Positions 1-64,000 of a DNA stretch of 64,000 nt are shown piece by piece. The position numbers and the translations under genes were made by a program. The notes under the pieces are model-generated. The model was given only the letters and a program-made list of their open reading frames with translations, was not told where the DNA came from and made no database searches. The DNA comes from a virus, in the IMG/VR virus record IMGVR_UViG_3300045008_000200, positions 1-64,000 of that record; one strand, written 5' to 3'. Every line of letters starts with the position of its first letter. Positions within the stretch are counted from its first letter, which is position 1.

Positions 1-1
1 G

Positions 2-892
2 GTTCCGGCCAATGATGGAGACACCTACGCTGTTGGTCCTGCCGGTATCGACGGCTGGCTTGGGCATGACAACGAGATCGCTGTGGCGGTCTTTTCTATG
101 GGCGCGTTCGATCATTGGGACTTCATCCCGATGGACGACGGCCACATGGTCTATCGTGAGGACTACGCGCAAATCTACATCAAGGACTACACCACGCACG
201 CCTACATCCCGGCGTCCGAGTTCTTTGTGCCGGTGGACGCGATCTACTGGCAGTATGACGCGGACGGTGTTCTTCGGTGGCAGACGGGCATGGCGGAGCA
301 GGTGCGCAATCAGGGTCACATCGGGAAAGCGATCTGGACGCCCGTTAACAACCCATCGAACGGCGACACCGTGACCATCGGTGCGGACACCTATGAGTTT
401 GACGACGGCGGTGGTGTCGGTCCCGGCAACATTCAAGTGCTGATTGGCGTTGCTCTGACGAACACGCTGGACAACCTCGTTACTGCGATTGATGTCAACG
501 GTACGCAGAATGTCGTCGGTGCCAATACCGGCGGAACGGCGCTGACCTTGGAGACCGCGATTTCGCCTGGCGGCGCGGTTCTTTGCGGTGTGCTTCCCGC
601 CGTGTCCGGGTCTGTCCCCGCAGATGTGTGGGTGGTGTATGCCACCGGCAAGGTTGTGGGTGGGCGGCATACGATTGGGGAAGTGGGGTTGACCACGGCG
701 AACATCGCTGCGGCTTTCGACATCGACTTGGACTTCACTCCGACGTGGTGCAAATTCAGTGTGTACGACGCTTCCGGTGTGCCGGTGGCGCTTGACAGTG
801 CGAGCATGGTGGTGGGCGCGTCCAAGGTGACGTTCGATCCCGACAACGACTGCGCTGACACCAATGTTCTGGTGTTTGAAGCGGGCAACTAG
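2..892 (+). CDS. Phage structural protein, C-terminal part (gene begins before the window)
   Basis: The frame is open from the first bases of the window, so only the C-terminal ~296 residues are present. The segment has the low-charge, Gly/Thr/Val-rich, beta-sheet character of virion surface proteins, including a stretch near GDTVTIGADTYEF followed by alternating small and hydrophobic residues. It is followed by a terminator-like hairpin and then the lysis genes, so it ends a transcription unit. I do not recognise the family. A tail fibre, decoration protein or other virion protein are all possible. Confidence 0.7.
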   Translation, partial: VPANDGDTYAVGPAGIDGWLGHDNEIAVAVFSMGAFDHWDFIPMDDGHMVYREDYAQIYIKDYTTHAYIPASEFFVPVDAIYWQYDADGVLRWQTGMAEQVRNQGHIGKAIWTPVNNPSNGDTVTIGADTYEFDDGGGVGPGNIQVLIGVALTNTLDNLVTAIDVNGTQNVVGANTGGTALTLETAISPGGAVLCGVLPAVSGSVPADVWVVYATGKVVGGRHTIGEVGLTTANIAAAFDIDLDFTPTWCKFSVYDASGVPVALDSASMVVGASKVTFDPDNDCADTNVLVFEAGN

Positions 893-927
893 GCGGGCGG
901 CTTCCTTCTCTGCCATCGTGAACCCCT

Positions 928-960
928 AAAGGGCCGGGTTGGTGCTCGGCCCCCCTTTTA
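928..960 (+). terminator. Rho-independent terminator-like hairpin
   Basis: AAAGGGCCG and CGGCCC can pair around a loop of about 10 bases, and the 3' side runs into CCCTTTTA. It lies between the end of the first structural gene and the promoter of the holin-like gene, where a terminator is expected. The U-tract is short, so efficiency is uncertain. Confidence 0.55.
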
Positions 961-963
961 TGC

Positions 964-992
964 TTGACACGCCATCTTTGACCTGATAGAGT
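964..992 (+). promoter_or_regulatory. Phage-family promoter upstream of the lysis genes
   Basis: TTGACA, 17 bp spacer, TAGAGT, with a TG in the extended -10 position. It lacks the GTGT found before the -10 in most members of the family. GTTGACAAC follows at 1001-1009, at the predicted transcription start, as in two other promoters of this window. Confidence 0.7.
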
Positions 993-1024
993 TGAAAATG
1001 GTTGACAACTCTTAGGGGATCAAT

Positions 1025-1300
1025 ATGGCGGAACAGAACGGGAAACTCGGTGGCCGGAAATTTTGGGCGTTGAAGTTCGTTCTTGTGCTCGCCTTTCTCT
1101 CCTTCATCCTCTCCCTTGTGACCATCATTGTGAAGCCGACTATTGCGCAGCAGGTGGTGGACCTTGCGGGCAGCTTGGGAACCACTCTGCTTGTGGTGGG
1201 CGGCGGTTACATCGGTGCGCAGGGGGTGGTGGATTATCGTAGCGTGCAAGCGAATGCACAACCGGCGGCGGTGGCACCGGTGCCTCCGCCTGCTCAATGA
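1025..1300 (+). CDS. Holin-like small membrane protein
   Basis: The 91-residue protein has a charged N-terminus, a hydrophobic segment at about residues 16-37, a second at about 47-67, and a Pro/Ala-rich tail. Two transmembrane segments in a small protein placed directly before an endolysin is the classic holin arrangement, where the holin permeabilises the inner membrane and times lysis. The ATG has an AGGGGAT ribosome binding site a few bases upstream. The holin role is inferred from topology and position, not from a family motif. Confidence 0.65.
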   Translation: MAEQNGKLGGRKFWALKFVLVLAFLSFILSLVTIIVKPTIAQQVVDLAGSLGTTLLVVGGGYIGAQGVVDYRSVQANAQPAAVAPVPPPAQ

Positions 1301-1307
1301 GGTACCT

Positions 1308-2111
1308 ATGTTGCTTCAAGAAGGATCGCGTGGACCCGAAGTGGCGGAGATGCAGGGCATTCTCTTGGCGCATGGTTTCGGTGTCGGGCGCATGGTCGTC
1401 AACGGTGTCCTGGACGACCCAACGATGGATGCTCTGCTTTACTTTCAACAGACGCATTTGAACTCCGAGGGGCGTTTTCTTGAGCCGGACGGGAAGGTGC
1501 TGGTGGGCGGCACCGAGACGTGGTGGGCGCTTTACAATGCTTCCGGTGATGCGCAGCGCAATTATTTCGACCCGTTCATTCCCGAAGGAGTCTCCGGCAT
1601 GGCGCGGGCCATTCTGGAAGTCGCGTTGGCGGAACATGCCAAGGGCGTCCGCGAAGAGCCGGATGGGTCGAATTGGGGGCCGGAGATTTCCAAATACGGC
1701 GGTCAACCAGGCTGGCCGTGGTGCTGTCTTTTCACAAGTTGGTGCGAGATGATCGCCTATGGTGCGTATCCCTTGGGGGCCAAGTACGCGCTTTGCGCGG
1801 CGGCGTGGAAACGGGCGAAGGAGATGGGGCGGACGTTTACCGCCGTGCGGGGCCAACTCCGTCCGGGACAGCAATTTATGATCCTGCGCGGGGATGGCAC
1901 CGGGCATACCGGCTTCATCGCCGCGGTATCGGCGGACGAAACCGTGGTGAACACGGTGGAAGGCAACTGTGGCAATCGCGTGAAAGTCGGCCAGCGTCCT
2001 GTGTCTCAGTTCGCCGGGGTGATTGACTTCTTCGATCTTCCCCTGAACTCCATGTGGTTCGAGCGAGGTCTTTTTTCCGCGAAACCCGTGGGGCAGGACG
2101 GCACAAGATGA
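1308..2111 (+). CDS. Endolysin: peptidoglycan-binding domain plus CHAP amidase/peptidase
   Basis: This 267-residue lysis enzyme would degrade the host cell wall. Residues ~1-75 look like a PG_binding_1 fold (GSRGPEVAEMQGILLAHGF, then DDPTMDALLYFQ). The catalytic half is CHAP-like: the cysteine lies in GWPWCCLFTSWCE, the histidine in GTGHTGFIAAV and a polar residue in VNTVEGNC. The ATG follows the holin-like gene by 7 bases. The same frame is open further upstream, but that stretch overlaps the holin-like gene, so this start is preferred. Confidence 0.88.
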   Translation: MLLQEGSRGPEVAEMQGILLAHGFGVGRMVVNGVLDDPTMDALLYFQQTHLNSEGRFLEPDGKVLVGGTETWWALYNASGDAQRNYFDPFIPEGVSGMARAILEVALAEHAKGVREEPDGSNWGPEISKYGGQPGWPWCCLFTSWCEMIAYGAYPLGAKYALCAAAWKRAKEMGRTFTAVRGQLRPGQQFMILRGDGTGHTGFIAAVSADETVVNTVEGNCGNRVKVGQRPVSQFAGVIDFFDLPLNSMWFERGLFSAKPVGQDGTR

Positions 2112-2305
2112 GAAAGCGCCTGCTTTTTCTGGCGTGGTGGTTTGAGACGGTGTACCCCGTATTACAGAAGCCGGATGGTACTCCGATTCTGAATCAGCAT
2201 GGTACGTCGGTTCAAGACGATTTGCGACGGTGGGCGCGCTCTCTTTGGTGGAAACGCCTTTTTCTTTTCGGGGCCGGGGTTGTCCTGGGGTTGCTGATTG
2301 AGTGA
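2108..2305 (+). CDS. Small membrane protein of the lysis cluster
   Basis: The 65-residue protein starts at an ATG overlapping the endolysin stop (ATGA). It has a mildly hydrophobic aromatic N-terminus and a clear C-terminal transmembrane helix (FLFGAGVVLGLLIE). Translational coupling to the endolysin suggests a role in lysis or envelope interaction, such as a second holin or antiholin. No family is recognised. Confidence 0.6.
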   Translation: MRKRLLFLAWWFETVYPVLQKPDGTPILNQHGTSVQDDLRRWARSLWWKRLFLFGAGVVLGLLIE

Positions 2306-2654
2306 TCCGAAGTATCAGTTTCACCAGAAACAGACCGCGTGGGCATTGAACATTTCCACGTCTCGTTTGACTTTCTTGCGTCGTGTCGGGAAGTTTCCTG
2401 CCACCGGTCGGGATGGGACGGGTTTTTTGTGGTCCGCCGCGGCGATTATGGAGTGGGCGGGCCGAAAGAAGGGTGAACAGGCGGACGCTTACCGTAGTAT
2501 GGTGTCCGAGCGATTGCGGGCTTTGATGTATGATGGCAAAACGTCGGCGTCTCTACACGCACCGGGGGGACGCCCCAAGAGAGAGGAAGAAACAAATGCT
2601 GCTGACGGGTACGGAGATTCGCAAGGCGATGGAGGAAGGGCGGATCATCGTTGA
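2298..2654 (+). CDS. Small helix-turn-helix protein, possibly terminase small-subunit-like
   Basis: The 118-residue protein starts at a TTG overlapping the upstream stop. Residues ~8-50 look like a MerR/Nu1-type winged helix (HQKQTAWALNISTSRLTFLRR, then a short wing and WSAAAIMEWA). Such domains occur in small terminase subunits and in regulators. The C-terminal third is charged and overlaps the start of the next gene by 59 bp. No large terminase subunit is adjacent, so a terminase role is only a possibility. Confidence 0.5.
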   Translation: MSDPKYQFHQKQTAWALNISTSRLTFLRRVGKFPATGRDGTGFLWSAAAIMEWAGRKKGEQADAYRSMVSERLRALMYDGKTSASLHAPGGRPKREEETNAADGYGDSQGDGGRADHR

Positions 2655-3261
2655 TCCTCTCACCCCGGAGCATGTTGGGCCAAACTCGGTGGACTTGACG
2701 TTGGCCGACGTGCTAATTCTCTATGAGCTTGCGCTGGATGACGGGATCATTCGACAGCAGGCGACCCCGGATGGGAAGCAGTTGGTGTTGCCGATTTTCT
2801 TGGACACGGCCAATGCGCAACACCCATCCTTGTCCTTGAAAATTCCTGAATCCGGTCTCCTACTTCGCCCCGGCAAATTCTACTTGGCGGCGTGCCGGGA
2901 GAGGGTGCAGGCGGATGAGTACGTGGCGGAGATTCAGTCGCGCTCTTCCGTTACCCGTCTTGGCTTGATTGTTCATGGCGGGGTGGGGGAGATGGGCGCG
3001 ACGGGAACGTGGACCTTTGGGCTTCAACCGTTGGTGCCCGTGTACGTTCGCCCTGGTTTGCGTATCTGCAAAATGGTGTTTCACAAGGCGGAAGCCGGTG
3101 GGACGCTCTATCGGGGCAAGTACCTCAATGAAACTGGTGTGGGCGCTTCCAAGATCGGTTTGGACGTGAAAAAGCGTCCCCCTTTGGAAGTTGTGTCGCC
3201 CGCCCCGGAGTCTGGCAGTTCCGAACCGGCGAAGCGGAAGGAGGCGGAAAAAAATTCTTGA
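2596..3261 (+). CDS. dCTP deaminase/dUTPase-fold protein lacking the catalytic glutamate
   Basis: The 221-residue protein clearly belongs to the Dcd/Dut superfamily: VGPNSVDLTL near residue 28, LRPGKFYLAA near 90, IQSRSSVTRLGLIVH near 114 and VRPGLRICKMVF near 151. In active dCTP deaminases a Glu (E138 in E. coli) follows the GxxG turn; here the aligned position is Gly142 (GTWTFGLQ), and the Asp of the preceding loop is also missing. It may be inactive, regulatory, or use another nucleotide. The ATG has an AGAGGAAG ribosome site. Its neighbour, ribonucleotide reductase, supports a nucleotide-pool role. Confidence 0.75.
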   Translation: MLLTGTEIRKAMEEGRIIVDPLTPEHVGPNSVDLTLADVLILYELALDDGIIRQQATPDGKQLVLPIFLDTANAQHPSLSLKIPESGLLLRPGKFYLAACRERVQADEYVAEIQSRSSVTRLGLIVHGGVGEMGATGTWTFGLQPLVPVYVRPGLRICKMVFHKAEAGGTLYRGKYLNETGVGASKIGLDVKKRPPLEVVSPAPESGSSEPAKRKEAEKNS

Positions 3262-3286
3262 CAAGCCCTTCATGGCGTGTTAGATT
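3258..3286 (+). promoter_or_regulatory. Phage-family promoter, class consensus
   Basis: TTGACA, 17 bp, TAGATT, with GTGT directly before the -10. It overlaps the last four bases of the Dcd-like gene and reads into the gene at 3328, which has an AAAGGAG ribosome site. Confidence 0.8.
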
Positions 3287-3327
3287 TGGGGCATGGTAAG
3301 GACTAACCACGAAAGGAGACCTTGACC

Positions 3328-4008
3328 ATGCCAAAGAAGCCGAAGAAAACCGGAGCGAATTTGTCGCCGGAACCGAAGCCGATGCTGCCCGTTGGCAAAG
3401 CGGCCTCGAAAGCCGCTGCAACGGGGCCGCAAGAGCCGGGGGAGAACGTGCCCTTGTCGCAGGACGCCGCCACCATCTTTGAGGCGTTGCAGACCGTCGT
3501 GGGAGACGTGAAAGCCGGAGCCGTGACCACGGATGAAATTCCGATTTTCGACGCCTTCCGGCAGGGCTTGGACAAAGCCAGTGACGCCTTGAAGGAAGCG
3601 ATGCGACCGGCTGCAATCGAAGCGGCCAAGGGTGCGGAAGGCACGTACCGGTGTGAAACGGGGCAGATCACGTACACCTTCATCCCCGGCAAAGAGACGG
3701 TGGAGTACACCGAAGAGACCGTGGCCTACTTGGAGCGTATCGGTTCCTTGGAAGAGGCGGTGAATCTCACTGCGACTTTGAAGCCGGGTGTGGACGTGAA
3801 ATCCATGTCCGAAGACGACCTGAAAGTGCTCCAAAGGTTCTTCATCATTGAGCATGAAGTGGCGCAGGACAAGCTCGCGGCCCTCTTCACGTTGGGCAAG
3901 GCGGACCCCGCCGAAGTCGAAAAGACGGTGGTTCGCACCCCCGGCAAAGCGACGGAGCGCGTGACCATCACGCCCAAACCGGAGATCAAAAAGGCGTTCA
4001 CGCTCTGA
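3328..4008 (+). CDS. Unknown phage protein, 226 residues
   Basis: The N-terminus is Lys/Pro-rich and low complexity (~residues 1-45), followed by a mixed alpha/beta body with a short tyrosine-containing strand region and a helical segment near SEDDLKVLQRFFIIEHEVA. No signal peptide, membrane segment or catalytic motif is seen. It has its own family promoter and a strong ribosome site (AAAGGAG, 9 bases from ATG). It lies between the Dcd-like and ribonucleotide reductase genes, so a nucleotide or replication role is possible but unsupported. Confidence 0.75.
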   Translation: MPKKPKKTGANLSPEPKPMLPVGKAASKAAATGPQEPGENVPLSQDAATIFEALQTVVGDVKAGAVTTDEIPIFDAFRQGLDKASDALKEAMRPAAIEAAKGAEGTYRCETGQITYTFIPGKETVEYTEETVAYLERIGSLEEAVNLTATLKPGVDVKSMSEDDLKVLQRFFIIEHEVAQDKLAALFTLGKADPAEVEKTVVRTPGKATERVTITPKPEIKKAFTL

Positions 4009-4047
4009 TTCTCGGCGCGTTGGAAGCGGTTTTGGTCTTGCTCTAGC

Positions 4048-4087
4048 ACGCGGAAGAGGCTACCATGTTCGGTAGTCTTTTCCGCGT
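4048..4087 (+). other. Strong 17-bp stem-loop upstream of ribonucleotide reductase
   Basis: ACGCGGAAGAGGCTACC at 4048-4064 pairs along its whole length with GGTAGTCTTTTCCGCGT at 4071-4087 as RNA (15 Watson-Crick and 2 G-U pairs), with loop ATGTTC. No U-tract follows. The reductase ATG is 19 bases downstream. It could be a terminator variant, an RNase processing site or a translational control element. Confidence 0.65.
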
Positions 4088-4105
4088 TGCATTCAGGGGT
4101 TGACG

Positions 4106-6076
4106 ATGTTGCCGATTACGCCTTTCCAGCTTACCGACACATTTCTTGAGCAATACAAACACAAGCCCCCGGCGTGGGGTTACGGAGTAGTTGGATGGCT
4201 CACCTTTCTTCGCACATACGCCCGTCCAAAAGAGGGTGGTGGTGTGGAAGACTGGTGGGAGACCGTAAAGCGCGTGGTGGAGGGGTGTTACGCGGTCCAA
4301 CGGTATCACTGCGACTTGCATAAACTTCCGTGGAATGGGCAGAAAGCGCAGCATTCAGCGCAGATCATGTACGACCTGATTTTTCACTTCAAATTCCTTC
4401 CGCCGGGCCGTGGGTTGTGGGCGATGGGCACTGACTATGTGTGGACCCGTGGTGCGGCTTCCCTCAATAATTGTTCTTTCTATTCCACGAGGGATATTCG
4501 ACAGGACTTTGCCGCGCCTTTCCTCTTTTTGATGGACATGAGTATGGTCGGTGTGGGTGTTGGTCTGGACACCCGTGGTGCAGGCACTTGCACTATCAAG
4601 CACCCGCCCGGTCAGTCGTCCAATCCTTTCGTGGTGGAAGATTCGCGGGAAGGGTGGGTGGCGTCGGTCAAAGTTCTTTTGGATGCCTTCTCCGGCAAGG
4701 GTCCATTGCCTAGCGGCTTTGATTACTCGCGGGTGAGACCGGCGGGGAGTCCATTGCGGGGTTTCGGTGGGGTGGCTTCTGGTCCCGGTCCTTTGGAGGA
4801 GTGCCACGATGCTCTGCTTGGTCTTTTTACAGATCACATTGAGAGGCCGGTGACTTCCCGGATCATCGTGGACATGGCCAACATTCTCGGTCGGTGCGTG
4901 GTGGCCGGGGGCATTCGTCGGACGGCGGAGAACATCTTGGGCGCTCCCGATGACGCCGAATTTTTGGACTTGAAAAATCCGTCTCTGCATCCCAAGGAGT
5001 TGCGGGAGTGGCGGTGGGCAAGCAACAATTCCGTGCTGGCGGAAGTCGGCATGGATTACTCTCCGTTTGTGGATCGCGTGATGGCGAACGGGGAGCCGGG
5101 TTTTTTCTGGTTGGACAACGCACAGCACTACCGCAGGATGGCCGATCCCCGCGGGGATTGGGACACTTTTGCTCTTGGGTGTAATCCGTGTTTTGAGCAG
5201 ACGTTGGAATCAGGTGAATTATGCAATTTGGTTGAGACCTTTCCCGCGCACCATGCTTCTTACGAGGAGTACCAACGCACCCTCAAGTTCGCCTACCTTT
5301 TTGCCAAGGTGGTCTCTCTGATTCCCACGCATAACTCCAACTCCAACGCGATTATCGGTCGGAACAGGCGTGTGGGTACGTCCATGAGCGGCATCACGCA
5401 GGCGATTCACAAATTCGGCTTCCGGCAGTTCATGGAGATGTGCAATCGCGGTTACAACTATCTGCGGCATCTGGACAAGATTTACTCGCGGTGGCTTTGT
5501 ATCCCCGAATCCATCAAGCTCACGTCGGTCAAACCGTCCGGCACCGTCTCGTTATTGGCTGGGGCCACTCCCGGTATTCACTTTCCCAAGGCACAGTTCT
5601 ACGTTCGCAACATTCGGTTTGATCCGTTGTCACCCCTTTTGGAAGTCTTGGCCAAGGCGGGGTATTCAACGGAGTCTTCGGTGGCGAAGGATGGTACGGT
5701 GGTTGTATCGTTCCCTGTGGAACAGCCGCACTTTTTGAAGTCAGAGGGGAACGTCTCCTTGTGGGAGCAGATGGAATTGGCCGCGCAGATGCAGCATTGT
5801 TGGGCGGACAATCAGGTGTCTATCACCGTTGCTGTGCGTGATCGTGATGCGGCAGACCTGCCTCGGTGTCTTTCCATGTACGATACTCGTTTGAAGAGCG
5901 TGAGCTTCATTCCAGAGGGGAAGAAGCACGGCTTCAAGCAGGCTCCATACATTCCGATTACGGAAGACGAATACAAGGAGATGAGGGCGAAGATCAAACC
6001 CCTCAAGGGGATGGCCGGAGCCGCGGCCCATGAGGTCACGGAAAAGGGTTGTGATGGCGAAACCTGCACAATCTGA
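4106..6076 (+). CDS. Adenosylcobalamin-dependent (class II) ribonucleotide reductase, monomeric type
   Basis: This 656-residue enzyme would make deoxyribonucleotides for phage replication using coenzyme B12. Expected class II residues are visible: a redox Cys in LNNCSF (~C123), the thiyl Cys and Glu in NPCFE (~C362, E364), the second redox Cys in ELCNLVE (~C373), the SVKPSGTVSLLAG loop with PGIHFP, and a C-terminal shuttle pair CDGETC. Length is somewhat below the ~740 residues of Lactobacillus RTPR. The start has an AGGGG ribosome site, just after the 4048-4087 hairpin. Class II enzymes work with or without oxygen. Confidence 0.92.
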   Translation: MLPITPFQLTDTFLEQYKHKPPAWGYGVVGWLTFLRTYARPKEGGGVEDWWETVKRVVEGCYAVQRYHCDLHKLPWNGQKAQHSAQIMYDLIFHFKFLPPGRGLWAMGTDYVWTRGAASLNNCSFYSTRDIRQDFAAPFLFLMDMSMVGVGVGLDTRGAGTCTIKHPPGQSSNPFVVEDSREGWVASVKVLLDAFSGKGPLPSGFDYSRVRPAGSPLRGFGGVASGPGPLEECHDALLGLFTDHIERPVTSRIIVDMANILGRCVVAGGIRRTAENILGAPDDAEFLDLKNPSLHPKELREWRWASNNSVLAEVGMDYSPFVDRVMANGEPGFFWLDNAQHYRRMADPRGDWDTFALGCNPCFEQTLESGELCNLVETFPAHHASYEEYQRTLKFAYLFAKVVSLIPTHNSNSNAIIGRNRRVGTSMSGITQAIHKFGFRQFMEMCNRGYNYLRHLDKIYSRWLCIPESIKLTSVKPSGTVSLLAGATPGIHFPKAQFYVRNIRFDPLSPLLEVLAKAGYSTESSVAKDGTVVVSFPVEQPHFLKSEGNVSLWEQMELAAQMQHCWADNQVSITVAVRDRDAADLPRCLSMYDTRLKSVSFIPEGKKHGFKQAPYIPITEDEYKEMRAKIKPLKGMAGAAAHEVTEKGCDGETCTI

Positions 6077-6278
6077 AAGAAGGCGATTGCAAAGTTGTCG
6101 AAATTGCCGCACAGTATGTGTGGTAAGGGATTCGTCCGGGCTTTGTGACTTGTGCCGCGGAGTGCCCGTTGCTTCCACGGTTCGCAAGGTGGGTTTCGAC
6201 AATGAAAGTGTGGTGACACGCACCTTGTTTGGTGGGAGAGAAGATGCCCGAAGAAAAGTCAAACAAAGATTCCGCTAG
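6054..6278 (+). CDS. Small zinc-ribbon protein
   Basis: The 74-residue protein has a four-cysteine cluster (CRNCRTVC then CDLC) typical of a small treble-clef or zinc ribbon, and a basic C-terminus. It overlaps the end of the ribonucleotide reductase gene and runs into the start of the portal gene, so it is probably translated by coupling. Function is unknown. An upstream in-frame ATG at 6030 is possible but would lie deeper inside the reductase gene. Confidence 0.55.
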   Translation: MAKPAQSERRRLQSCRNCRTVCVVRDSSGLCDLCRGVPVASTVRKVGFDNESVVTRTLFGGREDARRKVKQRFR

Positions 6279-9069
6279 GCCGGGGTATTTTGAGGCTCTT
6301 GTTGCCGATTCCGAGCTAACCATTGTCAAGGTTTTCGGTGGCGAGAGTGACGTGGGTTTACCCGGAGCCGCGAAGTCTCAACAGCTTCCGCCTAACTACT
6401 TTGAGCAGGACATTCGTGCGGGGAAGGTTATTGCTCCGCTCTATGATCCGCTGGTGTGGGCTTTCCTTCTTGAGCAGAGTACCCGCCTCGCCACGCTGGT
6501 TCGCAGCATGGCGAACAACACCGTGGGGTTGGGATGGGAGCTTGTGCCGGTCAAGGAAGAGGAGACGTGGCTTGAACAGAACAAGGATGCAATCGCGGCG
6601 GAGAAAGAGAACGTCACCGGTCTCTTTGAGGCTCCCAATCCTGAGTTGCCTTTCTGTGAAACTCTAAAGTGCGTCAAGATTGATGAGGAAGCGACCGGCG
6701 GCGGTTGGCTTGAAGTGTTGCCCACCGTGAGCGATCCTCACGCCATTGCCGGTTTTGACCACATCCCGTCCTATACGATGCGCGTTGCCAAAGAAGGCGA
6801 CAAATACGTGCAAATGCGTCCTTCCGACACGTCCAAGCGCGTGTATTTCAAGCCGTATGGGGAACGGCGTGACTTGAATTGCGAAACCGGCGAGTGGGGG
6901 ACGGACAAGATTCCGGTGCCGAAGGACAAGCTGGCGCATGAGGTTCTTTACTGGAAGCTCTACTCTCCGCGGTCTTCTTTTTACGGTGTCCCGCGTGCTG
7001 TTGCCACCGCACCGGCGATTGCCGGAACACGCTTGGCGCACCGGCGGAACGTCAATTTTTTCGAGAATGATGCATGTCAGCCAAAAAGTGCAATGATTCT
7101 CACACCTTACGGGTGGTCCACGATGGGGGAGATGTGCGTTGGCGCTCTTGTCATCGGTTCTGATGGCAAGGCTCATGCGGTTACGGGGGTCTTCCCACAG
7201 GCCGGTGAGCGGGATGTGTACCGGGTGCATTTCTTCGGCGGTGCTTCAACGGAATGCTCTTTGGATCACGTTTGGACCGTGACCAACGCTTATGATCGGA
7301 AGCGGGGTGTGATGCGAAAGATGACCCTAGAGGATATTCTCAAAGACGGTTTATTCTACGAGTGCGGTACGGCGAAGTGGGCCGTGCCGATGCTGGACCC
7401 CGTGGAGTATGCGCCGGTGGAATCTCTCTCCGTGGACCCCTATTTGCTTGGGTATCTTTTGGGTAATGGGTGCTTGCGTGGCGGTGGGGTATCCATTTCT
7501 TGCAATGCTACCGACACGGATTTTGTGGAGAGCATGTTTAAGAGTACCACGGGACTTCCCGTTTCTCGGTCGGATATGAAAGGTTGGTCCACGCTGCGAT
7601 CTTGTGGTGGTCGTAATAATTCCATCCGTGAGGCGTTGAAAGTCTTGGGTGTTTACGGTCTTTTGGGAAAGGAGAAATTCATTCCTGAGAGCTACTTGCG
7701 GGCGTCTGTGGCGGATCGTACTGCTCTTCTTCAAGGTTTGATTGATTCGGATGGGCATGTGGGGGATACTTTTGTCCGCTTTACGACGGCCTCGCGCCGC
7801 TTGGCGGAGGGCGTGCAGGATTTGGTGGGTTCCTTGGGGGGTGCTACGACGTTTGCTCCTTGTAAGGGGCGCTCCACCATGAATGTCACCATTCGGCAGT
7901 TGCCGGAAGAGATTGTGCCGGTGCGTTTGCCTCGAAAGGCTGCGGCCTATTCAATGTTGTCGGTGACACGGGTTCGCACCATGATAGGTGCAGAGTTTGT
8001 CCGAAAAGAAGCGGTACAGTGTATTCGCGTGGACACGCCGGATTCGCTTTACGTCACGGATAATTTCATTCTTACGCACAATACGCCCCGGTTGGCCGTG
8101 GTCGTGAACGGCGGGGAGCTTTCGTCCGAGAGCCTTGAGATGATTCGGGACTTTGCGGAAGTTCGTGGGAAGGGTGTGGCGAATGCCGGGCGTGTCATGG
8201 TGTTGCAGGCGCGTGCCGCGGATAACATCACGCAGAACACGGATCAGTTGAAGATTCAGTTGGTGCCTTTGACAGTTGGTGTGCAGGATGACGCCTCGTT
8301 TGCCAAATACATCGCCATGAACAATGAAGAGATCAGGGAAGCCTTCGGTATCGGGCAGATTTTCATTGGTACGTCGGACAACGTGAACCGGGCCGTGGCT
8401 CTGGCAATGAAGCAGTTGACCGTGGAGCAGGTCTTTGAGCCGGAAGCCGTGCGGTACGAGTACAAATTCAACCTCATCTTGCGTGATCGTTTCGGTGTGA
8501 AGCACATCCGGTTGAAGTTCAAGCGGCCTCGTACCACGGATTTGCAGGCGGAGGCACAGGCATTCTCCATGTTGGCCGCGGCTGGCGGAGTTACGCCCAA
8601 CGACATTCGTGACTTCCTTGGAAAGCCGCGGTTTGAGGGCGCGTGGGCCAACACTCCCATCGCCATTCTTCGTTCCGGCATGATGGAGAAACGTGGTGAA
8701 GCGGATGCGACTCTTTGGACGCATTACGGGGACAAGCTGCCGTCTATGCGTCTTACGGATGAACAGGCTGATTTGGCCGAGGCTCAAGCGGGGACGGCGA
8801 AGCAGCAAGGAGAGACGCAAAAGATAATGGTACCGATGCAGCAAGAGGGTCTGAAAGCGCAGTTGGAAGTGACCAAAGCGCAGGCTGCGAAGCTCTTGCA
8901 GGAAGCCAGAACAGGCGGGCAGGCTCCGACTCCGACGCAGATTCAGGCTGCGGCGAAGGAGTTTTGGGATGATGACTACCTCGCGCTCATGGAGCAGGTG
9001 CAATCGCTTGCAGACAAGCTCGCTGGACTCGGCATGGCGGTGGAAGTTCGTCCGGTGGTGGAGATATGA
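6244..9069 (+). CDS. Portal protein (PBSX/XkdE-like) containing an intein
   Basis: The 941-residue precursor is a portal, the dodecameric ring through which DNA enters the head, split by an intein at residues 278-613. Removing the intein gives a ~605-residue portal with typical text such as VWAFLLEQSTRLATLVRSM and YSPRSSFYGVPRA before the insertion and LAVVVNGGELSSES and IREAFGIGQIFIGTSDNVNRA after it. The insertion lies within the conserved segment FFENDA/TPRLAVVV. The C-terminal ~130 residues are Gln/Ala-rich and helical. The ATG has a GGGAGAG ribosome site and overlaps the upstream zinc-ribbon gene. The next gene has its own promoter. Confidence 0.88.
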   Translation: MPEEKSNKDSARPGYFEALVADSELTIVKVFGGESDVGLPGAAKSQQLPPNYFEQDIRAGKVIAPLYDPLVWAFLLEQSTRLATLVRSMANNTVGLGWELVPVKEEETWLEQNKDAIAAEKENVTGLFEAPNPELPFCETLKCVKIDEEATGGGWLEVLPTVSDPHAIAGFDHIPSYTMRVAKEGDKYVQMRPSDTSKRVYFKPYGERRDLNCETGEWGTDKIPVPKDKLAHEVLYWKLYSPRSSFYGVPRAVATAPAIAGTRLAHRRNVNFFENDACQPKSAMILTPYGWSTMGEMCVGALVIGSDGKAHAVTGVFPQAGERDVYRVHFFGGASTECSLDHVWTVTNAYDRKRGVMRKMTLEDILKDGLFYECGTAKWAVPMLDPVEYAPVESLSVDPYLLGYLLGNGCLRGGGVSISCNATDTDFVESMFKSTTGLPVSRSDMKGWSTLRSCGGRNNSIREALKVLGVYGLLGKEKFIPESYLRASVADRTALLQGLIDSDGHVGDTFVRFTTASRRLAEGVQDLVGSLGGATTFAPCKGRSTMNVTIRQLPEEIVPVRLPRKAAAYSMLSVTRVRTMIGAEFVRKEAVQCIRVDTPDSLYVTDNFILTHNTPRLAVVVNGGELSSESLEMIRDFAEVRGKGVANAGRVMVLQARAADNITQNTDQLKIQLVPLTVGVQDDASFAKYIAMNNEEIREAFGIGQIFIGTSDNVNRAVALAMKQLTVEQVFEPEAVRYEYKFNLILRDRFGVKHIRLKFKRPRTTDLQAEAQAFSMLAAAGGVTPNDIRDFLGKPRFEGAWANTPIAILRSGMMEKRGEADATLWTHYGDKLPSMRLTDEQADLAEAQAGTAKQQGETQKIMVPMQQEGLKAQLEVTKAQAAKLLQEARTGGQAPTPTQIQAAAKEFWDDDYLALMEQVQSLADKLAGLGMAVEVRPVVEI
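7075..8082 (+). mobile_element. Intein with LAGLIDADG homing-endonuclease motifs, inside the portal gene
   Basis: This 336-codon in-frame insertion starts with Cys (splicing block A, CQPKSAMILTPYG) and ends FILTHN before a Thr +1 extein residue (blocks F/G). Block B is recognisable near ECSLDHVWTVT. Two LAGLIDADG-like motifs are present, YLLGYLLGNG and LLQGLIDSDG, with the acidic residues degenerate in the first (N-G instead of D-G). Splicing should yield a continuous portal. Whether the endonuclease cuts is uncertain because the first motif lacks its Asp. Confidence 0.9.
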
Positions 9070-9086
9070 TTGACAACGAAATAGAC

Positions 9087-9115
9087 TTGACACGTTTTCG
9101 TGTGTTCTGTATCAT
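9087..9115 (+). promoter_or_regulatory. Promoter upstream of the head-gene unit
   Basis: TTGACA, 17 bp, TATCAT. The spacer contains GTGTT but shifted relative to the other family members. It lies 17 bases after the portal stop and would serve the small gene at 9169, the protease/scaffold gene and the capsid gene. Confidence 0.7.
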
Positions 9116-9168
9116 GGCTTCCGTAACGTGAGGATTATCGAAAGGTCTTCGTACAAGGAGTAGCGAAA

Positions 9169-9369
9169 ATGGCCGACAAGATCAAAGGCGCGACCCCGAT
9201 TCCCGGCGTGGCTCTTTCCGGCGCGAAGGTGGCTGGTGTGGCTGACCACGATGCCGCCGCTGGCAAGGATTTGCAGACCGGCGCGGCGAATCCGACGCAG
9301 AAGGCGAAGGAGAACACGCCGAACCTGCAAAAGCTGAATCAGACTCGCAACGCGAACGCTGCCGACTAA
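9169..9369 (+). CDS. Small hydrophilic protein between portal and protease, unknown
   Basis: The 66-residue protein is rich in Ala, Lys, Asn and Gly with no hydrophobic core visible, so it is probably disordered or a small structural peptide. A strong CAAGGAG ribosome site precedes the ATG, and the gene follows a dedicated promoter, so it is likely well expressed. Its place between portal and capsid maturation genes suggests a head-assembly role. Confidence 0.65.
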   Translation: MADKIKGATPIPGVALSGAKVAGVADHDAAAGKDLQTGAANPTQKAKENTPNLQKLNQTRNANAAD

Positions 9370-9394
9370 TCCGTGCTCTTGAAGGGGTGCGTGG

Positions 9395-11467
9395 ATGAAA
9401 GATCGGTTTGAGTTCGATCTGACTGTGTGGAAGGCTGACCAACGCGACGGTAAGCCTTGCTTGCTCATCTACGCCACTGACACTGCGGACGACCGGCATG
9501 GCGACAACTGCACTCTCGCGTGTCTTGAAGGCTTGCAGAAGCAGATTCGGGATGGCGGGATAGAAATTCTCAATTCCCATCACGACGCGGTGGGTCTTGG
9601 ACAAGCGGTTGATGCCCATATTGTTGACGCGGAACAGTTTGATTTCCGCTTGAAGGGCGAGCGTGCCCTTTTGGTGGATACGATTTTGGACCCCCACGAT
9701 CCGCGGGCGATCAAGCTCTTCGAGAAGGCACAGCAGAGCACCCCTGAGAATCCTCTGATTCGTTTTTCCATCGGTGGCGAATTGAACAAGGCCAATCCAC
9801 GGCGCGTTCTTTGGAAGACTGGCGGTGGCAGGCAACTCAACGACATGGTTCTTGACCACATCACCGCTTGCCGTCCCCTCAAAGCCTCTAACACACGCAC
9901 ACACATTGCCGAAGCCGTTTTCAAGACGTTGGAATACCCGGAAAGCGATCCGGGGTCCGTCGTTTTGGCGGACAATGTGGCTGCGGACAAGGACAAAACC
10001 ATGCCCCCTGACTCCTTCGTTGCGGCACTCCGAAAGTTGGCTTTCGGTGACGGCGTGGAAAAGGCTCTCTCCACCGCGTACTTTGAGGGCGAGAGCGGCC
10101 CCGCGGGGAAGGGGGAGAATGAGCATGTTCACCAGTTCACCGCCCGTTTGAATGCGGACGGTGGTACGGTGATCGGCATGACGCAGAATTGGTCTGCCGG
10201 GGATCGTCATTCGCACATGATTGATCTCATGGGTGACGACGATCCCGTGACTTCCGGCCCATCTCGCGGTTTTCAGCATTTTCACGCCTTGGAAATGCCG
10301 ACTGTTCGCCAATTGACCCAAGCGGAGTATGAAAAGACCGTGGCGGCCCTGGTTGCGGAAGACCCCAATGCCACCGTCTTGCAGGTTGACCCTGCGGACT
10401 TGGAGAAGTTGGCCCCGGCGGTGGAGCCTGCTCCTGTGGACGTGGCGGCGAAGAAGGCCGAGGACGACGAAGAGCCGGATGAGGATGAGCCGGAAACCAA
10501 GGCAGCGATGGGCTTTTTCAAGACCATGATCCAAAAGCTCCGGCACAAGGAACCACCCACTCCGCTTGTCCTGTTGAAGCAGACGGCGAGCTATCTCACG
10601 CCCGAAGCCGTTGCGAAAGACGGTTTCGACGCGGTGGTGGGCGGAACCATCGAAGTTCTCCGAAAGGTTCTGGCGGCTGCTCCGGCGGATCGTGAGAGCC
10701 TTACCGTGCGTGCGGCCAAGACCATTTCTGTGTTGGAAGCCGCCGCTACCGGTACCGAGCTTCCGAAAGAAGCCGTTGGAGCTTTGGTGGATGCTTTCGC
10801 CAAGCATACCAATTCCGCACCGGACGGCCCGACTGCTCCCCCGGCGGAGGCCAGTGGCGGCGGTAAGTCGGAAGTATTGGAAGGTGAAGCCGGGGAGAAG
10901 GCCAAAGAAGAAATGCCCGCGGGTGGTTTCGCGGGTGCGGAGAATGCAACGAAACCCGCTCCGGTTGGGGGCGGCGAAGAGGATGAGGGAGTGCCCGACA
11001 TGAAGAGGGAAGAACTATTGGCGGCTCTGAAAGAGTTTGCGGCGGAGCAGACCGTGGCAATCGTGAAAGGCGTCACGGACGCCTTCCGCAAAGACGGGTT
11101 GCTCCCTGCGAAAGACAATCAGACGGAAACCCCGGCTTCGGGGGCAACCTCGAAAGAGGCCCCTCCGGCGACCGAGACACCGGTTTCCAAAGAGGCGGCT
11201 CCGGCGGCTCCGGCACAAGCCGAGACTCTTACGGCCCCGGCGGACGCGCAGAAGGACGGCGGCGAAGTCGAAGCGTTGAGGGCGACATTGGACACGGTTC
11301 TCAAGACCGTGGACGGTCTCAATGCGACGGTACAGCGGTTGTCCAACGCTCCGGCGGCTCCGCGCAACATCGCGGGGCAGGATGGCCCGGCCACGCCCCC
11401 GCAGGCGAAGAGGGGTGTCTTTTCCGGCGCTCTTTTCCGCGGGGACAAGCCCTCGGCCAAGGCGTAA
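9395..11467 (+). CDS. Prohead protease / scaffold fusion (XkdF-like)
   Basis: This 690-residue protein has two parts. Residues ~1-180 resemble phage prohead proteases: a His in LNSHHDAVGLGQAVDA, a candidate Ser in PLIRFSIGGE and the downstream LDHITACRPLKASN strand. A central His-rich stretch (EHVHQF, DRHSHM, FQHFHALEM) is seen in relatives. Residues ~340-690 are Ala/Pro/Glu/Lys-rich and helical, as in internal scaffolds removed during capsid maturation. It lies directly before the capsid gene. The ATG has an AAGGGG ribosome site. Catalytic residues are inferred by position, not proven. Confidence 0.75.
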   Translation: MKDRFEFDLTVWKADQRDGKPCLLIYATDTADDRHGDNCTLACLEGLQKQIRDGGIEILNSHHDAVGLGQAVDAHIVDAEQFDFRLKGERALLVDTILDPHDPRAIKLFEKAQQSTPENPLIRFSIGGELNKANPRRVLWKTGGGRQLNDMVLDHITACRPLKASNTRTHIAEAVFKTLEYPESDPGSVVLADNVAADKDKTMPPDSFVAALRKLAFGDGVEKALSTAYFEGESGPAGKGENEHVHQFTARLNADGGTVIGMTQNWSAGDRHSHMIDLMGDDDPVTSGPSRGFQHFHALEMPTVRQLTQAEYEKTVAALVAEDPNATVLQVDPADLEKLAPAVEPAPVDVAAKKAEDDEEPDEDEPETKAAMGFFKTMIQKLRHKEPPTPLVLLKQTASYLTPEAVAKDGFDAVVGGTIEVLRKVLAAAPADRESLTVRAAKTISVLEAAATGTELPKEAVGALVDAFAKHTNSAPDGPTAPPAEASGGGKSEVLEGEAGEKAKEEMPAGGFAGAENATKPAPVGGGEEDEGVPDMKREELLAALKEFAAEQTVAIVKGVTDAFRKDGLLPAKDNQTETPASGATSKEAPPATETPVSKEAAPAAPAQAETLTAPADAQKDGGEVEALRATLDTVLKTVDGLNATVQRLSNAPAAPRNIAGQDGPATPPQAKRGVFSGALFRGDKPSAKA

Positions 11468-11522
11468 GGGTTGCCGCGTAAGCGGCGTGAACAATCATCT
11501 CGTTTTGTGAAGGAGTGCTATA

Positions 11523-12836
11523 ATGCCCCCGAAAACCGACAATCAGGAGTTGATCGAAAAAACGATCACGACTGACATGCTTTTGACTGGCGGACGTTTG
11601 AATCCGGCCCAACAGGATGCCTTCGTGCAGTTGGTCAAGGACACGTCCGTTCTCTTGCAGAAAGTCCGCTTCGAGCGGATGGCGACGGCTCGCAAGCAGA
11701 TCGACAAGGCGTACATCGGCGAGCCTGTCACCCGTGGTGTGGCTGAAAACGCCGCCACCGCGGTCAACGCTCGCGCCGTGTTCGACCAGATCACCCTCAA
11801 CGCGACCAAGGTGAAGTCGGATTGGTCCATCACCACCGAGACCTTGCAGGAAAACATCGAAGGGGATGCTTTCGAGGACACCCTGATGAGCATGATGACC
11901 AAGCGGATCAGCACCGACTTGGAATTGCTCGCCATTCAGGGCGACGTGACCCTTCCGGGTGGTACGGTGCTCAACAACCTGCTCAGCACGCTGGACGGAT
12001 GGGACAAGAAATCCCTTGCTGCGCACATCGTTGACGCCAACGGCTCCGGGATCACCAAGGAAATCTTTGCTCGCGCCATGCGCCGGATGCCGGAACAGTA
12101 CATGCAAGACCCCGATCTTGTGTGGCTGACTCCGCGTGCGGTGGCGACGGATTGGGCGGAGCAGGTCGCGGCCCGCGAAACTGCGGCTGGTGATGACGCT
12201 CTCAAGGGCAACACGCTCATGCCCTATGGCTTCCCCATGCTGATCGTGCCGAATCTCCCGGCGCGGAAGTCTTTGGCGGTTGCGACGGCGACCCCGGCCC
12301 TCTGGCTCGGCACACAGTTTGCTCCGTTCGAGATCACTGCGGGCGTGAACGACCGGCTGACCATCAACGTCAACGCCATCGGCAATCAGGCGTTGGTTCT
12401 CACGGCGGGCGTCTATACCGTCGTGGAGTTCATTGCGATGTTCATGGCGAAGCTGGCGACGGCTTCCCCGGCGAGCGCGGCGGCGTTGCAGTGTTACGAT
12501 GATGGACAGGGGCGGCTGGTGTTGCAGACCATTGCCACCGGTGCGGCCACGTCCATCGAGTTCGTGGCGGTGGCTCTCAACTGCTACGCGGAGATCGGTG
12601 TCACGGCGGCTTCGCACACGGGCGCGGCGGCGGGCAGTGGCACGACCAACGACGGCACGATCCTGTTGCTCACCAACCTCAAGAACCTGATCTTCGGGAT
12701 GGTGGATGACACGCGCATCTACTCCGAGTACAACAAGGACTACGACCGCTACGAGTTCGTGGTTTACAACCAAGTCGCGGTCGAGATCGAAAACACCGAA
12801 GCCGTGGTGAAGGTCATCAACCTGAAACGCGGCTAG
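11523..12836 (+). CDS. Major capsid protein, HK97-fold type
   Basis: The 437-residue protein follows the protease/scaffold gene and has the expected capsid profile: an N-terminal helical arm, a stretch near ITTETLQENIEGDAFED and TLMSMMTKRISTDLELL, a loop with GNTLMPYGFPMLIVPNLP, and a C-terminal strand EFVVYNQVAVEIENTEAVV. Residues ~275-370 (from FEITAGVNDRL to HTGAAAGSG) look like an inserted beta-rich domain between the last two core elements. A GAAGGAG ribosome site precedes the ATG. The product should be the most abundant virion protein. Confidence 0.82.
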   Translation: MPPKTDNQELIEKTITTDMLLTGGRLNPAQQDAFVQLVKDTSVLLQKVRFERMATARKQIDKAYIGEPVTRGVAENAATAVNARAVFDQITLNATKVKSDWSITTETLQENIEGDAFEDTLMSMMTKRISTDLELLAIQGDVTLPGGTVLNNLLSTLDGWDKKSLAAHIVDANGSGITKEIFARAMRRMPEQYMQDPDLVWLTPRAVATDWAEQVAARETAAGDDALKGNTLMPYGFPMLIVPNLPARKSLAVATATPALWLGTQFAPFEITAGVNDRLTINVNAIGNQALVLTAGVYTVVEFIAMFMAKLATASPASAAALQCYDDGQGRLVLQTIATGAATSIEFVAVALNCYAEIGVTAASHTGAAAGSGTTNDGTILLLTNLKNLIFGMVDDTRIYSEYNKDYDRYEFVVYNQVAVEIENTEAVVKVINLKRG

Positions 12837-12874
12837 GCGTTGCTCTCCGCAGAGGCGGGGGCGGGGCGTGACGG

Positions 12875-13471
12875 ATGGACGAGGGAATGATGGCTCCGAT
12901 CTACTTTGACACGATGGGCGGGCGCGTGTCGTTTGCCTGTCGTTTCAGCCGGAATGTCTATCGCTTCTACGAAGGGCAACCGGAGTTGAATCCCGTGACG
13001 AATCCGCATGACGTGGATGAGTTGCGGCAGTGCCCGGACCTGGTGGAAGTGACGCAGATTGAAGGCGGACGGTGGGTACGGCGTCCCGCCCCCGGTGTAC
13101 GTCCGCGGCGGACGGTGATGACTTCGGACACTCTGGCGCAGCCCACACCCGTACCGATCACGGTAGCTGGGGTGGAGAGTTCGGCGAGTGTGCAGCCGAC
13201 TTTGGTGGGGAATGGCGACACTCACCCCCTAGCGGTAGCGTTGGCGGAAGAGCCGGTGGGGGAAAGGAAAGAGGAGATTGCGGAAGAGCCGGGGGTGGAA
13301 ACACCCCCGGTTTCTCCGGTTCTTGGAGAAGAGCCGGTGGGGGGAGTGCAAGCGGAACCTGATTCCGCTGGTGTCGTGGGAAGCGACGACATCCCAAAGG
13401 ATGCCGCGGTAATCCCCGCTCCCACCATCAAAGTCAGAGTGGCGAAGGACAAGAAGCCAAAGGATGAATAA
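12875..13471 (+). CDS. Head-associated protein with acidic Pro/Glu-rich tail, unknown
   Basis: The 198-residue protein has a compact N-terminal part (~residues 1-75, PIYFDTMGGRVSFACRFSRN, ending in a cluster of prolines and arginines) followed by a long low-complexity tail of repeated EEPVG and Pro/Val/Glu units. It lies between capsid and head-tail connector genes. Several start codons are possible (ATG at 12875, 12887, 12890); 12875 has the best-spaced purine tract. It may be a capsid-bound or connector-associated protein. Confidence 0.65.
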   Translation: MDEGMMAPIYFDTMGGRVSFACRFSRNVYRFYEGQPELNPVTNPHDVDELRQCPDLVEVTQIEGGRWVRRPAPGVRPRRTVMTSDTLAQPTPVPITVAGVESSASVQPTLVGNGDTHPLAVALAEEPVGERKEEIAEEPGVETPPVSPVLGEEPVGGVQAEPDSAGVVGSDDIPKDAAVIPAPTIKVRVAKDKKPKDE

Positions 13472-13473
13472 GT

Positions 13474-14547
13474 GTGCGTCCAAAATTCCGATACGCCACA
13501 CTTCCCGAAGTCAAGCGGCGGATAATTCCGACTGCTCTCACTGATCCTGACCCCGATATTTCCGACGCGGACATTCTCAAGATCATCGAAGCTGTGTCCG
13601 CGGCGCTCAATGAGTGGACGCAGCAGTTCTTTCAGCCCGTTCCTGAGTTGGTAAGGGTTTCGGGGCAGGGCGATCAAGTGTTGTCGCATCCCTCTGTGGT
13701 GCCCATTCTTGCCATTTTACAGATGGCTGGATTGCCGGTGCGCGGTTACGGGGAATTTCGGGGCAGTGAGAGGATCGTCCCGTTTTCCAACGACTACCCG
13801 GAAATTCTTTATGAAGGCTTGGTGTACCCGCCTCAGTACGGGCAAGCTCTAAATCAAACTGGAAGTGGCCTTGTCGCGTGGGAGCGTGGGAAACGGCATG
13901 TCCGTATGCTTTCCCGGCGCGGCGGGTTTGTTCGTGGGTACGCCAATGTGGAGATGACGGGGTGGTACGGGTGGCTTGAGGGGTACAAGTCGGTGAGCAT
14001 GACCCTTTCCACTGCCATCGCGGTCAACACGTCCGTCAGTACCATTCATGTCAATCAGATCGTGGACCCCACCAGCGGTGATTTCTTGCAGGTTGGGGAT
14101 ACCGTTGCCATCTATTTGCAGGAGCCGGTAGGTGCGCTGATCCCGTCCGCAGTGGAGTTTGCGATTGTGCAAGCGATTGCAGACCATGTGGGCGGTGGCT
14201 ATGATTTGACGGTGGACCCCATTTCTAAGTACCCGTTTTCTCTGCCGATTGGGACTAAGGTGCTGTCCCTTGGAGCGGTTCCGCGAGGTTTGGCGGAAGT
14301 GGCGCAGTACCTTGTGGCCAAAGAAGTGATCGCGCTTTCGGATTCTCTCACTGGTGGTTCTTCTGGTGGTGGGAGTAGTGGTCCTCTCATTTCCGAATCG
14401 GTTGACAACTATTCGTACACGCTGGCCGACACTTCAAGTAGCGGTGGTACGAGCAAAGGTGCGTTGGGACTCATTACCGGCTCCGTGCGGCATGATTTAC
14501 TTTTACGTGAGTTTGTCCGTCCGCAGGTGAGCATTTCGTGGTGGTAG
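13474..14547 (+). CDS. Head-tail connector/adaptor-like protein
   Basis: The 357-residue protein starts at GTG directly after the previous stop. The N-terminal half is helical with an (ISDADILKIIEAVSAALNEWTQQFF)-type segment seen in gp6-like adaptors, and a beta-rich middle follows (VRGYANVEMTGWYGWLEG). The C-terminus has a Gly/Ser linker. Position after the capsid and before tail-completion genes fits an adaptor that binds the portal ring. The assignment rests mainly on gene order. Confidence 0.6.
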   Translation: MRPKFRYATLPEVKRRIIPTALTDPDPDISDADILKIIEAVSAALNEWTQQFFQPVPELVRVSGQGDQVLSHPSVVPILAILQMAGLPVRGYGEFRGSERIVPFSNDYPEILYEGLVYPPQYGQALNQTGSGLVAWERGKRHVRMLSRRGGFVRGYANVEMTGWYGWLEGYKSVSMTLSTAIAVNTSVSTIHVNQIVDPTSGDFLQVGDTVAIYLQEPVGALIPSAVEFAIVQAIADHVGGGYDLTVDPISKYPFSLPIGTKVLSLGAVPRGLAEVAQYLVAKEVIALSDSLTGGSSGGGSSGPLISESVDNYSYTLADTSSSGGTSKGALGLITGSVRHDLLLREFVRPQVSISWW

Positions 14548-14550
14548 CGA

Positions 14551-14964
14551 ATGTCGGTGCCGATGCGCATGAATCTGGTGGACGTGGAGTACACTCCTTT
14601 GTTGAGCGGGGCTCAACAAACTATGGATTCCGACTTCAACGAACCGCGCACTGGCGCTCGGCGTCAATACGGAGCCGCTGTTTCGGCGAAGTCACAGGTA
14701 GTGTGGGGTCAGCGGCATCGTCGGGATGCGAGCGTGACCGGTGATCCGGCGAATGCGACCGGACACCTGTGTTTGAGCGTAAAGGCAATGACGGCGGGTG
14801 GGTGGGTGTTCTCGAAGGGAGACCTCATCACGAAGATTGCCGGGGTTGCTCAAAATTTGGAAGTGATCGAAGTGCGACCGGTTGGACATTTGAATGGCAA
14901 AAGCAATCTGACTCTGGTATTCTTCGGGAACAATGAAGACACGAATCCCAACGTGCGGGGGTGA
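14551..14964 (+). CDS. Neck/head-closure-like protein
   Basis: This 137-residue beta-rich protein starts three bases after the connector gene. It contains a strand-rich core (GGWVFSKGDLITKIAG, then LTLVFFGN). Size and position match head-completion proteins that seal the portal channel, but no diagnostic motif is recognised. It is probably co-transcribed with its neighbours. Confidence 0.55.
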   Translation: MSVPMRMNLVDVEYTPLLSGAQQTMDSDFNEPRTGARRQYGAAVSAKSQVVWGQRHRRDASVTGDPANATGHLCLSVKAMTAGGWVFSKGDLITKIAGVAQNLEVIEVRPVGHLNGKSNLTLVFFGNNEDTNPNVRG

Positions 14965-14967
14965 GTG

Positions 14968-15321
14968 ATGCAACAGTGGACTCATCGGGTTGGTGCCGGG
15001 TCTCAGATGGATGGGACGGCGGGCAAGGGTGGTTTCACCGAAGCGCAGGAGATGTATAGGGCGCAAGGGCACTACTTGATGCAGGTGGTCCTTCGCGTCG
15101 GCGCGTCGGTGCTGGTCAAGGATGTGGAAGTGTATCTTCGTACCGCTTTTGGCGACGTTCCGGTGATTGCTACCACCGTTGCCGCGGTGGACGAATACTA
15201 CTTTCTCAGCGATTTTACCATGTATGCGGGGCCGGGCGAGTATTTCGTGGTGACGACGGACCACTGTGTAACGGAAGTCTTCGCTTCCATTTACACCGTT
15301 GGCACCGTGGCGGAGTGGTGA
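14968..15321 (+). CDS. Unknown small virion protein in the connector region
   Basis: The 117-residue protein begins at an ATG three bases after the previous stop region. It is mixed alpha/beta with hydrophobic strands (LMQVVLRVGASVLVKDVEVYL). No family is recognised. Its place suggests a neck or tail-terminator component, or a partner of the large beta-helix protein downstream. Confidence 0.6.
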   Translation: MQQWTHRVGAGSQMDGTAGKGGFTEAQEMYRAQGHYLMQVVLRVGASVLVKDVEVYLRTAFGDVPVIATTVAAVDEYYFLSDFTMYAGPGEYFVVTTDHCVTEVFASIYTVGTVAEW

Positions 15322-15370
15322 CGTGACTCAGATTCTCCTTTTCACTGAGTTTCCGGCGTAGGGGTTTTGA

Positions 15371-17329
15371 ATGGCGACCATTACGATTACTCTGCTTGCC
15401 GGTGCGGGTACTCCGCCACTTGATTTTCAGGTGGGCGATCAGGTGGGGCTTGAGGCCACTGGTGGTGCTGGGGGTAGTTTGTCCACCCCGACGTACTTGT
15501 GGACCTTCGTGGATAAGCCCGCGGCTTCTGCGGCGGTTCTAAATAACGCCACGTCTCAAAATGCCGATTTCACGGTGGATGTGGAAGGCACCTACTTGGT
15601 GCAGGTCGTGGTGGACGGGTACGATATGACCCGCGCCGCCGCGGGTTGTCCCTTGGTAGTTATCGGGCCTTCCGTGCTTCGTCCCCCTGCTATTGGCGAG
15701 ATGGTAGAAGCGAACATGGTGACGGGATGGGGCAGGGAGTTTCAAAATCTCTTCTACTTGATGGGCACCGTTTCTTCCATCCTGTCGTCTCTTTTCGCTA
15801 GCGGGCGTTCTCCCGGCGATCCGCCGGTGTATTTCGTGGATTCGGTGGGCGGGGACGACGTGACCGGGGATGGGAGTTTTGCCCTTCCTTGGCAGACGGT
15901 GGGCTACGCGGTCTCTCAATGTCCGGTGGCTCCTGCTGATACCCGCGCTATTCTTTGCCTTTTTTCTGGTACGCATGATCTTGGTTCGGGAGTTGGTTTT
16001 TCCGATCAGGCTATTTCTTTTGTGGGTTTGGGTGGGAGCCGCAACGATGTGAGGATGGAAGCCACTTCTATTCCGGGCGGAAACGCCATCACCCTGTCCG
16101 GCGAAACTTGGCCCGACGGTTCGGTGATGTTCTACAATCTCACTATTGAAAACTTGACCACCGGTGGAAATGAATCCGCCGTATTTTTTGATGCCGCCTA
16201 TCGTACCACCAATCCGGCTTTTTTCGTGGATTGTATGTTGCGTGGGGACTACGCTTTCAATACCAACATGGGGGTCGGAGCGCCCGGAAGTCGTGAAGGT
16301 TATTTCATTTTTAGCGGGTGTACCACGAGTAGGATTCGTTTCTATCGTGACCCAGCCTGCGCTTTCAGTTCCGTATTTGTTGGGCTACTTATAAATTGCC
16401 TTGGTTTATCTTCTCTGATTGTTGACGATCAGCCGTCATACGTTGGTGGGCAACGCCAGATTTATCTTAGTGGTTCGGCTTTTCAAGAGGTCGAAGAGAC
16501 GCCTCAAAATCTCACTCCAATCGTTTCCGTCTTGGTTGGTCAGAATGCTCGCACACATCGAATGACGCAGCCGGGTGGGAGCGGCGTACAGACCTTTACA
16601 ACTGGCTTGGAGCCGGTGCAGCTTGGAGTCGGTGAGATTTGTCCGATTATTGGTGTTGGTGGGGGTGCGGTGGACATTGCCGCCATGCCGGTGCCGCGGC
16701 ATTTCGGGGATCGAATCATTCTGCTTGCAACCGGTGACTACGATCATCGTGTGCGTTTGACCAACCTCACTACGGATGTTACTTTGGAAGGATGGGAGCC
16801 GTGGCAGGGGTACGACAACGCCATGATCTGTTTCGAGTGGATGCCCACCGATCTTTTGGGAGCCGGTGTTTGGCGCGAGATGTGGCGTAAAACCGGTTTC
16901 GGGCGTGTCGGTACTGTGGGATTTCATCTGCTCGGTTCTTGTGATGTGGATTTGAAAGCCGTGACTGCGGGCAATCTCGTGTTGGAGATTCCTGAGACGA
17001 TTAGCAATGTCATGCTCTGTGCCATGATGTTGATATACGACGCGGATGCTCCGAACGGTGACGCCATCGTGCAGTGCGGTGTGTCCGGCGGTGTGGGCAC
17101 GGAGCTTTTCGGTCCTACCACCCTTGTCGGTGTAGTGGACGGGGACGTGTGGTTTTGGGACTTGTATCCGGCGGGCATGGTTCCCGCCGGTGGCGGTATT
17201 CTTCCTGCGGACGTGGGGATTTTCAAAGGTCCGAAAGTGCTTACGATGGATGTGACGCAGGCGGATACCGGCGGTATCACCATGCGTGGCCTTTTGATGC
17301 TCTTTGGTATGAACCTGTGGGGCGCGTGA
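15371..17329 (+). CDS. PKD-like plus right-handed beta-helix virion protein
   Basis: The 652-residue protein starts with an Ig/PKD-like domain (~1-100; YLWTFVDKPAASAAVL, then VEGTYLVQVVV). A segment typical of parallel beta-helix proteins follows (YFVDSVGGDDVTGDG, then PWQTVGYAVSQC), with repeated short strands to ~residue 350 and a beta-rich C-terminal part. Such folds bind or cleave polysaccharide in tailspikes and decoration proteins. The location between neck and tail-completion genes, rather than with the fibre, is unusual and points to a head or collar decoration. No catalytic acids can be assigned. Confidence 0.65.
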   Translation: MATITITLLAGAGTPPLDFQVGDQVGLEATGGAGGSLSTPTYLWTFVDKPAASAAVLNNATSQNADFTVDVEGTYLVQVVVDGYDMTRAAAGCPLVVIGPSVLRPPAIGEMVEANMVTGWGREFQNLFYLMGTVSSILSSLFASGRSPGDPPVYFVDSVGGDDVTGDGSFALPWQTVGYAVSQCPVAPADTRAILCLFSGTHDLGSGVGFSDQAISFVGLGGSRNDVRMEATSIPGGNAITLSGETWPDGSVMFYNLTIENLTTGGNESAVFFDAAYRTTNPAFFVDCMLRGDYAFNTNMGVGAPGSREGYFIFSGCTTSRIRFYRDPACAFSSVFVGLLINCLGLSSLIVDDQPSYVGGQRQIYLSGSAFQEVEETPQNLTPIVSVLVGQNARTHRMTQPGGSGVQTFTTGLEPVQLGVGEICPIIGVGGGAVDIAAMPVPRHFGDRIILLATGDYDHRVRLTNLTTDVTLEGWEPWQGYDNAMICFEWMPTDLLGAGVWREMWRKTGFGRVGTVGFHLLGSCDVDLKAVTAGNLVLEIPETISNVMLCAMMLIYDADAPNGDAIVQCGVSGGVGTELFGPTTLVGVVDGDVWFWDLYPAGMVPAGGGILPADVGIFKGPKVLTMDVTQADTGGITMRGLLMLFGMNLWGA

Positions 17330-17805
17330 TGATTTTCGTGGAGTTCCAGATTGATGACCGGGGGTTGAAAAGGGCTCAGGAGATGCTTTCTCCGGTGCTC
17401 TGGAATCGCATCATTACGAAGGCCGCGTATGATACGACCCGTGACATGGCGGAGCTTTACCTGAGTCGAGTTCGCACGCGCATTCTTCAAGGGCGGGCGC
17501 TTGGACCGCCTCTTTCGGCGGGATGGGCGGCCCGGAAGGGCCACGATATTCCGTGGCTCTGGACCGGATGGCTTCTTGCCCGTATGAATGTCCGGCGGGT
17601 GAGTGGCATGATGGTGTCTGCCGGATTTTCAAGCGGCCCGGCAGCGGAAGCGGCCTTGCGGTGTGAGTTGGGCACGGTCAAACAACCGGGGAGGCCGGTG
17701 TTTGAGCCGGAAGCAAAACAGCTTCGCCGTGAGCATGGTACCCTAAGACGGGTTGCCAGGAAGAATACTCTGAGCGCCGCACGACGGCATGGGATCAGGG
17801 TGTGA
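17329..17805 (+). CDS. Tail completion / neck protein (gp10- or gpS-like)
   Basis: This 158-residue basic protein starts at an ATG overlapping the previous stop. It has an N-terminal strand-helix (VEFQIDDRGLKRAQEML), a helix that includes AAYDTTRDMAELYLSRVRTRI, and a C-terminal region rich in Arg and Gly. This pattern is typical of virion-morphogenesis or HK97 gp10-type neck proteins that join the tail to the head. Confidence 0.65.
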   Translation: MIFVEFQIDDRGLKRAQEMLSPVLWNRIITKAAYDTTRDMAELYLSRVRTRILQGRALGPPLSAGWAARKGHDIPWLWTGWLLARMNVRRVSGMMVSAGFSSGPAAEAALRCELGTVKQPGRPVFEPEAKQLRREHGTLRRVARKNTLSAARRHGIRV

Positions 17806-19094
17806 TGCCCTACGCCATTCTCAGTTCAACCGCCATCGGAGCCGTTCGTGATGACGTGACGGCTTGGGCAATCAAGGGGATGGGTGTTGGGCTTCGTATT
17901 GATTACGGGAGTACCACGGGCACGTACCCTCTTTTTGATGAGACGGTGGTGCAGCTTCCCCCCTGGTCGGCGGAGATGTTCGATGGTTTTTGGGGGATCA
18001 TGCCCCTTGTGCTCAATCTCTGCGATGACCCCACCACGGATACTGAAAAGCTCTACAAGGCGATCCCGCAAGACAAGGGGGCCGTTGACTGCCGCATTTC
18101 TGTGGACGCTGGGGCGACGTGGCTTGTGTGGAAGGCTGGGGCGTGGACTATCGCGGGGGCCGGGGAGTGGACTTCGTTTTATGACTTGAACGCCCACCTT
18201 GGGGCCATTCCCTTCGTAGTGCGTCGTCTGCTCATGCGAGTGCGCTTGCGCAAGGGTACGGATACCAAGATTGGCCCCATTTTCAAGGGCGTACAGTTGG
18301 GGTATGCCACCCTTCCCAACATGGCTTTTGAAGATGTGCAGCGGACTTTGATCCGATGGATGCGCACGGAGTTTGCCGTGCGTTTTCGGGAATCCTTTAC
18401 GCTCCTTGCCGCGGCGAATACGGTTGACACCGGTAAAACGCTCTCCGTGAAGAGCGTGAAGCACGCTTACAACCTGACCGCTGATCCTACCCGGCAGACC
18501 GATCTTGCGACTGGTGCCTTTTCGGGAACAGTTGTTAGCCTTTCAGCGGTGCAGGCGCTTGGGAGCGTCATTGAAGTGGAGTGGGACGCGGGGTTGCCGG
18601 ATGACAGGATTATTTTGCAACGCCGGGATGCCGACTTTTTTCAGGAGTTGGCCGTGCATTCGCCTGCTCTGATCCTGCACGTTGCGCCGGGTGAAGAGGC
18701 GGACAAGGCCAAGGTGTCGGGACAGGTGGACACCATCAATTACGCTACGTCTTATTACTGGCGTGAACGCATGGCTACACCGGTGGATTACCGTATCATG
18801 GTGCGTGCTGTGGCCTCTTCCAATGCGGAAGGGCTGGCCACGCGACTTTGCAACGCTGCGCACATGCTTTTCAAGGAGCGGTCGGAAACTCAATACCTGC
18901 CTACGGTTTATTTGGGATCGTACCTTGAGATCGTGGATTTCACTCCGGCTTTCGAGGACGAAAGTTTGGAAAAAGAAGGCTTGTCAATCAAACTCTTCTC
19001 CTGTATAATCTGCGCGAGAGAGTGGGCGGAGAGCGGGGTGCAAACTGGCCCGCTAGCGCGTGAGCACGAAATTCTTGTCGAGGAAATGGCATAA
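17805..19094 (+). CDS. Unknown virion protein before the tail sheath
   Basis: The 429-residue protein is beta-rich in its first half (SVDAGATWLVWKAGAWT) and mixed in its second, with a C-terminal DYRIMVRAVASSNAEG segment resembling tail-terminator-like folds. An adjacent GTG at 17802 is an alternative start. A strong sigma70-like promoter lies inside its 3' end (18981-19009). Role unresolved: neck whisker, terminator or collar. Confidence 0.6.
   Translation: MPYAILSSTAIGAVRDDVTAWAIKGMGVGLRIDYGSTTGTYPLFDETVVQLPPWSAEMFDGFWGIMPLVLNLCDDPTTDTEKLYKAIPQDKGAVDCRISVDAGATWLVWKAGAWTIAGAGEWTSFYDLNAHLGAIPFVVRRLLMRVRLRKGTDTKIGPIFKGVQLGYATLPNMAFEDVQRTLIRWMRTEFAVRFRESFTLLAAANTVDTGKTLSVKSVKHAYNLTADPTRQTDLATGAFSGTVVSLSAVQALGSVIEVEWDAGLPDDRIILQRRDADFFQELAVHSPALILHVAPGEEADKAKVSGQVDTINYATSYYWRERMATPVDYRIMVRAVASSNAEGLATRLCNAAHMLFKERSETQYLPTVYLGSYLEIVDFTPAFEDESLEKEGLSIKLFSCIICAREWAESGVQTGPLAREHEILVEEMA
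18981..19009 (+). promoter_or_regulatory. Intragenic sigma70-like promoter before the sheath and tube genes
   Basis: TTGTCA, 17 bp, TATAAT within the 3' end of the preceding gene. It would boost expression of the 110-residue gene, the sheath and the tube, which are needed in high copy number. Because it lies in coding sequence, chance cannot be excluded. Confidence 0.45.
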
Positions 19095-19426
19095 TGGCTC
19101 TGAAACTCATCAACGACGGCAGGGGAAAAGGGCCACGCACGGTCAACGTCTTTGGGCCGGATGGCCGTCTGATTCGTACCATCAACATGCAGACGGACGA
19201 AGCGGTGGCGATCACCGACGAAGAGGCGGAGTGTCAGGAAATTGCCGGGTACGTTCGTCGCGGTCTGATGCGTCTTACGACCGTCCGCGAGCCAATGCAG
19301 CCGTTTCCGGCTCCTGTGGTCGCATCGCCGCGTGAGGAAGCTCCGAAGGTTGACTTGGAGCGGAAAACGTCCATGAAAGTCAAAACTCCGTCGAAGAAGG
19401 AAGAGACGGAAGAGCCGAAAGAGTAG
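19094..19426 (+). CDS. Small protein before the tail sheath, unknown
   Basis: The 110-residue protein starts at an ATG overlapping the previous stop. Residues ~1-60 form a compact domain (VNVFGPDGRLIRTINMQTDEAVAITDEEA), and the C-terminus is highly charged (Lys/Glu). Small proteins of this kind often precede the sheath gene in myoviruses. No function assigned. Confidence 0.65.
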   Translation: MALKLINDGRGKGPRTVNVFGPDGRLIRTINMQTDEAVAITDEEAECQEIAGYVRRGLMRLTTVREPMQPFPAPVVASPREEAPKVDLERKTSMKVKTPSKKEETEEPKE

Positions 19427-19438
19427 GGGGACTGACCG

Positions 19439-21859
19439 ATGGAACAGTTTGCACCGGGCGTTGAGATTCTTGAAAAAGATTCTCTGCCCACCATTCAAAC
19501 TTCGGGCGCGCAGTTCTCCGGCATCGTGAGCACCGCGCAACGTGGCCCGGACAACGTGGTGACGCTGCTTTCCGGCATGGAGCAGTTCAAAAAGCGGTAC
19601 GGCTACTACGGCGGCACCTTCTTGGGCTACCTCATGGCGAACGGGTACTTCGATCAGCTTGGCGTGGGTCTCTTCTTTGTTCGCGCCACGCATCACGACG
19701 GGGTGACTGGTGTGTACGTCCCCCGCGTGATGAATCAACAGTTGAACATCATCAGGACCATTTCCGCCATCACGAACGCCAACCCCGCCCGTGTGACGAC
19801 TTCGGTGGCGCATGGTTTCGTCCGCGGTCAGAAGGTTCGCATGGTGGACGTGACGGGCATGACGCAGGTGAGCGGCAACGTCTATGTCGTCACTCCGCAC
19901 GCCACCGATCCCACCATATTCTTCTTGGACGGTTGCGATTCGACCGCTTACGGCGTCTTCATCGCCGGAACGGTGGAAGGGTACGCGGAATCGTCCATCA
20001 TCCAAGCGTCTTCGACTGGCGCTTGGGCGAACAGCACGCTTCTCACCTGCCAGAAGTACGCGCTTTCCCTGAATGCTGAAACCACGGCGGGTGCAAGCAC
20101 CTGCACGCCCGCCAGCATCGCCGGGATGGAAGTTGGTGACGTGGTGTACTTGGAGCAGTATTTGAACATTCTGCCCAACATCGTCACCGCCATCAACACG
20201 GGGACCAATCAGGTCACTTTCCGCACGGCGCTCCCGGCGACGGTGGCGATCACCAGCATGACGGTGGGCGCTCCCGGTGCCCCGATTATCGTGACGAAGG
20301 CTGGGCATGGTCTCAAGACCGGCCAGTACGTCAAGATCAGCGGCAACACCCGCGTCACTGGCCTTCCGACTCTCAACGCAAATTGGGTCATCGCCCGAAC
20401 GGGCGCTGATACGTTCACCTTGGACGGCAGCGATTCCATCAACTACACTGACACTGGTGTTGGAAGCTATGGCAATTACAACCTGACGTGGGACACCGGT
20501 GCGTACCTCAAGTCCACCAACACGCACAGGACCAAGACGGCGCTCTCCGTCGCGTACACGTCGGGGACACAGATTCAAGTGCTTTCCGCCGCGACGATCA
20601 ACGTGGGCGCTCTGCTCCTGTTGGTCACGTCCACTCGTGTCGTGGAAGGCCGGGTGGTTTCCAAAAACGGGAACATTCTGAATGTGACCATTACCAAGGC
20701 GGATGGCACGGCGACTTTGCCGGTCAACACCTTGGTTGTGTCCGTCAACTTCGATCTTCTGCATCAAGTGGATGGCACCACCACGCGGTACGAAGGTCTC
20801 TCCTGTGAATCCGAAGACAACATTGACCACTACGTTGCCCGCTTTGCGCAGAGCGAATACCTGCGGGGCGTGGCTGGCGATACCGGTGCGGGCGGAGACT
20901 ACAAGGCGTACACGTATCCGATGGCGTTCAATTACGAAGCCATGACGCAGGGCGCGGACGGCACCACACCGGACGACACGGACAAACTCGGTACGAACAC
21001 CAACAAGGCGTACAAGCACGGCATGGCGCTCTTTGACAGCGTGCCGACGCTTCCTCAATTCGCCGTTCCCGGTGGGTCCGTGACGGTGCAGCGGGCTGCG
21101 GACACTTACGCTCAGAGTCGTGGCGACACCATCAACGTCATCGCTGCACCGGAAACGTCCGACACGCAGGAAGAGCTTTTGGCCTTCCGCAACGTGACGC
21201 TCAATCTGGTGTCGTCCTACACCGCGCTCTACGCTCCGTGGGGTCGTGAGCCGAATCCCGACATTCCGGGTGCCTATGTGAATGTGCCCCCGGAAGGTCG
21301 TATCTTGGGCATGATCTCGGAAGTGTCGAAGCGGCGCGGAATCCAGAAGCCCCCGGCCAACGAGCTTGTGAAGTTTGCGAGCTTGGTGGCGTCCTTCACT
21401 CCGACCGAGCACGGCGTTCTCAACGCCGCTGGTGTGAACTTGATCCTCATGGAAGAGGGTCGCGGAATCCGGTGCATGGGTGCCCGGACTCTGTGGCCCA
21501 ACGCCGACCGGAAACAGTACCTCAACGTCCGATCCATCCTCAACGGCGTGAAGCGCGGTCTCAAGGAGTTCGGAAAGGCCATCGCGTTCGAGGCTTCCGA
21601 TGACCTGCTGTGGAAGTACATCCAGACCGAAGGCAACAAGTGGATGGAGCAGCGGTGGAAGGACGGGTGGTTTTTCCCGCGAAACGACAAGACGAAGGCG
21701 TTTTTCTTCAAGTGCGATGCCACGACCAACACCGAAGAGTTGCGCCTGAGCGCCAAGGTCCGCTCGGTGGTCGGAATCAATCCCGTCCTGCCGGGTGAGT
21801 TGATCCAGTTCGAGTTGATGCTGTGGGACGGCGGCGTGGTCGCGGTCAACGAGCTATAA
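19439..21859 (+). CDS. Contractile tail sheath protein
   Basis: The 806-residue protein has the conserved sheath N-terminus (FAPGVEILEKD, QFSGIVSTAQRGP, then FFVRATHHDG) and C-terminal core (LWPNADRKQYLNVRSILNG, KYIQTEGNKWMEQRWKDGW, and the final LRLSAKVRSVVGINPVLPGE). It polymerises around the tube and contracts at infection. Residues ~100-360 are an insertion with two related beta-sandwich repeats of the 'AHGF..GQKVRMVDVTG...' and 'GHGLKTGQYVKISGNTRV' type, found also in other phage surface proteins, which would project from the sheath. Confidence 0.88.
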   Translation: MEQFAPGVEILEKDSLPTIQTSGAQFSGIVSTAQRGPDNVVTLLSGMEQFKKRYGYYGGTFLGYLMANGYFDQLGVGLFFVRATHHDGVTGVYVPRVMNQQLNIIRTISAITNANPARVTTSVAHGFVRGQKVRMVDVTGMTQVSGNVYVVTPHATDPTIFFLDGCDSTAYGVFIAGTVEGYAESSIIQASSTGAWANSTLLTCQKYALSLNAETTAGASTCTPASIAGMEVGDVVYLEQYLNILPNIVTAINTGTNQVTFRTALPATVAITSMTVGAPGAPIIVTKAGHGLKTGQYVKISGNTRVTGLPTLNANWVIARTGADTFTLDGSDSINYTDTGVGSYGNYNLTWDTGAYLKSTNTHRTKTALSVAYTSGTQIQVLSAATINVGALLLLVTSTRVVEGRVVSKNGNILNVTITKADGTATLPVNTLVVSVNFDLLHQVDGTTTRYEGLSCESEDNIDHYVARFAQSEYLRGVAGDTGAGGDYKAYTYPMAFNYEAMTQGADGTTPDDTDKLGTNTNKAYKHGMALFDSVPTLPQFAVPGGSVTVQRAADTYAQSRGDTINVIAAPETSDTQEELLAFRNVTLNLVSSYTALYAPWGREPNPDIPGAYVNVPPEGRILGMISEVSKRRGIQKPPANELVKFASLVASFTPTEHGVLNAAGVNLILMEEGRGIRCMGARTLWPNADRKQYLNVRSILNGVKRGLKEFGKAIAFEASDDLLWKYIQTEGNKWMEQRWKDGWFFPRNDKTKAFFFKCDATTNTEELRLSAKVRSVVGINPVLPGELIQFELMLWDGGVVAVNEL

Positions 21860-21878
21860 GAGAAGGGGGTAAGACGCA

Positions 21879-22361
21879 ATGGCAACCGGAACGCGCATTG
21901 ATCCCTTCCGGGGGTACAATTTCTACGTGTTGGCCCAAGCCAAGGGCTTCACCGTGGAGATGGGCTTCAAGAAGGTTTCCGGGCTGGATGTGGAAGTCGA
22001 AGTGACGGAGTACCGCGAAGGCACGGACGTTGCCACTGTCCGCAAGCTCCCCGGCTTGGCGAAGTATTCCAACATCGTGTTGGAGCGTGGCATCACCGAC
22101 AACGGTGCGGCTGTCGAGTGGATGCAGGAGATCGTGAAACTCACCGAAGAGTCCGGTCTTGCTGCGGACGCCGATTTCCGTTCGGAGGTCACTATTCAAC
22201 TGCTCAATCGCAATCAGGAAGTCGTGCGTGAGTGGCAGGCGACGGCTGCGTGGCCCGCAAAGCTCACGGTTGGTGATTTCGACGCCACTTCGTCCGACGT
22301 GGCGATTGAGACGTTGGAGTTGGTCCACGAAGGTCTCACCTGCACGCAGTTTGGCGGGTGA
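21879..22361 (+). CDS. Tail tube protein (gp19 family)
   Basis: The 160-residue protein matches the contractile-system tube family closely in order and text: DPFRGYNFYVLAQ, GFKKVSGLDVEVEVTEYREG, RKLPGLAKYSNIVLERGITD, and a final beta hairpin. Hexameric rings stack to form the tube inside the sheath. The gene follows the sheath with a GAAGGGGG ribosome site. Confidence 0.9.
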   Translation: MATGTRIDPFRGYNFYVLAQAKGFTVEMGFKKVSGLDVEVEVTEYREGTDVATVRKLPGLAKYSNIVLERGITDNGAAVEWMQEIVKLTEESGLAADADFRSEVTIQLLNRNQEVVREWQATAAWPAKLTVGDFDATSSDVAIETLELVHEGLTCTQFGG

Positions 22362-22401
22362 TAGCTCTCTGATAACCCATATTCTTTAGGCGAACACGCA
22401 C

Positions 22402-22427
22402 GGCCCGTGCAAGCGATTGCATGGGCC
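22402..22427 (+). promoter_or_regulatory. Extended palindrome/hairpin with the TGCA-N6-TGCA core
   Basis: TGCAAGCGATTGCA at 22408-22421 is flanked by GGCCC and GGGCC, giving an 11-bp RNA stem with a GCGA loop. It lies between the tube and chaperone genes. A terminator or attenuator limiting downstream tail gene expression is plausible, but the U-tract is poor (TTGTG). Confidence 0.5.
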
Positions 22428-22456
22428 TTGTGACAAAGCCAAGAAAGGATGCTCCC

Positions 22457-23374
22457 ATGTCCGACGACAAAACTCCCCCGAAAGATACACAGGACGTTGT
22501 TGTGCCGGAGACGCCGGTGGAACTCCCGCCCGCTCCGGTGATTGCCGCTGGTACGCCGGTGGTCAAGTCCATTCGCGCCGCCATCAAGGATGTTCCGATT
22601 CATCTTGCGTGCGGCGTGCTGGTGGACGGGAAAATTTACCGGGATATTCTTGCCACTTCGATCATGGCCGGAGACCGCAAGGCGTTCGGAGAGTCGAAGA
22701 ACAGGAACAACGGCGGGAAGATGATTACCGACCTGCTCACGACCAAGGTGCGGAGCTTTGTCGGAGCGAAATTTCCCCTGCATCAACGGCATCTTCGTGA
22801 CATGATGCTTTCGATGGATCGGGATCAGATCACCTATGAGCTTCGTAAAGCGACGGTGGGGGATCGGCCCTTTGAAGAGATTATGACGTGCGTGCATTGT
22901 TCCTCGAAAAACTCCGTTAGCGTGGAAGCCGCGGAGATCGAAGAATCTTTCCGTGTCATGCCCGACGATGTGCGGTTGCATCTGGATTCCAAAGGGCGTT
23001 GCTACTTCACGGTCCATGTGCCTGAGTACGGTTTCCATGCCGACTTCTTCTATGGGGACGGCAAGGAACAGGAGTACATGGCGGGGACCACCAACGACAA
23101 AACCAACGTCTTCGACATGGAGTTGCATATTCTTTCCCGTCTCTGTCTTGATTGGAACGGGGAAGGCCCGATTTCCGCGGAGCAGCTTGCGGAGATGGAT
23201 GTGGATTTCATCGAACGTCTCCAAGACGCGATCCGCGACTACGAGTACGGGTACAACTTCACTCCGTTGGCGTCCTGTTATTCGTGCGGGCGCTTTACGA
23301 AAGTGAGGGTCAACCCTCTGGATTTTTTGTTTCCGAAGACGGGCTTGGTGGAGCCGAAGAAGCGTCGTACCTAG
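22457..23374 (+). CDS. Tail assembly chaperone, short form, with two CxxC pairs
   Basis: The 305-residue protein is encoded between tube and tape measure, where tail assembly chaperones lie. A Pro-rich N-terminus is followed by a helical core (KMITDLLTTKVRSFVGAKF). Two CxxC pairs, MTCVHCSSKN near residue 150 and ASCYSCGRFT near 275, could form a zinc site, as in T4 gp26-like baseplate proteins. A T TTT TTG slippery site near the 3' end extends it in the -1 frame. The ATG has an AAGAAAGGA ribosome site. Confidence 0.7.
   Translation: MSDDKTPPKDTQDVVVPETPVELPPAPVIAAGTPVVKSIRAAIKDVPIHLACGVLVDGKIYRDILATSIMAGDRKAFGESKNRNNGGKMITDLLTTKVRSFVGAKFPLHQRHLRDMMLSMDRDQITYELRKATVGDRPFEEIMTCVHCSSKNSVSVEAAEIEESFRVMPDDVRLHLDSKGRCYFTVHVPEYGFHADFFYGDGKEQEYMAGTTNDKTNVFDMELHILSRLCLDWNGEGPISAEQLAEMDVDFIERLQDAIRDYEYGYNFTPLASCYSCGRFTKVRVNPLDFLFPKTGLVEPKKRRT
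23323..23329 (+). other. Programmed -1 frameshift slippery heptamer
   Basis: T TTT TTG is read in the zero frame as GAT TTT TTG, an exact X XXY YYZ site. Slipping back one base joins the chaperone to the open frame ending at 23514. Position before the tape measure gene is the classic G/GT arrangement. Confidence 0.85.
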
Positions 23375-23514
23375 ACCGGGTGCTTTTCAATCTGGCCTAC
23401 GGGCTTCATTGGCACTACCAAGACATGCTTGAGTTGCCTTATGAAGTCCTGATCCGTATGCACGAACTCCTGCAAGAACAATGGGAGCGTGAGCGGAAGG
23501 CGTTGAAGGGGTGA
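23330..23514 (+). CDS. Frameshift extension of the tail assembly chaperone (T part)
   Basis: Read in the -1 frame after the slippery site, this encodes about 61 residues: a Gly/Ala/Glu linker, then YLDRVLFNLAYGLHWHYQDML and a helical C-terminus ending in a basic segment. It has no start codon or ribosome site of its own. The predicted fusion is about 352 residues. In lambda-like systems the extended form recruits the tape measure protein, which is the next gene here, so that role is inferred. Confidence 0.8.
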
Positions 23515-23527
23515 GAGGGTCTAGGCG

Positions 23528-26500
23528 ATGAGTTTGATGAGTCTTGGAAATTTTGGACTCGGCTTCGTGGCACAGATGCGCGGAGTGCGATCCATCACCC
23601 TTGCCACTGCCGCCGTCTCCAAACTCCAAGATGAAGTGAACGCTCTCCGGCATCTTCAAGCGCGGGCGCGTATTGAAGCCTTTGGTGGGGATAAAGAAGC
23701 CCGGAAGTGGGGGCAGGCTTTTGGGATGCTGGCCGCGGAGCGAAGCGCGGAGCTTCGTGAGCAGGTGGAAGAACAGCAGCGGCTTCAAATGCGGCAATCC
23801 CTCATCGGCAAAGCAATGGTCGGTGTAGGTGTCGGCATGATGGGTGTCGGTGCCGCCCTTGGAGCGGGCCTCGGTGTGGCTTTGAAGAAGGCAACGCAGT
23901 TTGAAGCCACCATGAACATCGTGCGGATGAACATTCGGAACATTGATGCTTCGCAGTTGAAGTCTCTTGGCGAAGAGATGAAGGTGCTTTCTATCCGGCT
24001 CCCCGGCACTGTGCAGGATATGGCGAATGCTGCGGTGGTGCTCTCCAAGATGGGTATTCCCACTCAGGAGTTGGCCGCGGCGACGGAGCAAGCCATTGTT
24101 CTGTCAACCGCCGCGGGTATTGACGCTGCGACGGCTGCGCAACACATTTCGACGGTCTATCTTACCACGAAGGCCACCCTTCCTGCGGTATGGAGCATGG
24201 GCGAAGCCATGCGCCGGATCAACTCGGCAATGGTGGCTCTCGCCACGTCCGGTCCTGTCACGGTAGATGAGTTGGCCGATCTCACCAAACGCTCCGCTGT
24301 GGCAGCGAATCAGCTTGGGTTGACCACGGATCAGACCCTTGCTTTTGCCGCTGCGTTGGGAGACCTGCGCATTCCGCCGGAAATGGGTGGTAGTGCCTTG
24401 CTTCGTATTTTCAAGACGATTCAAAGTCAGCCTGAAAAGATTATCAAGGGTTTGGAAGCCGTGAATCATCCGGCGGCGAAGATGTGGAATAGCCTTGCTG
24501 GTGTGGACAAGGTGAAGGCCGCACTGGAAGGCTTGAATATCGCCGCTCAGATGGAGCAGACCGGGCAGAAGATGGGTGGGCAGGCGGTGTCTTTGAGTAA
24601 GGTGATGGGTGAGATGTTTGGAAAGAACATCCGTACCGACATTGCCCTTGGCGCTCTCATGTCCAGTTTGCAGGAATCGTGGGACAAGGGGGAAAAGGGT
24701 CTTACTCGCTTGGACAACCGATTGAATACGGCGGCTCAGGGTATGCGTGAAGGTGCGGCGGCGGAACAGCGCATGGATCAGTGGGCCACCAGTCTTTCCG
24801 GTCAGTGGGAAATTATGACTTCGACGTTGGACACGTTCATCACCAGCGTTGGGGAAGAATTGGTGCCGCTGGCGAAGAAGGTGGTGAGCGTTTTTCGTTC
24901 GATTGCTGATTGGCTTGGGAGTTGGTCGGCGGCGCAGAAGAAGTTGCTTGGGTACGTTACGCTTTCCGCGGCGGCATTTTTCCTGATTACAGGTGCCATT
25001 ATCGCTCTTGGCGGTGCCGTGAAGATTGCTACCATTTCCTTGAGTGCGTTGGCTCCGGCGTTGGCTGCTGGTACTGCGGGAGCCACGGGATTTGGTGCAG
25101 CACTCTCCGCTGTTGCATGGCCGATTACGTTGGTCATCCTTGGTGTGGCGGCTCTTGGTGCGGCGATCTACGGTCTCTACAAGCTGAAATTTTTTGAGGG
25201 TTTCGTAGATGGTTGGAAGACGCGGGCCAAGGAGATGAGTGAGGTATTTTCCGGTGTGAAGCAGATTTTCGTGGATGCTTGGGCGAGCATCAAAGAGGCG
25301 TTTGCAGATGTGGTGGTTTCAATGGGTGGGTCCGGCGGTGTGACTGCTTCCTTCCGTGACGCCGGTAAAGCCATCGGGATTTTTGCTACTTACGCGATGC
25401 AGGTGTACGTTGCCTACTTCAAGCCTTTCATTCAGCTTACGGTGAGTGCGGTGGTTTTGGCCGTGCGGACCATTGTTGCCGTTTTTGCCTATCTCGGAAG
25501 CGCCGTTTCGAGTTTCGTGACCTTTTTCCGCGGTGTTTGGGCTGTTTTGAAGGGCATTTTCACTTGGGATATGAGCACGGTCAAAGAAGGTTTCTCCCTC
25601 ATCCTGAGTGCCATGAAAAGCTCTCTCTTGGGCTTCTTGACTTTTTGGAAGCGTATTTGGCGTGCCACGGGGGATTTCATTGTCAGCTTCCTTCCTGAAA
25701 AGGTGCAGCTTGCTTGGCGCAAGATGATCGGGTGGCTTGCCGATGCGTGGGACCGCTTCTTGGTTTGGATTGGGTTGAAGGAGAAAACGCGGGCACAAGA
25801 AGAACAGATAGCACGCGATGGTGCCGTGAGTGCGGAGCAGCGTAAAGCGGAGCAGTTGCAGAAAATTCAGGAAGACGCCGCGGAGCGGCAGCGGGCCGGG
25901 GAGACGGCTACTACCAAAAGAATCGAGAACGAGCTTGCGGAGCGGGTGGCATCCTTCAAAGCCTACCAACAGGAGATTTTAGGGCTTCCATCGGAGAAGA
26001 AGGCTGAATTGGCCGGGAAAATGGAAGCCGAGCGGATCAAGGTCACTGAGGTCATCCCGGCTTTAGAGGCGAATCGTATGGCCGTCTCCGGGGCTGGCGG
26101 TGTGGCTGGCGCGGCTGGCATGACTGGCGGTTTGGAGGCGTTGGTAGCGCAGGCGGAGAGCGCGGGTGTCTTGCAGGATTGGATGGGGAATGCCGTTAGC
26201 GAGATGGTGTCTCGCATCGAAACGGCCACTCCCGAACAGGCGGAGCAGGTGTCTGCGGCTGCGGAAGCCTTGGCAAATCAATTGTTCGAGAGCATCGGCG
26301 CTTCCATCATGCCGGACATTGCTACCTATGTGCAAAATCGTGCGACGGCGGATGTGGCGCAAGTGCAAGACCTCAATGCGCTTATTGCCGACATGACGGC
26401 AGATGTGGAGCCGTTGCGGGCTGCATACGAGCAGGCGGCGGCTTTGGCGGCAAGCAATCCCATGTTGGAAACTCTTGCGGATGAGGCGGAGATTCGTCGT

Positions 26501-26971
26501 CAAGTTTGGATGGAAGAGCAGGGGTATGTGGATGAGCAGCGTGCTCTTCTTGAAGCTACGCGCAATAGCCTTGGGGCTTTGGCGGAGTATAAAAGTCTTC
26601 TTGATGTGGCAAATACCGCGGGTGGGACGCCGGAGCAAATGGCAGCGCGGGCCGAAGCCGTGCGTAAGCTGTTATCCTTTTTGTCCGGTAGAGACCTTCC
26701 CTATGAAGCTCCGTTTCGTCTTGAGGCGTTGCCCGGCGAGAAGGTTCCGCCTGCTGGCGCTCCGGGTGGTCGTCCGGGTACTCCCCCCGTTCGCGGCACC
26801 GGAAACGCTGTGGCCGATGCCGTTACGAGTGGGATGAACACCATGATAGAGCGGATGCCAAAAAAACTTGAGGGCACAATCAAGACCACTCTTCAAGTGG
26901 ATCAGCGTGTGTTGGCTGAAACGGTCAATGAGTTCAACGCTAATGCCGCTGGTGCCACCGGAAATGGGTAA
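23528..26971 (+). CDS. Tail tape measure protein
   Basis: The 1147-residue protein has the hallmark tape measure domain at ~115-330 (KKATQFEATMNIVRMNI, then DMANAAVVLSKMG and ALGDLRIPPEMGGSALLRIF). A long hydrophobic region at ~475-560 probably inserts into the host membrane, further amphipathic helices follow, and charged coiled coils occupy ~750-1000. It sets tail length and is ejected before the DNA. Length is consistent with a tail of roughly 150 nm at 1.5 angstrom per residue, as an estimate. Confidence 0.9.
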   Translation: MSLMSLGNFGLGFVAQMRGVRSITLATAAVSKLQDEVNALRHLQARARIEAFGGDKEARKWGQAFGMLAAERSAELREQVEEQQRLQMRQSLIGKAMVGVGVGMMGVGAALGAGLGVALKKATQFEATMNIVRMNIRNIDASQLKSLGEEMKVLSIRLPGTVQDMANAAVVLSKMGIPTQELAAATEQAIVLSTAAGIDAATAAQHISTVYLTTKATLPAVWSMGEAMRRINSAMVALATSGPVTVDELADLTKRSAVAANQLGLTTDQTLAFAAALGDLRIPPEMGGSALLRIFKTIQSQPEKIIKGLEAVNHPAAKMWNSLAGVDKVKAALEGLNIAAQMEQTGQKMGGQAVSLSKVMGEMFGKNIRTDIALGALMSSLQESWDKGEKGLTRLDNRLNTAAQGMREGAAAEQRMDQWATSLSGQWEIMTSTLDTFITSVGEELVPLAKKVVSVFRSIADWLGSWSAAQKKLLGYVTLSAAAFFLITGAIIALGGAVKIATISLSALAPALAAGTAGATGFGAALSAVAWPITLVILGVAALGAAIYGLYKLKFFEGFVDGWKTRAKEMSEVFSGVKQIFVDAWASIKEAFADVVVSMGGSGGVTASFRDAGKAIGIFATYAMQVYVAYFKPFIQLTVSAVVLAVRTIVAVFAYLGSAVSSFVTFFRGVWAVLKGIFTWDMSTVKEGFSLILSAMKSSLLGFLTFWKRIWRATGDFIVSFLPEKVQLAWRKMIGWLADAWDRFLVWIGLKEKTRAQEEQIARDGAVSAEQRKAEQLQKIQEDAAERQRAGETATTKRIENELAERVASFKAYQQEILGLPSEKKAELAGKMEAERIKVTEVIPALEANRMAVSGAGGVAGAAGMTGGLEALVAQAESAGVLQDWMGNAVSEMVSRIETATPEQAEQVSAAAEALANQLFESIGASIMPDIATYVQNRATADVAQVQDLNALIADMTADVEPLRAAYEQAAALAASNPMLETLADEAEIRRQVWMEEQGYVDEQRALLEATRNSLGALAEYKSLLDVANTAGGTPEQMAARAEAVRKLLSFLSGRDLPYEAPFRLEALPGEKVPPAGAPGGRPGTPPVRGTGNAVADAVTSGMNTMIERMPKKLEGTIKTTLQVDQRVLAETVNEFNANAAGATGNG

Positions 26972-26974
26972 GCA

Positions 26975-27586
26975 ATGGCTGTAACAACGCAGACACCTAA
27001 GAACAATTTGGGAGCACTGAATCGTGGTCCTGCCAAGGGTTTTTTGGCGGCGTATGACGACCCCAATGTGCGATTGGTGTTTCAGTACAACCCGCCTGAG
27101 ATCACTGAGACAAAAGAGATGGAGTGGCCGGAGATCGTCATTCCCGGCGCGGATGATGCTTTGGCTAATTTTGGTGCGGGAAAGAGTTTCAAGCTGGCTT
27201 TCACGCTCTTTTTCAATGAGGTTGGCGAGTCGTACACGAAGCCCGGTGCGGTGCCTGCAAAGGATACCCGGCCCCCGGCTCCCCAAGGGATGCCGGACAC
27301 TGGCAACCGGGTGGAGATGGCTCTGGCCTTTCTGCACTCTTTTACGGAGACACAACAGGCGACGGATCAGTACATGGGCCTTTCTCCGCGGATTCTGCTC
27401 TTTTGGTTCGGAGAGTCGCAGTTTGGGACCGGTGCGCAGTATCAATCTTCGCCCGGTGGCCCGGCCATGATTGTTCGGATTACGAAGTTGACCACGAAAC
27501 GGGGCTTTTTTGACAAGAAGACGCTGGTGACGCGCAGGGCAACCGCTGAGATCGAACTAACACGACACGCTCTGTTTCCGAGGTAG
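26975..27586 (+). CDS. Contractile-system tube-initiator / LysM-type baseplate protein, N-terminal type
   Basis: The 203-residue protein has the VRLVFQYNPPEITETKEMEW signature of CIS tube-associated proteins (XkdP/Pvc7-like), then a tube-like beta-sandwich with FKLAFTLFFNEVG and FWFGESQFG. It starts four bases after the tape measure stop. The LysM domain often attached at the C-terminus in relatives is absent here and is encoded by the next gene instead. Confidence 0.72.
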   Translation: MAVTTQTPKNNLGALNRGPAKGFLAAYDDPNVRLVFQYNPPEITETKEMEWPEIVIPGADDALANFGAGKSFKLAFTLFFNEVGESYTKPGAVPAKDTRPPAPQGMPDTGNRVEMALAFLHSFTETQQATDQYMGLSPRILLFWFGESQFGTGAQYQSSPGGPAMIVRITKLTTKRGFFDKKTLVTRRATAEIELTRHALFPR

Positions 27587-27589
27587 GCC

Positions 27590-27904
27590 ATGCCGGTATA
27601 TTCCACATCGCGGTACAAGGGTGGTCTGGTGGTTCCTATCCTTTCAGAGCGTAACGGGATCACCAAGGAGCGTCCTTATCTCTATACGCGCCCGGCAATC
27701 GGTAATGTCACGATTACGCAAATCTACACCACGCAGGACGGGGACCGTCTTGACCTTCTGGCTTTCCGTTTCGCCAAGGATTCGACGTTGTGGTGGATTA
27801 TCGCGGAAGTAAATAAGATTTTCGGTTTTCCGTTCTTTTTGGCACCGGGCACGCCTCTTTTGATTCCGTCCTATGCCGATTTTCAGCGGCTTGGGGGTGC
27901 GTAG
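27590..27904 (+). CDS. LysM/gpX-like tail protein
   Basis: The 104-residue protein contains a LysM-like unit near its C-terminus (GDRLDLLAFRFAKDSTLWWIIAEVN, then PGTPLLIPS), matching tail protein X and T4 gp53 proteins, which dock the hub to the tube or wedge. It is tightly linked to its neighbours (3-base gap, 1-base overlap). Confidence 0.75.
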   Translation: MPVYSTSRYKGGLVVPILSERNGITKERPYLYTRPAIGNVTITQIYTTQDGDRLDLLAFRFAKDSTLWWIIAEVNKIFGFPFFLAPGTPLLIPSYADFQRLGGA

Positions 27905-29187
27905 TGGCGGAGTCGATGGTTACTACCATTTCAAGCAAGCACCGCACCGGTGACTTCATGCGCCATGCGCTCCGGCTTTCCGTTTTCGCTCTTCCTGAGA
28001 AGACGGGGCGTAACGGATCAATGGATATTTCCGGCATTGTGTCCGGTGTGTCCATTGAGGAAGAGCATGGGGCGAAGAAGAAAGACGTGATGGCGACGGT
28101 TTCCGTTTTCAACTACGACTATGCTATGCAGGAAGTGGTGCTTTTTTCAGAGGGTCATAGGCTCGCCATTTCGATGTTTGACGGGTACGTTGCCAGAGAT
28201 TTTGGGGATTTCGTCATTGTGAATCCTGACCGGCAGTACGGAGAGAGTACGTCCTTGAATCTGCGGCTCCGGTCGGATCAAATCGTGAATCAGCTTCAAC
28301 CCATCTCTTACAAGTTTGTCAACTGCACCATCGCAGAAGCGGTTGCCGATCTGTGGCAGTCCTTGGGGTATCAGACCGACGTGACGCCCACGGATGAGAC
28401 TTTTCCCGAAGTCATGTTGGCGAATGAAACGGCAGTGCAGTTCACGAAGCGGTGGGCGGAGAAGTTGAATTATGTATGGGGAATCCGAGAGGGGAAATTC
28501 TACTTCAAGAAAGAAGAAGAAGTTGTGGTGGATCATCGGACTGACCCGAAGAACACCCTCAAATTCTCGCCGCCTTTTCCCGAAGTTGGCTCCATTATCT
28601 CCGCACGATCACAGGCGAAGACGGATCAGGCGCGGGGTGGGAAGCCGAAAATTGCCGGGATTGATTTTTCCGCGGGCGGTTTCTCTTCCGATATTATGAA
28701 TGACCTGATTGCGGCGGGCAGCGTGCGCACGGAAGAAGGGCGTCCTATTGTCACCGATCCCACCAAGAAACCGTCTTTTCAGGCGACGGACGTGACCCGG
28801 TATAAACTGCTCTCCATGCTGCGTGGCCCGAATTTTCAAGGCGGAGAGGATTCTGATAGCGTTTTGTTGCCGCCCTACTCCTTGGTTCCAAATGTTCCCG
28901 GTCGCGTGGGTTTGATTCAGCGGAGCAACGATCAGGCGAGTGCCATGCGCGATATTCTTTTTGTGCAGAATGCCGTGAATAACTATGAGTTGCAGGTGGT
29001 GACGTGGGGCAACGCCGCCTTGAGTGTCGCGGGTTTGGTGGACGTAGCCGGGCTTTCGCCCGAAGATAATGGGACGTGGTTCATCAAGAAAATCGTTCAT
29101 AACTTCGATTCCACGTACAAACAGACGTTGACGCTCTATCGTAATGAGCGGGAAGCGGTTGCCAAGAGGAAGAAGATCAAAAAATGA
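27904..29187 (+). CDS. Baseplate hub protein, gpD / gp27-like
   Basis: The 427-residue protein starts at a GTG overlapping the previous stop. It has the hub profile: N-terminal beta barrel (GIVSGVSIEEEHGAKKKDVMATVSVF), a helical insertion with IAEAVADLWQSLGYQ, ANETAVQFTKRWAEKLNYVW, and a C-terminal barrel ending FIKKIVHNFDSTYKQTLTLYRN. It forms the trimeric hub to which the spike binds. Confidence 0.82.
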   Translation: MAESMVTTISSKHRTGDFMRHALRLSVFALPEKTGRNGSMDISGIVSGVSIEEEHGAKKKDVMATVSVFNYDYAMQEVVLFSEGHRLAISMFDGYVARDFGDFVIVNPDRQYGESTSLNLRLRSDQIVNQLQPISYKFVNCTIAEAVADLWQSLGYQTDVTPTDETFPEVMLANETAVQFTKRWAEKLNYVWGIREGKFYFKKEEEVVVDHRTDPKNTLKFSPPFPEVGSIISARSQAKTDQARGGKPKIAGIDFSAGGFSSDIMNDLIAAGSVRTEEGRPIVTDPTKKPSFQATDVTRYKLLSMLRGPNFQGGEDSDSVLLPPYSLVPNVPGRVGLIQRSNDQASAMRDILFVQNAVNNYELQVVTWGNAALSVAGLVDVAGLSPEDNGTWFIKKIVHNFDSTYKQTLTLYRNEREAVAKRKKIKK

Positions 29188-30548
29188 GATGGGTGAATCC
29201 ACAAGACGGTCGCACCTACTTTCTCGGCAAGTACCGTGGGAGAGTAGTGCGTGTGGACGATCCCACGAAAGGGTGCCGGGTACAGTGTCTTGTCCCTGAT
29301 GTGTACGATGAGATTCCTTCCCCGTGGGCCATGCTTTCCCTGCCCGGAAGCGACGTGAAGATTCCCCCCGCTGGTTCGCAGGTGTGGGTGGAGTTTGAGC
29401 AGGGAGACCCCGACCTTCCGATTGTGTGCGGGTACACTCCGTCCGGCAAGGACGGTTCACAGGCTGCACCGGGGAATGCGCTGGCGGAGGATGACAACAC
29501 CACGGAGATGTGCGGCGGCAAGGGTGGGGATGCCGTGGATGTGGAAGACGTGGAAGGCACCAACACCATCTTGGAGCCTACTACTTCTTCACAGCCGGAG
29601 TATGGATACGTGCAATCCCTTCGGGTCAATTCTACCATGTTTGAAGTGGATGGGACTCCCCAAAAAGAGCGCCTTCAAGCCTATCACGACACCGGCGCGT
29701 ATTGGGAGTTTGGACCGGGCGGGCAGTATAATTTCAAGGCTTTTGGTGTCAGTACGTGGTGGTTGAAGGGCAGCAAGGTTGAGATGGTGAGCGGCGGATT
29801 GAAAGCCGTGGTGGGTGCTCCCGCGGAGTATTACTACAACGCCTCTGTCACCACTAAGATCGGCACGGCGTACATCCTCACTGTCGGTGGGGACATTACC
29901 GAGACGGTCAATGGGAGCTTGATTCAGACCTACGAAGGCGGGTGGACGCAGGATGTGGGCGGTCTTGCCAACCTGAGTTACGGTGCCCTGAGCATTATGA
30001 GTGGCGGTCCATGCAATCTTGGTGTTATGGGGGCATACCAGATTGCCGTGACCGGTGCCATGAACGTGACCGTTGCCAACGCCGACTTTCAGAACGGGCA
30101 AGTGACTGCCTACGCTCTTACCGCCATTGTCGGGAACATCGCTCTCACGGCGACGGCGGGGGCGTTTCTCATCACGTCCGGTACCGCGCTCACTCTCATG
30201 GCAGGAGCCGCGGCGACTCTTACGGCGAGTGCGGCGGTGACTGTGACGGCTGGTGCGGCCATGACGCTCACGGCTTCGGCTGCGTTCACCATTACTGCGG
30301 CGAGCGTAGTGCAGACTGCGCCGACGAATACGATTGTGGGGAAAGTGTTTCTTGGTGTGGCTGGCGCGGCTAATCCGGCAGTGCTTGGGATTGAGTTTGT
30401 GGCCTTGATGACGGCTCTTTTTACGTGGCTTGACACGCACACGCACACGGGAAATCTTGGGGCTCCGACGACCGTACCCATCGTGCCTTCAACGTCTGTG
30501 GCCAGTCTGGTGACGGCTACTCAATCGAAAACGGTGACGTTGGTATGA
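29184..30548 (+). CDS. Baseplate spike protein (gpV/gp5-type OB fold plus needle)
   Basis: The 454-residue protein begins with an OB-fold region (GRVVRVDDPTKGCRVQCLVP, IPPAGSQVWVEFEQGDPDLPIVCGY), as in gpV and the gp5 N-domain of VgrG. A repetitive Ala/Thr beta-helix needle (~residues 315-385, repeated TLTASAA/TVTAGAA units) and a THTHTG metal-binding-like C-terminus follow. It forms the membrane-piercing tip. The start overlaps the hub gene. Confidence 0.85.
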   Translation: MRWVNPQDGRTYFLGKYRGRVVRVDDPTKGCRVQCLVPDVYDEIPSPWAMLSLPGSDVKIPPAGSQVWVEFEQGDPDLPIVCGYTPSGKDGSQAAPGNALAEDDNTTEMCGGKGGDAVDVEDVEGTNTILEPTTSSQPEYGYVQSLRVNSTMFEVDGTPQKERLQAYHDTGAYWEFGPGGQYNFKAFGVSTWWLKGSKVEMVSGGLKAVVGAPAEYYYNASVTTKIGTAYILTVGGDITETVNGSLIQTYEGGWTQDVGGLANLSYGALSIMSGGPCNLGVMGAYQIAVTGAMNVTVANADFQNGQVTAYALTAIVGNIALTATAGAFLITSGTALTLMAGAAATLTASAAVTVTAGAAMTLTASAAFTITAASVVQTAPTNTIVGKVFLGVAGAANPAVLGIEFVALMTALFTWLDTHTHTGNLGAPTTVPIVPSTSVASLVTATQSKTVTLV

Positions 30549-30826
30549 AGGAAAAAGACGGAGATAGACTGCTTGAGGAAGTTGCGGACGGCGTGAAAGG
30601 GCTTTTCACCCCGGATGGGACGCTCCCGGAGTGGAAGGGGCTGGCCGATACGCAATTCGGGCAGCGAATCGTTGACTTGGCGGGGAAGGCCAAGGAAGCT
30701 GAGAGAGTGATTCTTGAACAAGCGGTGGTGCAGTTGCATGGCTTAGCGATGCTGGCGCAACATTTTTTGCCGCCGGGGACGAAGGTGAACGTGCCGACGC
30801 TTGAGGAATTGAAGAATGTCCGCTAA
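30545..30826 (+). CDS. Small baseplate-region protein, unknown
   Basis: This 93-residue, mostly helical protein overlaps both the spike gene and the next gene by a few bases. The core QRIVDLAGKAKEAERVILEQAVVQL suggests a coiled coil or small helical bundle. It is probably translationally coupled and part of the baseplate or its assembly. Confidence 0.65.
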   Translation: MKEKDGDRLLEEVADGVKGLFTPDGTLPEWKGLADTQFGQRIVDLAGKAKEAERVILEQAVVQLHGLAMLAQHFLPPGTKVNVPTLEELKNVR

Positions 30827-32054
30827 CGGCCAATGGGTAACGCTGCATCTCGAACTGCCGCCTGCCTTGCAGTCCATTTTGGACGTAGGGGCGGACGGGT
30901 TGGACGCGGTGGCTACTTTTTTGGAAGCGCAAGCGGCTTTCTTGCAGTTGATCGCGGACATGGCGCAGGCTCTTTTTGACGCCTACTCTGCCATTGTGAA
31001 CGCTCTCATCACGATGGTTCAAAATTTTCTTCTCGACCTGAAAAATGCGGGCATCTACGTCTTTTTGGATTATCCGAATAACTTGAAACTCTCCGACTTC
31101 AATCCGGCGGCGGAAGAGAATTGGGAAGGGACGATTTTTGATGACGACCTTCTTGCTGCTGCTTCCTTGAATGATGTTGACCTTGTGGCTATTGCCAAGC
31201 AGCGGAAATCGTGGAGCCGACAGTCAAATATGTTGCTGAGTTTCGGTGACGTGCTTTCCCGCATCTCCACCGGATTCTATGACGTGCATGACCCTTATCG
31301 TCCGCGGTTTTCCGAGACGGCGGCGACCTTTGGGGTAGTGATTCTCGCCTATTCCGTGGAGCTTGCCCTGTTTTTGAAGATGGTACGGCAACTTTCTGAC
31401 ATCTTTGCCCTCTCCGATCTCCGGGGCATTCTTCAACCGGCTATTGTGTCGGATGCCTTCAAAGCACTTTGGGGCAAAGCGGTGGACGAATGGGATTCGG
31501 TGGATTGGGAAAATTGGAAGCCGCAGCTTCCCGCTAGTTTTCGCAATCCGGGGGCCTTCCCGAACTGGCTGGGGAGATTTACTTTTCAAGACCTTTTTCC
31601 GCCACTCGGACAGTTATTGCAGGCGTTGGCGAACATGCTTGAATTGCTCCGTCCCAATGGAGATATTGCGAAATTTATTCAGGATATGATAAACGCTTTG
31701 GTCAGAAAGGTTGATAGAATCCGCAGGCTTGCAGAGACTTTGGCGGAGTTGGCCGATTTGATCCGAAACGTCTTTTCCGGTACTCAGTTGTGCGCGTGTG
31801 CTATCAATTCCGCGGAAGGAAATAGTGGATTTATCAATGGTCTTCGCTCTGCCAAAGGCGCTCCGCAGTTTGAGAAAGCCCTTTGTTGCTCGGTGGTGCT
31901 TTACACCGGCGGGCCGGGCATCGTTCCCTTGCAGTTGCTTTTCAGTGGCGAAGGCGAGCCTATCCCCGGATCGAGTTATGAGGAAAATCTTGAGAATGAG
32001 CGGCAGGATGAGCCGATTGTGCCGCCGGACTACACGGGGCGTGATCCACAATGA
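30816..32054 (+). CDS. Helical, hydrophobic baseplate-region protein, unknown
   Basis: The 412-residue protein has several amphipathic or hydrophobic helices (AVATFLEAQAAFLQLIADMAQAL, then IVNALITMVQNFLLDL) and a Pro/acidic C-terminus. A CAC...CC cysteine cluster is near residues 328-350. No signal peptide is apparent. Its position between spike and gp25-like genes suggests a virion protein, possibly ejected or tail-tip associated. No family recognised. Confidence 0.6.
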   Translation: MSANGQWVTLHLELPPALQSILDVGADGLDAVATFLEAQAAFLQLIADMAQALFDAYSAIVNALITMVQNFLLDLKNAGIYVFLDYPNNLKLSDFNPAAEENWEGTIFDDDLLAAASLNDVDLVAIAKQRKSWSRQSNMLLSFGDVLSRISTGFYDVHDPYRPRFSETAATFGVVILAYSVELALFLKMVRQLSDIFALSDLRGILQPAIVSDAFKALWGKAVDEWDSVDWENWKPQLPASFRNPGAFPNWLGRFTFQDLFPPLGQLLQALANMLELLRPNGDIAKFIQDMINALVRKVDRIRRLAETLAELADLIRNVFSGTQLCACAINSAEGNSGFINGLRSAKGAPQFEKALCCSVVLYTGGPGIVPLQLLFSGEGEPIPGSSYEENLENERQDEPIVPPDYTGRDPQ

Positions 32055-32437
32055 GTGGGATGTTCACCAGCATTGAGAGGGATACGATTTTGCGGGCACT
32101 CTCCGACTTGAGAGCCGTGTATTCCAAGTCAGAGGTTGCCAAGGAACGGCAGCGGCTTTTTGATTTACAGGCGGAGGTGGAGCGCAGACGGAAGGGCATT
32201 GAGGACGCTCGGAGTTTGCTGGCCGATTTGGAACACGCGGCGCGTTTGGTGCAAGCGATTGCACCTGATCTGGCTTATGCCTTCACGGTTCGTGCGAATG
32301 TGGTGCGGGAGCAGATAAAGAAGTTGAATCCGGCTGACTTAGAGCATAGAATGACGGGGATTGAAAACGATTTAGCGTTGGTGGCACTCTTGGGTGTTAC
32401 GTTGTCCACGGATTACAGGGAGCTTTTTGAGGAATGA
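32051..32437 (+). CDS. Coiled-coil baseplate-region protein, unknown
   Basis: The 128-residue protein starts at an ATG overlapping the previous stop (ATGA). Residues ~15-75 are a strongly charged heptad-like helix (SKSEVAKERQRLFDLQAEVE). A second shorter helix pair follows. It is likely a small structural or assembly component. No function assigned. Confidence 0.6.
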   Translation: MSGMFTSIERDTILRALSDLRAVYSKSEVAKERQRLFDLQAEVERRRKGIEDARSLLADLEHAARLVQAIAPDLAYAFTVRANVVREQIKKLNPADLEHRMTGIENDLALVALLGVTLSTDYRELFEE

Positions 32438-32919
32438 TTCGGCAAACTCCATACGATCCTGTTGGTGTGGGAATCAAAAGTCCCATGTCCTTCGATGGGG
32501 GTGGGCTGAATCTCACCGCTAGAACACGGGTCAAGGTGGTAGGGGATGCCGGAATTGGGGACGGTCCTCAGACCTTCACCCGTGAAGTGATTTCCGCGAC
32601 GAACGAAGAGCGCAGGCAGACCATTGCGCAGGTGATGAATCGAATTGCCCTCACGCCGCAGAAGACGCGCTTTATGGACGGCGGCTACGGGTCTCTGGTG
32701 CCGGATTTTGTGTTTGAGACGAATGAGGATTGGGTGTGGGCGCTGGCGGCGTCCTACGCGAGCTTGGCGATTTGGTCTAGCGATGCCCGCGTGGTGGTGC
32801 AACAGGCGTGGGGCGAAGCGTCCGATGATGAAGAATACGCCTTCCTTGTGCATGTGGCGTACTCCGTGAAAGGCACCAGCCTGCTCGGAGAAGTGCAGAT
32901 TGGGGTGGTGCAGCGATGA
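32434..32919 (+). CDS. Baseplate wedge protein, divergent gp25/gpW-like
   Basis: The 161-residue protein directly precedes the J-like gene, the usual position of gp25. The text RQTIAQVMNRIALTPQKTRFMDGGYGS followed by a helix (WVWALAASYASLAIWS) resembles the gp25 core, which starts sheath polymerisation. Similarity is weak by eye, so gene order carries much of the call. Confidence 0.6.
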   Translation: MIRQTPYDPVGVGIKSPMSFDGGGLNLTARTRVKVVGDAGIGDGPQTFTREVISATNEERRQTIAQVMNRIALTPQKTRFMDGGYGSLVPDFVFETNEDWVWALAASYASLAIWSSDARVVVQQAWGEASDDEEYAFLVHVAYSVKGTSLLGEVQIGVVQR

Positions 32920-34709
32920 CGAAATCGTGGAGACTTCCTTCCCTTGATTATACGAGCCGGGACTACCAAGCCATCCGCAACGACGCGGTGGAGCGAATCA
33001 GCGCCTTTATCGAAGAGTGGACGGACCACTCTCCATCTGATCCCGGCATTGTGATTTTACAGCTTTTTGCGGGGATGCACGATGTTTTGCACTTTTACGC
33101 CGACCGCGGGGTGAAGGAAAATCTCATCACCGATGTTCTTGGTCGCAGAAACATGATTGCGCTGGCCGCGCTGGTGGGACAGAGGCTTTTGGGCAAGGCT
33201 CCGGCGGTTGCCAATATGACTTTCGACATTCCAGCGCAGCCTACGGATACTTCGATACCCACCGGCACTCTCTTGACGACGCAGGGGGTCACTCCGGCGG
33301 TTTATTTTGAGACCCGGCAGGATGTGACGATCTTGGCGGGCGATACTCGTGTGGAAGACGTGCTTGCCGCGGCGGGGCGTACTTTCTCCGGCACTATCGG
33401 CACGTCCAACGGACAGGAATGGCAGAGCTTCCTTGTGGCGGATACGGACGATGTACTTGATGAGGGTATTACCGTTACCGTGGACGGGGTGCCTTGGACT
33501 TATATTGCGAGCCTGGGCTTGGCGGAGCCGAATGGGACCAACTGGACGTACACACGGGATGAGCGTGGACGGGTGTATGTTTGCTTCGGCAACGGTACGG
33601 CTGATTCCGGGTATGGATTGATCCCCGACAACCTTGCGGTGATTGAGGCGGCGTGGCGACAGGGCGGGGGGCGGTTTTCTTCGGTCCCCAAGAACACCAT
33701 TCGTACCGTGGTCTCCACCATCATGTCCGGTGGCATACCCATCTCCGTATCTTGTACGAATCCGAATCCGGCGGAAGGTGGGGATGAGGAAGAGGATATT
33801 GAAGTGGCCCGGCGACGCATCCCACGGGCCTTCAAGGCGAATGACAGGGGCGTGACCGCTGGCGATCTGGAAGCGTTGGCGGAGAGCATTCCCGGTGTGG
33901 TGCAATCGCTTGCATTGGTGACGCAGCCGGGGCATTGGACCGTGTATGTTGCCCCGCATCCTACGGTGGGAGCGGGTACACTTGGCGGTACCGATCCGTT
34001 TGGGTACACCGTTCTGGCAACGCAGGAGCTTTCGCAGCAGGCATTGGCAACGGTTGTGACCAATGCTCTGCTCGGCAAAAAGATGGGCACGGATAGTGTG
34101 CGAGCGATGCTGGTGCGGTACATGCCGGTGGAGATCGTCACCACGCTCTACCTGCTCCCCGGAGCGCGGCGGGATGCCGTGGAGGGGGAGCTTGCTACCT
34201 TCTTGAAGAGCTACTTCGACGTGACCACCCGCGAGATTGGGTTGACCGGGCGTGTGCAGGGGGACGCCAACTTATCGAAGTGGGAAGACGACGTGGGGGA
34301 TTTGGAAGGGGTGGATTACGCCACCACTACGCGGTTTCAGCTTCGTCCGATGGTGGAGACCATTCAGGCGGTGGGCACTCCCGTCTTCTCAAGCATCGTT
34401 ACCACGGAGCACACACGGCACGCCTATTGGGAAGTCCTGTTTACCAGTCCCACGGTGTTCGTGGTGTATCGACAGGATATTGGCGGACCGCGAATCCTGC
34501 AATCCGACTTGGGGCTTGTTGGGAAGTCCTATGTGTCGGCAGATGGGGAAGTTCAATTCTCCATCACGGTGCCTTCCGGCGGTACTCCCCCGGCTTCGGG
34601 AGATCGTTTTCGTTTTCGAGTGTCTCCGCAGCTTGATACGGTGAGGATATTGACCGGTGAGATGGCTGTTGGCGGTATCCTGAGTTATACAATGGAAGGC
34701 GGTGCGTGA
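32916..34709 (+). CDS. Baseplate J-like protein (gp6/gpJ family)
   Basis: The 597-residue protein has the family N-terminus (LDYTSRDYQAIRNDAVERI, then DPGIVILQLFAGMHDVLHFYADR) and the typical PAQPTDTSIPTGTLLTT strand, followed by an EEEDIEVARRRIPRAFKANDRGVTAGDLEALA segment near residue 300, which is characteristic of J-like proteins. It builds the wedge ring of the baseplate. Confidence 0.85.
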   Translation: MTKSWRLPSLDYTSRDYQAIRNDAVERISAFIEEWTDHSPSDPGIVILQLFAGMHDVLHFYADRGVKENLITDVLGRRNMIALAALVGQRLLGKAPAVANMTFDIPAQPTDTSIPTGTLLTTQGVTPAVYFETRQDVTILAGDTRVEDVLAAAGRTFSGTIGTSNGQEWQSFLVADTDDVLDEGITVTVDGVPWTYIASLGLAEPNGTNWTYTRDERGRVYVCFGNGTADSGYGLIPDNLAVIEAAWRQGGGRFSSVPKNTIRTVVSTIMSGGIPISVSCTNPNPAEGGDEEEDIEVARRRIPRAFKANDRGVTAGDLEALAESIPGVVQSLALVTQPGHWTVYVAPHPTVGAGTLGGTDPFGYTVLATQELSQQALATVVTNALLGKKMGTDSVRAMLVRYMPVEIVTTLYLLPGARRDAVEGELATFLKSYFDVTTREIGLTGRVQGDANLSKWEDDVGDLEGVDYATTTRFQLRPMVETIQAVGTPVFSSIVTTEHTRHAYWEVLFTSPTVFVVYRQDIGGPRILQSDLGLVGKSYVSADGEVQFSITVPSGGTPPASGDRFRFRVSPQLDTVRILTGEMAVGGILSYTMEGGA

Positions 34710-37504
34710 TGGGTGTTCCGTCCTTCATCATCAAAGTCACTCCCACCCACGTTCCTCTCAATGGCGAGTTGATCGTGGACGCGATTCCTTCGGAACCTTT
34801 GCGGGGATATCCAGATATTACGGTGGACATGGCGACGTTGGTTGCCGGTCCAATGTATCAGCCGTGGGGGGCTTACCGGGCCGTTTTCGTGGTCCGTGGA
34901 TATAATAACGGTTTGGTTCGGGTGCGCGGATTTTCCTATGAGGATGGGTTGGAAGGCGCATCCTTGGTGTCCGGTGCGTTTACGCTCGGTGCCGGTGTTC
35001 CCGTTGGCGTAGAGGGGGTGGGGTGGTCCCCGCCGGGTGTGAGTCTTGAGTTTGCTCCCGGTATGGCAGCTTCCGATGTGTTGGCGGCGTTCAACTTCCG
35101 GGTGGAACGTGGGTACGAAGGTCCACAGGTGGTGTGCAAGTGGGACAATCCGACCAACGAACCACTACTGCTTGTGGTTCGTACTGAATTTGCATGGCCG
35201 GAAGATGCTGATGGCACTTTTGGAAATTCCTTTGCGTTTCCGATGATCTATGGCGTGACCTCTTTTGCCGATGTGTGGTGCCAAGATGGGGTCATGTACT
35301 ACTACGGTTTGTATCGAGTGAACCTGGGCAGTGGCGATCCCCTACTGGAATGCCTCGGTCATGGGGCAATCTTTCCCATTGATAACCGTCCCACGGTGGA
35401 GCTTGTTCCGCAGACGCCGGTTTTGGATGTTGTGGGCACTCTTCCGATGGCTCCGGTGGATGGGGACAGGTATTTGCTGGATGCGTCCCATCCCGAATCT
35501 CCGAAAATTGCCACGTACACCGGCGGGGCTTGGGTGTATGAGATGCCTTCTCGCAGGTGGTCCGTGGTGTCCCCTCTCTGTACCAGTCCCCTCATGCGCT
35601 CTATTTTCAACACGCTTGCGTTTCCGACGACATGGTGTTTTCGTGAATTTGGTGCTTACCTGCAAGACCTTACTGGATCGCCAGGTCTTTGGTGCCCCTT
35701 TGTGGATAAGGAGCGTCTTGACCTCTACTCCTTCTTGGATTTGTTTGACCGGGCGCAGGATTCCAAGTCCGTGACCAAAGCCCTGTCAACTCAGACCTTG
35801 GAGGAGTTGGAGTTTGATGAGAGGTTCAACTTCGAGACCGATCCGGGGATGATGCAGCCTGCGGCAAAGCGGTTTCTCAAACTTTTCACCTTGCCTATTG
35901 GGACAGCCAAGGGGTTGATTGACTGGCAGCGGAATAGCTTGATGCGGGTGAACACCACCGATTTGCGTCTTGTGCCCAACATTGGTGCCTTGGTGGGATA
36001 TGAACACTACGACGCCCTGCCGGTATCTTTGCAGCGATTTCTCGTCTTGAATCTGAGTCACTTTTATCCCATTCTTGGCCGGTGGGATGAGATCGGGAGA
36101 GCTTTCCGAAACTGGCTTGGTCCGGGGTATGATTTCAATTTGAAACCCTTTGCGAGCAACGTAGCCTACATGAACGAGGCCATGTTTGCCGTGGTGACGC
36201 CTTCCCCGGAAGAAACCGGAACAGAGCTTGACTGCGGTTTCTACATGACGCACACCGACCCGGAAAACGTACATCACTTCAAAGGCGTGGAGCTTTTTGC
36301 CGACATAAACCCTTTCTTGGTCACGTCGATGGCCGACCCCGAACTAGGTCCGTCCGAGTTTAGGCCGAAGCTGACCCCCACAAGGCGGGGAGCTTTTTGG
36401 ACCGTGGTATCGGCAACGCAAACTACCGAGCCGACTATAGATCAGGTGGGACAGCTATTTTTAGTGCCGGTGGGTGCCGATCCGGGGTGGGCGCGCTTTG
36501 AGCGGGCCGTTGTTTTCGTTTTTGACGTTGGCGTGTATTTCCCGTGTTGGCCTTGGGACTACGAGGGGATTGTGGCCGAAGATACCGGACACCTATGGGT
36601 GTTTCGGCAAACGTGGCTTGGCGATCCGTTGGACCCACAAACGCACGGGGAATGGTTTGAGCTTCCGGGGCTGCAACAGTTCTATGCCTTGCAGTGGTGG
36701 TTGCAATGCTATGGAGCGCCGGGGACGCTGCACATGGAGTTTCGGGATCGTCCTTTTCCCCCGATGAGCCTGGTGGATGACCTGCGAAGTTGGCCCAATG
36801 GTCCGGTTACGTCGGTTACGTCGAAGCACGGGTGGTGGTCGGACACGGTTCCACCCATTTCCCTTCCGCCTGTGATTCCCTTTGACAAGCATGAGATCAT
36901 GGGGGTGCATTATCTTCGTGGCGGGGTGCCGGATTTGCCTTCCGGTTGGAGTCCGGGATCGAGTCCGTCTCTTTTGCAAGGAGTATTTGATTTTGCTTGC
37001 GCTGGTTATGGGCATCGTAGGTTTGAGTTTACTTTGGATTTTGTACTCCCCGTAGGTTTTCCCGGTCCGACGATGCTGGGGGCGGTTCCTGTGGGCGATA
37101 CGGCTTTTTATTGCCCGATTTCCTTGGCGTGTCGTGTGGATAATTTTGGTTTCTCTAATGGATTAGCCATGCTTACTGCGGTGACTTCGGGTGGTGTGTG
37201 CAGTTTTGTTTTCACCGTTGGTCCCATACCAGGGGGCTCTTTTCCCGGCTCTTATCAAATAATTCCGGTGGGTGCTTTGGCGGACGGCAATCCGCATACG
37301 CTTTTCGTTGCGTGGGATTTGGATGACCAGCTAATTTCTGCCACTATTGATGGAATATATGGGATAGAGCATCCCGTTGTTTCGACCGGTGTACCGAATG
37401 GCATTGCTATCGTTTCTTGGGGTGGGCGGACATGGGTGGGGGCACCGTTGGTGAATGACATTCCCCCGTGGGATTTCACGAATCTTGAGATTTCCGTTGA
37501 CTGA
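34709..37504 (+). CDS. Tail protein I-like core with lectin-like C-terminal domain
   Basis: The 931-residue protein starts at an ATG overlapping the J-like stop. The N-terminal ~200 residues are beta-rich. The central part (~310-500: YLQDLTGSPGLWCPFVDKE, then ALSTQTLEELEFDERFNFET, KRFLKLFTLPIGTAKGLIDW) resembles P2 gpI-type tail proteins that connect fibres to the baseplate. The final ~200 residues look like a concanavalin/LamG fold (RFEFTLDFVLPVGF, then NPHTLFVAWDLDDQLISATI), suggesting glycan binding. Confidence 0.65.
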   Translation: MGVPSFIIKVTPTHVPLNGELIVDAIPSEPLRGYPDITVDMATLVAGPMYQPWGAYRAVFVVRGYNNGLVRVRGFSYEDGLEGASLVSGAFTLGAGVPVGVEGVGWSPPGVSLEFAPGMAASDVLAAFNFRVERGYEGPQVVCKWDNPTNEPLLLVVRTEFAWPEDADGTFGNSFAFPMIYGVTSFADVWCQDGVMYYYGLYRVNLGSGDPLLECLGHGAIFPIDNRPTVELVPQTPVLDVVGTLPMAPVDGDRYLLDASHPESPKIATYTGGAWVYEMPSRRWSVVSPLCTSPLMRSIFNTLAFPTTWCFREFGAYLQDLTGSPGLWCPFVDKERLDLYSFLDLFDRAQDSKSVTKALSTQTLEELEFDERFNFETDPGMMQPAAKRFLKLFTLPIGTAKGLIDWQRNSLMRVNTTDLRLVPNIGALVGYEHYDALPVSLQRFLVLNLSHFYPILGRWDEIGRAFRNWLGPGYDFNLKPFASNVAYMNEAMFAVVTPSPEETGTELDCGFYMTHTDPENVHHFKGVELFADINPFLVTSMADPELGPSEFRPKLTPTRRGAFWTVVSATQTTEPTIDQVGQLFLVPVGADPGWARFERAVVFVFDVGVYFPCWPWDYEGIVAEDTGHLWVFRQTWLGDPLDPQTHGEWFELPGLQQFYALQWWLQCYGAPGTLHMEFRDRPFPPMSLVDDLRSWPNGPVTSVTSKHGWWSDTVPPISLPPVIPFDKHEIMGVHYLRGGVPDLPSGWSPGSSPSLLQGVFDFACAGYGHRRFEFTLDFVLPVGFPGPTMLGAVPVGDTAFYCPISLACRVDNFGFSNGLAMLTAVTSGGVCSFVFTVGPIPGGSFPGSYQIIPVGALADGNPHTLFVAWDLDDQLISATIDGIYGIEHPVVSTGVPNGIAIVSWGGRTWVGAPLVNDIPPWDFTNLEISVD

Positions 37505-37525
37505 CTTCCGGGCTAAGGCTAAACT
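37497..37525 (+). promoter_or_regulatory. Possible promoter upstream of the tail fibre
   Basis: TTGACT, 17 bp, TAAACT, starting in the last codons of the preceding gene and reading into the fibre gene. Spacing is exact, but the GTGT element of the phage family is absent. Confidence 0.4.
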
Positions 37526-37551
37526 GCCTGACCAAGAAGGAGTAAGTGAAA

Positions 37552-40500
37552 ATGGCTCCTAGAATCATGCAACAGCCGTTCAACGGGGACTACTCGCAGG
37601 ACTTGTTTTCCGAGCGCAAACAGTTCCTTGGTGCGCTTTTCCAGCAAGGCAAGAAGATCATGGACGCTGACTGCAATGATTCCACCGTGGCTCTGGTGGG
37701 ACGGTTGCAGCGCATGATTCAGTCGGCCTTTCCCGCGCAGGCGGTGGGGAAGGCGTTTCAAATCATTCAGTCTCCGACTGCGACCACCAACAATTTCTTG
37801 GTCCGCGGGTGCTGGGAAGACGGCTTCTACGCGCAAGCGGCGCTCCCTGAGACCTATGCCAAGCTCTTCATCGGCGGTCTGTGCGCCCTCATCTCCAACT
37901 GCACGACCACCACGGCGGGAAAAGAGGGCATTGAATTTGCCTGGACGGGGCCGACTACGGGTGGCGGGGAATACATCGCTGGGGCGCTTCACCATCGGAG
38001 CACGGCGCTCGCCCCCTTGGTCTTGACCGATACCAACGCTCGATTCGTGGTCAACTCCCTCAAGGGCATGACGCTTGTTCCGTCCGTGCCCGTGGGGGGT
38101 GCACACACGTACCAGATTCTTTCCAACACGGAAACGCAGATCACGGTGGTTGATCTTGGCGGCACGGACATGACGCTTTTTGCGTCTGCCGGGGAGTTCT
38201 ACCGCATCATGCCGTCCACGCCCATTGCGGGTGGAGCCGGACAAGGACGCCGTGACTTGGTGTTTTTGGATGTGTACGTGGGGGAAATGGACTCCGCGGA
38301 AGACTCCACGCTTCTGCATCCCATCGCCGGTGGTTACGAAGCGGCGCGGCGCATGGTGATTCGACAGCAGGTGTTGGTGCGCGAGAACAAGGACGGATCG
38401 GGAAACGATGTGCTTGGGACACTGGCTGACCCGGCGTACACGCGCCCCGGCCTCCCGTGGGCGAGTGATCCCACGGCGACGGAGAGCTACTATCAGGATG
38501 GGAACGGACAGACGCATTATTGCGTGGCTTTGGCGGAACTTTCCCGTCCGCAAGCCGACGCCACTCTTGTCACGGCGTACATCACCGACCTGCGTGACCC
38601 ATACTTCGGCTCTTCACGGGAAGTGGTGGAAGCCCGCCGCGGGTACGACAACCTCTATGACAGCATTGAAGCCGCGGAAAACAAGCCTTCCCGTGCGATG
38701 GCGCTTCCCCATGAAGCCCCGACTCCGGTGACGCTTTCTCAAACCAACGTCTTGCAAATTACTGACACGGCCTACGTTGGCGAATCTGTGTCCGACAACA
38801 TCAAGGAGACGTTGAAGCTCTTTGAGTACGATCCGCAGCACCCGTCCGTGACAAGCCGGAATCCGTTGCGTGGCGATCCGGCTTCTCTCATCTCGCCCAT
38901 CACGTCTTACGCCAGTTTGACCGGACAAGACTTGGCGGTACGGATGCGCGATCCCGTCACGGGGGCAGTGGTCAGTTCCACCGTGGGAAATTTCGGTGGC
39001 TGTGCGTCTCCGCTCACCGCGGCGCAGTTGGTGACACTGCTCAATGGCACGGTGTTCCCGGCCATGACCATCACTTTCTCCACCGGCGCTGTTGCCCTCA
39101 GTACGGTGTTGGTGGCGCAGGAGATTCAGAGCAAATACCTTGGATTGCGCTCTCTCATCACGGGCCGGTATTCGTACATCGAAATTCTCTCCACGTATCC
39201 AATCTCCAATCTGTTCGGCACCATTGATCCGGCCACGCATTTCTATCAGAAGTTTGCCGCCTACGAAGGGCCGGGTAACACGTTTTCGTCGGTGCGCACA
39301 CACTCCGGGTTGGAACCGGAAGTGGTGGACATTGTGAACGCCGGGGGTACCAGCATCATCGGCGGCACGACGACTCCGCACTTCTTCCTCAATCCGTACT
39401 TCTGCTTCGACATGATCTTGAACGTGCAGGCGATTGCACGTTACGGTATCAAAACGACCTTTGCCACGGAGCCGTCCAAGGCGTACATGCAGCGCGATCT
39501 TCACAACGGTCGGTCGCAACTGGATTATCGCTTGCAGGTGGAGCATGATGTTGACGGACAGCATCAGCGGGGGTTTCTTACTGAACCCATGATTGATCTC
39601 GGCATTGGTGCCGATCAGGTTAGCGCGGCTTCCATTCGTCTCTTTGCCACCATCACCAACGTCGGTCTTGCCGATGTGACGACCATTCAACAGGCGCTTG
39701 AGGCGGTCCTTCCGCTGGCTGGCGGAACGCTTACGGGACTGCTCACCATCAACGCCGGTGTGCCGGTGGGTCTGAATCTCTCCGCTTCGCGCATCGCATC
39801 CGTGGCCGATCCGGTGAATCCGCAGGATGCCGCGACCAAAGCCTACGTGGACATGGTGGCCGCTGGTCTGGACATAAAGCCGTCTTGCGTGGCTCTCTCT
39901 GACACTCCGGGGACGCTTGCCACCGATTTCAAGGCGGGGGATACGCTGGATGGCGTGGTATTGGGCTTGGGACAGCGCATTTTGCTCACCGCTCAGGCCG
40001 ATGCCAAGGAGAACGGCATTTGGGTGACGACAAATGCCGCTCCGACACGTCCGGCGGATTTCAGCCCTACGACTCCGAATACCACCGGTTCGTTGGTTTT
40101 CATCGAAGACGGTACGAACTACCACGATACGCAGTGGGTGATGACCACGTATCCCGATCCGGTGATTGACACCGACGCGAATGACTGGACGCAGTTTGCC
40201 GGGGCGGGGACGTATGTGTGGCGAGACGGTATTGACGCCACGGGCATGACCGTGGACGTGAAGGTGCTGGCTCCCATCACGATCAGCGGTGGCATCGGTT
40301 CCGGCGGCGTCGTGATGCTTGATTACTCCCGCCTGTTTCAGCTTGTGGCGAATGTCTTTGACGTGGACTCCGGGGAGCTTGCCGGGACTGGTTTGGAAGT
40401 GGGGCCGTCCATTGACACCTATTCCGGGCCTTTGCGCATCGCGGCGGCTGCGGCGGGGAACGGTCTCACTGGTGGTAGCGGTTTCCCCTTGGCGGTGCTG

Positions 40501-42390
40501 GCGAATCCGACAAACGCGAGTATCACCGTGGGAGTGGCGGGAGTATCGGTGCGGTACAACGCCGCTGCCGCTTTGACGGTCGGAGCTTCCGGTTTGGCCG
40601 TAAACTCCACCATCGCGGGTGGCGGTTTGACGTGGGCGGCGGGTGTTGTGGCAGTGGGAGCCGGTGACGGTATCACGGTCAACGCCGATGACGTTGCTGT
40701 AAACAACGGAAACAACTTGGGTTTTGATGGGTCTGCTCTGGTTACGCTTGGTGTGTCTTCATGGGTGTCCGGTGATTCGGGCACAGTGAGCAATGTCAAC
40801 CGACAGGTCATAATCGGGTCGTCCGGTTCGCAGATTGTTAGTGTTCCCCAAGGGAGCATCATTGCTTCCGAGTCTTCTGCTATGGTCGGGCCTATTACGG
40901 GAGAAGAGGATGTTGCCATTCTTGCTTCTTCTGACGTGATTATGTGGGGCGCGATGGAGCAGGTGGCTTTTGTCGGGGTTTACGATTGCGATGTGAGCTT
41001 TCCATCCGCGGCCACCGGCACCACCGTTCGTCGGGCCATCGTGGGCGGTTCTACCACCAGCAACTTGACGGGGGATGATGATTCCGCTCGTTTATATAAT
41101 ACGGCTATGTTCGCCTGCGTGGATGGGTACATTACGGCCAGTGAATCCAATATCAACGAAGCCGCGGTGATCGCTTCTGACGGCAGCGGAATTTTGGCGG
41201 ATGCTTATACCATTAACGAATCCGCGGTAATTGCATCTAAGGATAGTGAGATTGATAATACCAGCACTGGCGCTTCGCAGAACGTGGGACAGTGTGGGCT
41301 TTTTGCCACATCCAATTCCACAATAGATCATGGGCTTACGTCTGCTGTTGTTGCGTCTTCGTATGGTTTGGTGGGTCGCGGATCGCATGATGGGGATATT
41401 TTTAACTCTGCAATCTTGGCGTCTTATGATGTGGACATGGGGTACGGAAACTACACTGGCGGTGTTCATAACTGTGCCATCGTCGCTTCCCGCGACGGAT
41501 GCCGTGTTACGGCCCGTAGTACCTATGATACATATAGCTGTGCCATCGTTGCTTCGGATGATACCTGCGTGGTGGACGCGACTGCTGGAAATACAAATCA
41601 AGTTTTGATTGCCGCGTCCGACACGGCGACTGTAGGTGATGAAGTGACGATTGGCCTCACTATGTTGTCCACTTATAATTCGGTGCCGAATAATATCCCG
41701 CGGCCCATTTCTGGCATTTATGATGACTTACCAAGTTACTCAGTGCAGGGCGTTTACAACAACGGTGAAGCGTGGGCGCTGGATACGGTGGACGGGGATA
41801 TTTATTGCACCGGCGCTTTGTACGATGGATGGGCACCCGATTATGCGGAGATGTTCGAGAGTGCGGATGGATTGAGCATCCCGGTCGGCACCTTGGTCAC
41901 ATTCGATGAGGCTTCGCCGGACAAGATCAGGGTTGGGAAGAAGGGGGATGACTACCTGTTGGGGGCCGTTTCTGCGACGGCTGGTGTGGTGCTTGGGTCG
42001 GCGTCTCTCCTTTGGGCCAAGAAGTTTGAACGTACCGAGTTCGGTGAGGATATTTATGAGGATGTTCCCGATACGGCATGGACACCGAAGGAAGGCGAGA
42101 TTGAGGAACAGCGCCCGAAGATTCGTCAAAAGAAGCTGACGAAGGACTACGACCCTTCCAAGAAATACATTCCCCGTGTGAAGCGCAGTGAGTGGCACAC
42201 TGTTGGCCTTGTCGGGCAGCTTTTGGTTCGGTGTGACGACAAATTGAAAGCGCGGGATTGGGTCGGATCAGACAACGAAGGTCGGGCTACCCGTTCACAG
42301 GAGCGTGGGATGGGCTGGCGGTGCATGGCGATTCAGGTGCCGTATGACGCTGATAAGGGGTACGGTGTGGCTCTCATAATGGTTCGCTAA
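37552..42390 (+). CDS. Large tail fibre with C-terminal autoproteolytic chaperone (Peptidase G2-like)
   Basis: This 1612-residue protein has three visible parts. The N-terminal ~100 residues (FNGDYSQDLFSERKQFLGALFQQGKKIMDADCND) match a baseplate-attachment domain common in phage fibres. The middle carries NPQDAATKAYVD-type fibre segments and, at ~1085-1380, a repeated A-I-V/I-A-S-x-D pattern like trimeric adhesin heads. The last ~190 residues (YAEMFESADGLSIPVGTLVTFD, LLGAVSATAGVVLGSASLLW) resemble the intramolecular chaperone that trimerises and cleaves itself. AAGGAG lies 9 bases before ATG. Likely receptor binding. Confidence 0.82.
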   Translation: MAPRIMQQPFNGDYSQDLFSERKQFLGALFQQGKKIMDADCNDSTVALVGRLQRMIQSAFPAQAVGKAFQIIQSPTATTNNFLVRGCWEDGFYAQAALPETYAKLFIGGLCALISNCTTTTAGKEGIEFAWTGPTTGGGEYIAGALHHRSTALAPLVLTDTNARFVVNSLKGMTLVPSVPVGGAHTYQILSNTETQITVVDLGGTDMTLFASAGEFYRIMPSTPIAGGAGQGRRDLVFLDVYVGEMDSAEDSTLLHPIAGGYEAARRMVIRQQVLVRENKDGSGNDVLGTLADPAYTRPGLPWASDPTATESYYQDGNGQTHYCVALAELSRPQADATLVTAYITDLRDPYFGSSREVVEARRGYDNLYDSIEAAENKPSRAMALPHEAPTPVTLSQTNVLQITDTAYVGESVSDNIKETLKLFEYDPQHPSVTSRNPLRGDPASLISPITSYASLTGQDLAVRMRDPVTGAVVSSTVGNFGGCASPLTAAQLVTLLNGTVFPAMTITFSTGAVALSTVLVAQEIQSKYLGLRSLITGRYSYIEILSTYPISNLFGTIDPATHFYQKFAAYEGPGNTFSSVRTHSGLEPEVVDIVNAGGTSIIGGTTTPHFFLNPYFCFDMILNVQAIARYGIKTTFATEPSKAYMQRDLHNGRSQLDYRLQVEHDVDGQHQRGFLTEPMIDLGIGADQVSAASIRLFATITNVGLADVTTIQQALEAVLPLAGGTLTGLLTINAGVPVGLNLSASRIASVADPVNPQDAATKAYVDMVAAGLDIKPSCVALSDTPGTLATDFKAGDTLDGVVLGLGQRILLTAQADAKENGIWVTTNAAPTRPADFSPTTPNTTGSLVFIEDGTNYHDTQWVMTTYPDPVIDTDANDWTQFAGAGTYVWRDGIDATGMTVDVKVLAPITISGGIGSGGVVMLDYSRLFQLVANVFDVDSGELAGTGLEVGPSIDTYSGPLRIAAAAAGNGLTGGSGFPLAVLANPTNASITVGVAGVSVRYNAAAALTVGASGLAVNSTIAGGGLTWAAGVVAVGAGDGITVNADDVAVNNGNNLGFDGSALVTLGVSSWVSGDSGTVSNVNRQVIIGSSGSQIVSVPQGSIIASESSAMVGPITGEEDVAILASSDVIMWGAMEQVAFVGVYDCDVSFPSAATGTTVRRAIVGGSTTSNLTGDDDSARLYNTAMFACVDGYITASESNINEAAVIASDGSGILADAYTINESAVIASKDSEIDNTSTGASQNVGQCGLFATSNSTIDHGLTSAVVASSYGLVGRGSHDGDIFNSAILASYDVDMGYGNYTGGVHNCAIVASRDGCRVTARSTYDTYSCAIVASDDTCVVDATAGNTNQVLIAASDTATVGDEVTIGLTMLSTYNSVPNNIPRPISGIYDDLPSYSVQGVYNNGEAWALDTVDGDIYCTGALYDGWAPDYAEMFESADGLSIPVGTLVTFDEASPDKIRVGKKGDDYLLGAVSATAGVVLGSASLLWAKKFERTEFGEDIYEDVPDTAWTPKEGEIEEQRPKIRQKKLTKDYDPSKKYIPRVKRSEWHTVGLVGQLLVRCDDKLKARDWVGSDNEGRATRSQERGMGWRCMAIQVPYDADKGYGVALIMVR

Positions 42391-42408
42391 AACGGCGGGG
42401 AATGCTCA

Positions 42409-42756
42409 GTGGACACCACGAAGATTCTGGATTACATGCTGACCCAAGGACCGTGGGCCGTCGCGTGCATCGGGCTGGTGTGGGTGTGGTTGCGTACTCG
42501 CAAGGAAGCCAAGGAGTCAATGGACTGCTTGGTGAAAGAGCTTGGCGTTGTGCGCGATGCCTTGCAAAAAGAAAAGGACGAACGTAGGGAAGAAGCGTTG
42601 GCGCTTCAAGCCAAGAGCGCGGAGAGTGTGGCGAAACTGGCCGTACTTATGGACCGGGTGGAAGAGCATTTGAAGCGCACCGAAGCGGTGCTCTCCGAAT
42701 GCCAAAGAATTTCCACGTTGGCCGCGGCACATAACCGAGACGGGGAACGCGGATGA
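42409..42756 (+). CDS. Membrane-anchored coiled-coil protein (holin/BhlA-like topology)
   Basis: The 115-residue protein has one N-terminal transmembrane segment (GPWAVACIGLVWVWL) followed by a long charged coiled coil. This is the layout of BhlA/XhlA-type holins and of some Rz-like proteins. The gene follows the fibre gene, starts with GTG and has a GGGGAATG ribosome tract. It could be a second lysis factor. Confidence 0.6.
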   Translation: MDTTKILDYMLTQGPWAVACIGLVWVWLRTRKEAKESMDCLVKELGVVRDALQKEKDERREEALALQAKSAESVAKLAVLMDRVEEHLKRTEAVLSECQRISTLAAAHNRDGERG

Positions 42757-42962
42757 GACTGTTTTTCTTGCGGGGCATCTTGCCGCCGGGAGTGAAGACC
42801 ACGGCGGACGTGTCGGCCTATGCCCGAAGCATTACCGGCAATCCACAACCGTCCGGGGTGAAGTATCAGCAAGCCGTTACCGACCTTTGGGATGCGCTTG
42901 CTGCCAAGGTGGCGTCGGTACTCGCTACTCTTGCGGTGTTTTTCAACCCTTCCAGCAAGTAG
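42753..42962 (+). CDS. Small protein at the end of the late operon, unknown
   Basis: The 69-residue protein starts at an ATG overlapping the previous stop. It has a basic hydrophobic N-terminus and a hydrophobic C-terminal helix (ALAAKVASVLATLAVFF) that may be membrane-associated. It may act with the preceding coiled-coil protein. No family recognised. Confidence 0.55.
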   Translation: MRLFFLRGILPPGVKTTADVSAYARSITGNPQPSGVKYQQAVTDLWDALAAKVASVLATLAVFFNPSSK

Positions 42963-42993
42963 CCCCCCGTTGGTCCTCTTTCTTAGAGAAAAG

Positions 42994-43007
42994 TGCACGC
43001 GATTGCA
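42994..43007 (+). promoter_or_regulatory. TGCA-N6-TGCA palindrome, operator or terminator candidate
   Basis: TGCACGCGATTGCA with A-rich left and T-rich right flanks (GAAAAG... TTTTTCCC). It ends 8 bp before the -35 of the promoter at 43016, the same spacing as at 54801. It could be an operator centred near -50 or the terminator of the late operon. Confidence 0.6.
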
Positions 43008-43015
43008 TTTTTCCC

Positions 43016-43044
43016 TTGACAAGTCTCTTTTGACGTGTTAGATT
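43016..43044 (+). promoter_or_regulatory. Phage-family promoter, first of the accessory region
   Basis: TTGACA, 17 bp, GTGT, TAGATT. The leader then carries AGACGCT and GAAGGGGACCGACAATG, a conserved ribosome-site block shared with 54823, 63786 and the reverse promoter at 63398. Confidence 0.85.
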
Positions 43045-43073
43045 ACCTCTAGACGCTGAGAAGGGGACCGACA

Positions 43074-43595
43074 ATGGCAATCAGGTGGAAAGAAGGAAGA
43101 CACCCTGACGGGAGCCGGATCGAGTGGGCGGGCCGGGTGCTCCGGGCCTATACTAAGGATGATTCCCTCGCGGAAGTTACGGAATACCTGGCGGATGTGT
43201 GGGATGGCATGAAAGTTCTGAGTGTGTCCTACGGCGGTTTTCAGTGGAATGCCGCCAACACTTCTCCCGATGCTGATGTGACCGTTGACGCCACTCCCGA
43301 TGTGCGAGCGGCGGCGGATGCGTGGTGTGCCGTGGAAGCGCGCAAGCGGGCCTTGGAACGTGACGACCAAGAGGCTCGTAAGGTGCTTGTTGGGCGGGAA
43401 GTGGTGGTGATTCATGGGCGTAAAATCCCGTGGGGCACGTCCGGTGTGTGTATTTGGCGAGGGCCAAACAAATACCGGCGGTACGGATACCGAGTGGGTT
43501 TCAAAACGGAATCCGGTCAAGTGTACTTCACCGACCTTTACAACGTTGTCGTGCACCGACCGGAGCGGTATCGAATGTGTGACCATGCCGCGTAA
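43074..43595 (+). CDS. Unknown early protein with KOW/SH3-like C-terminal domain
   Basis: The 173-residue protein has a helical middle and a C-terminal ~60-residue beta domain (LVGREVVVIHGRKIPWGTSG, then RRYGYRVGFKTESG) that resembles KOW/SH3 barrels able to bind nucleic acid or protein. It starts at the first ATG after the conserved leader. Function unknown. Confidence 0.7.
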   Translation: MAIRWKEGRHPDGSRIEWAGRVLRAYTKDDSLAEVTEYLADVWDGMKVLSVSYGGFQWNAANTSPDADVTVDATPDVRAAADAWCAVEARKRALERDDQEARKVLVGREVVVIHGRKIPWGTSGVCIWRGPNKYRRYGYRVGFKTESGQVYFTDLYNVVVHRPERYRMCDHAA

Positions 43596-43625
43596 GCGGG
43601 TGGGAGCGGCTTGCGGGGTGATGCT

Positions 43626-43946
43626 ATGAAGACGGAGTTGTGTAAAGACGGACTTTTGGCGGGAATTGAACGCAGTGTGGATGTCCTTTTGGACACGGGG
43701 GAAAAGCTGCTTACCTTCATGGAAAAAGCTGGCATAGGACGGGTGACGGGGGCGGACTGGCACGAACCGGATCAAGCCGGGGTGTCCGCCGAAGTGCGAG
43801 GGAACCACCTTGACAATGCGATGGGTGACGGCGGAGAGTGTGGGGAGTTTGCCGTCTTTCTGAAATGGACGGATGAGGCGGACGAAAGCAACACGAAAAT
43901 CCAAAGTCTAAACCTCGCCACTTTGTTGGCCCTTGCCGCGAAGTGA
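43626..43946 (+). CDS. Unknown early protein, 106 residues
   Basis: The protein is acidic, with a helical N-terminus (GLLAGIERSVDVLLDTGEKLL) and a C-terminal strand-helix. No metal or membrane motif is seen. The ATG follows a GGGGTG ribosome site. Probably co-transcribed with the preceding gene. Confidence 0.65.
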   Translation: MKTELCKDGLLAGIERSVDVLLDTGEKLLTFMEKAGIGRVTGADWHEPDQAGVSAEVRGNHLDNAMGDGGECGEFAVFLKWTDEADESNTKIQSLNLATLLALAAK

Positions 43947-43969
43947 CGCGGGATGAAAGGGGAAATTGA

Positions 43970-44368
43970 ATGGACAACGAGCAACTAAAACTATCAGAAT
44001 GCTCGGTGTGTAATAAGCCGCCAGAGACCTACATGGCGAATCACAGATTTGCTTTGTTTTGCCCATGCTTGAAAGTTGTTGGCAAAGACTGGATTCGCGT
44101 TATTCGCGCGTGGCAGGCGGCCAATGGAGCAGTTCATCAGTTTGCCGACTTTCACGAAATGGTCAGGACGGAAATCGTTGACCTAAATCTATCGGTCAAC
44201 CTGATGAATCGGCTACGCAATGCCGGATGCGCCTTTGGCTCCGATGCCTGGCAGAAGACGGAGCAAGAGCTTTTACGAATCAAGGGCTTCGGTCGAAGAT
44301 GTCTTGAGGAGTGGCGTTCCTTTTTGGGAATTTATGGGCTCAAGCCTGGTGGGAAGAAATTATTGTAA
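43970..44368 (+). CDS. Zinc-knuckle plus RNA-polymerase alpha-CTD-like protein
   Basis: The 132-residue protein has an N-terminal cysteine pair (CSVCNKPPE) and a third and fourth Cys in FCPC. Its C-terminal ~65 residues follow the alpha-CTD helix-hairpin-helix pattern: IVDLNLSVNLMNRLRNAG, KTEQELLRIKGFGRRCLEEW and a final YGLKPG. At the position of E. coli R265 it has Asn, while the neighbouring Asn and the Gly of the HhH turn are kept. A role in redirecting host transcription is inferred. Confidence 0.7.
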   Translation: MDNEQLKLSECSVCNKPPETYMANHRFALFCPCLKVVGKDWIRVIRAWQAANGAVHQFADFHEMVRTEIVDLNLSVNLMNRLRNAGCAFGSDAWQKTEQELLRIKGFGRRCLEEWRSFLGIYGLKPGGKKLL

Positions 44369-44382
44369 AGAGAGGAACAACA

Positions 44383-44487
44383 ATGCACTTCAAAAGCGCA
44401 ATTGGAATGGTCACCGATAACCGTGGCCTACCAAATTGCTCTGCTAGGACAGGAAAGAATTGGGCGATGGAGGATAACGCGCAATGA
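44383..44487 (+). CDS. 34-residue small protein
   Basis: The short frame starts at an ATG with an AGAGGA ribosome site and ends in a stop that overlaps the ATG of the next gene (CAATGA). The peptide is polar with one Cys. Ribosome site, coupling and gap filling support it as real. No function assigned. Confidence 0.5.
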   Translation: MHFKSAIGMVTDNRGLPNCSARTGKNWAMEDNAQ

Positions 44488-44714
44488 TTAGAACTCAAAT
44501 CATCTGTGACGGTTGCGGCAAAATCGGGTTGGAGTCCCAAGGCAAAGGGCGAATGAACGCCGGAAACATGCGCGTCGAACTCACCCGCCACGGATGGGTA
44601 AATAACACAAACCGCGCTTGCGTCGGCTCCAACGATTGGTGCCGGGAATGCTGGGCGAGTTTTCGCCAAAATCTTGCGGCAGCACTGAGCCCGCAACCGG
44701 ACCCGATAACCTAA
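44484..44714 (+). CDS. Small zinc-ribbon protein
   Basis: The 76-residue protein has a CDGCGK pair at residues ~9-12 and a CREC pair at ~53-56, consistent with one zinc site. The ATG overlaps the stop of the 34-residue gene. Role unknown. Confidence 0.65.
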   Translation: MIRTQIICDGCGKIGLESQGKGRMNAGNMRVELTRHGWVNNTNRACVGSNDWCRECWASFRQNLAAALSPQPDPIT

Positions 44715-44729
44715 ACAAAGGAGAATATT

Positions 44730-44837
44730 ATGCCCAGCCAACGAATCGCCGACTTGGAGAAAACCATCGCCACGCTGAACGACGAGGTGGCGACGGCGGA
44801 GCGGAAGTTCAGTATGACGGGTGATGATAATGAATAA
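44730..44837 (+). CDS. 35-residue small coiled-coil protein
   Basis: A strong AAAGGAG ribosome site precedes this ATG. The peptide is one amphipathic helix (IADLEKTIATLNDEVATAER) with an acidic end. Its stop lies inside the next gene, so the two are coupled. Too short for family assignment. Confidence 0.55.
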   Translation: MPSQRIADLEKTIATLNDEVATAERKFSMTGDDNE

Positions 44838-45027
44838 GGTCAAGCCTCCCCCCGAATGCGAGTTATGCACGAGCGAGGCCGCGTCGCGCATTTGTATCAA
44901 GTGTGGTCGAAATTATGGCGAGCGGTGTCACTCGCAACACCCATTAGCGGACAGCGATATGTGTGTTGAATGCCTACCCGACAGCGATGATGGTAGTGAC
45001 AATGAAAGCACCGAACGCACCCGATGA
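44824..45027 (+). CDS. Small zinc-finger protein
   Basis: The 67-residue protein carries three CxxC pairs (CELC, CIKC, CVEC) plus a CH pair in a region resembling B-box or RING-like fingers, followed by an acidic Ser/Asp tail. Starts at 44821 (GTG) or 44830 (ATG) are also possible. Function unknown. Confidence 0.62.
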   Translation: MIMNKVKPPPECELCTSEAASRICIKCGRNYGERCHSQHPLADSDMCVECLPDSDDGSDNESTERTR

Positions 45028-45280
45028 GGGCCGCCCCGCCGTGGGCCGGGGAACCGCTCGCATCCCGGCGATTCCGGCGAAGTGTTGCGGAAAACGCCCG
45101 CGGGTCATCATGGAATTGGTGCGCGGCACCCGATTTGGCGGTGGGCATGAGTGGCCGGTACAAGAACGGGCATGGAAAGTGAAGTGCCAGTGTTGTGGGC
45201 GGGAAAATACGCACGGCCTTTTCCGTGGCCGGTACGGGCGAACGGGGGCTATCGCGGAGTGGAATGCGGAAACGCCTTGA
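45002..45280 (+). CDS. Lar-like zinc-ribbon protein
   Basis: The 92-residue protein ends with CQCCGRENTHGLF and GAIAEWNAE, reminiscent of the Lar/restriction-alleviation family, whose members have two CxxC pairs and an AxxxWN ending. The first cysteine pair (CCGKRPR) fits less well. It overlaps the upstream gene by 26 bp. An anti-restriction role would fit the hsdM-hsdS genes 5 kb away but is inference. Confidence 0.5.
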   Translation: MKAPNAPDEGRPAVGRGTARIPAIPAKCCGKRPRVIMELVRGTRFGGGHEWPVQERAWKVKCQCCGRENTHGLFRGRYGRTGAIAEWNAETP

Positions 45281-45305
45281 CAATGCGTTTATGTAGTGTT
45301 AGGTT
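45277..45305 (+). promoter_or_regulatory. Phage-family promoter
   Basis: TTGACA, 17 bp, GTGT, TAGGTT. It overlaps the end of the Lar-like gene and lies 21 bp before the next ATG (45327), which has a GAAGGGAG ribosome site. Confidence 0.8.
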
Positions 45306-45326
45306 TCCGATGAAGGGAGCACCGCC

Positions 45327-45437
45327 ATGAGGCATCTGACCGTTGACGACATTATGCGGTTGGAGCCATGCGGCCACGACAAGGGAAGACGATGGCAAGA
45401 ACTACACGCGCGCTCGCGTCAAGCAGTTGTTCGATGA
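45327..45437 (+). pseudogene. Short gene, probably frameshifted remnant
   Basis: The 36-residue frame begins with a convincing phage-gene start (LTVDDIMRLEPC), a promoter and a ribosome site, then stops. A different frame immediately after (from about 45385) reads YTRARVKQLFDDE, which is how proteins with this start usually continue. The likely history is a small indel near 45370-45390. The overlapping gene at 45392 may now use the space. Confidence 0.4.
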
Positions 45438-45679
45438 TGAGACACGTAACACAAGTCCTAATCCAACGGTTTCATTGCCATGCCTGTGGTGGTTTTCAGG
45501 TAGTTATTGTCTGGCGCAGAAAAACCCCGCATCTTCATCGGTGTTCTGCGTGTCGTGCGGAATCACAATGGCTTCGCCACGGCGATAGGACAGTCTGCAT
45601 CGCGTCGCGCAACCGGGGGATACGCAGGTGGTTTCGATTCGAGGAGTATTCGCCTACCGTGTCCACGCGAAGTAGGTAG
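45392..45679 (+). CDS. Zinc-ribbon protein in an overlapping frame
   Basis: The 95-residue protein has CHACGG and CSACRAE pairs 20 residues apart, an arrangement typical of a zinc ribbon, and a basic C-terminus. AAGGGAAG precedes the ATG. The cysteine pattern supports the frame, but it overlaps the remnant at 45327 and composition is compatible with chance, so confidence is moderate. Confidence 0.45.
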   Translation: MARTTRALASSSCSMMRHVTQVLIQRFHCHACGGFQVVIVWRRKTPHLHRCSACRAESQWLRHGDRTVCIASRNRGIRRWFRFEEYSPTVSTRSR

Positions 45680-45713
45680 GAGCCGACATATATCGCATCG
45701 AAAGGAGTAAGTG

Positions 45714-45965
45714 ATGATCCGTACTTGTTGTGGTTGTCATTGTTACCGACCAAAACAACACGACATCTGCGAGCTTGGATTGCGTGTTGAGTTGGGCTAT
45801 TCCTCCGGTTTGGGGCGTTGGACTTATCGCCCATACCGGGGACAGACTTGTCCGAAGCCGAAAACGGCAAAGGCTCACATGAAACTGATGCAAGACCTCG
45901 GTGTGTCCCCATTGCCTGGCGACTACCGTGGTTCGTTACTAACATCGCGCCCATCGGCGCGATGA
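45714..45965 (+). CDS. Small cysteine-rich protein
   Basis: The 83-residue protein starts with CCGCHCYRP and has further Cys at ~20 and ~47 within a WTYRPYRGQTCPKP context. AAAGGAG precedes the start, with GTG at 45711 as an alternative. A metal-binding fold is likely. Function unknown. Confidence 0.6.
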   Translation: MIRTCCGCHCYRPKQHDICELGLRVELGYSSGLGRWTYRPYRGQTCPKPKTAKAHMKLMQDLGVSPLPGDYRGSLLTSRPSAR

Positions 45966-45982
45966 ACTTGGAGGATAACCCG

Positions 45983-46207
45983 ATGCGTGAGTTGCTAGTG
46001 CGAATCATCGTTTTGGCCCTGTGGGCCACAATCGCCATTGTCCTCACCTACGCCTGGCAGCACTTTTGGACCCCCGCGCGCAACGAGAACCTCTTGGCGT
46101 GGCTCGAAAACGGCGGCCCGAACCGACTCCGACGCCGCGTCCTGATTGTGGCGGCCATTGTGTTGATTGCCGCTGGCATCGGGCTTGCCCTGCTGCCCGG
46201 TAACTGA
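45983..46207 (+). CDS. Small membrane protein with two transmembrane segments
   Basis: The 74-residue protein has helices at ~6-25 (VRIIVLALWATIAIVLTYAW) and ~52-70 (VLIVAAIVLIAAGIGLALL), with a basic loop between. GGAGG lies 8 bases before the ATG. An upstream in-frame ATG at 45962 overlaps the preceding stop and is an alternative. It might affect superinfection or lysis. Confidence 0.65.
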   Translation: MRELLVRIIVLALWATIAIVLTYAWQHFWTPARNENLLAWLENGGPNRLRRRVLIVAAIVLIAAGIGLALLPGN

Positions 46208-46215
46208 GGAAGTCC

Positions 46216-46446
46216 ATGTGTCTTCGCTGCAATTGGGAAAAGTGGCTTCAAACCATTGATGAGATGACCGAAGCGGAAGATGATCGTGGGCACTCGGTCT
46301 TTGATTGGGCGGATGAAACGCTCACGAATATCTGCGTGTGGGTGCAGGAGCACCAGCATATTACAGACAAGCAGAAACAAGCCATTCGCAACATCGCCAA
46401 TTCCATGATTCAAAAGGATCGGTGGGATGGTGAGTTGCCAGACTAA
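46216..46446 (+). CDS. Small CxxC protein, unknown
   Basis: The 76-residue acidic protein begins MCLRCNWEKWL and contains a helical core with an ITDKQKQAIRNIA motif. Only one CxxC pair is present, so metal binding would need a partner or dimer. It is spaced 8 bases from the previous gene. Confidence 0.65.
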   Translation: MCLRCNWEKWLQTIDEMTEAEDDRGHSVFDWADETLTNICVWVQEHQHITDKQKQAIRNIANSMIQKDRWDGELPD

Positions 46447-46457
46447 GAGGGTGCCAA

Positions 46458-47192
46458 ATGCTTTTTGTCCAATGTCCTGATTGTAATGGAAGAGGATGGT
46501 TGCCCACGGGTACAAAGGAGGTGCGGGAGCCCTGCTCTTTTTGCGGTGGAAGGGGACAGGTGGGGGTTTCACCGTCTGCCGAACTCGTTGGCGTCTCCGT
46601 GCAGAAGTTGGAGCCGGTCGCCGGTGACTTGGTGGTGATTCAGTACCCGGAAGACGCTCCCTTGAAGACGGTGCAAGCGATGGCCAAAGGCGTGGGGATG
46701 CTGGCGCGGGAGTTGGACATCCGAATCATCGTTCTTCCCCGAAAAGTGCGCGTGGAGCATTTGAATTACACCGACCCGGACGTGCTTGCGGCAGTGGGAC
46801 AGGATTATCGAAGGGCCGTGCCCTATGGTGACGCTCCTGCCAAACTGCTTCTTCATGTGGACGCAGAGGATCAACATGCCGCGGGTTTACTGCGTGAGGG
46901 GCGAGCGGAAACGGTGGAAAGAGTGGTGAAGTTTCTGCGATTCCTGTGGGATTCGCCGGACGACTTCCGCATGGCACCGCCGGGCGGGTTGAACAAGGCC
47001 GCGATGGTGGCGTTGATCGAAGATCACTGCTTTCTGCGGAATGGAAGTGAGGCCGTACTATACGGCGGGTCCGTGGGCATCATCATCAGCGATCACAACG
47101 CTCCACACAGCTACCGCGTGGCTTTTCCGTGGTCAGATGGCGGGGAAATTCTCACTGAGGTTGCCGCCGGGCAGCTTCGGAGAGTCGAATGA
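46458..47192 (+). CDS. DnaJ-type zinc-finger protein, unknown body
   Basis: The 244-residue protein opens with two CxxCxGxG repeats (CPDCNGRG and CSFCGGRG), the DnaJ central zinc finger pattern. No J domain is present. The rest is alpha/beta, with a Rossmann-like stretch (GDLVVIQYPEDAPL, then LDIRIIVLPRKV), and unassigned. A chaperone-adaptor or RNA-binding role is possible. Confidence 0.68.
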   Translation: MLFVQCPDCNGRGWLPTGTKEVREPCSFCGGRGQVGVSPSAELVGVSVQKLEPVAGDLVVIQYPEDAPLKTVQAMAKGVGMLARELDIRIIVLPRKVRVEHLNYTDPDVLAAVGQDYRRAVPYGDAPAKLLLHVDAEDQHAAGLLREGRAETVERVVKFLRFLWDSPDDFRMAPPGGLNKAAMVALIEDHCFLRNGSEAVLYGGSVGIIISDHNAPHSYRVAFPWSDGGEILTEVAAGQLRRVE

Positions 47193-47200
47193 GAAACATC

Positions 47201-47229
47201 TTGACACGCCAACGCAGGCGTGTTAGTTT
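47201..47229 (+). promoter_or_regulatory. Phage-family promoter
   Basis: TTGACA, 17 bp, GTGT, TAGTTT. GTTGACAAC follows at 47238-47246, starting 8 bp after the -10, so it overlaps the predicted transcription start, as at 1001 and 47674. Confidence 0.85.
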
Positions 47230-47263
47230 AGGGAAAGGTTGACAACCGTTTGGGGGGTTGCCC

Positions 47264-47620
47264 GTGGCAAGAAAAAACCAAATCCTCATGTGCTTTCACA
47301 ACGGGTGTGTGGAAGGACCAAAAACGACGCTCAGCGGGTTCGACATGCCCCTGGATGCGTGTCGTGCCGTCCTTCGCCGCACGGACCTTGACCGTAAGTA
47401 TCCCGACGCCATTTTTGCTTTGGTGGACGATTCCAAGCGGGCCGGGCATCCCAAGCACCTTGTAGCCGCGTGGCGCAAAAAGGGGGAAATGCTGCTTCGC
47501 GTGCCCCTGAAAGATGGGGTGATTGTGAATTTGCTGAAGAAGGCGGACACTCCCCCGGAGCCTCCGGTGCAACGGACAAATAAGGTATTGTACCGGGGTT
47601 GCAAATTGAAGGGTGTGTGA
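47264..47620 (+). CDS. Unknown early protein, 118 residues
   Basis: The basic protein starts at GTG after a GGGGGG ribosome tract (TTG at 47258 is too close to that tract). It contains two cysteines near the N-terminus and a strand-rich middle (HLVAAWRKKGEMLLRVPLKDG). No known family recognised. It has a dedicated promoter. Confidence 0.65.
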   Translation: MARKNQILMCFHNGCVEGPKTTLSGFDMPLDACRAVLRRTDLDRKYPDAIFALVDDSKRAGHPKHLVAAWRKKGEMLLRVPLKDGVIVNLLKKADTPPEPPVQRTNKVLYRGCKLKGV

Positions 47621-47637
47621 AGATTGCTTGACACGCC

Positions 47638-47666
47638 AGGAATAGCGTGTTAGCTTTGTAAGCGTT
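47638..47666 (+). promoter_or_regulatory. Phage-family promoter
   Basis: TTGACA, 17 bp, GTGT, TAGCTT. GTTGACAAC at 47674-47682 covers the expected start of transcription. It drives the small ComM-like ATPase gene. Confidence 0.85.
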
Positions 47667-47696
47667 GACAACCTTTTGCTGGAAGGATGAGTACCG

Positions 47697-48302
47697 ATGC
47701 CGATCAGGGGTCTGGAAAATGTCAAGGGACAAGAGCACGCGAAGCGGGCAATGGAAATAGCCGCGTGTGGCGGCTTTGCCGTGGCATTGATCGGTGCTCC
47801 CGGAAGCGGGAAGACCATGTTGGCGGATTGCTTTTCCGAGTACGTGCCTACGGTGGTGGAAGCGTGGCCGTGCGCGTGCGGTCACTTCGGAAACCCAGCG
47901 AAAGAGTGCGGGTGTTCTCCCGCGGAAGTAAAGCGCGTCACTAAGCTGCTTCACTCCGCCATTGAGGACTATAGCGTGGCGCTTTGCGTCGAAATGCCCT
48001 CCCTGCGTTACCGGGAACTGGCAACGAGTCGTGGGGAAGATGGAGCCGTTGTCTCGGCACGGATTGACAAGATACTGGCTTTTCGTGCGGAGCATCCCGA
48101 CACGGATGAGCGATTGTCTTTTGACGCGGATTCACATCGTCTTATGGAGTCCGTGATGGATCGCTTGTCTTTTAGTGCTCGCGCCGTGGAACTCGTGCGC
48201 CGGGTTGCTCGCGTTATTGCGGACATGGAGGGCTCTATGCGCATTCGTGTCAACCATCTTTCTGAGGCGATACAATATCGTATCTTGGAGCGGGTGTTGT
48301 GA
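47697..48302 (+). CDS. Shortened ComM/Mg-chelatase-like AAA protein
   Basis: This 201-residue protein is collinear with two separate parts of bacterial ComM (about 500 residues). The N-terminus gives LENVKGQEHAKRAMEIAACGG and Walker A GAPGSGKTML; after a gap it resumes with CACGHFGNPAKECGCS and LSFSARAVELVRRVARVIADMEG, ending AIQYRILE. The Lon-like N-domain and the Walker B/sensor region are absent. ComM is a DNA branch-migration helicase; without Walker B this protein probably cannot hydrolyse ATP alone. An interfering or regulatory subunit is inferred. Confidence 0.78.
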   Translation: MPIRGLENVKGQEHAKRAMEIAACGGFAVALIGAPGSGKTMLADCFSEYVPTVVEAWPCACGHFGNPAKECGCSPAEVKRVTKLLHSAIEDYSVALCVEMPSLRYRELATSRGEDGAVVSARIDKILAFRAEHPDTDERLSFDADSHRLMESVMDRLSFSARAVELVRRVARVIADMEGSMRIRVNHLSEAIQYRILERVL

Positions 48303-48517
48303 CGAAGACGATTCCAATTCGTATTAATGGAGCACCTTACACGGGGCACGCTCCGGTGCAAGCACGACTATACCAAGAGACCCCACATGGTTGCCGTTGT
48401 GAAGTGGTGCTTTGTCGGAAGTGTAGGGAAGCCGTGACGATTTTGACGTACAAACATGGCGTGCGCACCGTGCGCCGCTATCGGGAAAAGCGTGGCAAGC
48501 ATCAAGAAACCACGTAA
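48299..48517 (+). CDS. Small zinc-ribbon-like protein
   Basis: The 72-residue basic protein starts at a GTG overlapping the previous stop. It has CRC and CRKC cysteines in a strand context and a basic tail. It is translationally coupled to the ComM-like gene. Function unknown. Confidence 0.6.
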   Translation: MTKTIPIRINGAPYTGHAPVQARLYQETPHGCRCEVVLCRKCREAVTILTYKHGVRTVRRYREKRGKHQETT

Positions 48518-48854
48518 AGGCGGTCTCCGCTTTGGCGGAGCCGTTGCCATGACGGAGATGGCGAAGCGAGCGCGCATTTGCACCTGCAAGAGACCAAATG
48601 TGTGCCAGGCAAACAAACACAAAATCCTGCCCGGTGAAAAGCATCTTGTTCTCTTTACGCCGGGGCGCTTCGGCACCGAACGGAAGGTGATGTGTGCCCA
48701 GGCTGGACGCTACTTCTTGCTTTCGTTGATGACGGAGTGCAAACGCTTGCATGACGACCTCTCGGTGATCGAAGGATGCGACAGGAGACAACCCGTGGAA
48801 AGCGGCATCGTGACGCGGGATGGTCTCAGGTTTTGTGGAGTGGGAAAGACATGA
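48492..48854 (+). CDS. Cysteine-rich protein, unknown
   Basis: The 120-residue basic protein has CTC and C spaced before KILPGEKHLVLF, then a Cys in KVMCAQAG. This resembles PARP-like or TRASH-type small zinc domains in phage proteins. The GTG at 48492 has GGGAAAAG upstream. The frame is open further upstream, but that stretch lies within the preceding gene. Confidence 0.55.
   Translation: MASIKKPRKGGLRFGGAVAMTEMAKRARICTCKRPNVCQANKHKILPGEKHLVLFTPGRFGTERKVMCAQAGRYFLLSLMTECKRLHDDLSVIEGCDRRQPVESGIVTRDGLRFCGVGKT
48738..48751 (+). repeat. TGCA-N6-TGCA palindrome copy in coding sequence
   Basis: TGCAAACGCTTGCA lies inside the gene at 48492. It is one of twelve copies in the window; see findings. 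Confidence 0.6.
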
Positions 48855-49282
48855 CTGCTTTGCGGATGATCCTTTACGATCCGGCAGTGCGCGGGTGGAA
48901 TCCCTATGAAAGCAGCTTTTGGGCGGATAATCTCGTGGAGCTTCACGAACTTTATACGGAGAGTTTCTTGCTTTCGACGGACGCCAGGTTATACGTGCTT
49001 GCTCGGCACGTTTTTGAGTCGGAGTGGTCTCCGATCCCGGATGTGTCTGTGGCTTCCATCATGTTGTGCGGTGGTGAAGTGGAAGCCTTCCTGGATTTCG
49101 TGGACACCATTCAGGGGCAGGCTAATTTCATCTTCGTGATGGGAGAGCAAGTCGGCGGGCCTATCAGTACGAGAATTGCGGCTTTCCTCGCCGCACCGCG
49201 GGGAAGTCTGAGCACGTTTCCTCAGAATTGTCCGGCCCTTCGATTGGTGAGGGGTGGGCGTGATGAGTACGGTCCGAACTGA
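48851..49282 (+). CDS. Unknown early protein, 143 residues
   Basis: The protein is aromatic-rich (AVRGWNPYESSFWADNLVELHELY) with alternating helices and strands. It starts at an ATG overlapping the previous stop. No catalytic or metal motif is seen. Likely part of the same operon as the ComM-like gene. Confidence 0.65.
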   Translation: MTALRMILYDPAVRGWNPYESSFWADNLVELHELYTESFLLSTDARLYVLARHVFESEWSPIPDVSVASIMLCGGEVEAFLDFVDTIQGQANFIFVMGEQVGGPISTRIAAFLAAPRGSLSTFPQNCPALRLVRGGRDEYGPN

Positions 49283-49294
49283 AAGGAGTTTTTC

Positions 49295-49609
49295 ATGGCA
49301 GAGAAGGCGAAGTTGACAAAGGCGTTGAAGGCGAAGCAGGCGGGCGGCCCACCGAAGGTGACGCCGGAGATGAAGGCACAGAGGCGGGACGAAGACATTG
49401 ACGGGCAGGCGTCGGTGCTCTTTGAGGGGTGCCTGATGCGCTTTGCCCGTGCGGAGCAGGGTGAATGTGTGAAGGCGGAGTTGGACATGGCGCTTGAGTG
49501 CCTGCGTGTGCGGATGGCGCTTCGTACTCCGCACATGCCGGTGTCGCGGCTTCTTCCCATTCCGATCTTCCAGGCCGTCTCCGGCACGCCGATCAGCAAG
49601 GCGAAGTGA
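49295..49609 (+). CDS. Unknown helical early protein
   Basis: The 104-residue protein has a Lys/Ala-rich N-terminus and a helical core (VLFEGCLMRFARAEQGEC). GAAAGGAG precedes the ATG, indicating good translation. No family recognised. Confidence 0.65.
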   Translation: MAEKAKLTKALKAKQAGGPPKVTPEMKAQRRDEDIDGQASVLFEGCLMRFARAEQGECVKAELDMALECLRVRMALRTPHMPVSRLLPIPIFQAVSGTPISKAK

Positions 49610-49749
49610 CGAATGCTCTGGCTCGGTGTCTGCCCGCACGGAGCAAAAAACGTGGGAAGCAGACCGGTATTCTTTCGGTCTTGTCCGGGTGCGTTGGCGG
49701 ACGACGAATCAAGACCGAGATTTACAGATTGAAGATGGAGTCGATGTGA
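49606..49749 (+). CDS. Possible small basic protein
   Basis: A 47-residue frame starts at a GTG overlapping the previous stop and ends in a stop overlapping the next ATG. It is Lys/Arg-rich (ARSKKRGKQTGILSVLSG). Coupling at both ends supports it. A competing ATG frame at 49613 makes the assignment weak. Confidence 0.35.
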   Translation: MTNALARCLPARSKKRGKQTGILSVLSGCVGGRRIKTEIYRLKMESM

Positions 49750-49943
49750 TGCCCAAGGTTCTTCCGAAGATTCCGCCTACGACTGAGGGTGACGCGACGC
49801 ACGATTGGATGGACGACGCCAAGGCGGAGAAGCCGCTATTTCCCGGCAGGCAGGCACAGTATTGTCGCCGATGCGGGATCATGCGGCGGATAGATCACAA
49901 ACATCGTCCTTGCCCCGGAAAGGTAAGGGTTGTCTTGAGATGA
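49749..49943 (+). CDS. Small zinc-ribbon-like protein before hsdM
   Basis: The 64-residue protein has [19 protein letters not shown], a compact three-Cys plus His cluster that may bind zinc. It ends in an ATGA overlap with hsdM, so it is co-translated with it. Its role in methyltransferase expression is unknown. Confidence 0.6.
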
Positions 49944-51664
49944 GGCCGATCAAGAAAAAGGAAGAACGGGAGCAATTTGACAAGGATGCACGCGAAGTGA
50001 TTGCGGCGCTAGCTCGTGAAGCAGAAATCGATGAGGCAGATGTCGTGGAATCGCCAGAAGACCACGCTGCAGGAGTAACGCGGAGGCGCAGGGGGCGCGC
50101 GGCTGCTGCGACTCCCACAACAAAGCCCATGGAGCAAATGCTCTGGGACGCAGCGTGCTCGATTCGCGGTGAAAAGGACGCAGCGAAGTTCAAAGACTAC
50201 CTTTTGCCGCTCCTCTTCCTCAAGCGCCTGTCGGACGTGTTCGACGACGAGATCGTCCGTTTGGCCGAGGACTATGGCGACCGGGCGACCGCTCTGGAGA
50301 TCGCTGAGTCCGATCACTCGCTGCTTCGCTTCTATTTGCCCCCCGAAGCGCGCTGGGCGGTCATCAATGGCCGCGAGAGCTTCGATTGGCCGCCCAAGGA
50401 GCGTCCGCGTGACATCGGCGAGCACCTGACCAAAGCCGTGCGCGCTGTGGTTAAATACAACCCGTCGCTGTCCGGTGTCATCGATGTTGTGGACTTTGCC
50501 GCCGAACGAAGCGGCGAGCGTGATGTGAATCCGGCCAAGCTGCGCGACGTGGTAGAAACCTTCTCCGACCCCCGCTATCGGCTCGGTCTCGCTGACGTCC
50601 AGCCCGACTTCCTCGGAAGGGCTTACGAGTACCTCCTGCGGAAGTTCGCTGAAGGTTCGGGGCAGAGCGCGGGAGAATTCTTCACGCCGACTGAGGTGGG
50701 CTTATTAATGGCTCACATCCTGCGACCCAAGCCTGGACAAGAGTGTCATGACTTCGCTTGCGGCTCATCAGGGCTGCTAATCAAGCTCCAACTTGTAGCA
50801 CGCGAATTCGACCCAACGAGTAAGGTGCCGCTCAAGCTATCAGGCCAGGAACTCCAAGCCGAAAGTTACGCCATCGCCCGTATGAATGCCATCATCCACG
50901 ACATGGAGGTGGACCTTCAGCGCGGCGACACGATGATCAATCCCAAATTCCGTTCAGCGGATGGCCGTATCAAGACTCAAGACCTCGTGGTCGCCAATCC
51001 GATGTGGAACCAGCCCTTCTCGACGGACATCTTCGCCAACGACCCCTTCGACCGGTTCCGTCCGACTGGCGGCATTACCACCGGCAAAGGCGACTGGGCC
51101 TGGCTCCAGCACGCATTCGCATGCATGAATGAGAACGGTCGTGCCGCTGTAGTGCTCGACACCGGTGCAGTGACGCGGGGTTCTGGCTCAAAACACGAGG
51201 ACAAGGAGCGCAACATCCGCAAGTGGTTCGTGGACAACGATCTCGTCGAGGGCATCGTGCTACTCCCGGACAATCTTTTCTACAACACGACGGCGGCGGG
51301 CATTATCGTGGTGTTGAACAAACGCAAGCCCCCCGCACGCAGAGATAAAATTGTACTGCTCAACGCAAGCAAGCGCTTCAAGAAGGGACGGCCCAAGAAC
51401 TACTTGCCCGAGGAGGATACCCGATCCATCGCCGAGATGTTCAACAAGGCTGAGCCGGTCGATGGCGAGATCGCGGTCATCACCTGTGACCAGGCCAAGG
51501 AGGCGGACTACAACCTAAGTCCGAGCAGATGGGTCAATGGGGCAGAGCAGTGTGACGCATTCGATCTTGCTCACTTGGTTCACGAACTCGGCTTGCTGTC
51601 ACAAGAGGCACGGGGGGTGGACGACCGTCTCCTGGAACTTTTAAAGCCCCTTGCTGTGGAGTGA
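49940..51664 (+). CDS. hsdM: Type I restriction-modification DNA methyltransferase subunit HsdM
   Basis: This 574-residue adenine-N6 methyltransferase has an N-terminal helical domain ([41 protein letters not shown]), AdoMet motif I ([14 protein letters not shown], preceded by [13 protein letters not shown]) and catalytic motif IV as NPMWNQ, a known variant of NPPF. The first ~60 residues are an extra charged extension. With HsdS it would methylate a two-part recognition site. No hsdR is visible. Codon choice looks different from neighbouring genes, suggesting acquisition from a bacterium. Confidence 0.92.
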
Positions 51665-51666
51665 CT

Positions 51667-52953
51667 ATGGCGACTTCCTGGCTCCGAGTTTCGCTCCGTT
51701 CGATCACCAATCCAACCTCTACTTGGAGTCCGGCGAACGAGCCACGATCAACCATTCGTTATGTAGATGTATCTGCAATCTCTCGCGAGCGCCTATCTGT
51801 CGTTCTTCCGGACGAGAAACCTGCCTCGACTGCGCCAAGCAGAGCGAGGAAGAAAATTCAAATGGGCGATACTCTCTTCGCAACGATCAGGCCGAGCCTG
51901 AGACGTGTCGCTCAAGTCCCGGTTTCGCTCGACGGCCAAATTGCTTCGACAGCGTTCTGCGTATTGCGCCCGAATCTGGTCTTCGTCGATCAAGATTTCC
52001 TGTTCTTCGCTACCGTCGAGGACAGCTTTATTAGTTCGGTTTCGGCCCTCGAAACGGGAGCAAGTTACCCTGCAGTTCGCGACTCCGATGTTCTTGACCA
52101 AGAGATTGCGTTGCCGCCCGTGCATGAACAACAACGAATTGTCTCCGTACTGCGATTGGTGCGAAAGGCGTTGTTACAGCACATCGACTTGACCGAGCGC
52201 ACGCATGACCTGAAGGCCGCCGCCATGCGCGAGCTTTTCACACTTGGCCTTCGCTCCGAGCCGCAGAAGGAGACGGGAATCGGATTGGTACCGGGGAATT
52301 GGGAGGTCTGTCGGCTCGACCAACATGCGAAGGTGGTCTCTACCAGGATGTCTTACACGGAATTGGAGTCTAGCCCAGACCATGCCCCTGACGGTGCCAT
52401 CAAAGTCTTGGGAATCAAAGTGTCGGACATGAATTCACCCGGCAACGAGTGTGAGATCCGCACTGGAGCTACAGAACGTCCCATTGCAGAAAAAGATATT
52501 GATCATTATTGCGCTCCACCGGGAACAATTGTTTTCCCGAAAAGGGGTGCCGCGATTGCGACAAACAAGAAGCGCTTGACTGCCGAATGGAGTGTGTTCG
52601 ATCCCAACGTTATTGGCGTGGTACCCGAAACCATCGACCGTCGCTATCTCTTCCATTGGTTCCAGATGTTTGACTTGCGATCAATTACCGAGCCGGGACC
52701 GACACCGCAGTTGAATAAAAAGCACCTTGAACCGCTGTTGATTCCTGTGCCTATAGCAAGAGATGAGCAAGTAGAGATTGCACAGATCCTCGACACCATC
52801 GATCACAAGATCGACCTGCATCGCCGCAAGCGCGCGCTGATCGAGGAGTTGTTCAAGTCGCTGCTGCACAAGCTGATGACCGGCGAGGTCTGCGTCGCTG
52901 ACCTAGACCTATCCGCGCTGCCATCGGATGCTGTTAAAGAGGCAAGACAATGA
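51667..52953 (+). CDS. hsdS: Type I specificity subunit HsdS
   Basis: The 428-residue protein has two target-recognition domains separated by conserved helices: TRD1 ~1-150 ending in QEIALPPVHEQQRIVSVL, and TRD2 ~200-360 starting VPGNWEVCRLDQHAKVV and ending IPVPIARDEQVEIAQIL. The second conserved helix (RRKRALIEELFKSLLHKLMTGEV) is typical. A GTG at 51661 overlaps the hsdM stop and may be the true start. It sets the DNA site for HsdM. Full length, so functional recognition is expected. Confidence 0.9.
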   Translation: MATSWLRVSLRSITNPTSTWSPANEPRSTIRYVDVSAISRERLSVVLPDEKPASTAPSRARKKIQMGDTLFATIRPSLRRVAQVPVSLDGQIASTAFCVLRPNLVFVDQDFLFFATVEDSFISSVSALETGASYPAVRDSDVLDQEIALPPVHEQQRIVSVLRLVRKALLQHIDLTERTHDLKAAAMRELFTLGLRSEPQKETGIGLVPGNWEVCRLDQHAKVVSTRMSYTELESSPDHAPDGAIKVLGIKVSDMNSPGNECEIRTGATERPIAEKDIDHYCAPPGTIVFPKRGAAIATNKKRLTAEWSVFDPNVIGVVPETIDRRYLFHWFQMFDLRSITEPGPTPQLNKKHLEPLLIPVPIARDEQVEIAQILDTIDHKIDLHRRKRALIEELFKSLLHKLMTGEVCVADLDLSALPSDAVKEARQ

Positions 52954-53438
52954 CCACGATCAAGATTAGTGAAGCTGGTTCGGTCCAGTTCCCGATGGAT
53001 GCTCGCAACATCCTGCTCGGCATGAAGAAGCAAGGCTTCGGCATGGGGCGCTTCAACGGTTTCGGTGGAAAAGTGCTGTTCGATGAGGCAGTGGTGAACG
53101 CTGCCATACGAGAGCTTTGGGAAGAGGCGCGGGTGTCCGTGCAACCGTCTGCACTGGACTTGTGCGCCATCTTGTCGTTCTATCCCTACCGCTGCCGTGT
53201 CCACGTTTTCCGTCTTGTGGTGGACAACGTATTGCAGCTTCCGTTTGCGGAGAGTGACGAAATGCTCCCCAAGGTATTCGCTCAGACGGAGATTCCCTAC
53301 GCCTCCATGTGGACGGACGATCCACTATGGCTTCCTCTTGTCTTACGGGGCTTTCGATTGCATGGCACCTTCCACTTCGGAGAGGATGACACGGTGAAAG
53401 AGTGGCGTATGAAAGGCTTGCCGCCAATTTTCCCGTGA
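52950..53438 (+). CDS. NUDIX hydrolase, MTH1-like nucleotide sanitiser
   Basis: The 162-residue protein has the Nudix box as GKVLFDEAVVNAAIRELWEE (G-x5-E-x7-RE-x2-EE). Residues used by MTH1 to bind oxidised purines are kept: the Asn in GRFNGFGGKV and the Asp pair in MWTDDPLW. The text LLGMKKQGFGMGRFNG, ESDEMLP and LRGFRLHGTFHF also follows MTH1. Likely substrates are 8-oxo-dGTP or 2-OH-dATP. The start overlaps hsdS (ATGA). Confidence 0.85.
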   Translation: MTTIKISEAGSVQFPMDARNILLGMKKQGFGMGRFNGFGGKVLFDEAVVNAAIRELWEEARVSVQPSALDLCAILSFYPYRCRVHVFRLVVDNVLQLPFAESDEMLPKVFAQTEIPYASMWTDDPLWLPLVLRGFRLHGTFHFGEDDTVKEWRMKGLPPIFP

Positions 53439-53460
53439 CATTCCTGGGATTTTCGTTACA

Positions 53461-53952
53461 ATGAGTGGGGGACAGAACCGCGGGGGTTTGGCCGTGCTTC
53501 GAGACTGGCTGGCTGCTAAACTTGGTGTTATAACACGCGAATACCACAACAATTTTGTGCCGCAGTATAAAATTCTATTCGTTCGCCTCAAGCCGGTGAT
53601 CCTGCCCAACCGGGTGATGCAACGCATGGGAGCTTCCGGTGTGACCATAGGGGGTCTGGTGCTGGTGCGCAACGATGCATGGAACGGGCACATGCGGCGG
53701 GCACCGACTGACTTCTTCACGCAGTTTGAGAAGCATGAGATGGCGCACCATTGGCAGGTAATCCAGTGTCACGGCGTCCTATTCCACGTCCTGCGTTACT
53801 TCGGAGTTGGGTTGTGGATTTACTTGTTTCAGTGGGACAAGCATCCGTATTACGATCATCCGATGGAGACTGAGGCCCGGCATCTGGCAAGTCAGCCGCC
53901 CGTGGACTGGCGTGTTAGGGGAAAGAACCGATGGTGTCCGTGGTGCCTGTGA
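53461..53952 (+). CDS. Putative metallopeptidase-like protein with HExxH
   Basis: The 163-residue protein contains KHEMAHHWQV, an HExxH zinc signature, followed about 40 residues later by HPMETEA, where the Glu could be the third ligand as in gluzincins. A hydrophobic segment (LFHVLRYFGVGLWIYLF) lies between. It may be a protease or an inactive zincin relative. A GTG at 53494 with a GGGGG tract is an alternative start. The 12-bp palindrome GTGTTATAACAC lies within it. Confidence 0.6.
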   Translation: MSGGQNRGGLAVLRDWLAAKLGVITREYHNNFVPQYKILFVRLKPVILPNRVMQRMGASGVTIGGLVLVRNDAWNGHMRRAPTDFFTQFEKHEMAHHWQVIQCHGVLFHVLRYFGVGLWIYLFQWDKHPYYDHPMETEARHLASQPPVDWRVRGKNRWCPWCL

Positions 53953-53964
53953 ATCGGAGCTTCC

Positions 53965-54351
53965 CTAAACTTCGCGCTTCTTGTCTTTGTTCAACGTGTT
54001 CTTGATCTCAAGAAAGACTATGAGTTTATTGGAAAATTCGATGTGGGCTTGTTTGCCGTTGTAGGCGATGTATCCCATGTCCAGTTCCGAAGCCAAGTCT
54101 TGCATGGCCTGACTGAAATGCTTGGCTGCGACTGCCTTGACCCCTTTCAGTGAATGCAAGAGGGTTGCCGCGGCACGAATCGTGGCGGGTACGGCCCTGG
54201 TGTAGAGCGCAACATGAACCGGCCCATAAACCGTTTCAAACGTCACGTAGGCGGTATTGTGGGAACGGTGAAGTGTTCCCTTCACCGTTCCTTCCGTCCA
54301 TTTCTCAAGCAGGGCTTGAATCAGAAGCTCGCAGTCGGTTACAACAATCAT
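53965..54351 (-). CDS. Unknown protein of a small reverse-strand operon
   Basis: The 128-residue protein has strand-rich and helical segments (VHVALYTRAVPATIRAAATLLHSLKG) and a basic C-terminus. It starts at an ATG overlapping the stop of the CxxCxxCC gene. It converges with the HExxH gene with only 12 bp between. No family recognised. Confidence 0.68.
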   Translation of the reverse strand: MIVVTDCELLIQALLEKWTEGTVKGTLHRSHNTAYVTFETVYGPVHVALYTRAVPATIRAAATLLHSLKGVKAVAAKHFSQAMQDLASELDMGYIAYNGKQAHIEFSNKLIVFLEIKNTLNKDKKREV

Positions 54352-54710
54352 TCATCAACCCTTCCCGTCTGGAATGCTTCGAGCACATCTCTAAACTGTC
54401 CATTCCATGCACATCCTGTAGACCAGAAGGCACGGAACTCCGGAACATCAAACAAGACGCAACCGAAGACGCCTTGATCTTCCCGCAGGAAATCACACGG
54501 TTCATTTGGTCGCCTATCCACAATCCAGCTTCCTGTGCGCCGTCCAAGCCAAATATCGGGCGCGAAATGACTGGGATGAAAGCCATGCCGCAATAACGCC
54601 TGATATACACTGTCCGGAAACAAGCAGGTGCTGGCGAGACAGCAGGCGCCGCAGCGCACGCATCTTTCAAATCTTTCCGGTTCCTTTGCGGTTTGAGCGG
54701 GGCATGCCAC
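54348..54710 (-). CDS. YkgJ-like CxxCxxCC protein
   Basis: The 120-residue protein has the signature CVRCGACCLASTC at residues ~17-29, the YkgJ-type cluster thought to bind zinc or iron, and later Cys at CDF, GCVLF and GCAW. The GTG start has a GAGGAA ribosome site and lies 54 bp from a reverse family promoter. Its exact role is unknown. A similar cluster occurs at 61295. Confidence 0.72.
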   Translation of the reverse strand: MACPAQTAKEPERFERCVRCGACCLASTCLFPDSVYQALLRHGFHPSHFAPDIWLGRRTGSWIVDRRPNEPCDFLREDQGVFGCVLFDVPEFRAFWSTGCAWNGQFRDVLEAFQTGRVDE

Positions 54711-54763
54711 GTATGTTTCCTCAGCCGTCTTTGCAGGCGGGTCACGAGTTTTTCGATGGTTCT

Positions 54764-54792
54764 AATCTAACACCCCCAAAAGGGCTTGTCAA
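54764..54792 (-). promoter_or_regulatory. Phage-family promoter, reverse strand
   Basis: On the minus strand: TTGACA, 17 bp, GTGT, TAGATT. It is divergent from the promoter at 54823, with the palindrome 54801-54814 between them, 8 bp from each -35. Confidence 0.85.
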
Positions 54793-54800
54793 GAAGAAAG

Positions 54801-54814
54801 TGCACGCGATTGCA
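54801..54814. promoter_or_regulatory. Palindrome between divergent promoters (operator candidate)
   Basis: TGCACGCGATTGCA, with 8 bp to the -35 on each side. Identical in sequence to the copy at 42994, with near-identical right flank. Resembles LacI-family operators (TGNAANCGNTTNCA). It may also form a short terminator hairpin because A- and T-tracts flank it. Confidence 0.65.
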
Positions 54815-54822
54815 TTTTTCTC

Positions 54823-54851
54823 TTGACACGTCAGAAGGGGCGTGTTAGATT
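54823..54851 (+). promoter_or_regulatory. Phage-family promoter
   Basis: TTGACA, 17 bp, GTGT, TAGATT, then leader AGACGCT and a conserved ACCGACAATG start block. Confidence 0.85.
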
Positions 54852-54881
54852 GCTTTCAGACGCTAGGAAAGAGAACCGACA

Positions 54882-54983
54882 ATGCGACTCATCGTGATGC
54901 AAGACGACCGCACGCGCGGCGGCACGGCAGCGGCTCTGCTCCGTTGGCATTTCAAGAAGTCTTGCATTTTGCCGCAGGAGTGA
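54882..54983 (+). CDS. 33-residue small protein with conserved leader
   Basis: The short frame begins at the ATG of the conserved promoter leader (ACCGACAATG). It encodes a basic, Arg-rich peptide ending KKSCILPQE. Because the leader is shared with other genes the start is credible, but the product could be a leader peptide for the next gene, which follows after 3 bases. Confidence 0.5.
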   Translation: MRLIVMQDDRTRGGTAAALLRWHFKKSCILPQE

Positions 54984-54986
54984 CCG

Positions 54987-55205
54987 ATGCCGCGGATGAA
55001 GAAGCATCTGATGACCGAAGAGGAAAAGGCGCGGCTCTATCGTATCTGCTACGACGGAAAGCGCCGGACCGCAATGGACGTGGAAGATTTTTATTTCGCG
55101 GTGGAGATGTGGCACATGGACCCGGAAGGGTACGATGTGGTACAAAAGAAAGCCGTGAAGGATTCCGTGGCAGACCAACCCGATGGGACGGGAGTTTCTC
55201 GATGA
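54987..55205 (+). CDS. Unknown helical early protein, 72 residues
   Basis: The charged helical protein has two segments (EEEKARLYRICYDGKRRTAMD and VEDFYFAVEMWHMD). AGGAG lies 6 bases before the ATG, inside the end of the preceding short gene. No known family. Confidence 0.6.
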   Translation: MPRMKKHLMTEEEKARLYRICYDGKRRTAMDVEDFYFAVEMWHMDPEGYDVVQKKAVKDSVADQPDGTGVSR

Positions 55206-55372
55206 TCCTTTTTCCGCAGTTTCACTTTGTTTTGATCCTTACGATTTGCGCGGGGGCGCTCGCCATGCGTCCCCGATTTGCCCGGTCAGGTACGGACACC
55301 CGAACGGTTCCGCTTTTGGCTTTTACTCTACCAAAGCGGCGGGTATGGCCGTACCCCTCTGGATTTGTTTAG
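55202..55372 (+). CDS. Small membrane protein, 56 residues
   Basis: The protein starts at an ATG overlapping the preceding stop. Residues ~4-22 are hydrophobic (FPQFHFVLILTICAGALAM), followed by a basic cytoplasmic tail. Likely a single-pass inner membrane protein. Function unknown. Confidence 0.55.
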   Translation: MILFPQFHFVLILTICAGALAMRPRFARSGTDTRTVPLLAFTLPKRRVWPYPSGFV

Positions 55373-55408
55373 GTGGGCTTTCCGTGCTTGCGACTAAAAC
55401 ATGGCAGA

Positions 55409-55441
55409 AAGGCGGAGCGTGCCTGCTCCGCCTTTTCTTTT
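55409..55441 (+). terminator. Strong rho-independent terminator
   Basis: Perfect 10-bp inverted repeat AAGGCGGAGC / GCTCCGCCTT with loop GTGCCT, followed by TTCTTTT. It closes the 54.8 kb operon and isolates the MGKGR cassette downstream. Confidence 0.9.
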
Positions 55442-55445
55442 GGTG

Positions 55446-55474
55446 TTGCCACTCCTGCGTTTGTCCCTTATAAT
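55446..55474 (+). promoter_or_regulatory. Strong sigma70-like promoter of the MGKGR cassette
   Basis: TTGCCA, 17 bp, TATAAT, immediately after the terminator. It lacks the phage-family GTGT element, so the cassette is under different control from the neighbouring operons. Confidence 0.8.
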
Positions 55475-55520
55475 GGATCGGTAAGTTTGTGCGGCTGTGA
55501 ACTCACGAAGGAGAACGATC

Positions 55521-55769
55521 ATGGCGAAAGGAACGGCAGGCGGTGGTGGCGGGATCGAAGTGGTGAAGCCGGGCGGTGCGTTCATCCGTCTTCCCGGCGG
55601 TGCTCGCATCCCTATCACGGCTCCGGGCGGCGGCTTCCGCATCACTGGCCGTCGTGCTCCCGCGGCGCGGCGTCCGGCTGGTGCTGGCGGCGGTGTCATG
55701 GGCACGATCCGGGGTGTGGGACAGGCGATTCGTGCTCGGCTCAATCGGATTATCGGTCGCCGCGGCTAG
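55521..55769 (+). CDS. Gly/Arg-rich basic protein, first gene of the MGKGR cassette
   Basis: The 82-residue protein starts MAKGTAGGGGG, a variant of the leader shared by the next genes. A short strand region (IRLPGGARIPI) and an Arg-rich C-terminal helix (GQAIRARLNRIIGRRG) follow. The very basic character suggests nucleic acid or membrane binding. A strong GAAGGAG ribosome site precedes it. No family recognised. Confidence 0.7.
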   Translation: MAKGTAGGGGGIEVVKPGGAFIRLPGGARIPITAPGGGFRITGRRAPAARRPAGAGGGVMGTIRGVGQAIRARLNRIIGRRG

Positions 55770-55805
55770 TCTTCCCGTGAACCTGTCCCTATAAAGGGGT
55801 GAAGC

Positions 55806-56360
55806 ATGGGCAAGGGACGATCTGGCGGCGGTGGCGGCGGTGGAGCCGCCGTCGTAACCCGCGACAAAGAGAAGGCGGCTGCGGGGTACAATGAGGACAC
55901 CCGCAACCTCAACTTCGTCACGGACCATTGGCAGTCCGGTGCTATCGCTGCGTCCATCATCACGGGTGCGGGGAAGGCGATGGAACAGAGCCTTGTGGAT
56001 CGTGGCCGTCGCGGTGATCCTGATTGGCGCGGTTATCGGGCGAATCGAAACCCCACCTACAATGCGTTTCGATTCAATGGCGTGGCGAAGATGGTGGCCC
56101 GTCCTGAGTGGAATGATCTCACCTTCCGCTTCGGACGCGAAGGCTCGCCGGTGCTCTACGTCAAAGGGTCGGAAGCGCGTTTACAGGAGTTTTCTCGCGC
56201 CATCAAACGGCATCGCCCGGATGAAAACGGGATTGACCGATTCCCGATGCGGGTGAAGCGCGATGCGCGTGGCGATGTCGTGTATAAAAACGCGGAGCGG
56301 ACAGCGCACGTTTCGGAACGTAACCCGATGCAAGGCACTCTCCGTGTCTGGTGGGACTGA
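55806..56360 (+). CDS. MGKGR-cassette protein A, with PVLYVKG domain and WWD end
   Basis: The 184-residue protein begins MGKGRSGGGGGGGAA. A helical part follows, then a domain shared with the gene at 56674: NPTYNAFRFNGVAKMV, then FRFGREGSPVLYVKGSEARL. The last residues, TLRVWWD, are also shared. The product is basic. Repeated domain and shared ends show gene duplication. Function unknown. Confidence 0.75.
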   Translation: MGKGRSGGGGGGGAAVVTRDKEKAAAGYNEDTRNLNFVTDHWQSGAIAASIITGAGKAMEQSLVDRGRRGDPDWRGYRANRNPTYNAFRFNGVAKMVARPEWNDLTFRFGREGSPVLYVKGSEARLQEFSRAIKRHRPDENGIDRFPMRVKRDARGDVVYKNAERTAHVSERNPMQGTLRVWWD

Positions 56361-56368
56361 GGTAAGCG

Positions 56369-56674
56369 ATGGGCAAAGGACGAAGCGCGGGTGGTGTGGG
56401 TGGAGCAGTAAATACTAAACCACTGGTGTTGGTGCGTTACGGGTATATGCCAATAACACTCTCAAACGATGGGCGTACTTGGTACACAACCATCCAAGCT
56501 GTTTCTGGTCAGGAGTACGGCGTTGGACGAACAACGGCTCAAAAAGAAGCAGACAAGACGAATCGCATTCGTCGTGAAAAGGGTGATGATGTGGCGAGGC
56601 GGTCTCACGCTGCGTGGTTGTCGCGGTTCGACAAGGCTGTTCGGGACGAACTAAAGCGTAGTGGCGGTCGGTAA
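56369..56674 (+). CDS. MGKGR-cassette protein B
   Basis: The 101-residue protein begins MGKGRSAGGVGG and then has an unrelated body: beta-rich (VLVRYGYMPITLSNDGRTWY) and a basic helix to the end (HAAWLSRFDKAVRDELKRS). Its codon choice in the body looks more AT-rich than its neighbours. The stop overlaps the start of the next gene by one base. Confidence 0.7.
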   Translation: MGKGRSAGGVGGAVNTKPLVLVRYGYMPITLSNDGRTWYTTIQAVSGQEYGVGRTTAQKEADKTNRIRREKGDDVARRSHAAWLSRFDKAVRDELKRSGGR

Positions 56675-57198
56675 TGGGCAAAGGACGAAGCACAGGTGGA
56701 GCAGGCGGCGGAGCGCCGGGAGTACGTCCCGCCGGTGGTGGTTTTTCCTTGGCCGCGGCGCGTGACGTTGACCGTGTGGAAAAGATTTTCAACGGCAGTA
56801 TCGGTCCCATGCACGGAGTTTATTCCCGACGCTACTACAAGGGGGCGGCTGCGGCTGAGATGGTCATGGCCGGAGCGCGGGGCACCGGAAGCCCGACGTA
56901 CAACGCCTTCCGATTCAGGACGATGGCTGCGGCGATGCGTGATCCTGCCTTTGCCGGTCTCTCCTTCAAATTCGGGCGTGAGTATTCCCCGGTGCTCTAC
57001 GTGAAGGGGCCGGAGGCACAGCTTCGGACCTTCATGACACGGCACGGGCGCACGGCGGATGAGAAGTGGATTGTGCCGAAGGATGCGCGGGAGATCGTGC
57101 GGGGTCGTCGGGGCAATGCTTTGCTTGACGCCACCGGAACCGCCGTTCGCACGAAGGTTAGTCCGTTCCGCGGACAGCTTCGGCTTTGGTGGGATTGA
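56674..57198 (+). CDS. MGKGR-cassette protein C, paralogue of A
   Basis: The 174-residue protein begins MGKGRSTGGAGGGA. It shares with protein A the domain SPTYNAFRFRTMAAAM, then FKFGREYSPVLYVKGPEAQL, and the C-terminus QLRLWWD. The part before the shared domain and the part between it and the C-terminus are different. The pattern shows domain exchange around conserved ends. Confidence 0.75.
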   Translation: MGKGRSTGGAGGGAPGVRPAGGGFSLAAARDVDRVEKIFNGSIGPMHGVYSRRYYKGAAAAEMVMAGARGTGSPTYNAFRFRTMAAAMRDPAFAGLSFKFGREYSPVLYVKGPEAQLRTFMTRHGRTADEKWIVPKDAREIVRGRRGNALLDATGTAVRTKVSPFRGQLRLWWD

Positions 57199-57225
57199 GT
57201 GCGGGCACCTGCACGGGAGTAGCGC

Positions 57226-57810
57226 ATGGGCAAAGGACGGTCAGGTGGTGGGATGGGCGGCGGGGCCGCTGCGAACATGAATCGCGCTGTGCCTTCTCTG
57301 CCGAGCCAGTTGATCGGCGGGGTTTCCGAGAAGCGCACAAAGGCCGCTGCGGAAAAGTTGGCGGAGCATCTTGCTCTGACCATCCCCGGACGTGATCTGC
57401 GGGCCTTCACGGAGCGGGAGCGGGCGGCAATGAACACGTTGCCGCGGCGTTCTCCTGCACGGTTGGCGTCTGAGCCTTCCTTGAAGGTGTATGAGCGGGC
57501 GTTGGCTTTACAGCGCGGGGCCGGGATCGTTCCTATCACCTTCAAGGTGCTGCGCACCATGCCGGGACCGGGGCGATTGGGACCGGCGGAACAGGCGCGT
57601 GTGGCCCGCGGTTTGGCGCTGCGGCACACCGGGGAAGACCTGCGGGCGCTGGCGACCCATGCGCGTAAAGATGCCACGGATATTCGTGCGGCCATGCGTG
57701 GGGCTTCAAATCCCTTGCTTGCACGCCGCATCAAGGTACTCGAATACCGGGCAAGGGTGCTGGATCAAGCTGTCAGATACGCTGATGAGTTCGCAATTAC
57801 ACGCCCGTGA
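57226..57810 (+). CDS. MGKGR-cassette protein D
   Basis: The 194-residue protein begins MGKGRSGGGMGGGA. The body is helical and Arg/Ala-rich (SEKRTKAAAEKLAEHLAL, then HARKDATDIRAAMRGA), ending without the WWD motif. No catalytic pattern is seen. It is strongly basic and may bind nucleic acid. Confidence 0.7.
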   Translation: MGKGRSGGGMGGGAAANMNRAVPSLPSQLIGGVSEKRTKAAAEKLAEHLALTIPGRDLRAFTERERAAMNTLPRRSPARLASEPSLKVYERALALQRGAGIVPITFKVLRTMPGPGRLGPAEQARVARGLALRHTGEDLRALATHARKDATDIRAAMRGASNPLLARRIKVLEYRARVLDQAVRYADEFAITRP

Positions 57811-57823
57811 TGGGGGTTGACGG

Positions 57824-57916
57824 ATGGGTGACAAGGGCCGGGCAGGTGGCGGTTTGCGGCGATTCCGAACTCTACCAAGGGGTCTTTGCGTCTTTGGTGG
57901 GATTGAGCGCGGATAG
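57824..57916 (+). pseudogene. Deletion remnant of an MGKGR-cassette gene
   Basis: The 30-residue frame starts MGDKGRAGGG like the cassette genes. Near its end the DNA TTGCGTCTTTGGTGGGAT would read LRLWWD then stop, the family C-terminus, but in the other frame. So N- and C-terminal ends remain around a deleted, frameshifted centre. Confidence 0.6.
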
Positions 57917-57934
57917 CCGTGTAGGAGGTTTGTG

Positions 57935-58561
57935 ATGGGAAAAGGACGTGCTGGCGGTGGAATGGGCGGTGCCGGTGGGATGACGCAGAGTGAGCGTGAC
58001 CGCGCCGAGATCGCACGCGAAGTCCGCCGGAACAGGGCGATTGACCTTCGTTCCATGCTTTCCGCCAATCGTCCTCTCGGTGCCACCCTTGAGGGACAGG
58101 CTTCGGAGATGGCTCGGTCCACTCGAAGCACTGAAAGCGTTGACCGGGCGCTTCGGGTGAGCCGTGATCTGCTTTTGCGGACACAGAGGGATGTGGCTTC
58201 CGGTATGACCATCCCCGCCGGTGACATGCTTCAACTGAGGATTCAGGTGGCCCGTGACAACCGTGCTCTGTACCTGCGTGGCCGTGACGCCGTGGATGCG
58301 GTGAATCGCACTGGCTGGCATACGGCGACGGACGGACAGATTGGTGCGATTGGGCACTACTTCGCCGGGTCGCGGGGCATCACTCAGATGCGGGGACAGA
58401 TTGCCACACTTACTCGACGGGCTGCGGAAGCGCGGACTTCCGGTGAGTCGGCCACAGCTACCCAAGGCAGACGCAATGCCATTGCCGCCTTGCAGAGAGG
58501 CTACAACCTGCGGATGGAAGCACGACAGTTCGGACGTGACTTTACCCGTGCGGGTGGGTGA
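57935..58561 (+). CDS. MGKGR-cassette protein E
   Basis: The 208-residue protein begins MGKGRAGGGMGGAGG. The body is highly helical with many Arg and Asp/Glu residues (ERDRAEIAREVRRNRAID, then RSTESVDRALRVSRDLLLRTQRD). GTAGGAGG precedes the ATG. The shape suggests a coiled coil. No homology recognised, and the shared leader is the only link to its neighbours. Confidence 0.72.
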   Translation: MGKGRAGGGMGGAGGMTQSERDRAEIAREVRRNRAIDLRSMLSANRPLGATLEGQASEMARSTRSTESVDRALRVSRDLLLRTQRDVASGMTIPAGDMLQLRIQVARDNRALYLRGRDAVDAVNRTGWHTATDGQIGAIGHYFAGSRGITQMRGQIATLTRRAAEARTSGESATATQGRRNAIAALQRGYNLRMEARQFGRDFTRAGG

Positions 58562-58755
58562 TGAAAGTACCTGCGTTGACCACCCCCGCACTCAACCTGA
58601 TTCGACGGCTCCCTCTGCCTTACGCCATGCTTCCCAAGGTGTTGAAGGCGGAAAGGGCTGTTCCTACGCAAGCCGGGGGTGGGGTGCCTACCTCTGCCCA
58701 GGACACTCCCGTTCCCACGGAAAAGCATGAGAGTGGGGATACCCTCAACCCCTAG
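58561..58755 (+). CDS. Small Pro-rich protein at the end of the cassette
   Basis: The 64-residue protein starts at an ATG overlapping the previous stop. It has a hydrophobic/basic first half (ALNLIRRLPLPYAMLPKVLKAER) and a Pro/Thr-rich second half. It lacks the Gly-rich leader. Coupled to protein E. Confidence 0.55.
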   Translation: MKVPALTTPALNLIRRLPLPYAMLPKVLKAERAVPTQAGGGVPTSAQDTPVPTEKHESGDTLNP

Positions 58756-58826
58756 ATTGCTTCTTTCCTGACGCAAAGACATGGAGCTACCCATGCGCAC
58801 CACGAGGACTGTGCCTCGTGCTCTGG

Positions 58827-58840
58827 TGCAAGCACTTGCA
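58827..58840. promoter_or_regulatory. TGCA-N6-TGCA palindrome, intergenic copy
   Basis: TGCAAGCACTTGCA is a perfect palindrome except for the central two bases. No promoter of the phage family is adjacent. Confidence 0.55.
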
Positions 58841-59497
58841 TGGTGTCACCCTGCGCTACTTATGCCTTTAGATTGTGCAGCGTGACGCATGAAGGGGGTG
58901 GGGTGTGTTGCATTCCCTTGTCCATAGCGAGTTCAACGCAGGGGCAGGGCGCAAGTCAAGCAGCCTTGCAAGGAAAGCGGGGGTGGGGGGCGGGCAGTAA
59001 GCAGGCGGTGTCCCGTGTGCGGGGACTAGGACCACCTGATAGGTAGGGCTTGCGGGGGTGTTCACGTAGCCAAGACCCTACACACACGGGGACTATGCCC
59101 ACCCACGCCCTTGTTTCACGCGGAGCCGTAGGCCATGTCCTGCCCTCGTCCTTGTACGGGTCCACGGATCAAATTCACGCCTTTTTCGTTGTGTTTGGGT
59201 CGGGGGAGTGTCCGGGGGTGGCCCTCGATTTGAAAAGTCCCTTTTTCTAATCGTTTTTCAACCTATGTGCCGGAGGGGAATGGGGCATAGGACGTTGGTA
59301 ATTCTCAAGAAAATCAGGCGTTTCGGCGGGAGTGTTCGCCACGGATGCCCCGTGTGTTCATAGGACAAGAAAACTGAGCGCGTAGGACCAAAAAACACTC
59401 CGAGAGGGGCTTTGAGGGGGCCGGAAGCCCTTGAATAAGGAAAAAATCGTACCCGTGGGGGTGATCGCGGCCAGGAAAACGCCCTCAAACCTCCCAT

Positions 59498-59527
59498 CCA
59501 ACCCTCTCAAACCCTCTCAAACCCCTC
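59498..59527 (+). repeat. Short tandem repeat, AACCCTCTCA units
   Basis: Two exact AACCCTCTCA units followed by a partial third (AACCCCTCC), with a related CCCTCAAACCTCC just upstream. Iteron-like in spacing (10 bp) but short. Confidence 0.5.
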
Positions 59528-59609
59528 CGACGAGTCGCGCCTTTGTCCAGAGGACAAGATAAAGGATTTCGACCGGGTGGCCCCCAAAGTTTCTAACACG
59601 CCTTTACTC

Positions 59610-59638
59610 TTGCATTATGGCCGGGACAGGTTTATGAT
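59610..59638 (+). promoter_or_regulatory. Sigma70-like promoter
   Basis: TTGCAT, 17 bp, TATGAT, 25 bp before the ATG at 59664, which has GAAGGAG upstream. Confidence 0.7.
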
Positions 59639-59663
59639 AGGGATGACATGAAGGAGAAATTCC

Positions 59664-60578
59664 ATGATTGCTGGTGAAGAACCGGGGAAGCGGGACGGAC
59701 AGCAGCCCTCTCAGTTTGGCGAGGGTTGGTCTCAGTGTTTTCTCTGGCATAGGCGTTGGCCGGTGGCCTCCGGCGTGTGGCTCCTTCTCCTTCTCGGCAT
59801 CGTCACGAACGCCTTGTGGTGGTGGAATTACGAACAGGAAACGACGGAACACGGGCAGCATCATGCGGAATTGTCGTCGCTTGAAGCTGACACCACAAAA
59901 TACAAACGGGAGATTGAGGTTCTTGAAGGTGCCGCCGATGTATTGCGGCAGGAGATTGAAAATGCTCCCTCCAAAACAACGGTACGAGTTGTACGGATCA
60001 GTGACGAACGCGGCCCCACGGCTTTACCGCCGGGTACGCCGCCCGATCACGAAAATACACCGACACCGGAGCCGCTGCCACTCGACTGCATAACCTGTTT
60101 CCGGCAGGTGGAGATACCCTATCAGTTCACGAATCAATACGTGGTCCTCACCGACCTTTTGCGTTGGAACGAGCGGGCGCAAACCTTGGAATCCGACCCC
60201 GATCACCGCGCCATTCGTTTCACCCCGGAGTTCAATCGCGCCTTGGTGGATGCCGGTATTGCCGGATTCGTCACTTATGACAACCGGGTGGCGCGCGCCC
60301 GTTTCTTCTTTGGGGTGGACGGTGGCGTGGCCCTGGCCGACACCCCGGTTTTCGGCGTGGGTGCCGGTCTTGAGTTCCTGAATTTCGAGAAATGGATTCG
60401 TGCGCCCATCGGGCTGCAAGCGGGCTTCTTCGGCACACCGATGGACTGGTGGCAAAGCCACGCTTCCCTTGGTCTTAGTTGGCGTTTCGTGCGCAACGTG
60501 AGCCTGAATCTTTCCTACGGACGGGCGTGGCGAACGAATCAAGTGCTGCTCGGCTTGAGCGTGTACCCTTTCGACTAG
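59664..60578 (+). CDS. Membrane-anchored coiled-coil protein with beta-barrel-like C-terminus
   Basis: The 304-residue protein has one transmembrane helix at ~35-53 (VASGVWLLLLLGIVTNALWW), a coiled coil at ~65-100, a Pro-rich linker with a CITC pair, and a C-terminal ~120 residues of alternating strands ending LNLSYGRAWRTNQVLLGLSVYPFD, which looks like an outer-membrane barrel ending in an aromatic. A single protein spanning both membranes would resemble a spanin or an exclusion factor. The function is inference. Confidence 0.68.
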   Translation: MIAGEEPGKRDGQQPSQFGEGWSQCFLWHRRWPVASGVWLLLLLGIVTNALWWWNYEQETTEHGQHHAELSSLEADTTKYKREIEVLEGAADVLRQEIENAPSKTTVRVVRISDERGPTALPPGTPPDHENTPTPEPLPLDCITCFRQVEIPYQFTNQYVVLTDLLRWNERAQTLESDPDHRAIRFTPEFNRALVDAGIAGFVTYDNRVARARFFFGVDGGVALADTPVFGVGAGLEFLNFEKWIRAPIGLQAGFFGTPMDWWQSHASLGLSWRFVRNVSLNLSYGRAWRTNQVLLGLSVYPFD

Positions 60579-60586
60579 GGGGTTTC

Positions 60587-60865
60587 GTGAGCACCGAGAC
60601 GACGTGGTTGGACATTCAGTTTGATGTTGGTTTCCGACTTCGTGCCACCCGGTTTGGGGACGAGCACTGCACGTCTCGTTTTTCCATCACCACCCCAAGC
60701 GGTGTGTCCATACCGGCGTCAAAGGTGCTGGCGAACGGACAGGTTATCCTTGACGCGGTGGAAGCTGATCCGGTGATGCCGGAAGCCGACATTCTGCGTC
60801 TGGTGCAATCCCCCAACGTCGTAATCGAAGCCCATTCCCGTGGCGATGTGGTGCTTCTAACATAG
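60587..60865 (+). CDS. Unknown early protein, 92 residues
   Basis: The beta-rich protein starts at GTG after a TAGGGGG tract. It reads WLDIQFDVGFRLRATRFG and ends with strands (NVVIEAHSRGDVVLLT). No motif recognised. Followed directly by a palindrome copy. Confidence 0.62.
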   Translation: MSTETTWLDIQFDVGFRLRATRFGDEHCTSRFSITTPSGVSIPASKVLANGQVILDAVEADPVMPEADILRLVQSPNVVIEAHSRGDVVLLT

Positions 60866-60879
60866 TGCAGGCGCTTGCA
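60866..60879. promoter_or_regulatory. TGCA-N6-TGCA palindrome, intergenic copy
   Basis: TGCAGGCGCTTGCA lies directly after a stop codon and 24 bp before the next ATG. It could mask or flank the ribosome site (GAAGGAG at 60889-60895). Confidence 0.55.
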
Positions 60880-60903
60880 CGGATAGACGAAGGAGATTTT
60901 TGC

Positions 60904-61155
60904 ATGGCGAAGACACCGGAAATCCGGGTGGACGCATCAAAGCTGGCGGAGTTGGTGCGGGAACGGGGTGCGCGTCCTTCGCCACCTTCCAACCCTTTTG
61001 TGGACGCCATCCGCCGTGGGAAGTCCGCGTTTGACGCCGGGGCCAAACCCGGAGATCAAGCATCCTGTCCCACTCACGAAGGCTCCAAGTTCGTTGCCTT
61101 CACCGGCAAGGGGCTGATCTGCGCCGTCTGTGCCAAGGAGCACGGTGTAAAATGA
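60904..61155 (+). CDS. Small protein with C-terminal zinc-ribbon-like cysteines
   Basis: The 83-residue protein has SCPTHEGS and ICAVCAKEHG near its end, a Cys/His set that may bind zinc. The N-terminus is helical and basic. GAAGGAG precedes the ATG. Function unknown. Confidence 0.65.
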   Translation: MAKTPEIRVDASKLAELVRERGARPSPPSNPFVDAIRRGKSAFDAGAKPGDQASCPTHEGSKFVAFTGKGLICAVCAKEHGVK

Positions 61156-61295
61156 CCCCACCCCTAAAATTTAGGGTGGTACGAGCACTCAAGCAGGCGA
61201 TCTACCACGTCCTGCTCTTCCCCCTACTCGTCTTTTTCTGGATTCTGCGGTACATCGTCCTGCTCATTCCGTTCTGGATTCTCGAAGGGGTCTGA
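61152..61295 (+). CDS. 47-residue small membrane protein
   Basis: The peptide is almost entirely hydrophobic after a basic N-terminus (HVLLFPLLVFFWILRYIVLL). It starts at an ATG overlapping the previous stop (ATGA) and its stop overlaps the next ATG. A one- or two-helix inner membrane protein, perhaps a toxin-like or exclusion peptide. Confidence 0.6.
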   Translation: MTPPLKFRVVRALKQAIYHVLLFPLLVFFWILRYIVLLIPFWILEGV

Positions 61296-61780
61296 TGCTG
61301 GCCTTCATCTGCAACCGCTGTGGCTGGTGCTGCCTCAACATGCGCGCCGGATGCTACGTCACCAAGCCGACCATGCTCAGGATCATCGCGGCAGGACTGG
61401 CACAGGCGGGGGATTTCTCCCCGACAATCATACCAAAGGCCATTTATCCCACTCCGTTCGGGCTTCATAGCAGTCCGGGCAAAGGTATTGTCCGTCTTCG
61501 CGGATCAAATCACACTCCGCAAATTCTTCATGGCAACCGTCGCAGTAATTGTGTCCGCGCCGGTGTCCGTGGGTTTCGGCGTAGCATGTGTCACATTGTT
61601 GTCGTCCGCAGTGATGGCAGTGCTCTATACAATGCGTGCAGAAATGCCCCTTGCAGGTTGCGCACGTCCGCACGTCGGCACTCGATTCCAAGGCTTTCCC
61701 GCAGCTTGCGCAGACTTCCGATTTTTTCATGTGCTCCGCACAAGGCTTGCATACACGCCCACCAGACGAGTCCACGGTGA
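61295..61780 (+). CDS. YkgJ-like protein, probably truncated
   Basis: The N-terminus has CNRCGWCCLNMRAGC, the same cluster type as at 54348. The following ~35 residues (MLRIIAAGLAQAGDF) look protein-like, but beyond about residue 45 the frame runs antisense to the convincing reverse gene at 61428 and its composition becomes Arg/Ser/Cys-rich. The functional part probably ends near 61430 or the gene was cut when the reverse operon arrived. Confidence 0.4.
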   Translation: MLAFICNRCGWCCLNMRAGCYVTKPTMLRIIAAGLAQAGDFSPTIIPKAIYPTPFGLHSSPGKGIVRLRGSNHTPQILHGNRRSNCVRAGVRGFRRSMCHIVVVRSDGSALYNACRNAPCRLRTSARRHSIPRLSRSLRRLPIFSCAPHKACIHAHQTSPR

Positions 61781-62189
61781 CGGTGTAGTGTTGGAAATGC
61801 GTCTGACCACAGTTGGCGCATTCCACCGTCTCTCCGTGAATGATTTTTTCGGTCTCATACACCTGCAAGTGACCTTCCGTCTCAAGGCGCTCTATCAGGT
61901 CCATTTTTCGCACCGCAAATACGGTGGCCGGATCGTAGTGGTCGGGGGGCTTCAAGAAGAAAAGCGTCTCTTCCGGCTTCTCTTCCATTGTGGAGAGGAT
62001 AAGCGCAATCGGAATGGTCTCAAGATGTTCTTTTGGGGCAAGTGGTTTTGTGTCTTTGTGTTCAAACTGAATGCAGACGGGGGCGGAGTTCCCGTTCGAC
62101 CAAACGCGGAACATGGTGAGCGTGGTGAATGGAATTTCAATCACGGTCACGACACCATGAATTTTTTGCTTGGCTTCAAGCAGGTTCAC
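61428..62189 (-). CDS. Multi-zinc-finger protein
   Basis: The 253-residue protein has an alpha/beta N-terminal half and a C-terminal half with at least ten CxxC or CxxH pairs (CANCGQTHF, CKPCAEH, CASCGK, CATCKGHFCTHCIEHCHHCG, CDGCHEEF, CPDCYEA), consistent with several RING/LIM-like fingers. The GTG start overlaps the stop of a small upstream frame (TGGTGA). It is the most cysteine-rich gene in the window. Its role is unknown; protein or nucleic-acid binding is likely. Confidence 0.72.
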   Translation of the reverse strand: MNLLEAKQKIHGVVTVIEIPFTTLTMFRVWSNGNSAPVCIQFEHKDTKPLAPKEHLETIPIALILSTMEEKPEETLFFLKPPDHYDPATVFAVRKMDLIERLETEGHLQVYETEKIIHGETVECANCGQTHFQHYTVTVDSSGGRVCKPCAEHMKKSEVCASCGKALESSADVRTCATCKGHFCTHCIEHCHHCGRQQCDTCYAETHGHRRGHNYCDGCHEEFAECDLIREDGQYLCPDCYEARTEWDKWPLV

Positions 62190-62266
62190 CAGCGTACCCC
62201 GTTGACGTACCACTCCGCAACGGTTTTCGCCGGGCCTTGTATTATTTGAACGTCGTGAACACTCAT
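62186..62266 (-). CDS. 26-residue small peptide gene
   Basis: The ATG has a GAGGGA ribosome site and the frame reads MSVHDVQIIQGPAKTVAEWY and ends with an overlap to the next gene. A coupled upstream peptide controlling the multi-zinc-finger gene is plausible. Confidence 0.45.
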   Translation of the reverse strand: MSVHDVQIIQGPAKTVAEWYVNGVRW

Positions 62267-62269
62267 GGT

Positions 62270-62515
62270 TCATCCCTCAGACGGCGTGGTGTCTCCCTTT
62301 TGGTCGCAGAGTTGCACCATTGTCAGCATGTAGTCCACCACGCTTGTCGCGCCGTTGTGTACTTGAAGGTTCGGACAAGCCAATACCGGCTTTTTCGGTG
62401 CTCCCTGGGGGAAGTAGAATACACGCCACTCGGCCCCTTGCCCATTGCGGGAACGGGCCTTGGCGCGAAGGTCTCCGTCCTTGTCACGGATTTCCACCAT
62501 GATCGTGCGTTCCAT
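62270..62515 (-). CDS. Unknown protein of the reverse operon, 81 residues
   Basis: The strand-rich protein (TIMVEIRDKDGDLRAKARS, then EWRVFYFPQGA) ends with a helix. It lies two bases from the preceding gene in the operon. No family recognised. Confidence 0.65.
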   Translation of the reverse strand: MERTIMVEIRDKDGDLRAKARSRNGQGAEWRVFYFPQGAPKKPVLACPNLQVHNGATSVVDYMLTMVQLCDQKGDTTPSEG

Positions 62516-62516
62516 C

Positions 62517-62963
62517 TCAGATTTCCTTGCTCAAAGATTCCTCGTCAAATTCAATCGCGCATTCCCGGCAAAGATGCTTGCCGTGGCGATCTTCTAAGAT
62601 TTCCGGTACTTGGATTTGAATTTTGTTGCACTTTTCGCACGCCACCTCCTTCATGGAAGAGCGCGTGATTTTTTCGTCCCCTTCCTCATCGCAGTATTGT
62701 ACTTCCACCCACGCCGCGAGGAAGAGGGTGTGCAGGTGTTCAATAAAATGAGCGCGCCGAGCGTTCCCCTTGTCGGATTCGGGCCACCCCTCTTTGCTTC
62801 CGTCCGGGCCGACAAAGACGGTGTAGTATCCGTTGATGGTGCCTCGAAGCACATCGGACACCATTTGCGATGGGAAGAGCCGCTTGGCCGTCTTGTGGAC
62901 TTCCTTGATTGTTGCTTTGTCCCACGTCGTCACGATGATGGCGTGGTGTCGCGTATAGCCCAT
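62517..62963 (-). CDS. Unknown protein with C-terminal zinc ribbon
   Basis: The 148-residue protein has an alpha/beta N-terminal domain (HHAIIVTTWDKATIKEVHKTAK, then YTVFVGPDGSKEGW) and a C-terminal CEKCNK...CREC zinc site. AAGGAG lies before its ATG. The N-terminal part is probably an enzyme- or ligand-binding domain, not identified. Confidence 0.68.
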   Translation of the reverse strand: MGYTRHHAIIVTTWDKATIKEVHKTAKRLFPSQMVSDVLRGTINGYYTVFVGPDGSKEGWPESDKGNARRAHFIEHLHTLFLAAWVEVQYCDEEGDEKITRSSMKEVACEKCNKIQIQVPEILEDRHGKHLCRECAIEFDEESLSKEI

Positions 62964-63340
62964 TAGTTGTTCTCCTTCCCGATGGGGAGTAAGTCTTCCA
63001 GCCGGATCAGTACCGGCTTCCGCTCGATCCCTTGCACGGCCAATTCGTCCACCGGGCAGGCATCCGTGGGCTGAATCACCACGGGCAGGCGGGAGTGGAG
63101 ACTGAGATGGGCTTGGAGTACGGTGAGCAGGGCGGGGTAGGACGAATCGCGGACGTGAGACCAATCCCACTCTACCTGATTCGCAAACGCCTCATCCTGC
63201 ATTCCAAACCCATCGCAGAGCAGCCAGAGTCGCTTCCACTCTTCGGTTGAAAGGGCGGTGTTTCGCATCACGGAGAGCGCCTTGTGTCGAATGGACGCCC
63301 AACCCAGCTTCACCACTTGGAGTGTCTTGGCATCGTGCAT
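62963..63340 (-). CDS. First gene of the reverse operon, unknown
   Basis: The 125-residue protein starts at the ATG of the conserved leader (GGGGACCGACAATG on the minus strand). It is helical, with TEEWKRLWLLCDGFGM and a second amphipathic helix. No known family. Its stop overlaps the next gene. Confidence 0.68.
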   Translation of the reverse strand: MHDAKTLQVVKLGWASIRHKALSVMRNTALSTEEWKRLWLLCDGFGMQDEAFANQVEWDWSHVRDSSYPALLTVLQAHLSLHSRLPVVIQPTDACPVDELAVQGIERKPVLIRLEDLLPIGKENN

Positions 63341-63369
63341 TGTCGGTCCCCTTCTTAGTGTCTGAGGGC

Positions 63370-63398
63370 AACGTAACACGTCTTTTCCGGCTTGTCAA
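63370..63398 (-). promoter_or_regulatory. Phage-family promoter, reverse strand
   Basis: On the minus strand: TTGACA, 17 bp, GTGT, TACGTT, followed by AGACACT and the conserved GAAGGGGACCGACAATG start block. Divergent from 63428. Confidence 0.85.
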
Positions 63399-63405
63399 GA
63401 AAAAA

Positions 63406-63419
63406 TGCAATCGCTTGCA
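63406..63419. promoter_or_regulatory. Palindrome between divergent promoters (operator candidate)
   Basis: TGCAATCGCTTGCA lies 7 bp from the reverse -35 and 8 bp from the forward -35, as in the pair at 54801. A- and T-tracts flank it on both sides, so a bidirectional terminator is an alternative. Confidence 0.65.
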
Positions 63420-63427
63420 CTTTTTTC

Positions 63428-63456
63428 TTGACAAGTCGTTTTAGAAGTGTTACGTT
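63428..63456 (+). promoter_or_regulatory. Phage-family promoter
   Basis: TTGACA, 17 bp, GTGT, TACGTT. The same TAC variant of the -10 occurs in its divergent partner. Confidence 0.8.
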
Positions 63457-63498
63457 GTAATCATGGCGGCAAGAAGCCGCAAGGAAAGGACACGGACC

Positions 63499-63777
63499 AT
63501 GATCGGCACGGCTTTGGTAGCTCCCCGTTTCTGGCTTTGCGAGAAGACGGAAGGGGAGGAAAAGGGCTCGTGGTATCGGAAGGTGTTGCAGAGACGCCCG
63601 GACGGGTCGCTTCTGCACATCGGCACCGTTGGTTTTTGGCGGGGCCTTTTCCTGGTGAGGGTATCGAAAAAGCGGCTAGCGCACTCTCCGCTGGTTGCAA
63701 ATACACTTCCCAGCCAGGAAGACACCTTTTGGGGCGCTCTCAGTCACGTTGTAAAGGATTTCGCGCTTCTAGGCTGA
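63499..63777 (+). CDS. Unknown early protein, 92 residues
   Basis: The strand-rich protein reads FWLCEKTEGEEKGSWYRKVL, then HIGTVGFWRGLFLVRVSKKR. The ATG at 63499 has AAGGAAAGGA upstream. The in-frame ATG at 63463 would be nearly leaderless given the promoter position, so the later start is preferred. Confidence 0.65.
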   Translation: MIGTALVAPRFWLCEKTEGEEKGSWYRKVLQRRPDGSLLHIGTVGFWRGLFLVRVSKKRLAHSPLVANTLPSQEDTFWGALSHVVKDFALLG

Positions 63778-63785
63778 TTTTCGTC

Positions 63786-63814
63786 TTGACAATCCGAAAG
63801 AGGCGTGTTAGCTT
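63786..63814 (+). promoter_or_regulatory. Phage-family promoter
   Basis: TTGACA, 17 bp, GTGT, TAGCTT, then GAGAAGGGGACTGACAATG, the conserved start block. Confidence 0.85.
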
Positions 63815-63833
63815 CTTGAGAAGGGGACTGACA

Positions 63834-64000
63834 ATGCCGAGACACTTCAACTCCATTCCCGATGAAGAGGACGTGGAAGCCTACCGCGACGTGGCGGAGC
63901 AGATCGTCTCTCTTTTTACCGGCAAGACCAACAACATCGGGCTTCACGAACCGGCCTTTGCGCAGGCGCTTGTCAACGCGATGCACCGGCAGCACCGGAC
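63834..64000 (+). CDS. Unknown early protein, N-terminal part (runs off the window)
   Basis: At least 55 residues are visible (MPRHFNSIPDEEDVEAY onward), acidic then helical. The start is fixed by the conserved leader. The gene continues past the end of the window. Confidence 0.65.
   Translation, partial: MPRHFNSIPDEEDVEAYRDVAEQIVSLFTGKTNNIGLHEPAFAQALVNAMHRQHR

Follow-up and report, generated by a model that had tools for sequence, protein, structure and literature searches.

A phage class 1 intein whose first nucleophile was lost is the presumed ancestor of class 3 inteins. Among the class 3 members that have been tested, splicing depends absolutely on the Cys at block F position 4 (F:4) but needs no nucleophile at residue 1 (PMC5222942), and the structure of the MchDnaB1 class 3 intein contains a Cys-His-Thr triad (PMC7664689). 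Absence of Cys1 was a selection criterion for the 1,701 inteins of the published class 3 set (PMC7891396), and Kelley et al. describe class 3 inteins as without a nucleophile at A1 (PMC5050341), so members bearing Cys1 would be filed elsewhere. In PI-SceI, the VMA intein of S. cerevisiae, the two LAGLIDADG Asp residues have been described as ligating metal and as critical to the enzyme's activity (PMC1508164). Phage portal genes are also documented as intein hosts, with six portal inteins tabulated in cluster C1 mycobacteriophages in 2016 (PMC5050341).

Here we analyze an intein in the portal gene of the IMG/VR virus record IMGVR_UViG_3300045008_000200 (83,213 bases), using its first 64,000 nucleotides (hereafter, the window). 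The intein resembles the class 3 inteins of Mycobacteriophage Bethlehem DnaB, Msm, Mle and Mch DnaB-1, and Bvi IcmO (PMC5222942, PMC7664689) in its His65 and Trp67 numbering, Cys F:4, Thr-His-Asn end, and Thr+1. It differs from these in having Cys1, which published class 3 sets exclude, and a LAGLIDADG domain in which one catalytic Asp is replaced. It shares with PI-SceI an architecture of Hint plus LAGLIDADG domains and the equivalent of Asp326; PI-SceI, however, is a class 1 intein with only 15–17% identity (Foldseek), and its Asp218 corresponds to Asn131 in the window. A first-pass annotation of the window had called a portal gene a less usual intein host, a fair description, but not a new one given the C1 mycobacteriophages, and this is not the first portal intein. 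We located two kinds in C1 genomes, at KFS/TLN in Colt (L162) and at RHW/CRLF in Rahel (L163; slashes mark splice points throughout). Both likewise interrupt a phage portal gene, whereas the window portal belongs to another family (no significant BLAST match) and is interrupted elsewhere. By eye, the Colt intein lacks the class 3 Cys at F:4.

An intein within the best-conserved segment of the portal

The portal gene lies on the plus strand, from an ATG at 6244 that follows a GGGAG ribosome-site-like stretch to a stop codon at 9067–9069, and translates as a single 941-residue precursor of the PBSX/HK97 type. An in-frame insert of 336 residues (7075–8082, +), running from Cys1 (TGT, 7075–7077) to Asn336 (AAT), separates an N-extein (6244–7074) ending in NVNFFENDA from a C-extein (8083–9069) that starts at Thr+1 with TPRL. 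Portal models match on both sides of the insert: the phrog_12 portal profile matches each half separately (N-half, 5.5e-7; C-half, 1.9e-23, where PF04860 matches as well), and the extein matches PF04860 (2.7e-15; 56.8, above the cut-off of 39.1) and TIGR01540 (2.7e-22; 79.4 bits, below its cut-off of 166). For the insert itself, the matches are to LAGLIDADG_3 (2.1e-9) and to PHROGs of intein-bearing terminases (3e-23). These exact codons bear out the intein and junctions proposed in the first-pass annotation, and computing the translation without the insert gives the expected portal of 605 residues.

That annotation had also proposed a search of related phages for empty sites. Scanning with the plain sequence of each extein alone returned only IMG/VR contig 3300045007_000250, which is identical to the window over the compared stretches (roughly 13 kb) and thus represents the same virus, not independent evidence. 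A scan of viral contigs with a DNA pattern for uninterrupted FFENDATP returned 69 stretches, and among these the portals of L010 (55% identity over 587 aligned residues) and L036 (59% over 514) cross FFENDA/TPRL without a gap. About ten more relatives also have an unbroken FFENDATPR (L012/L041, L054, L015, L019, L042, L013, L066, and L030). The insert therefore has exact empty homologues in a conserved protein, and its site is the conserved segment that had been claimed: the aligned portals have their longest invariant run at FFENDATPR, of which FFENDATP was already fixed by the search pattern.

Structure prediction agrees with this assignment. AlphaFold, given the insert plus five residues of each flank and an alignment of 30 natural sequences, returned a model with mean pLDDT of 93.5 and pTM of 0.92. 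Foldseek matched the model over its full length to TliVMA, PI-SceI, and PhoVMA, and over the Hint part to the class 3 DnaB inteins 6RIX, 6RIY, and 6BS8. In the PDB, the family profile finds its best match in the MchDnaB1 class 3 intein (6RIX/6RIY), and the alignment pairs both Cys F:4 and the terminal THN. A LAGLIDADG homing-endonuclease domain (PF14528) is nested at approximately residues 113–295 (7411–7959) and aligns, through the family, to PI-SceI residues 206–386. The extein profile matched no solved portal; a fold predicted for L010 with eight relatives was poor (pLDDT 53.6) and was discarded.

The reductase gene directly upstream of the portal gene (4100–6076), an adenosylcobalamin-dependent ribonucleotide reductase, is itself intein-free, and the 83 kb record yielded no other intein of this family. 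A phage capsid family protein (PF05065; 11523–12836) follows the portal at a short distance, and the protein encoded before it (690 residues) has no family match. Further along are a sheath-like protein (19439–21859, below the curated cut-off), a baseplate J protein (32916–34709), and a tail protein whose C-terminal domain is of the self-cleaving Peptidase_G2 type (37546–42390), which together probably indicate a contractile-tailed phage. Genes for the M and S subunits of a type I restriction-modification system (HsdM, HsdS) lie at 49805–52953, and a further N6/N4 methylase is encoded on L179 (4374–5555). Terminase_6N has no match in the whole 83 kb record, so the large terminase either belongs to another family or is missing from the assembly.

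A class 3 signature with a variable first residue

The intein has Hint blocks A, B, F, and G, and its class 3 signature is complete: His65 (B:10) and Trp67 (B:12) at 7267–7275, numbered as in the class 3 inteins of Msm and Mle DnaB and of Bvi IcmO (PMC5222942), Cys316 (F:4) at 8020–8022, Thr334-His335-Asn336 (G:5–G:7) at the C-terminal junction (8074–8082), and Thr+1. Trp67, Cys316, and Thr334 occupy the class 3 triplet positions when the family is aligned to 6RIX/6RIY. Two scans of viral contigs, clustered at 97%, yielded a family of 89 distinct inteins including that of the window. None of the 89 lacks His B:10, Trp B:12, or Cys F:4, and only one, a frameshifted sequence, is without Thr G:5; because one search pattern contained block B or F residues, this invariance partly reflects how the set was gathered, which does not apply to the variation at residue 1. 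There the family has Ala (48), Pro (15), Cys (13), Glu (4), Ser (3), Gly (2), Phe (2), Gln (1), and Met (1), with a few calls uncertain where the N-terminal end aligns poorly and the start is unsure.

On a tree of 88 inteins built with residue 1 left out, residue 1 changed at least 23 times, with at least five switches between Cys and other states. The window intein is nested among Trp-Cys-Thr inteins with Ala1 or Pro1 in this tree, which has no class 1 outgroup. Three host sites (the portal site, GroEL, and helicase AGK/T) hold both inteins with Cys1 and inteins with a non-nucleophilic residue 1. The GroEL-like chaperonins are phage-borne and interrupted at GDG/T by class 3 inteins (L005/L007, L158, and L134), with Cys1 in L005 and L158 and Pro1 in L134. 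Flips between Cys1 and Ala1 are seen within a tight clade (L126, L128, L148, L182, L184, L185, L191, L194, and L200 versus L195, L196, and L183), which is helicase-hosted where checked (L126, L148); AGK/T is the site at which L126 and its kin stand against L195 and L196. One member, L184, combines Cys1 with Asn in the first LAGLIDADG motif.

Since residue 1 is freely replaced and Cys316 never is, Cys316 rather than residue 1 is likely the required nucleophile. By signature and phylogeny, the window intein is a class 3 intein. An older definition of the class excludes Ser, Thr, and Cys at residue 1, and the window intein has Cys1, but the criterion of PMC5222942 is that a nucleophile there is not required, as opposed to absent; we accordingly describe a class 3 signature and clade with a variant residue 1. 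Among the splicing signals reported in the first-pass annotation, the HN/T junction stands. Its reading of Cys1 as a splicing signal was incomplete, since class 3 signature and phylogeny point to Cys316; the full Trp-Cys-Thr triplet had gone unmentioned there.

One portal family, several insertions

The same place is occupied in the portal of L003/L082, whose intein is 53–56% and portal 51% identical to those of the window. Homologous places are occupied in portals of other subfamilies, in L080 (YFENAA/P../TPNL), L081 (FFRRGA/P../TPNL), and L084 (FFGNSM/A../TPNL). The inteins of the window, L082, L080, L081, and L084 form one clade (bootstrap/SH-aLRT 100/99), within which the window and L082 are sisters (100/99). 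Cys1 and Asn131 (GNG) are common to these two only; L080 and L081 (Pro1) and L084 (Ala1) all have GDG. A search for further occupied FFENDA-x-Gln sites returned the window's twin and L003/L004 only.

Two other portals have an empty site of the FFENDA/TPRL type and a filled one elsewhere (L078, equivalent to L039, 1034–3814; L056, 11074–13932, minus strand). Their class 1-looking inserts of 357 and 353 residues lie at VNRA/TAF and VNKS/SAF, respectively, and match Intein_splicing, in L078 below the curated cut-off; the L056 insert has, by eye, an apparent HNH-type nuclease (HHTQDSLDNRP). Taken with the same-site clade, this second site shows that inteins have hit the portal more than once within a single group of phages. 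Neither the class 3 portal clade nor the combination of a Cys1-bearing class 3 variant with repeated use of one portal site is described in the literature searched, which did not extend to the 2011 class 3 expansion paper.

Which residue starts splicing, and does the nuclease still cut?

The reading that we consider likely combines three elements: an intein started by Cys316 in the class 3 manner, a secondary Cys1, and a nuclease probably past double-strand cutting. One point against it is that Cys1 occupies the standard class 1 position. The intein might thus splice by the class 1 route, with Cys1 performing the N-S acyl shift and Cys316 a bystander or structural residue; the Cys1 of ordinary class 1 inteins is there, it recurs in L082 and in the GroEL and helicase inteins, and the literature mentions Cys at F:4 in class 1 members (PMC3196547). 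We nonetheless judge this route unlikely, because same-site sisters that replace residue 1 keep each of Cys F:4, Trp B:12, and Thr G:5, the tree most simply puts the origin of Cys1 inside the Ala1/Pro1 group, and B:7 is Ser in place of the Thr of a typical class 1 TxxH block. Initiation by Cys316, with Cys1 as a secondary gain, is the best-supported reading by sequence and by analogy with tested class 3 inteins. Its recurrence in 13 of the 89 inteins suggests that Cys1 may actually be used. If Cys1 has been regained several times in class 3 inteins, two candidate nucleophiles would face one scissile bond, and either could act, or a Cys1–Cys316 disulfide could make portal maturation redox-sensitive, a scheme to which we give little credence. 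A still more remote alternative is that the insertion is never removed and forms a permanent extra portal domain. Splicing is predicted here from sequence, which leaves some room for this idea, but the catalytic residues are intact at both ends and the insert breaks an otherwise invariant FFENDATPR from which relatives lack exactly that insert, making it exceedingly improbable.

The nuclease presents a less one-sided case. As the first-pass annotation had noted, its first motif (LLGYLLGNG, 7444–7470) lacks the catalytic Asp: in the family profile Asn131 (AAT, 7465–7467) aligns to PI-SceI Asp218, and Asp226 (7750–7752) of the intact second motif (LLQGLIDSDG, 7726–7755) aligns to Asp326. An enzyme still active despite Asn131, perhaps as a nickase, and an element that still homes are conceivable but doubtful. 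Such activity would fit the intact Asp226 and the restriction of all eight motif 1 departures in the family to Asn (81 Asp, 8 Asn, no other residue; at least seven changes), although a single transition turns Asp into Asn. It would fit, too, the retention of Asn131 between the window and L082, whose nuclease domains are only 49% identical, so that the substitution is not recent. The distance ratio of nuclease to splicing part is likewise no higher for this Asn/Asn pair (1.58) than for pairs of relatives with both Asp residues (median 1.73), a lack of excess decay that argues mildly against a long-dead enzyme. Branch lengths and bootstrapped distance ratios had hinted at a relaxed nuclease domain, with a ratio of ratios of 1.47 for the window and L082 relative to L080 and L081 (95% range 0.85–2.41), but pairs with both Asp residues elsewhere reach similar values and the hint was rejected. 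Against activity stand the importance of both metal ligands in PI-SceI (PMC1508164) and two inteins, L145 and L150, that pair the motif 1 Asn with loss of the second Asp (motif 2 departs in four of 89), the pattern expected of decay. Loss of double-strand cutting and homing is therefore plausible from the aligned residues, and the domain may have retained nicking or some other use.

Proposed mechanism and implications

Under the preferred, Cys316-initiated reading, the portal is translated with a class 3 (Trp-Cys-Thr) intein and its nested LAGLIDADG domain inserted in its most conserved stretch. Cys316, helped by His65 and Thr334, would most likely attack the bond between Ala(-1) and Cys1; transfer of the chain to Thr+1 would follow, and cyclization of Asn336 would free the 605-residue portal. 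Cys1 would be a later gain of the window lineage and not a required nucleophile. The nuclease would formerly have spread the element into empty FFENDA/TPRL sites; with Asn131, the window copy has probably lost double-strand cutting and would now be inherited mainly vertically.

The position of the insert within the most conserved portal stretch makes an unspliced chain unlikely to assemble, but the same can be said of most inteins, and a selfish preference for conserved sites explains the position equally well. That the pace of splicing controls procapsid initiation, as the first-pass annotation suggested, is speculative.

With these inteins, the portal joins the phage head proteins that are repeatedly targeted by inteins, at two sites in this family and two others in mycobacteriophages. 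The family also carries a warning that intein class should not be assigned from residue 1 alone. Inteins in which Cys1 is back in an otherwise complete class 3 active site would offer natural variants for asking if the two splicing routes are mutually exclusive.
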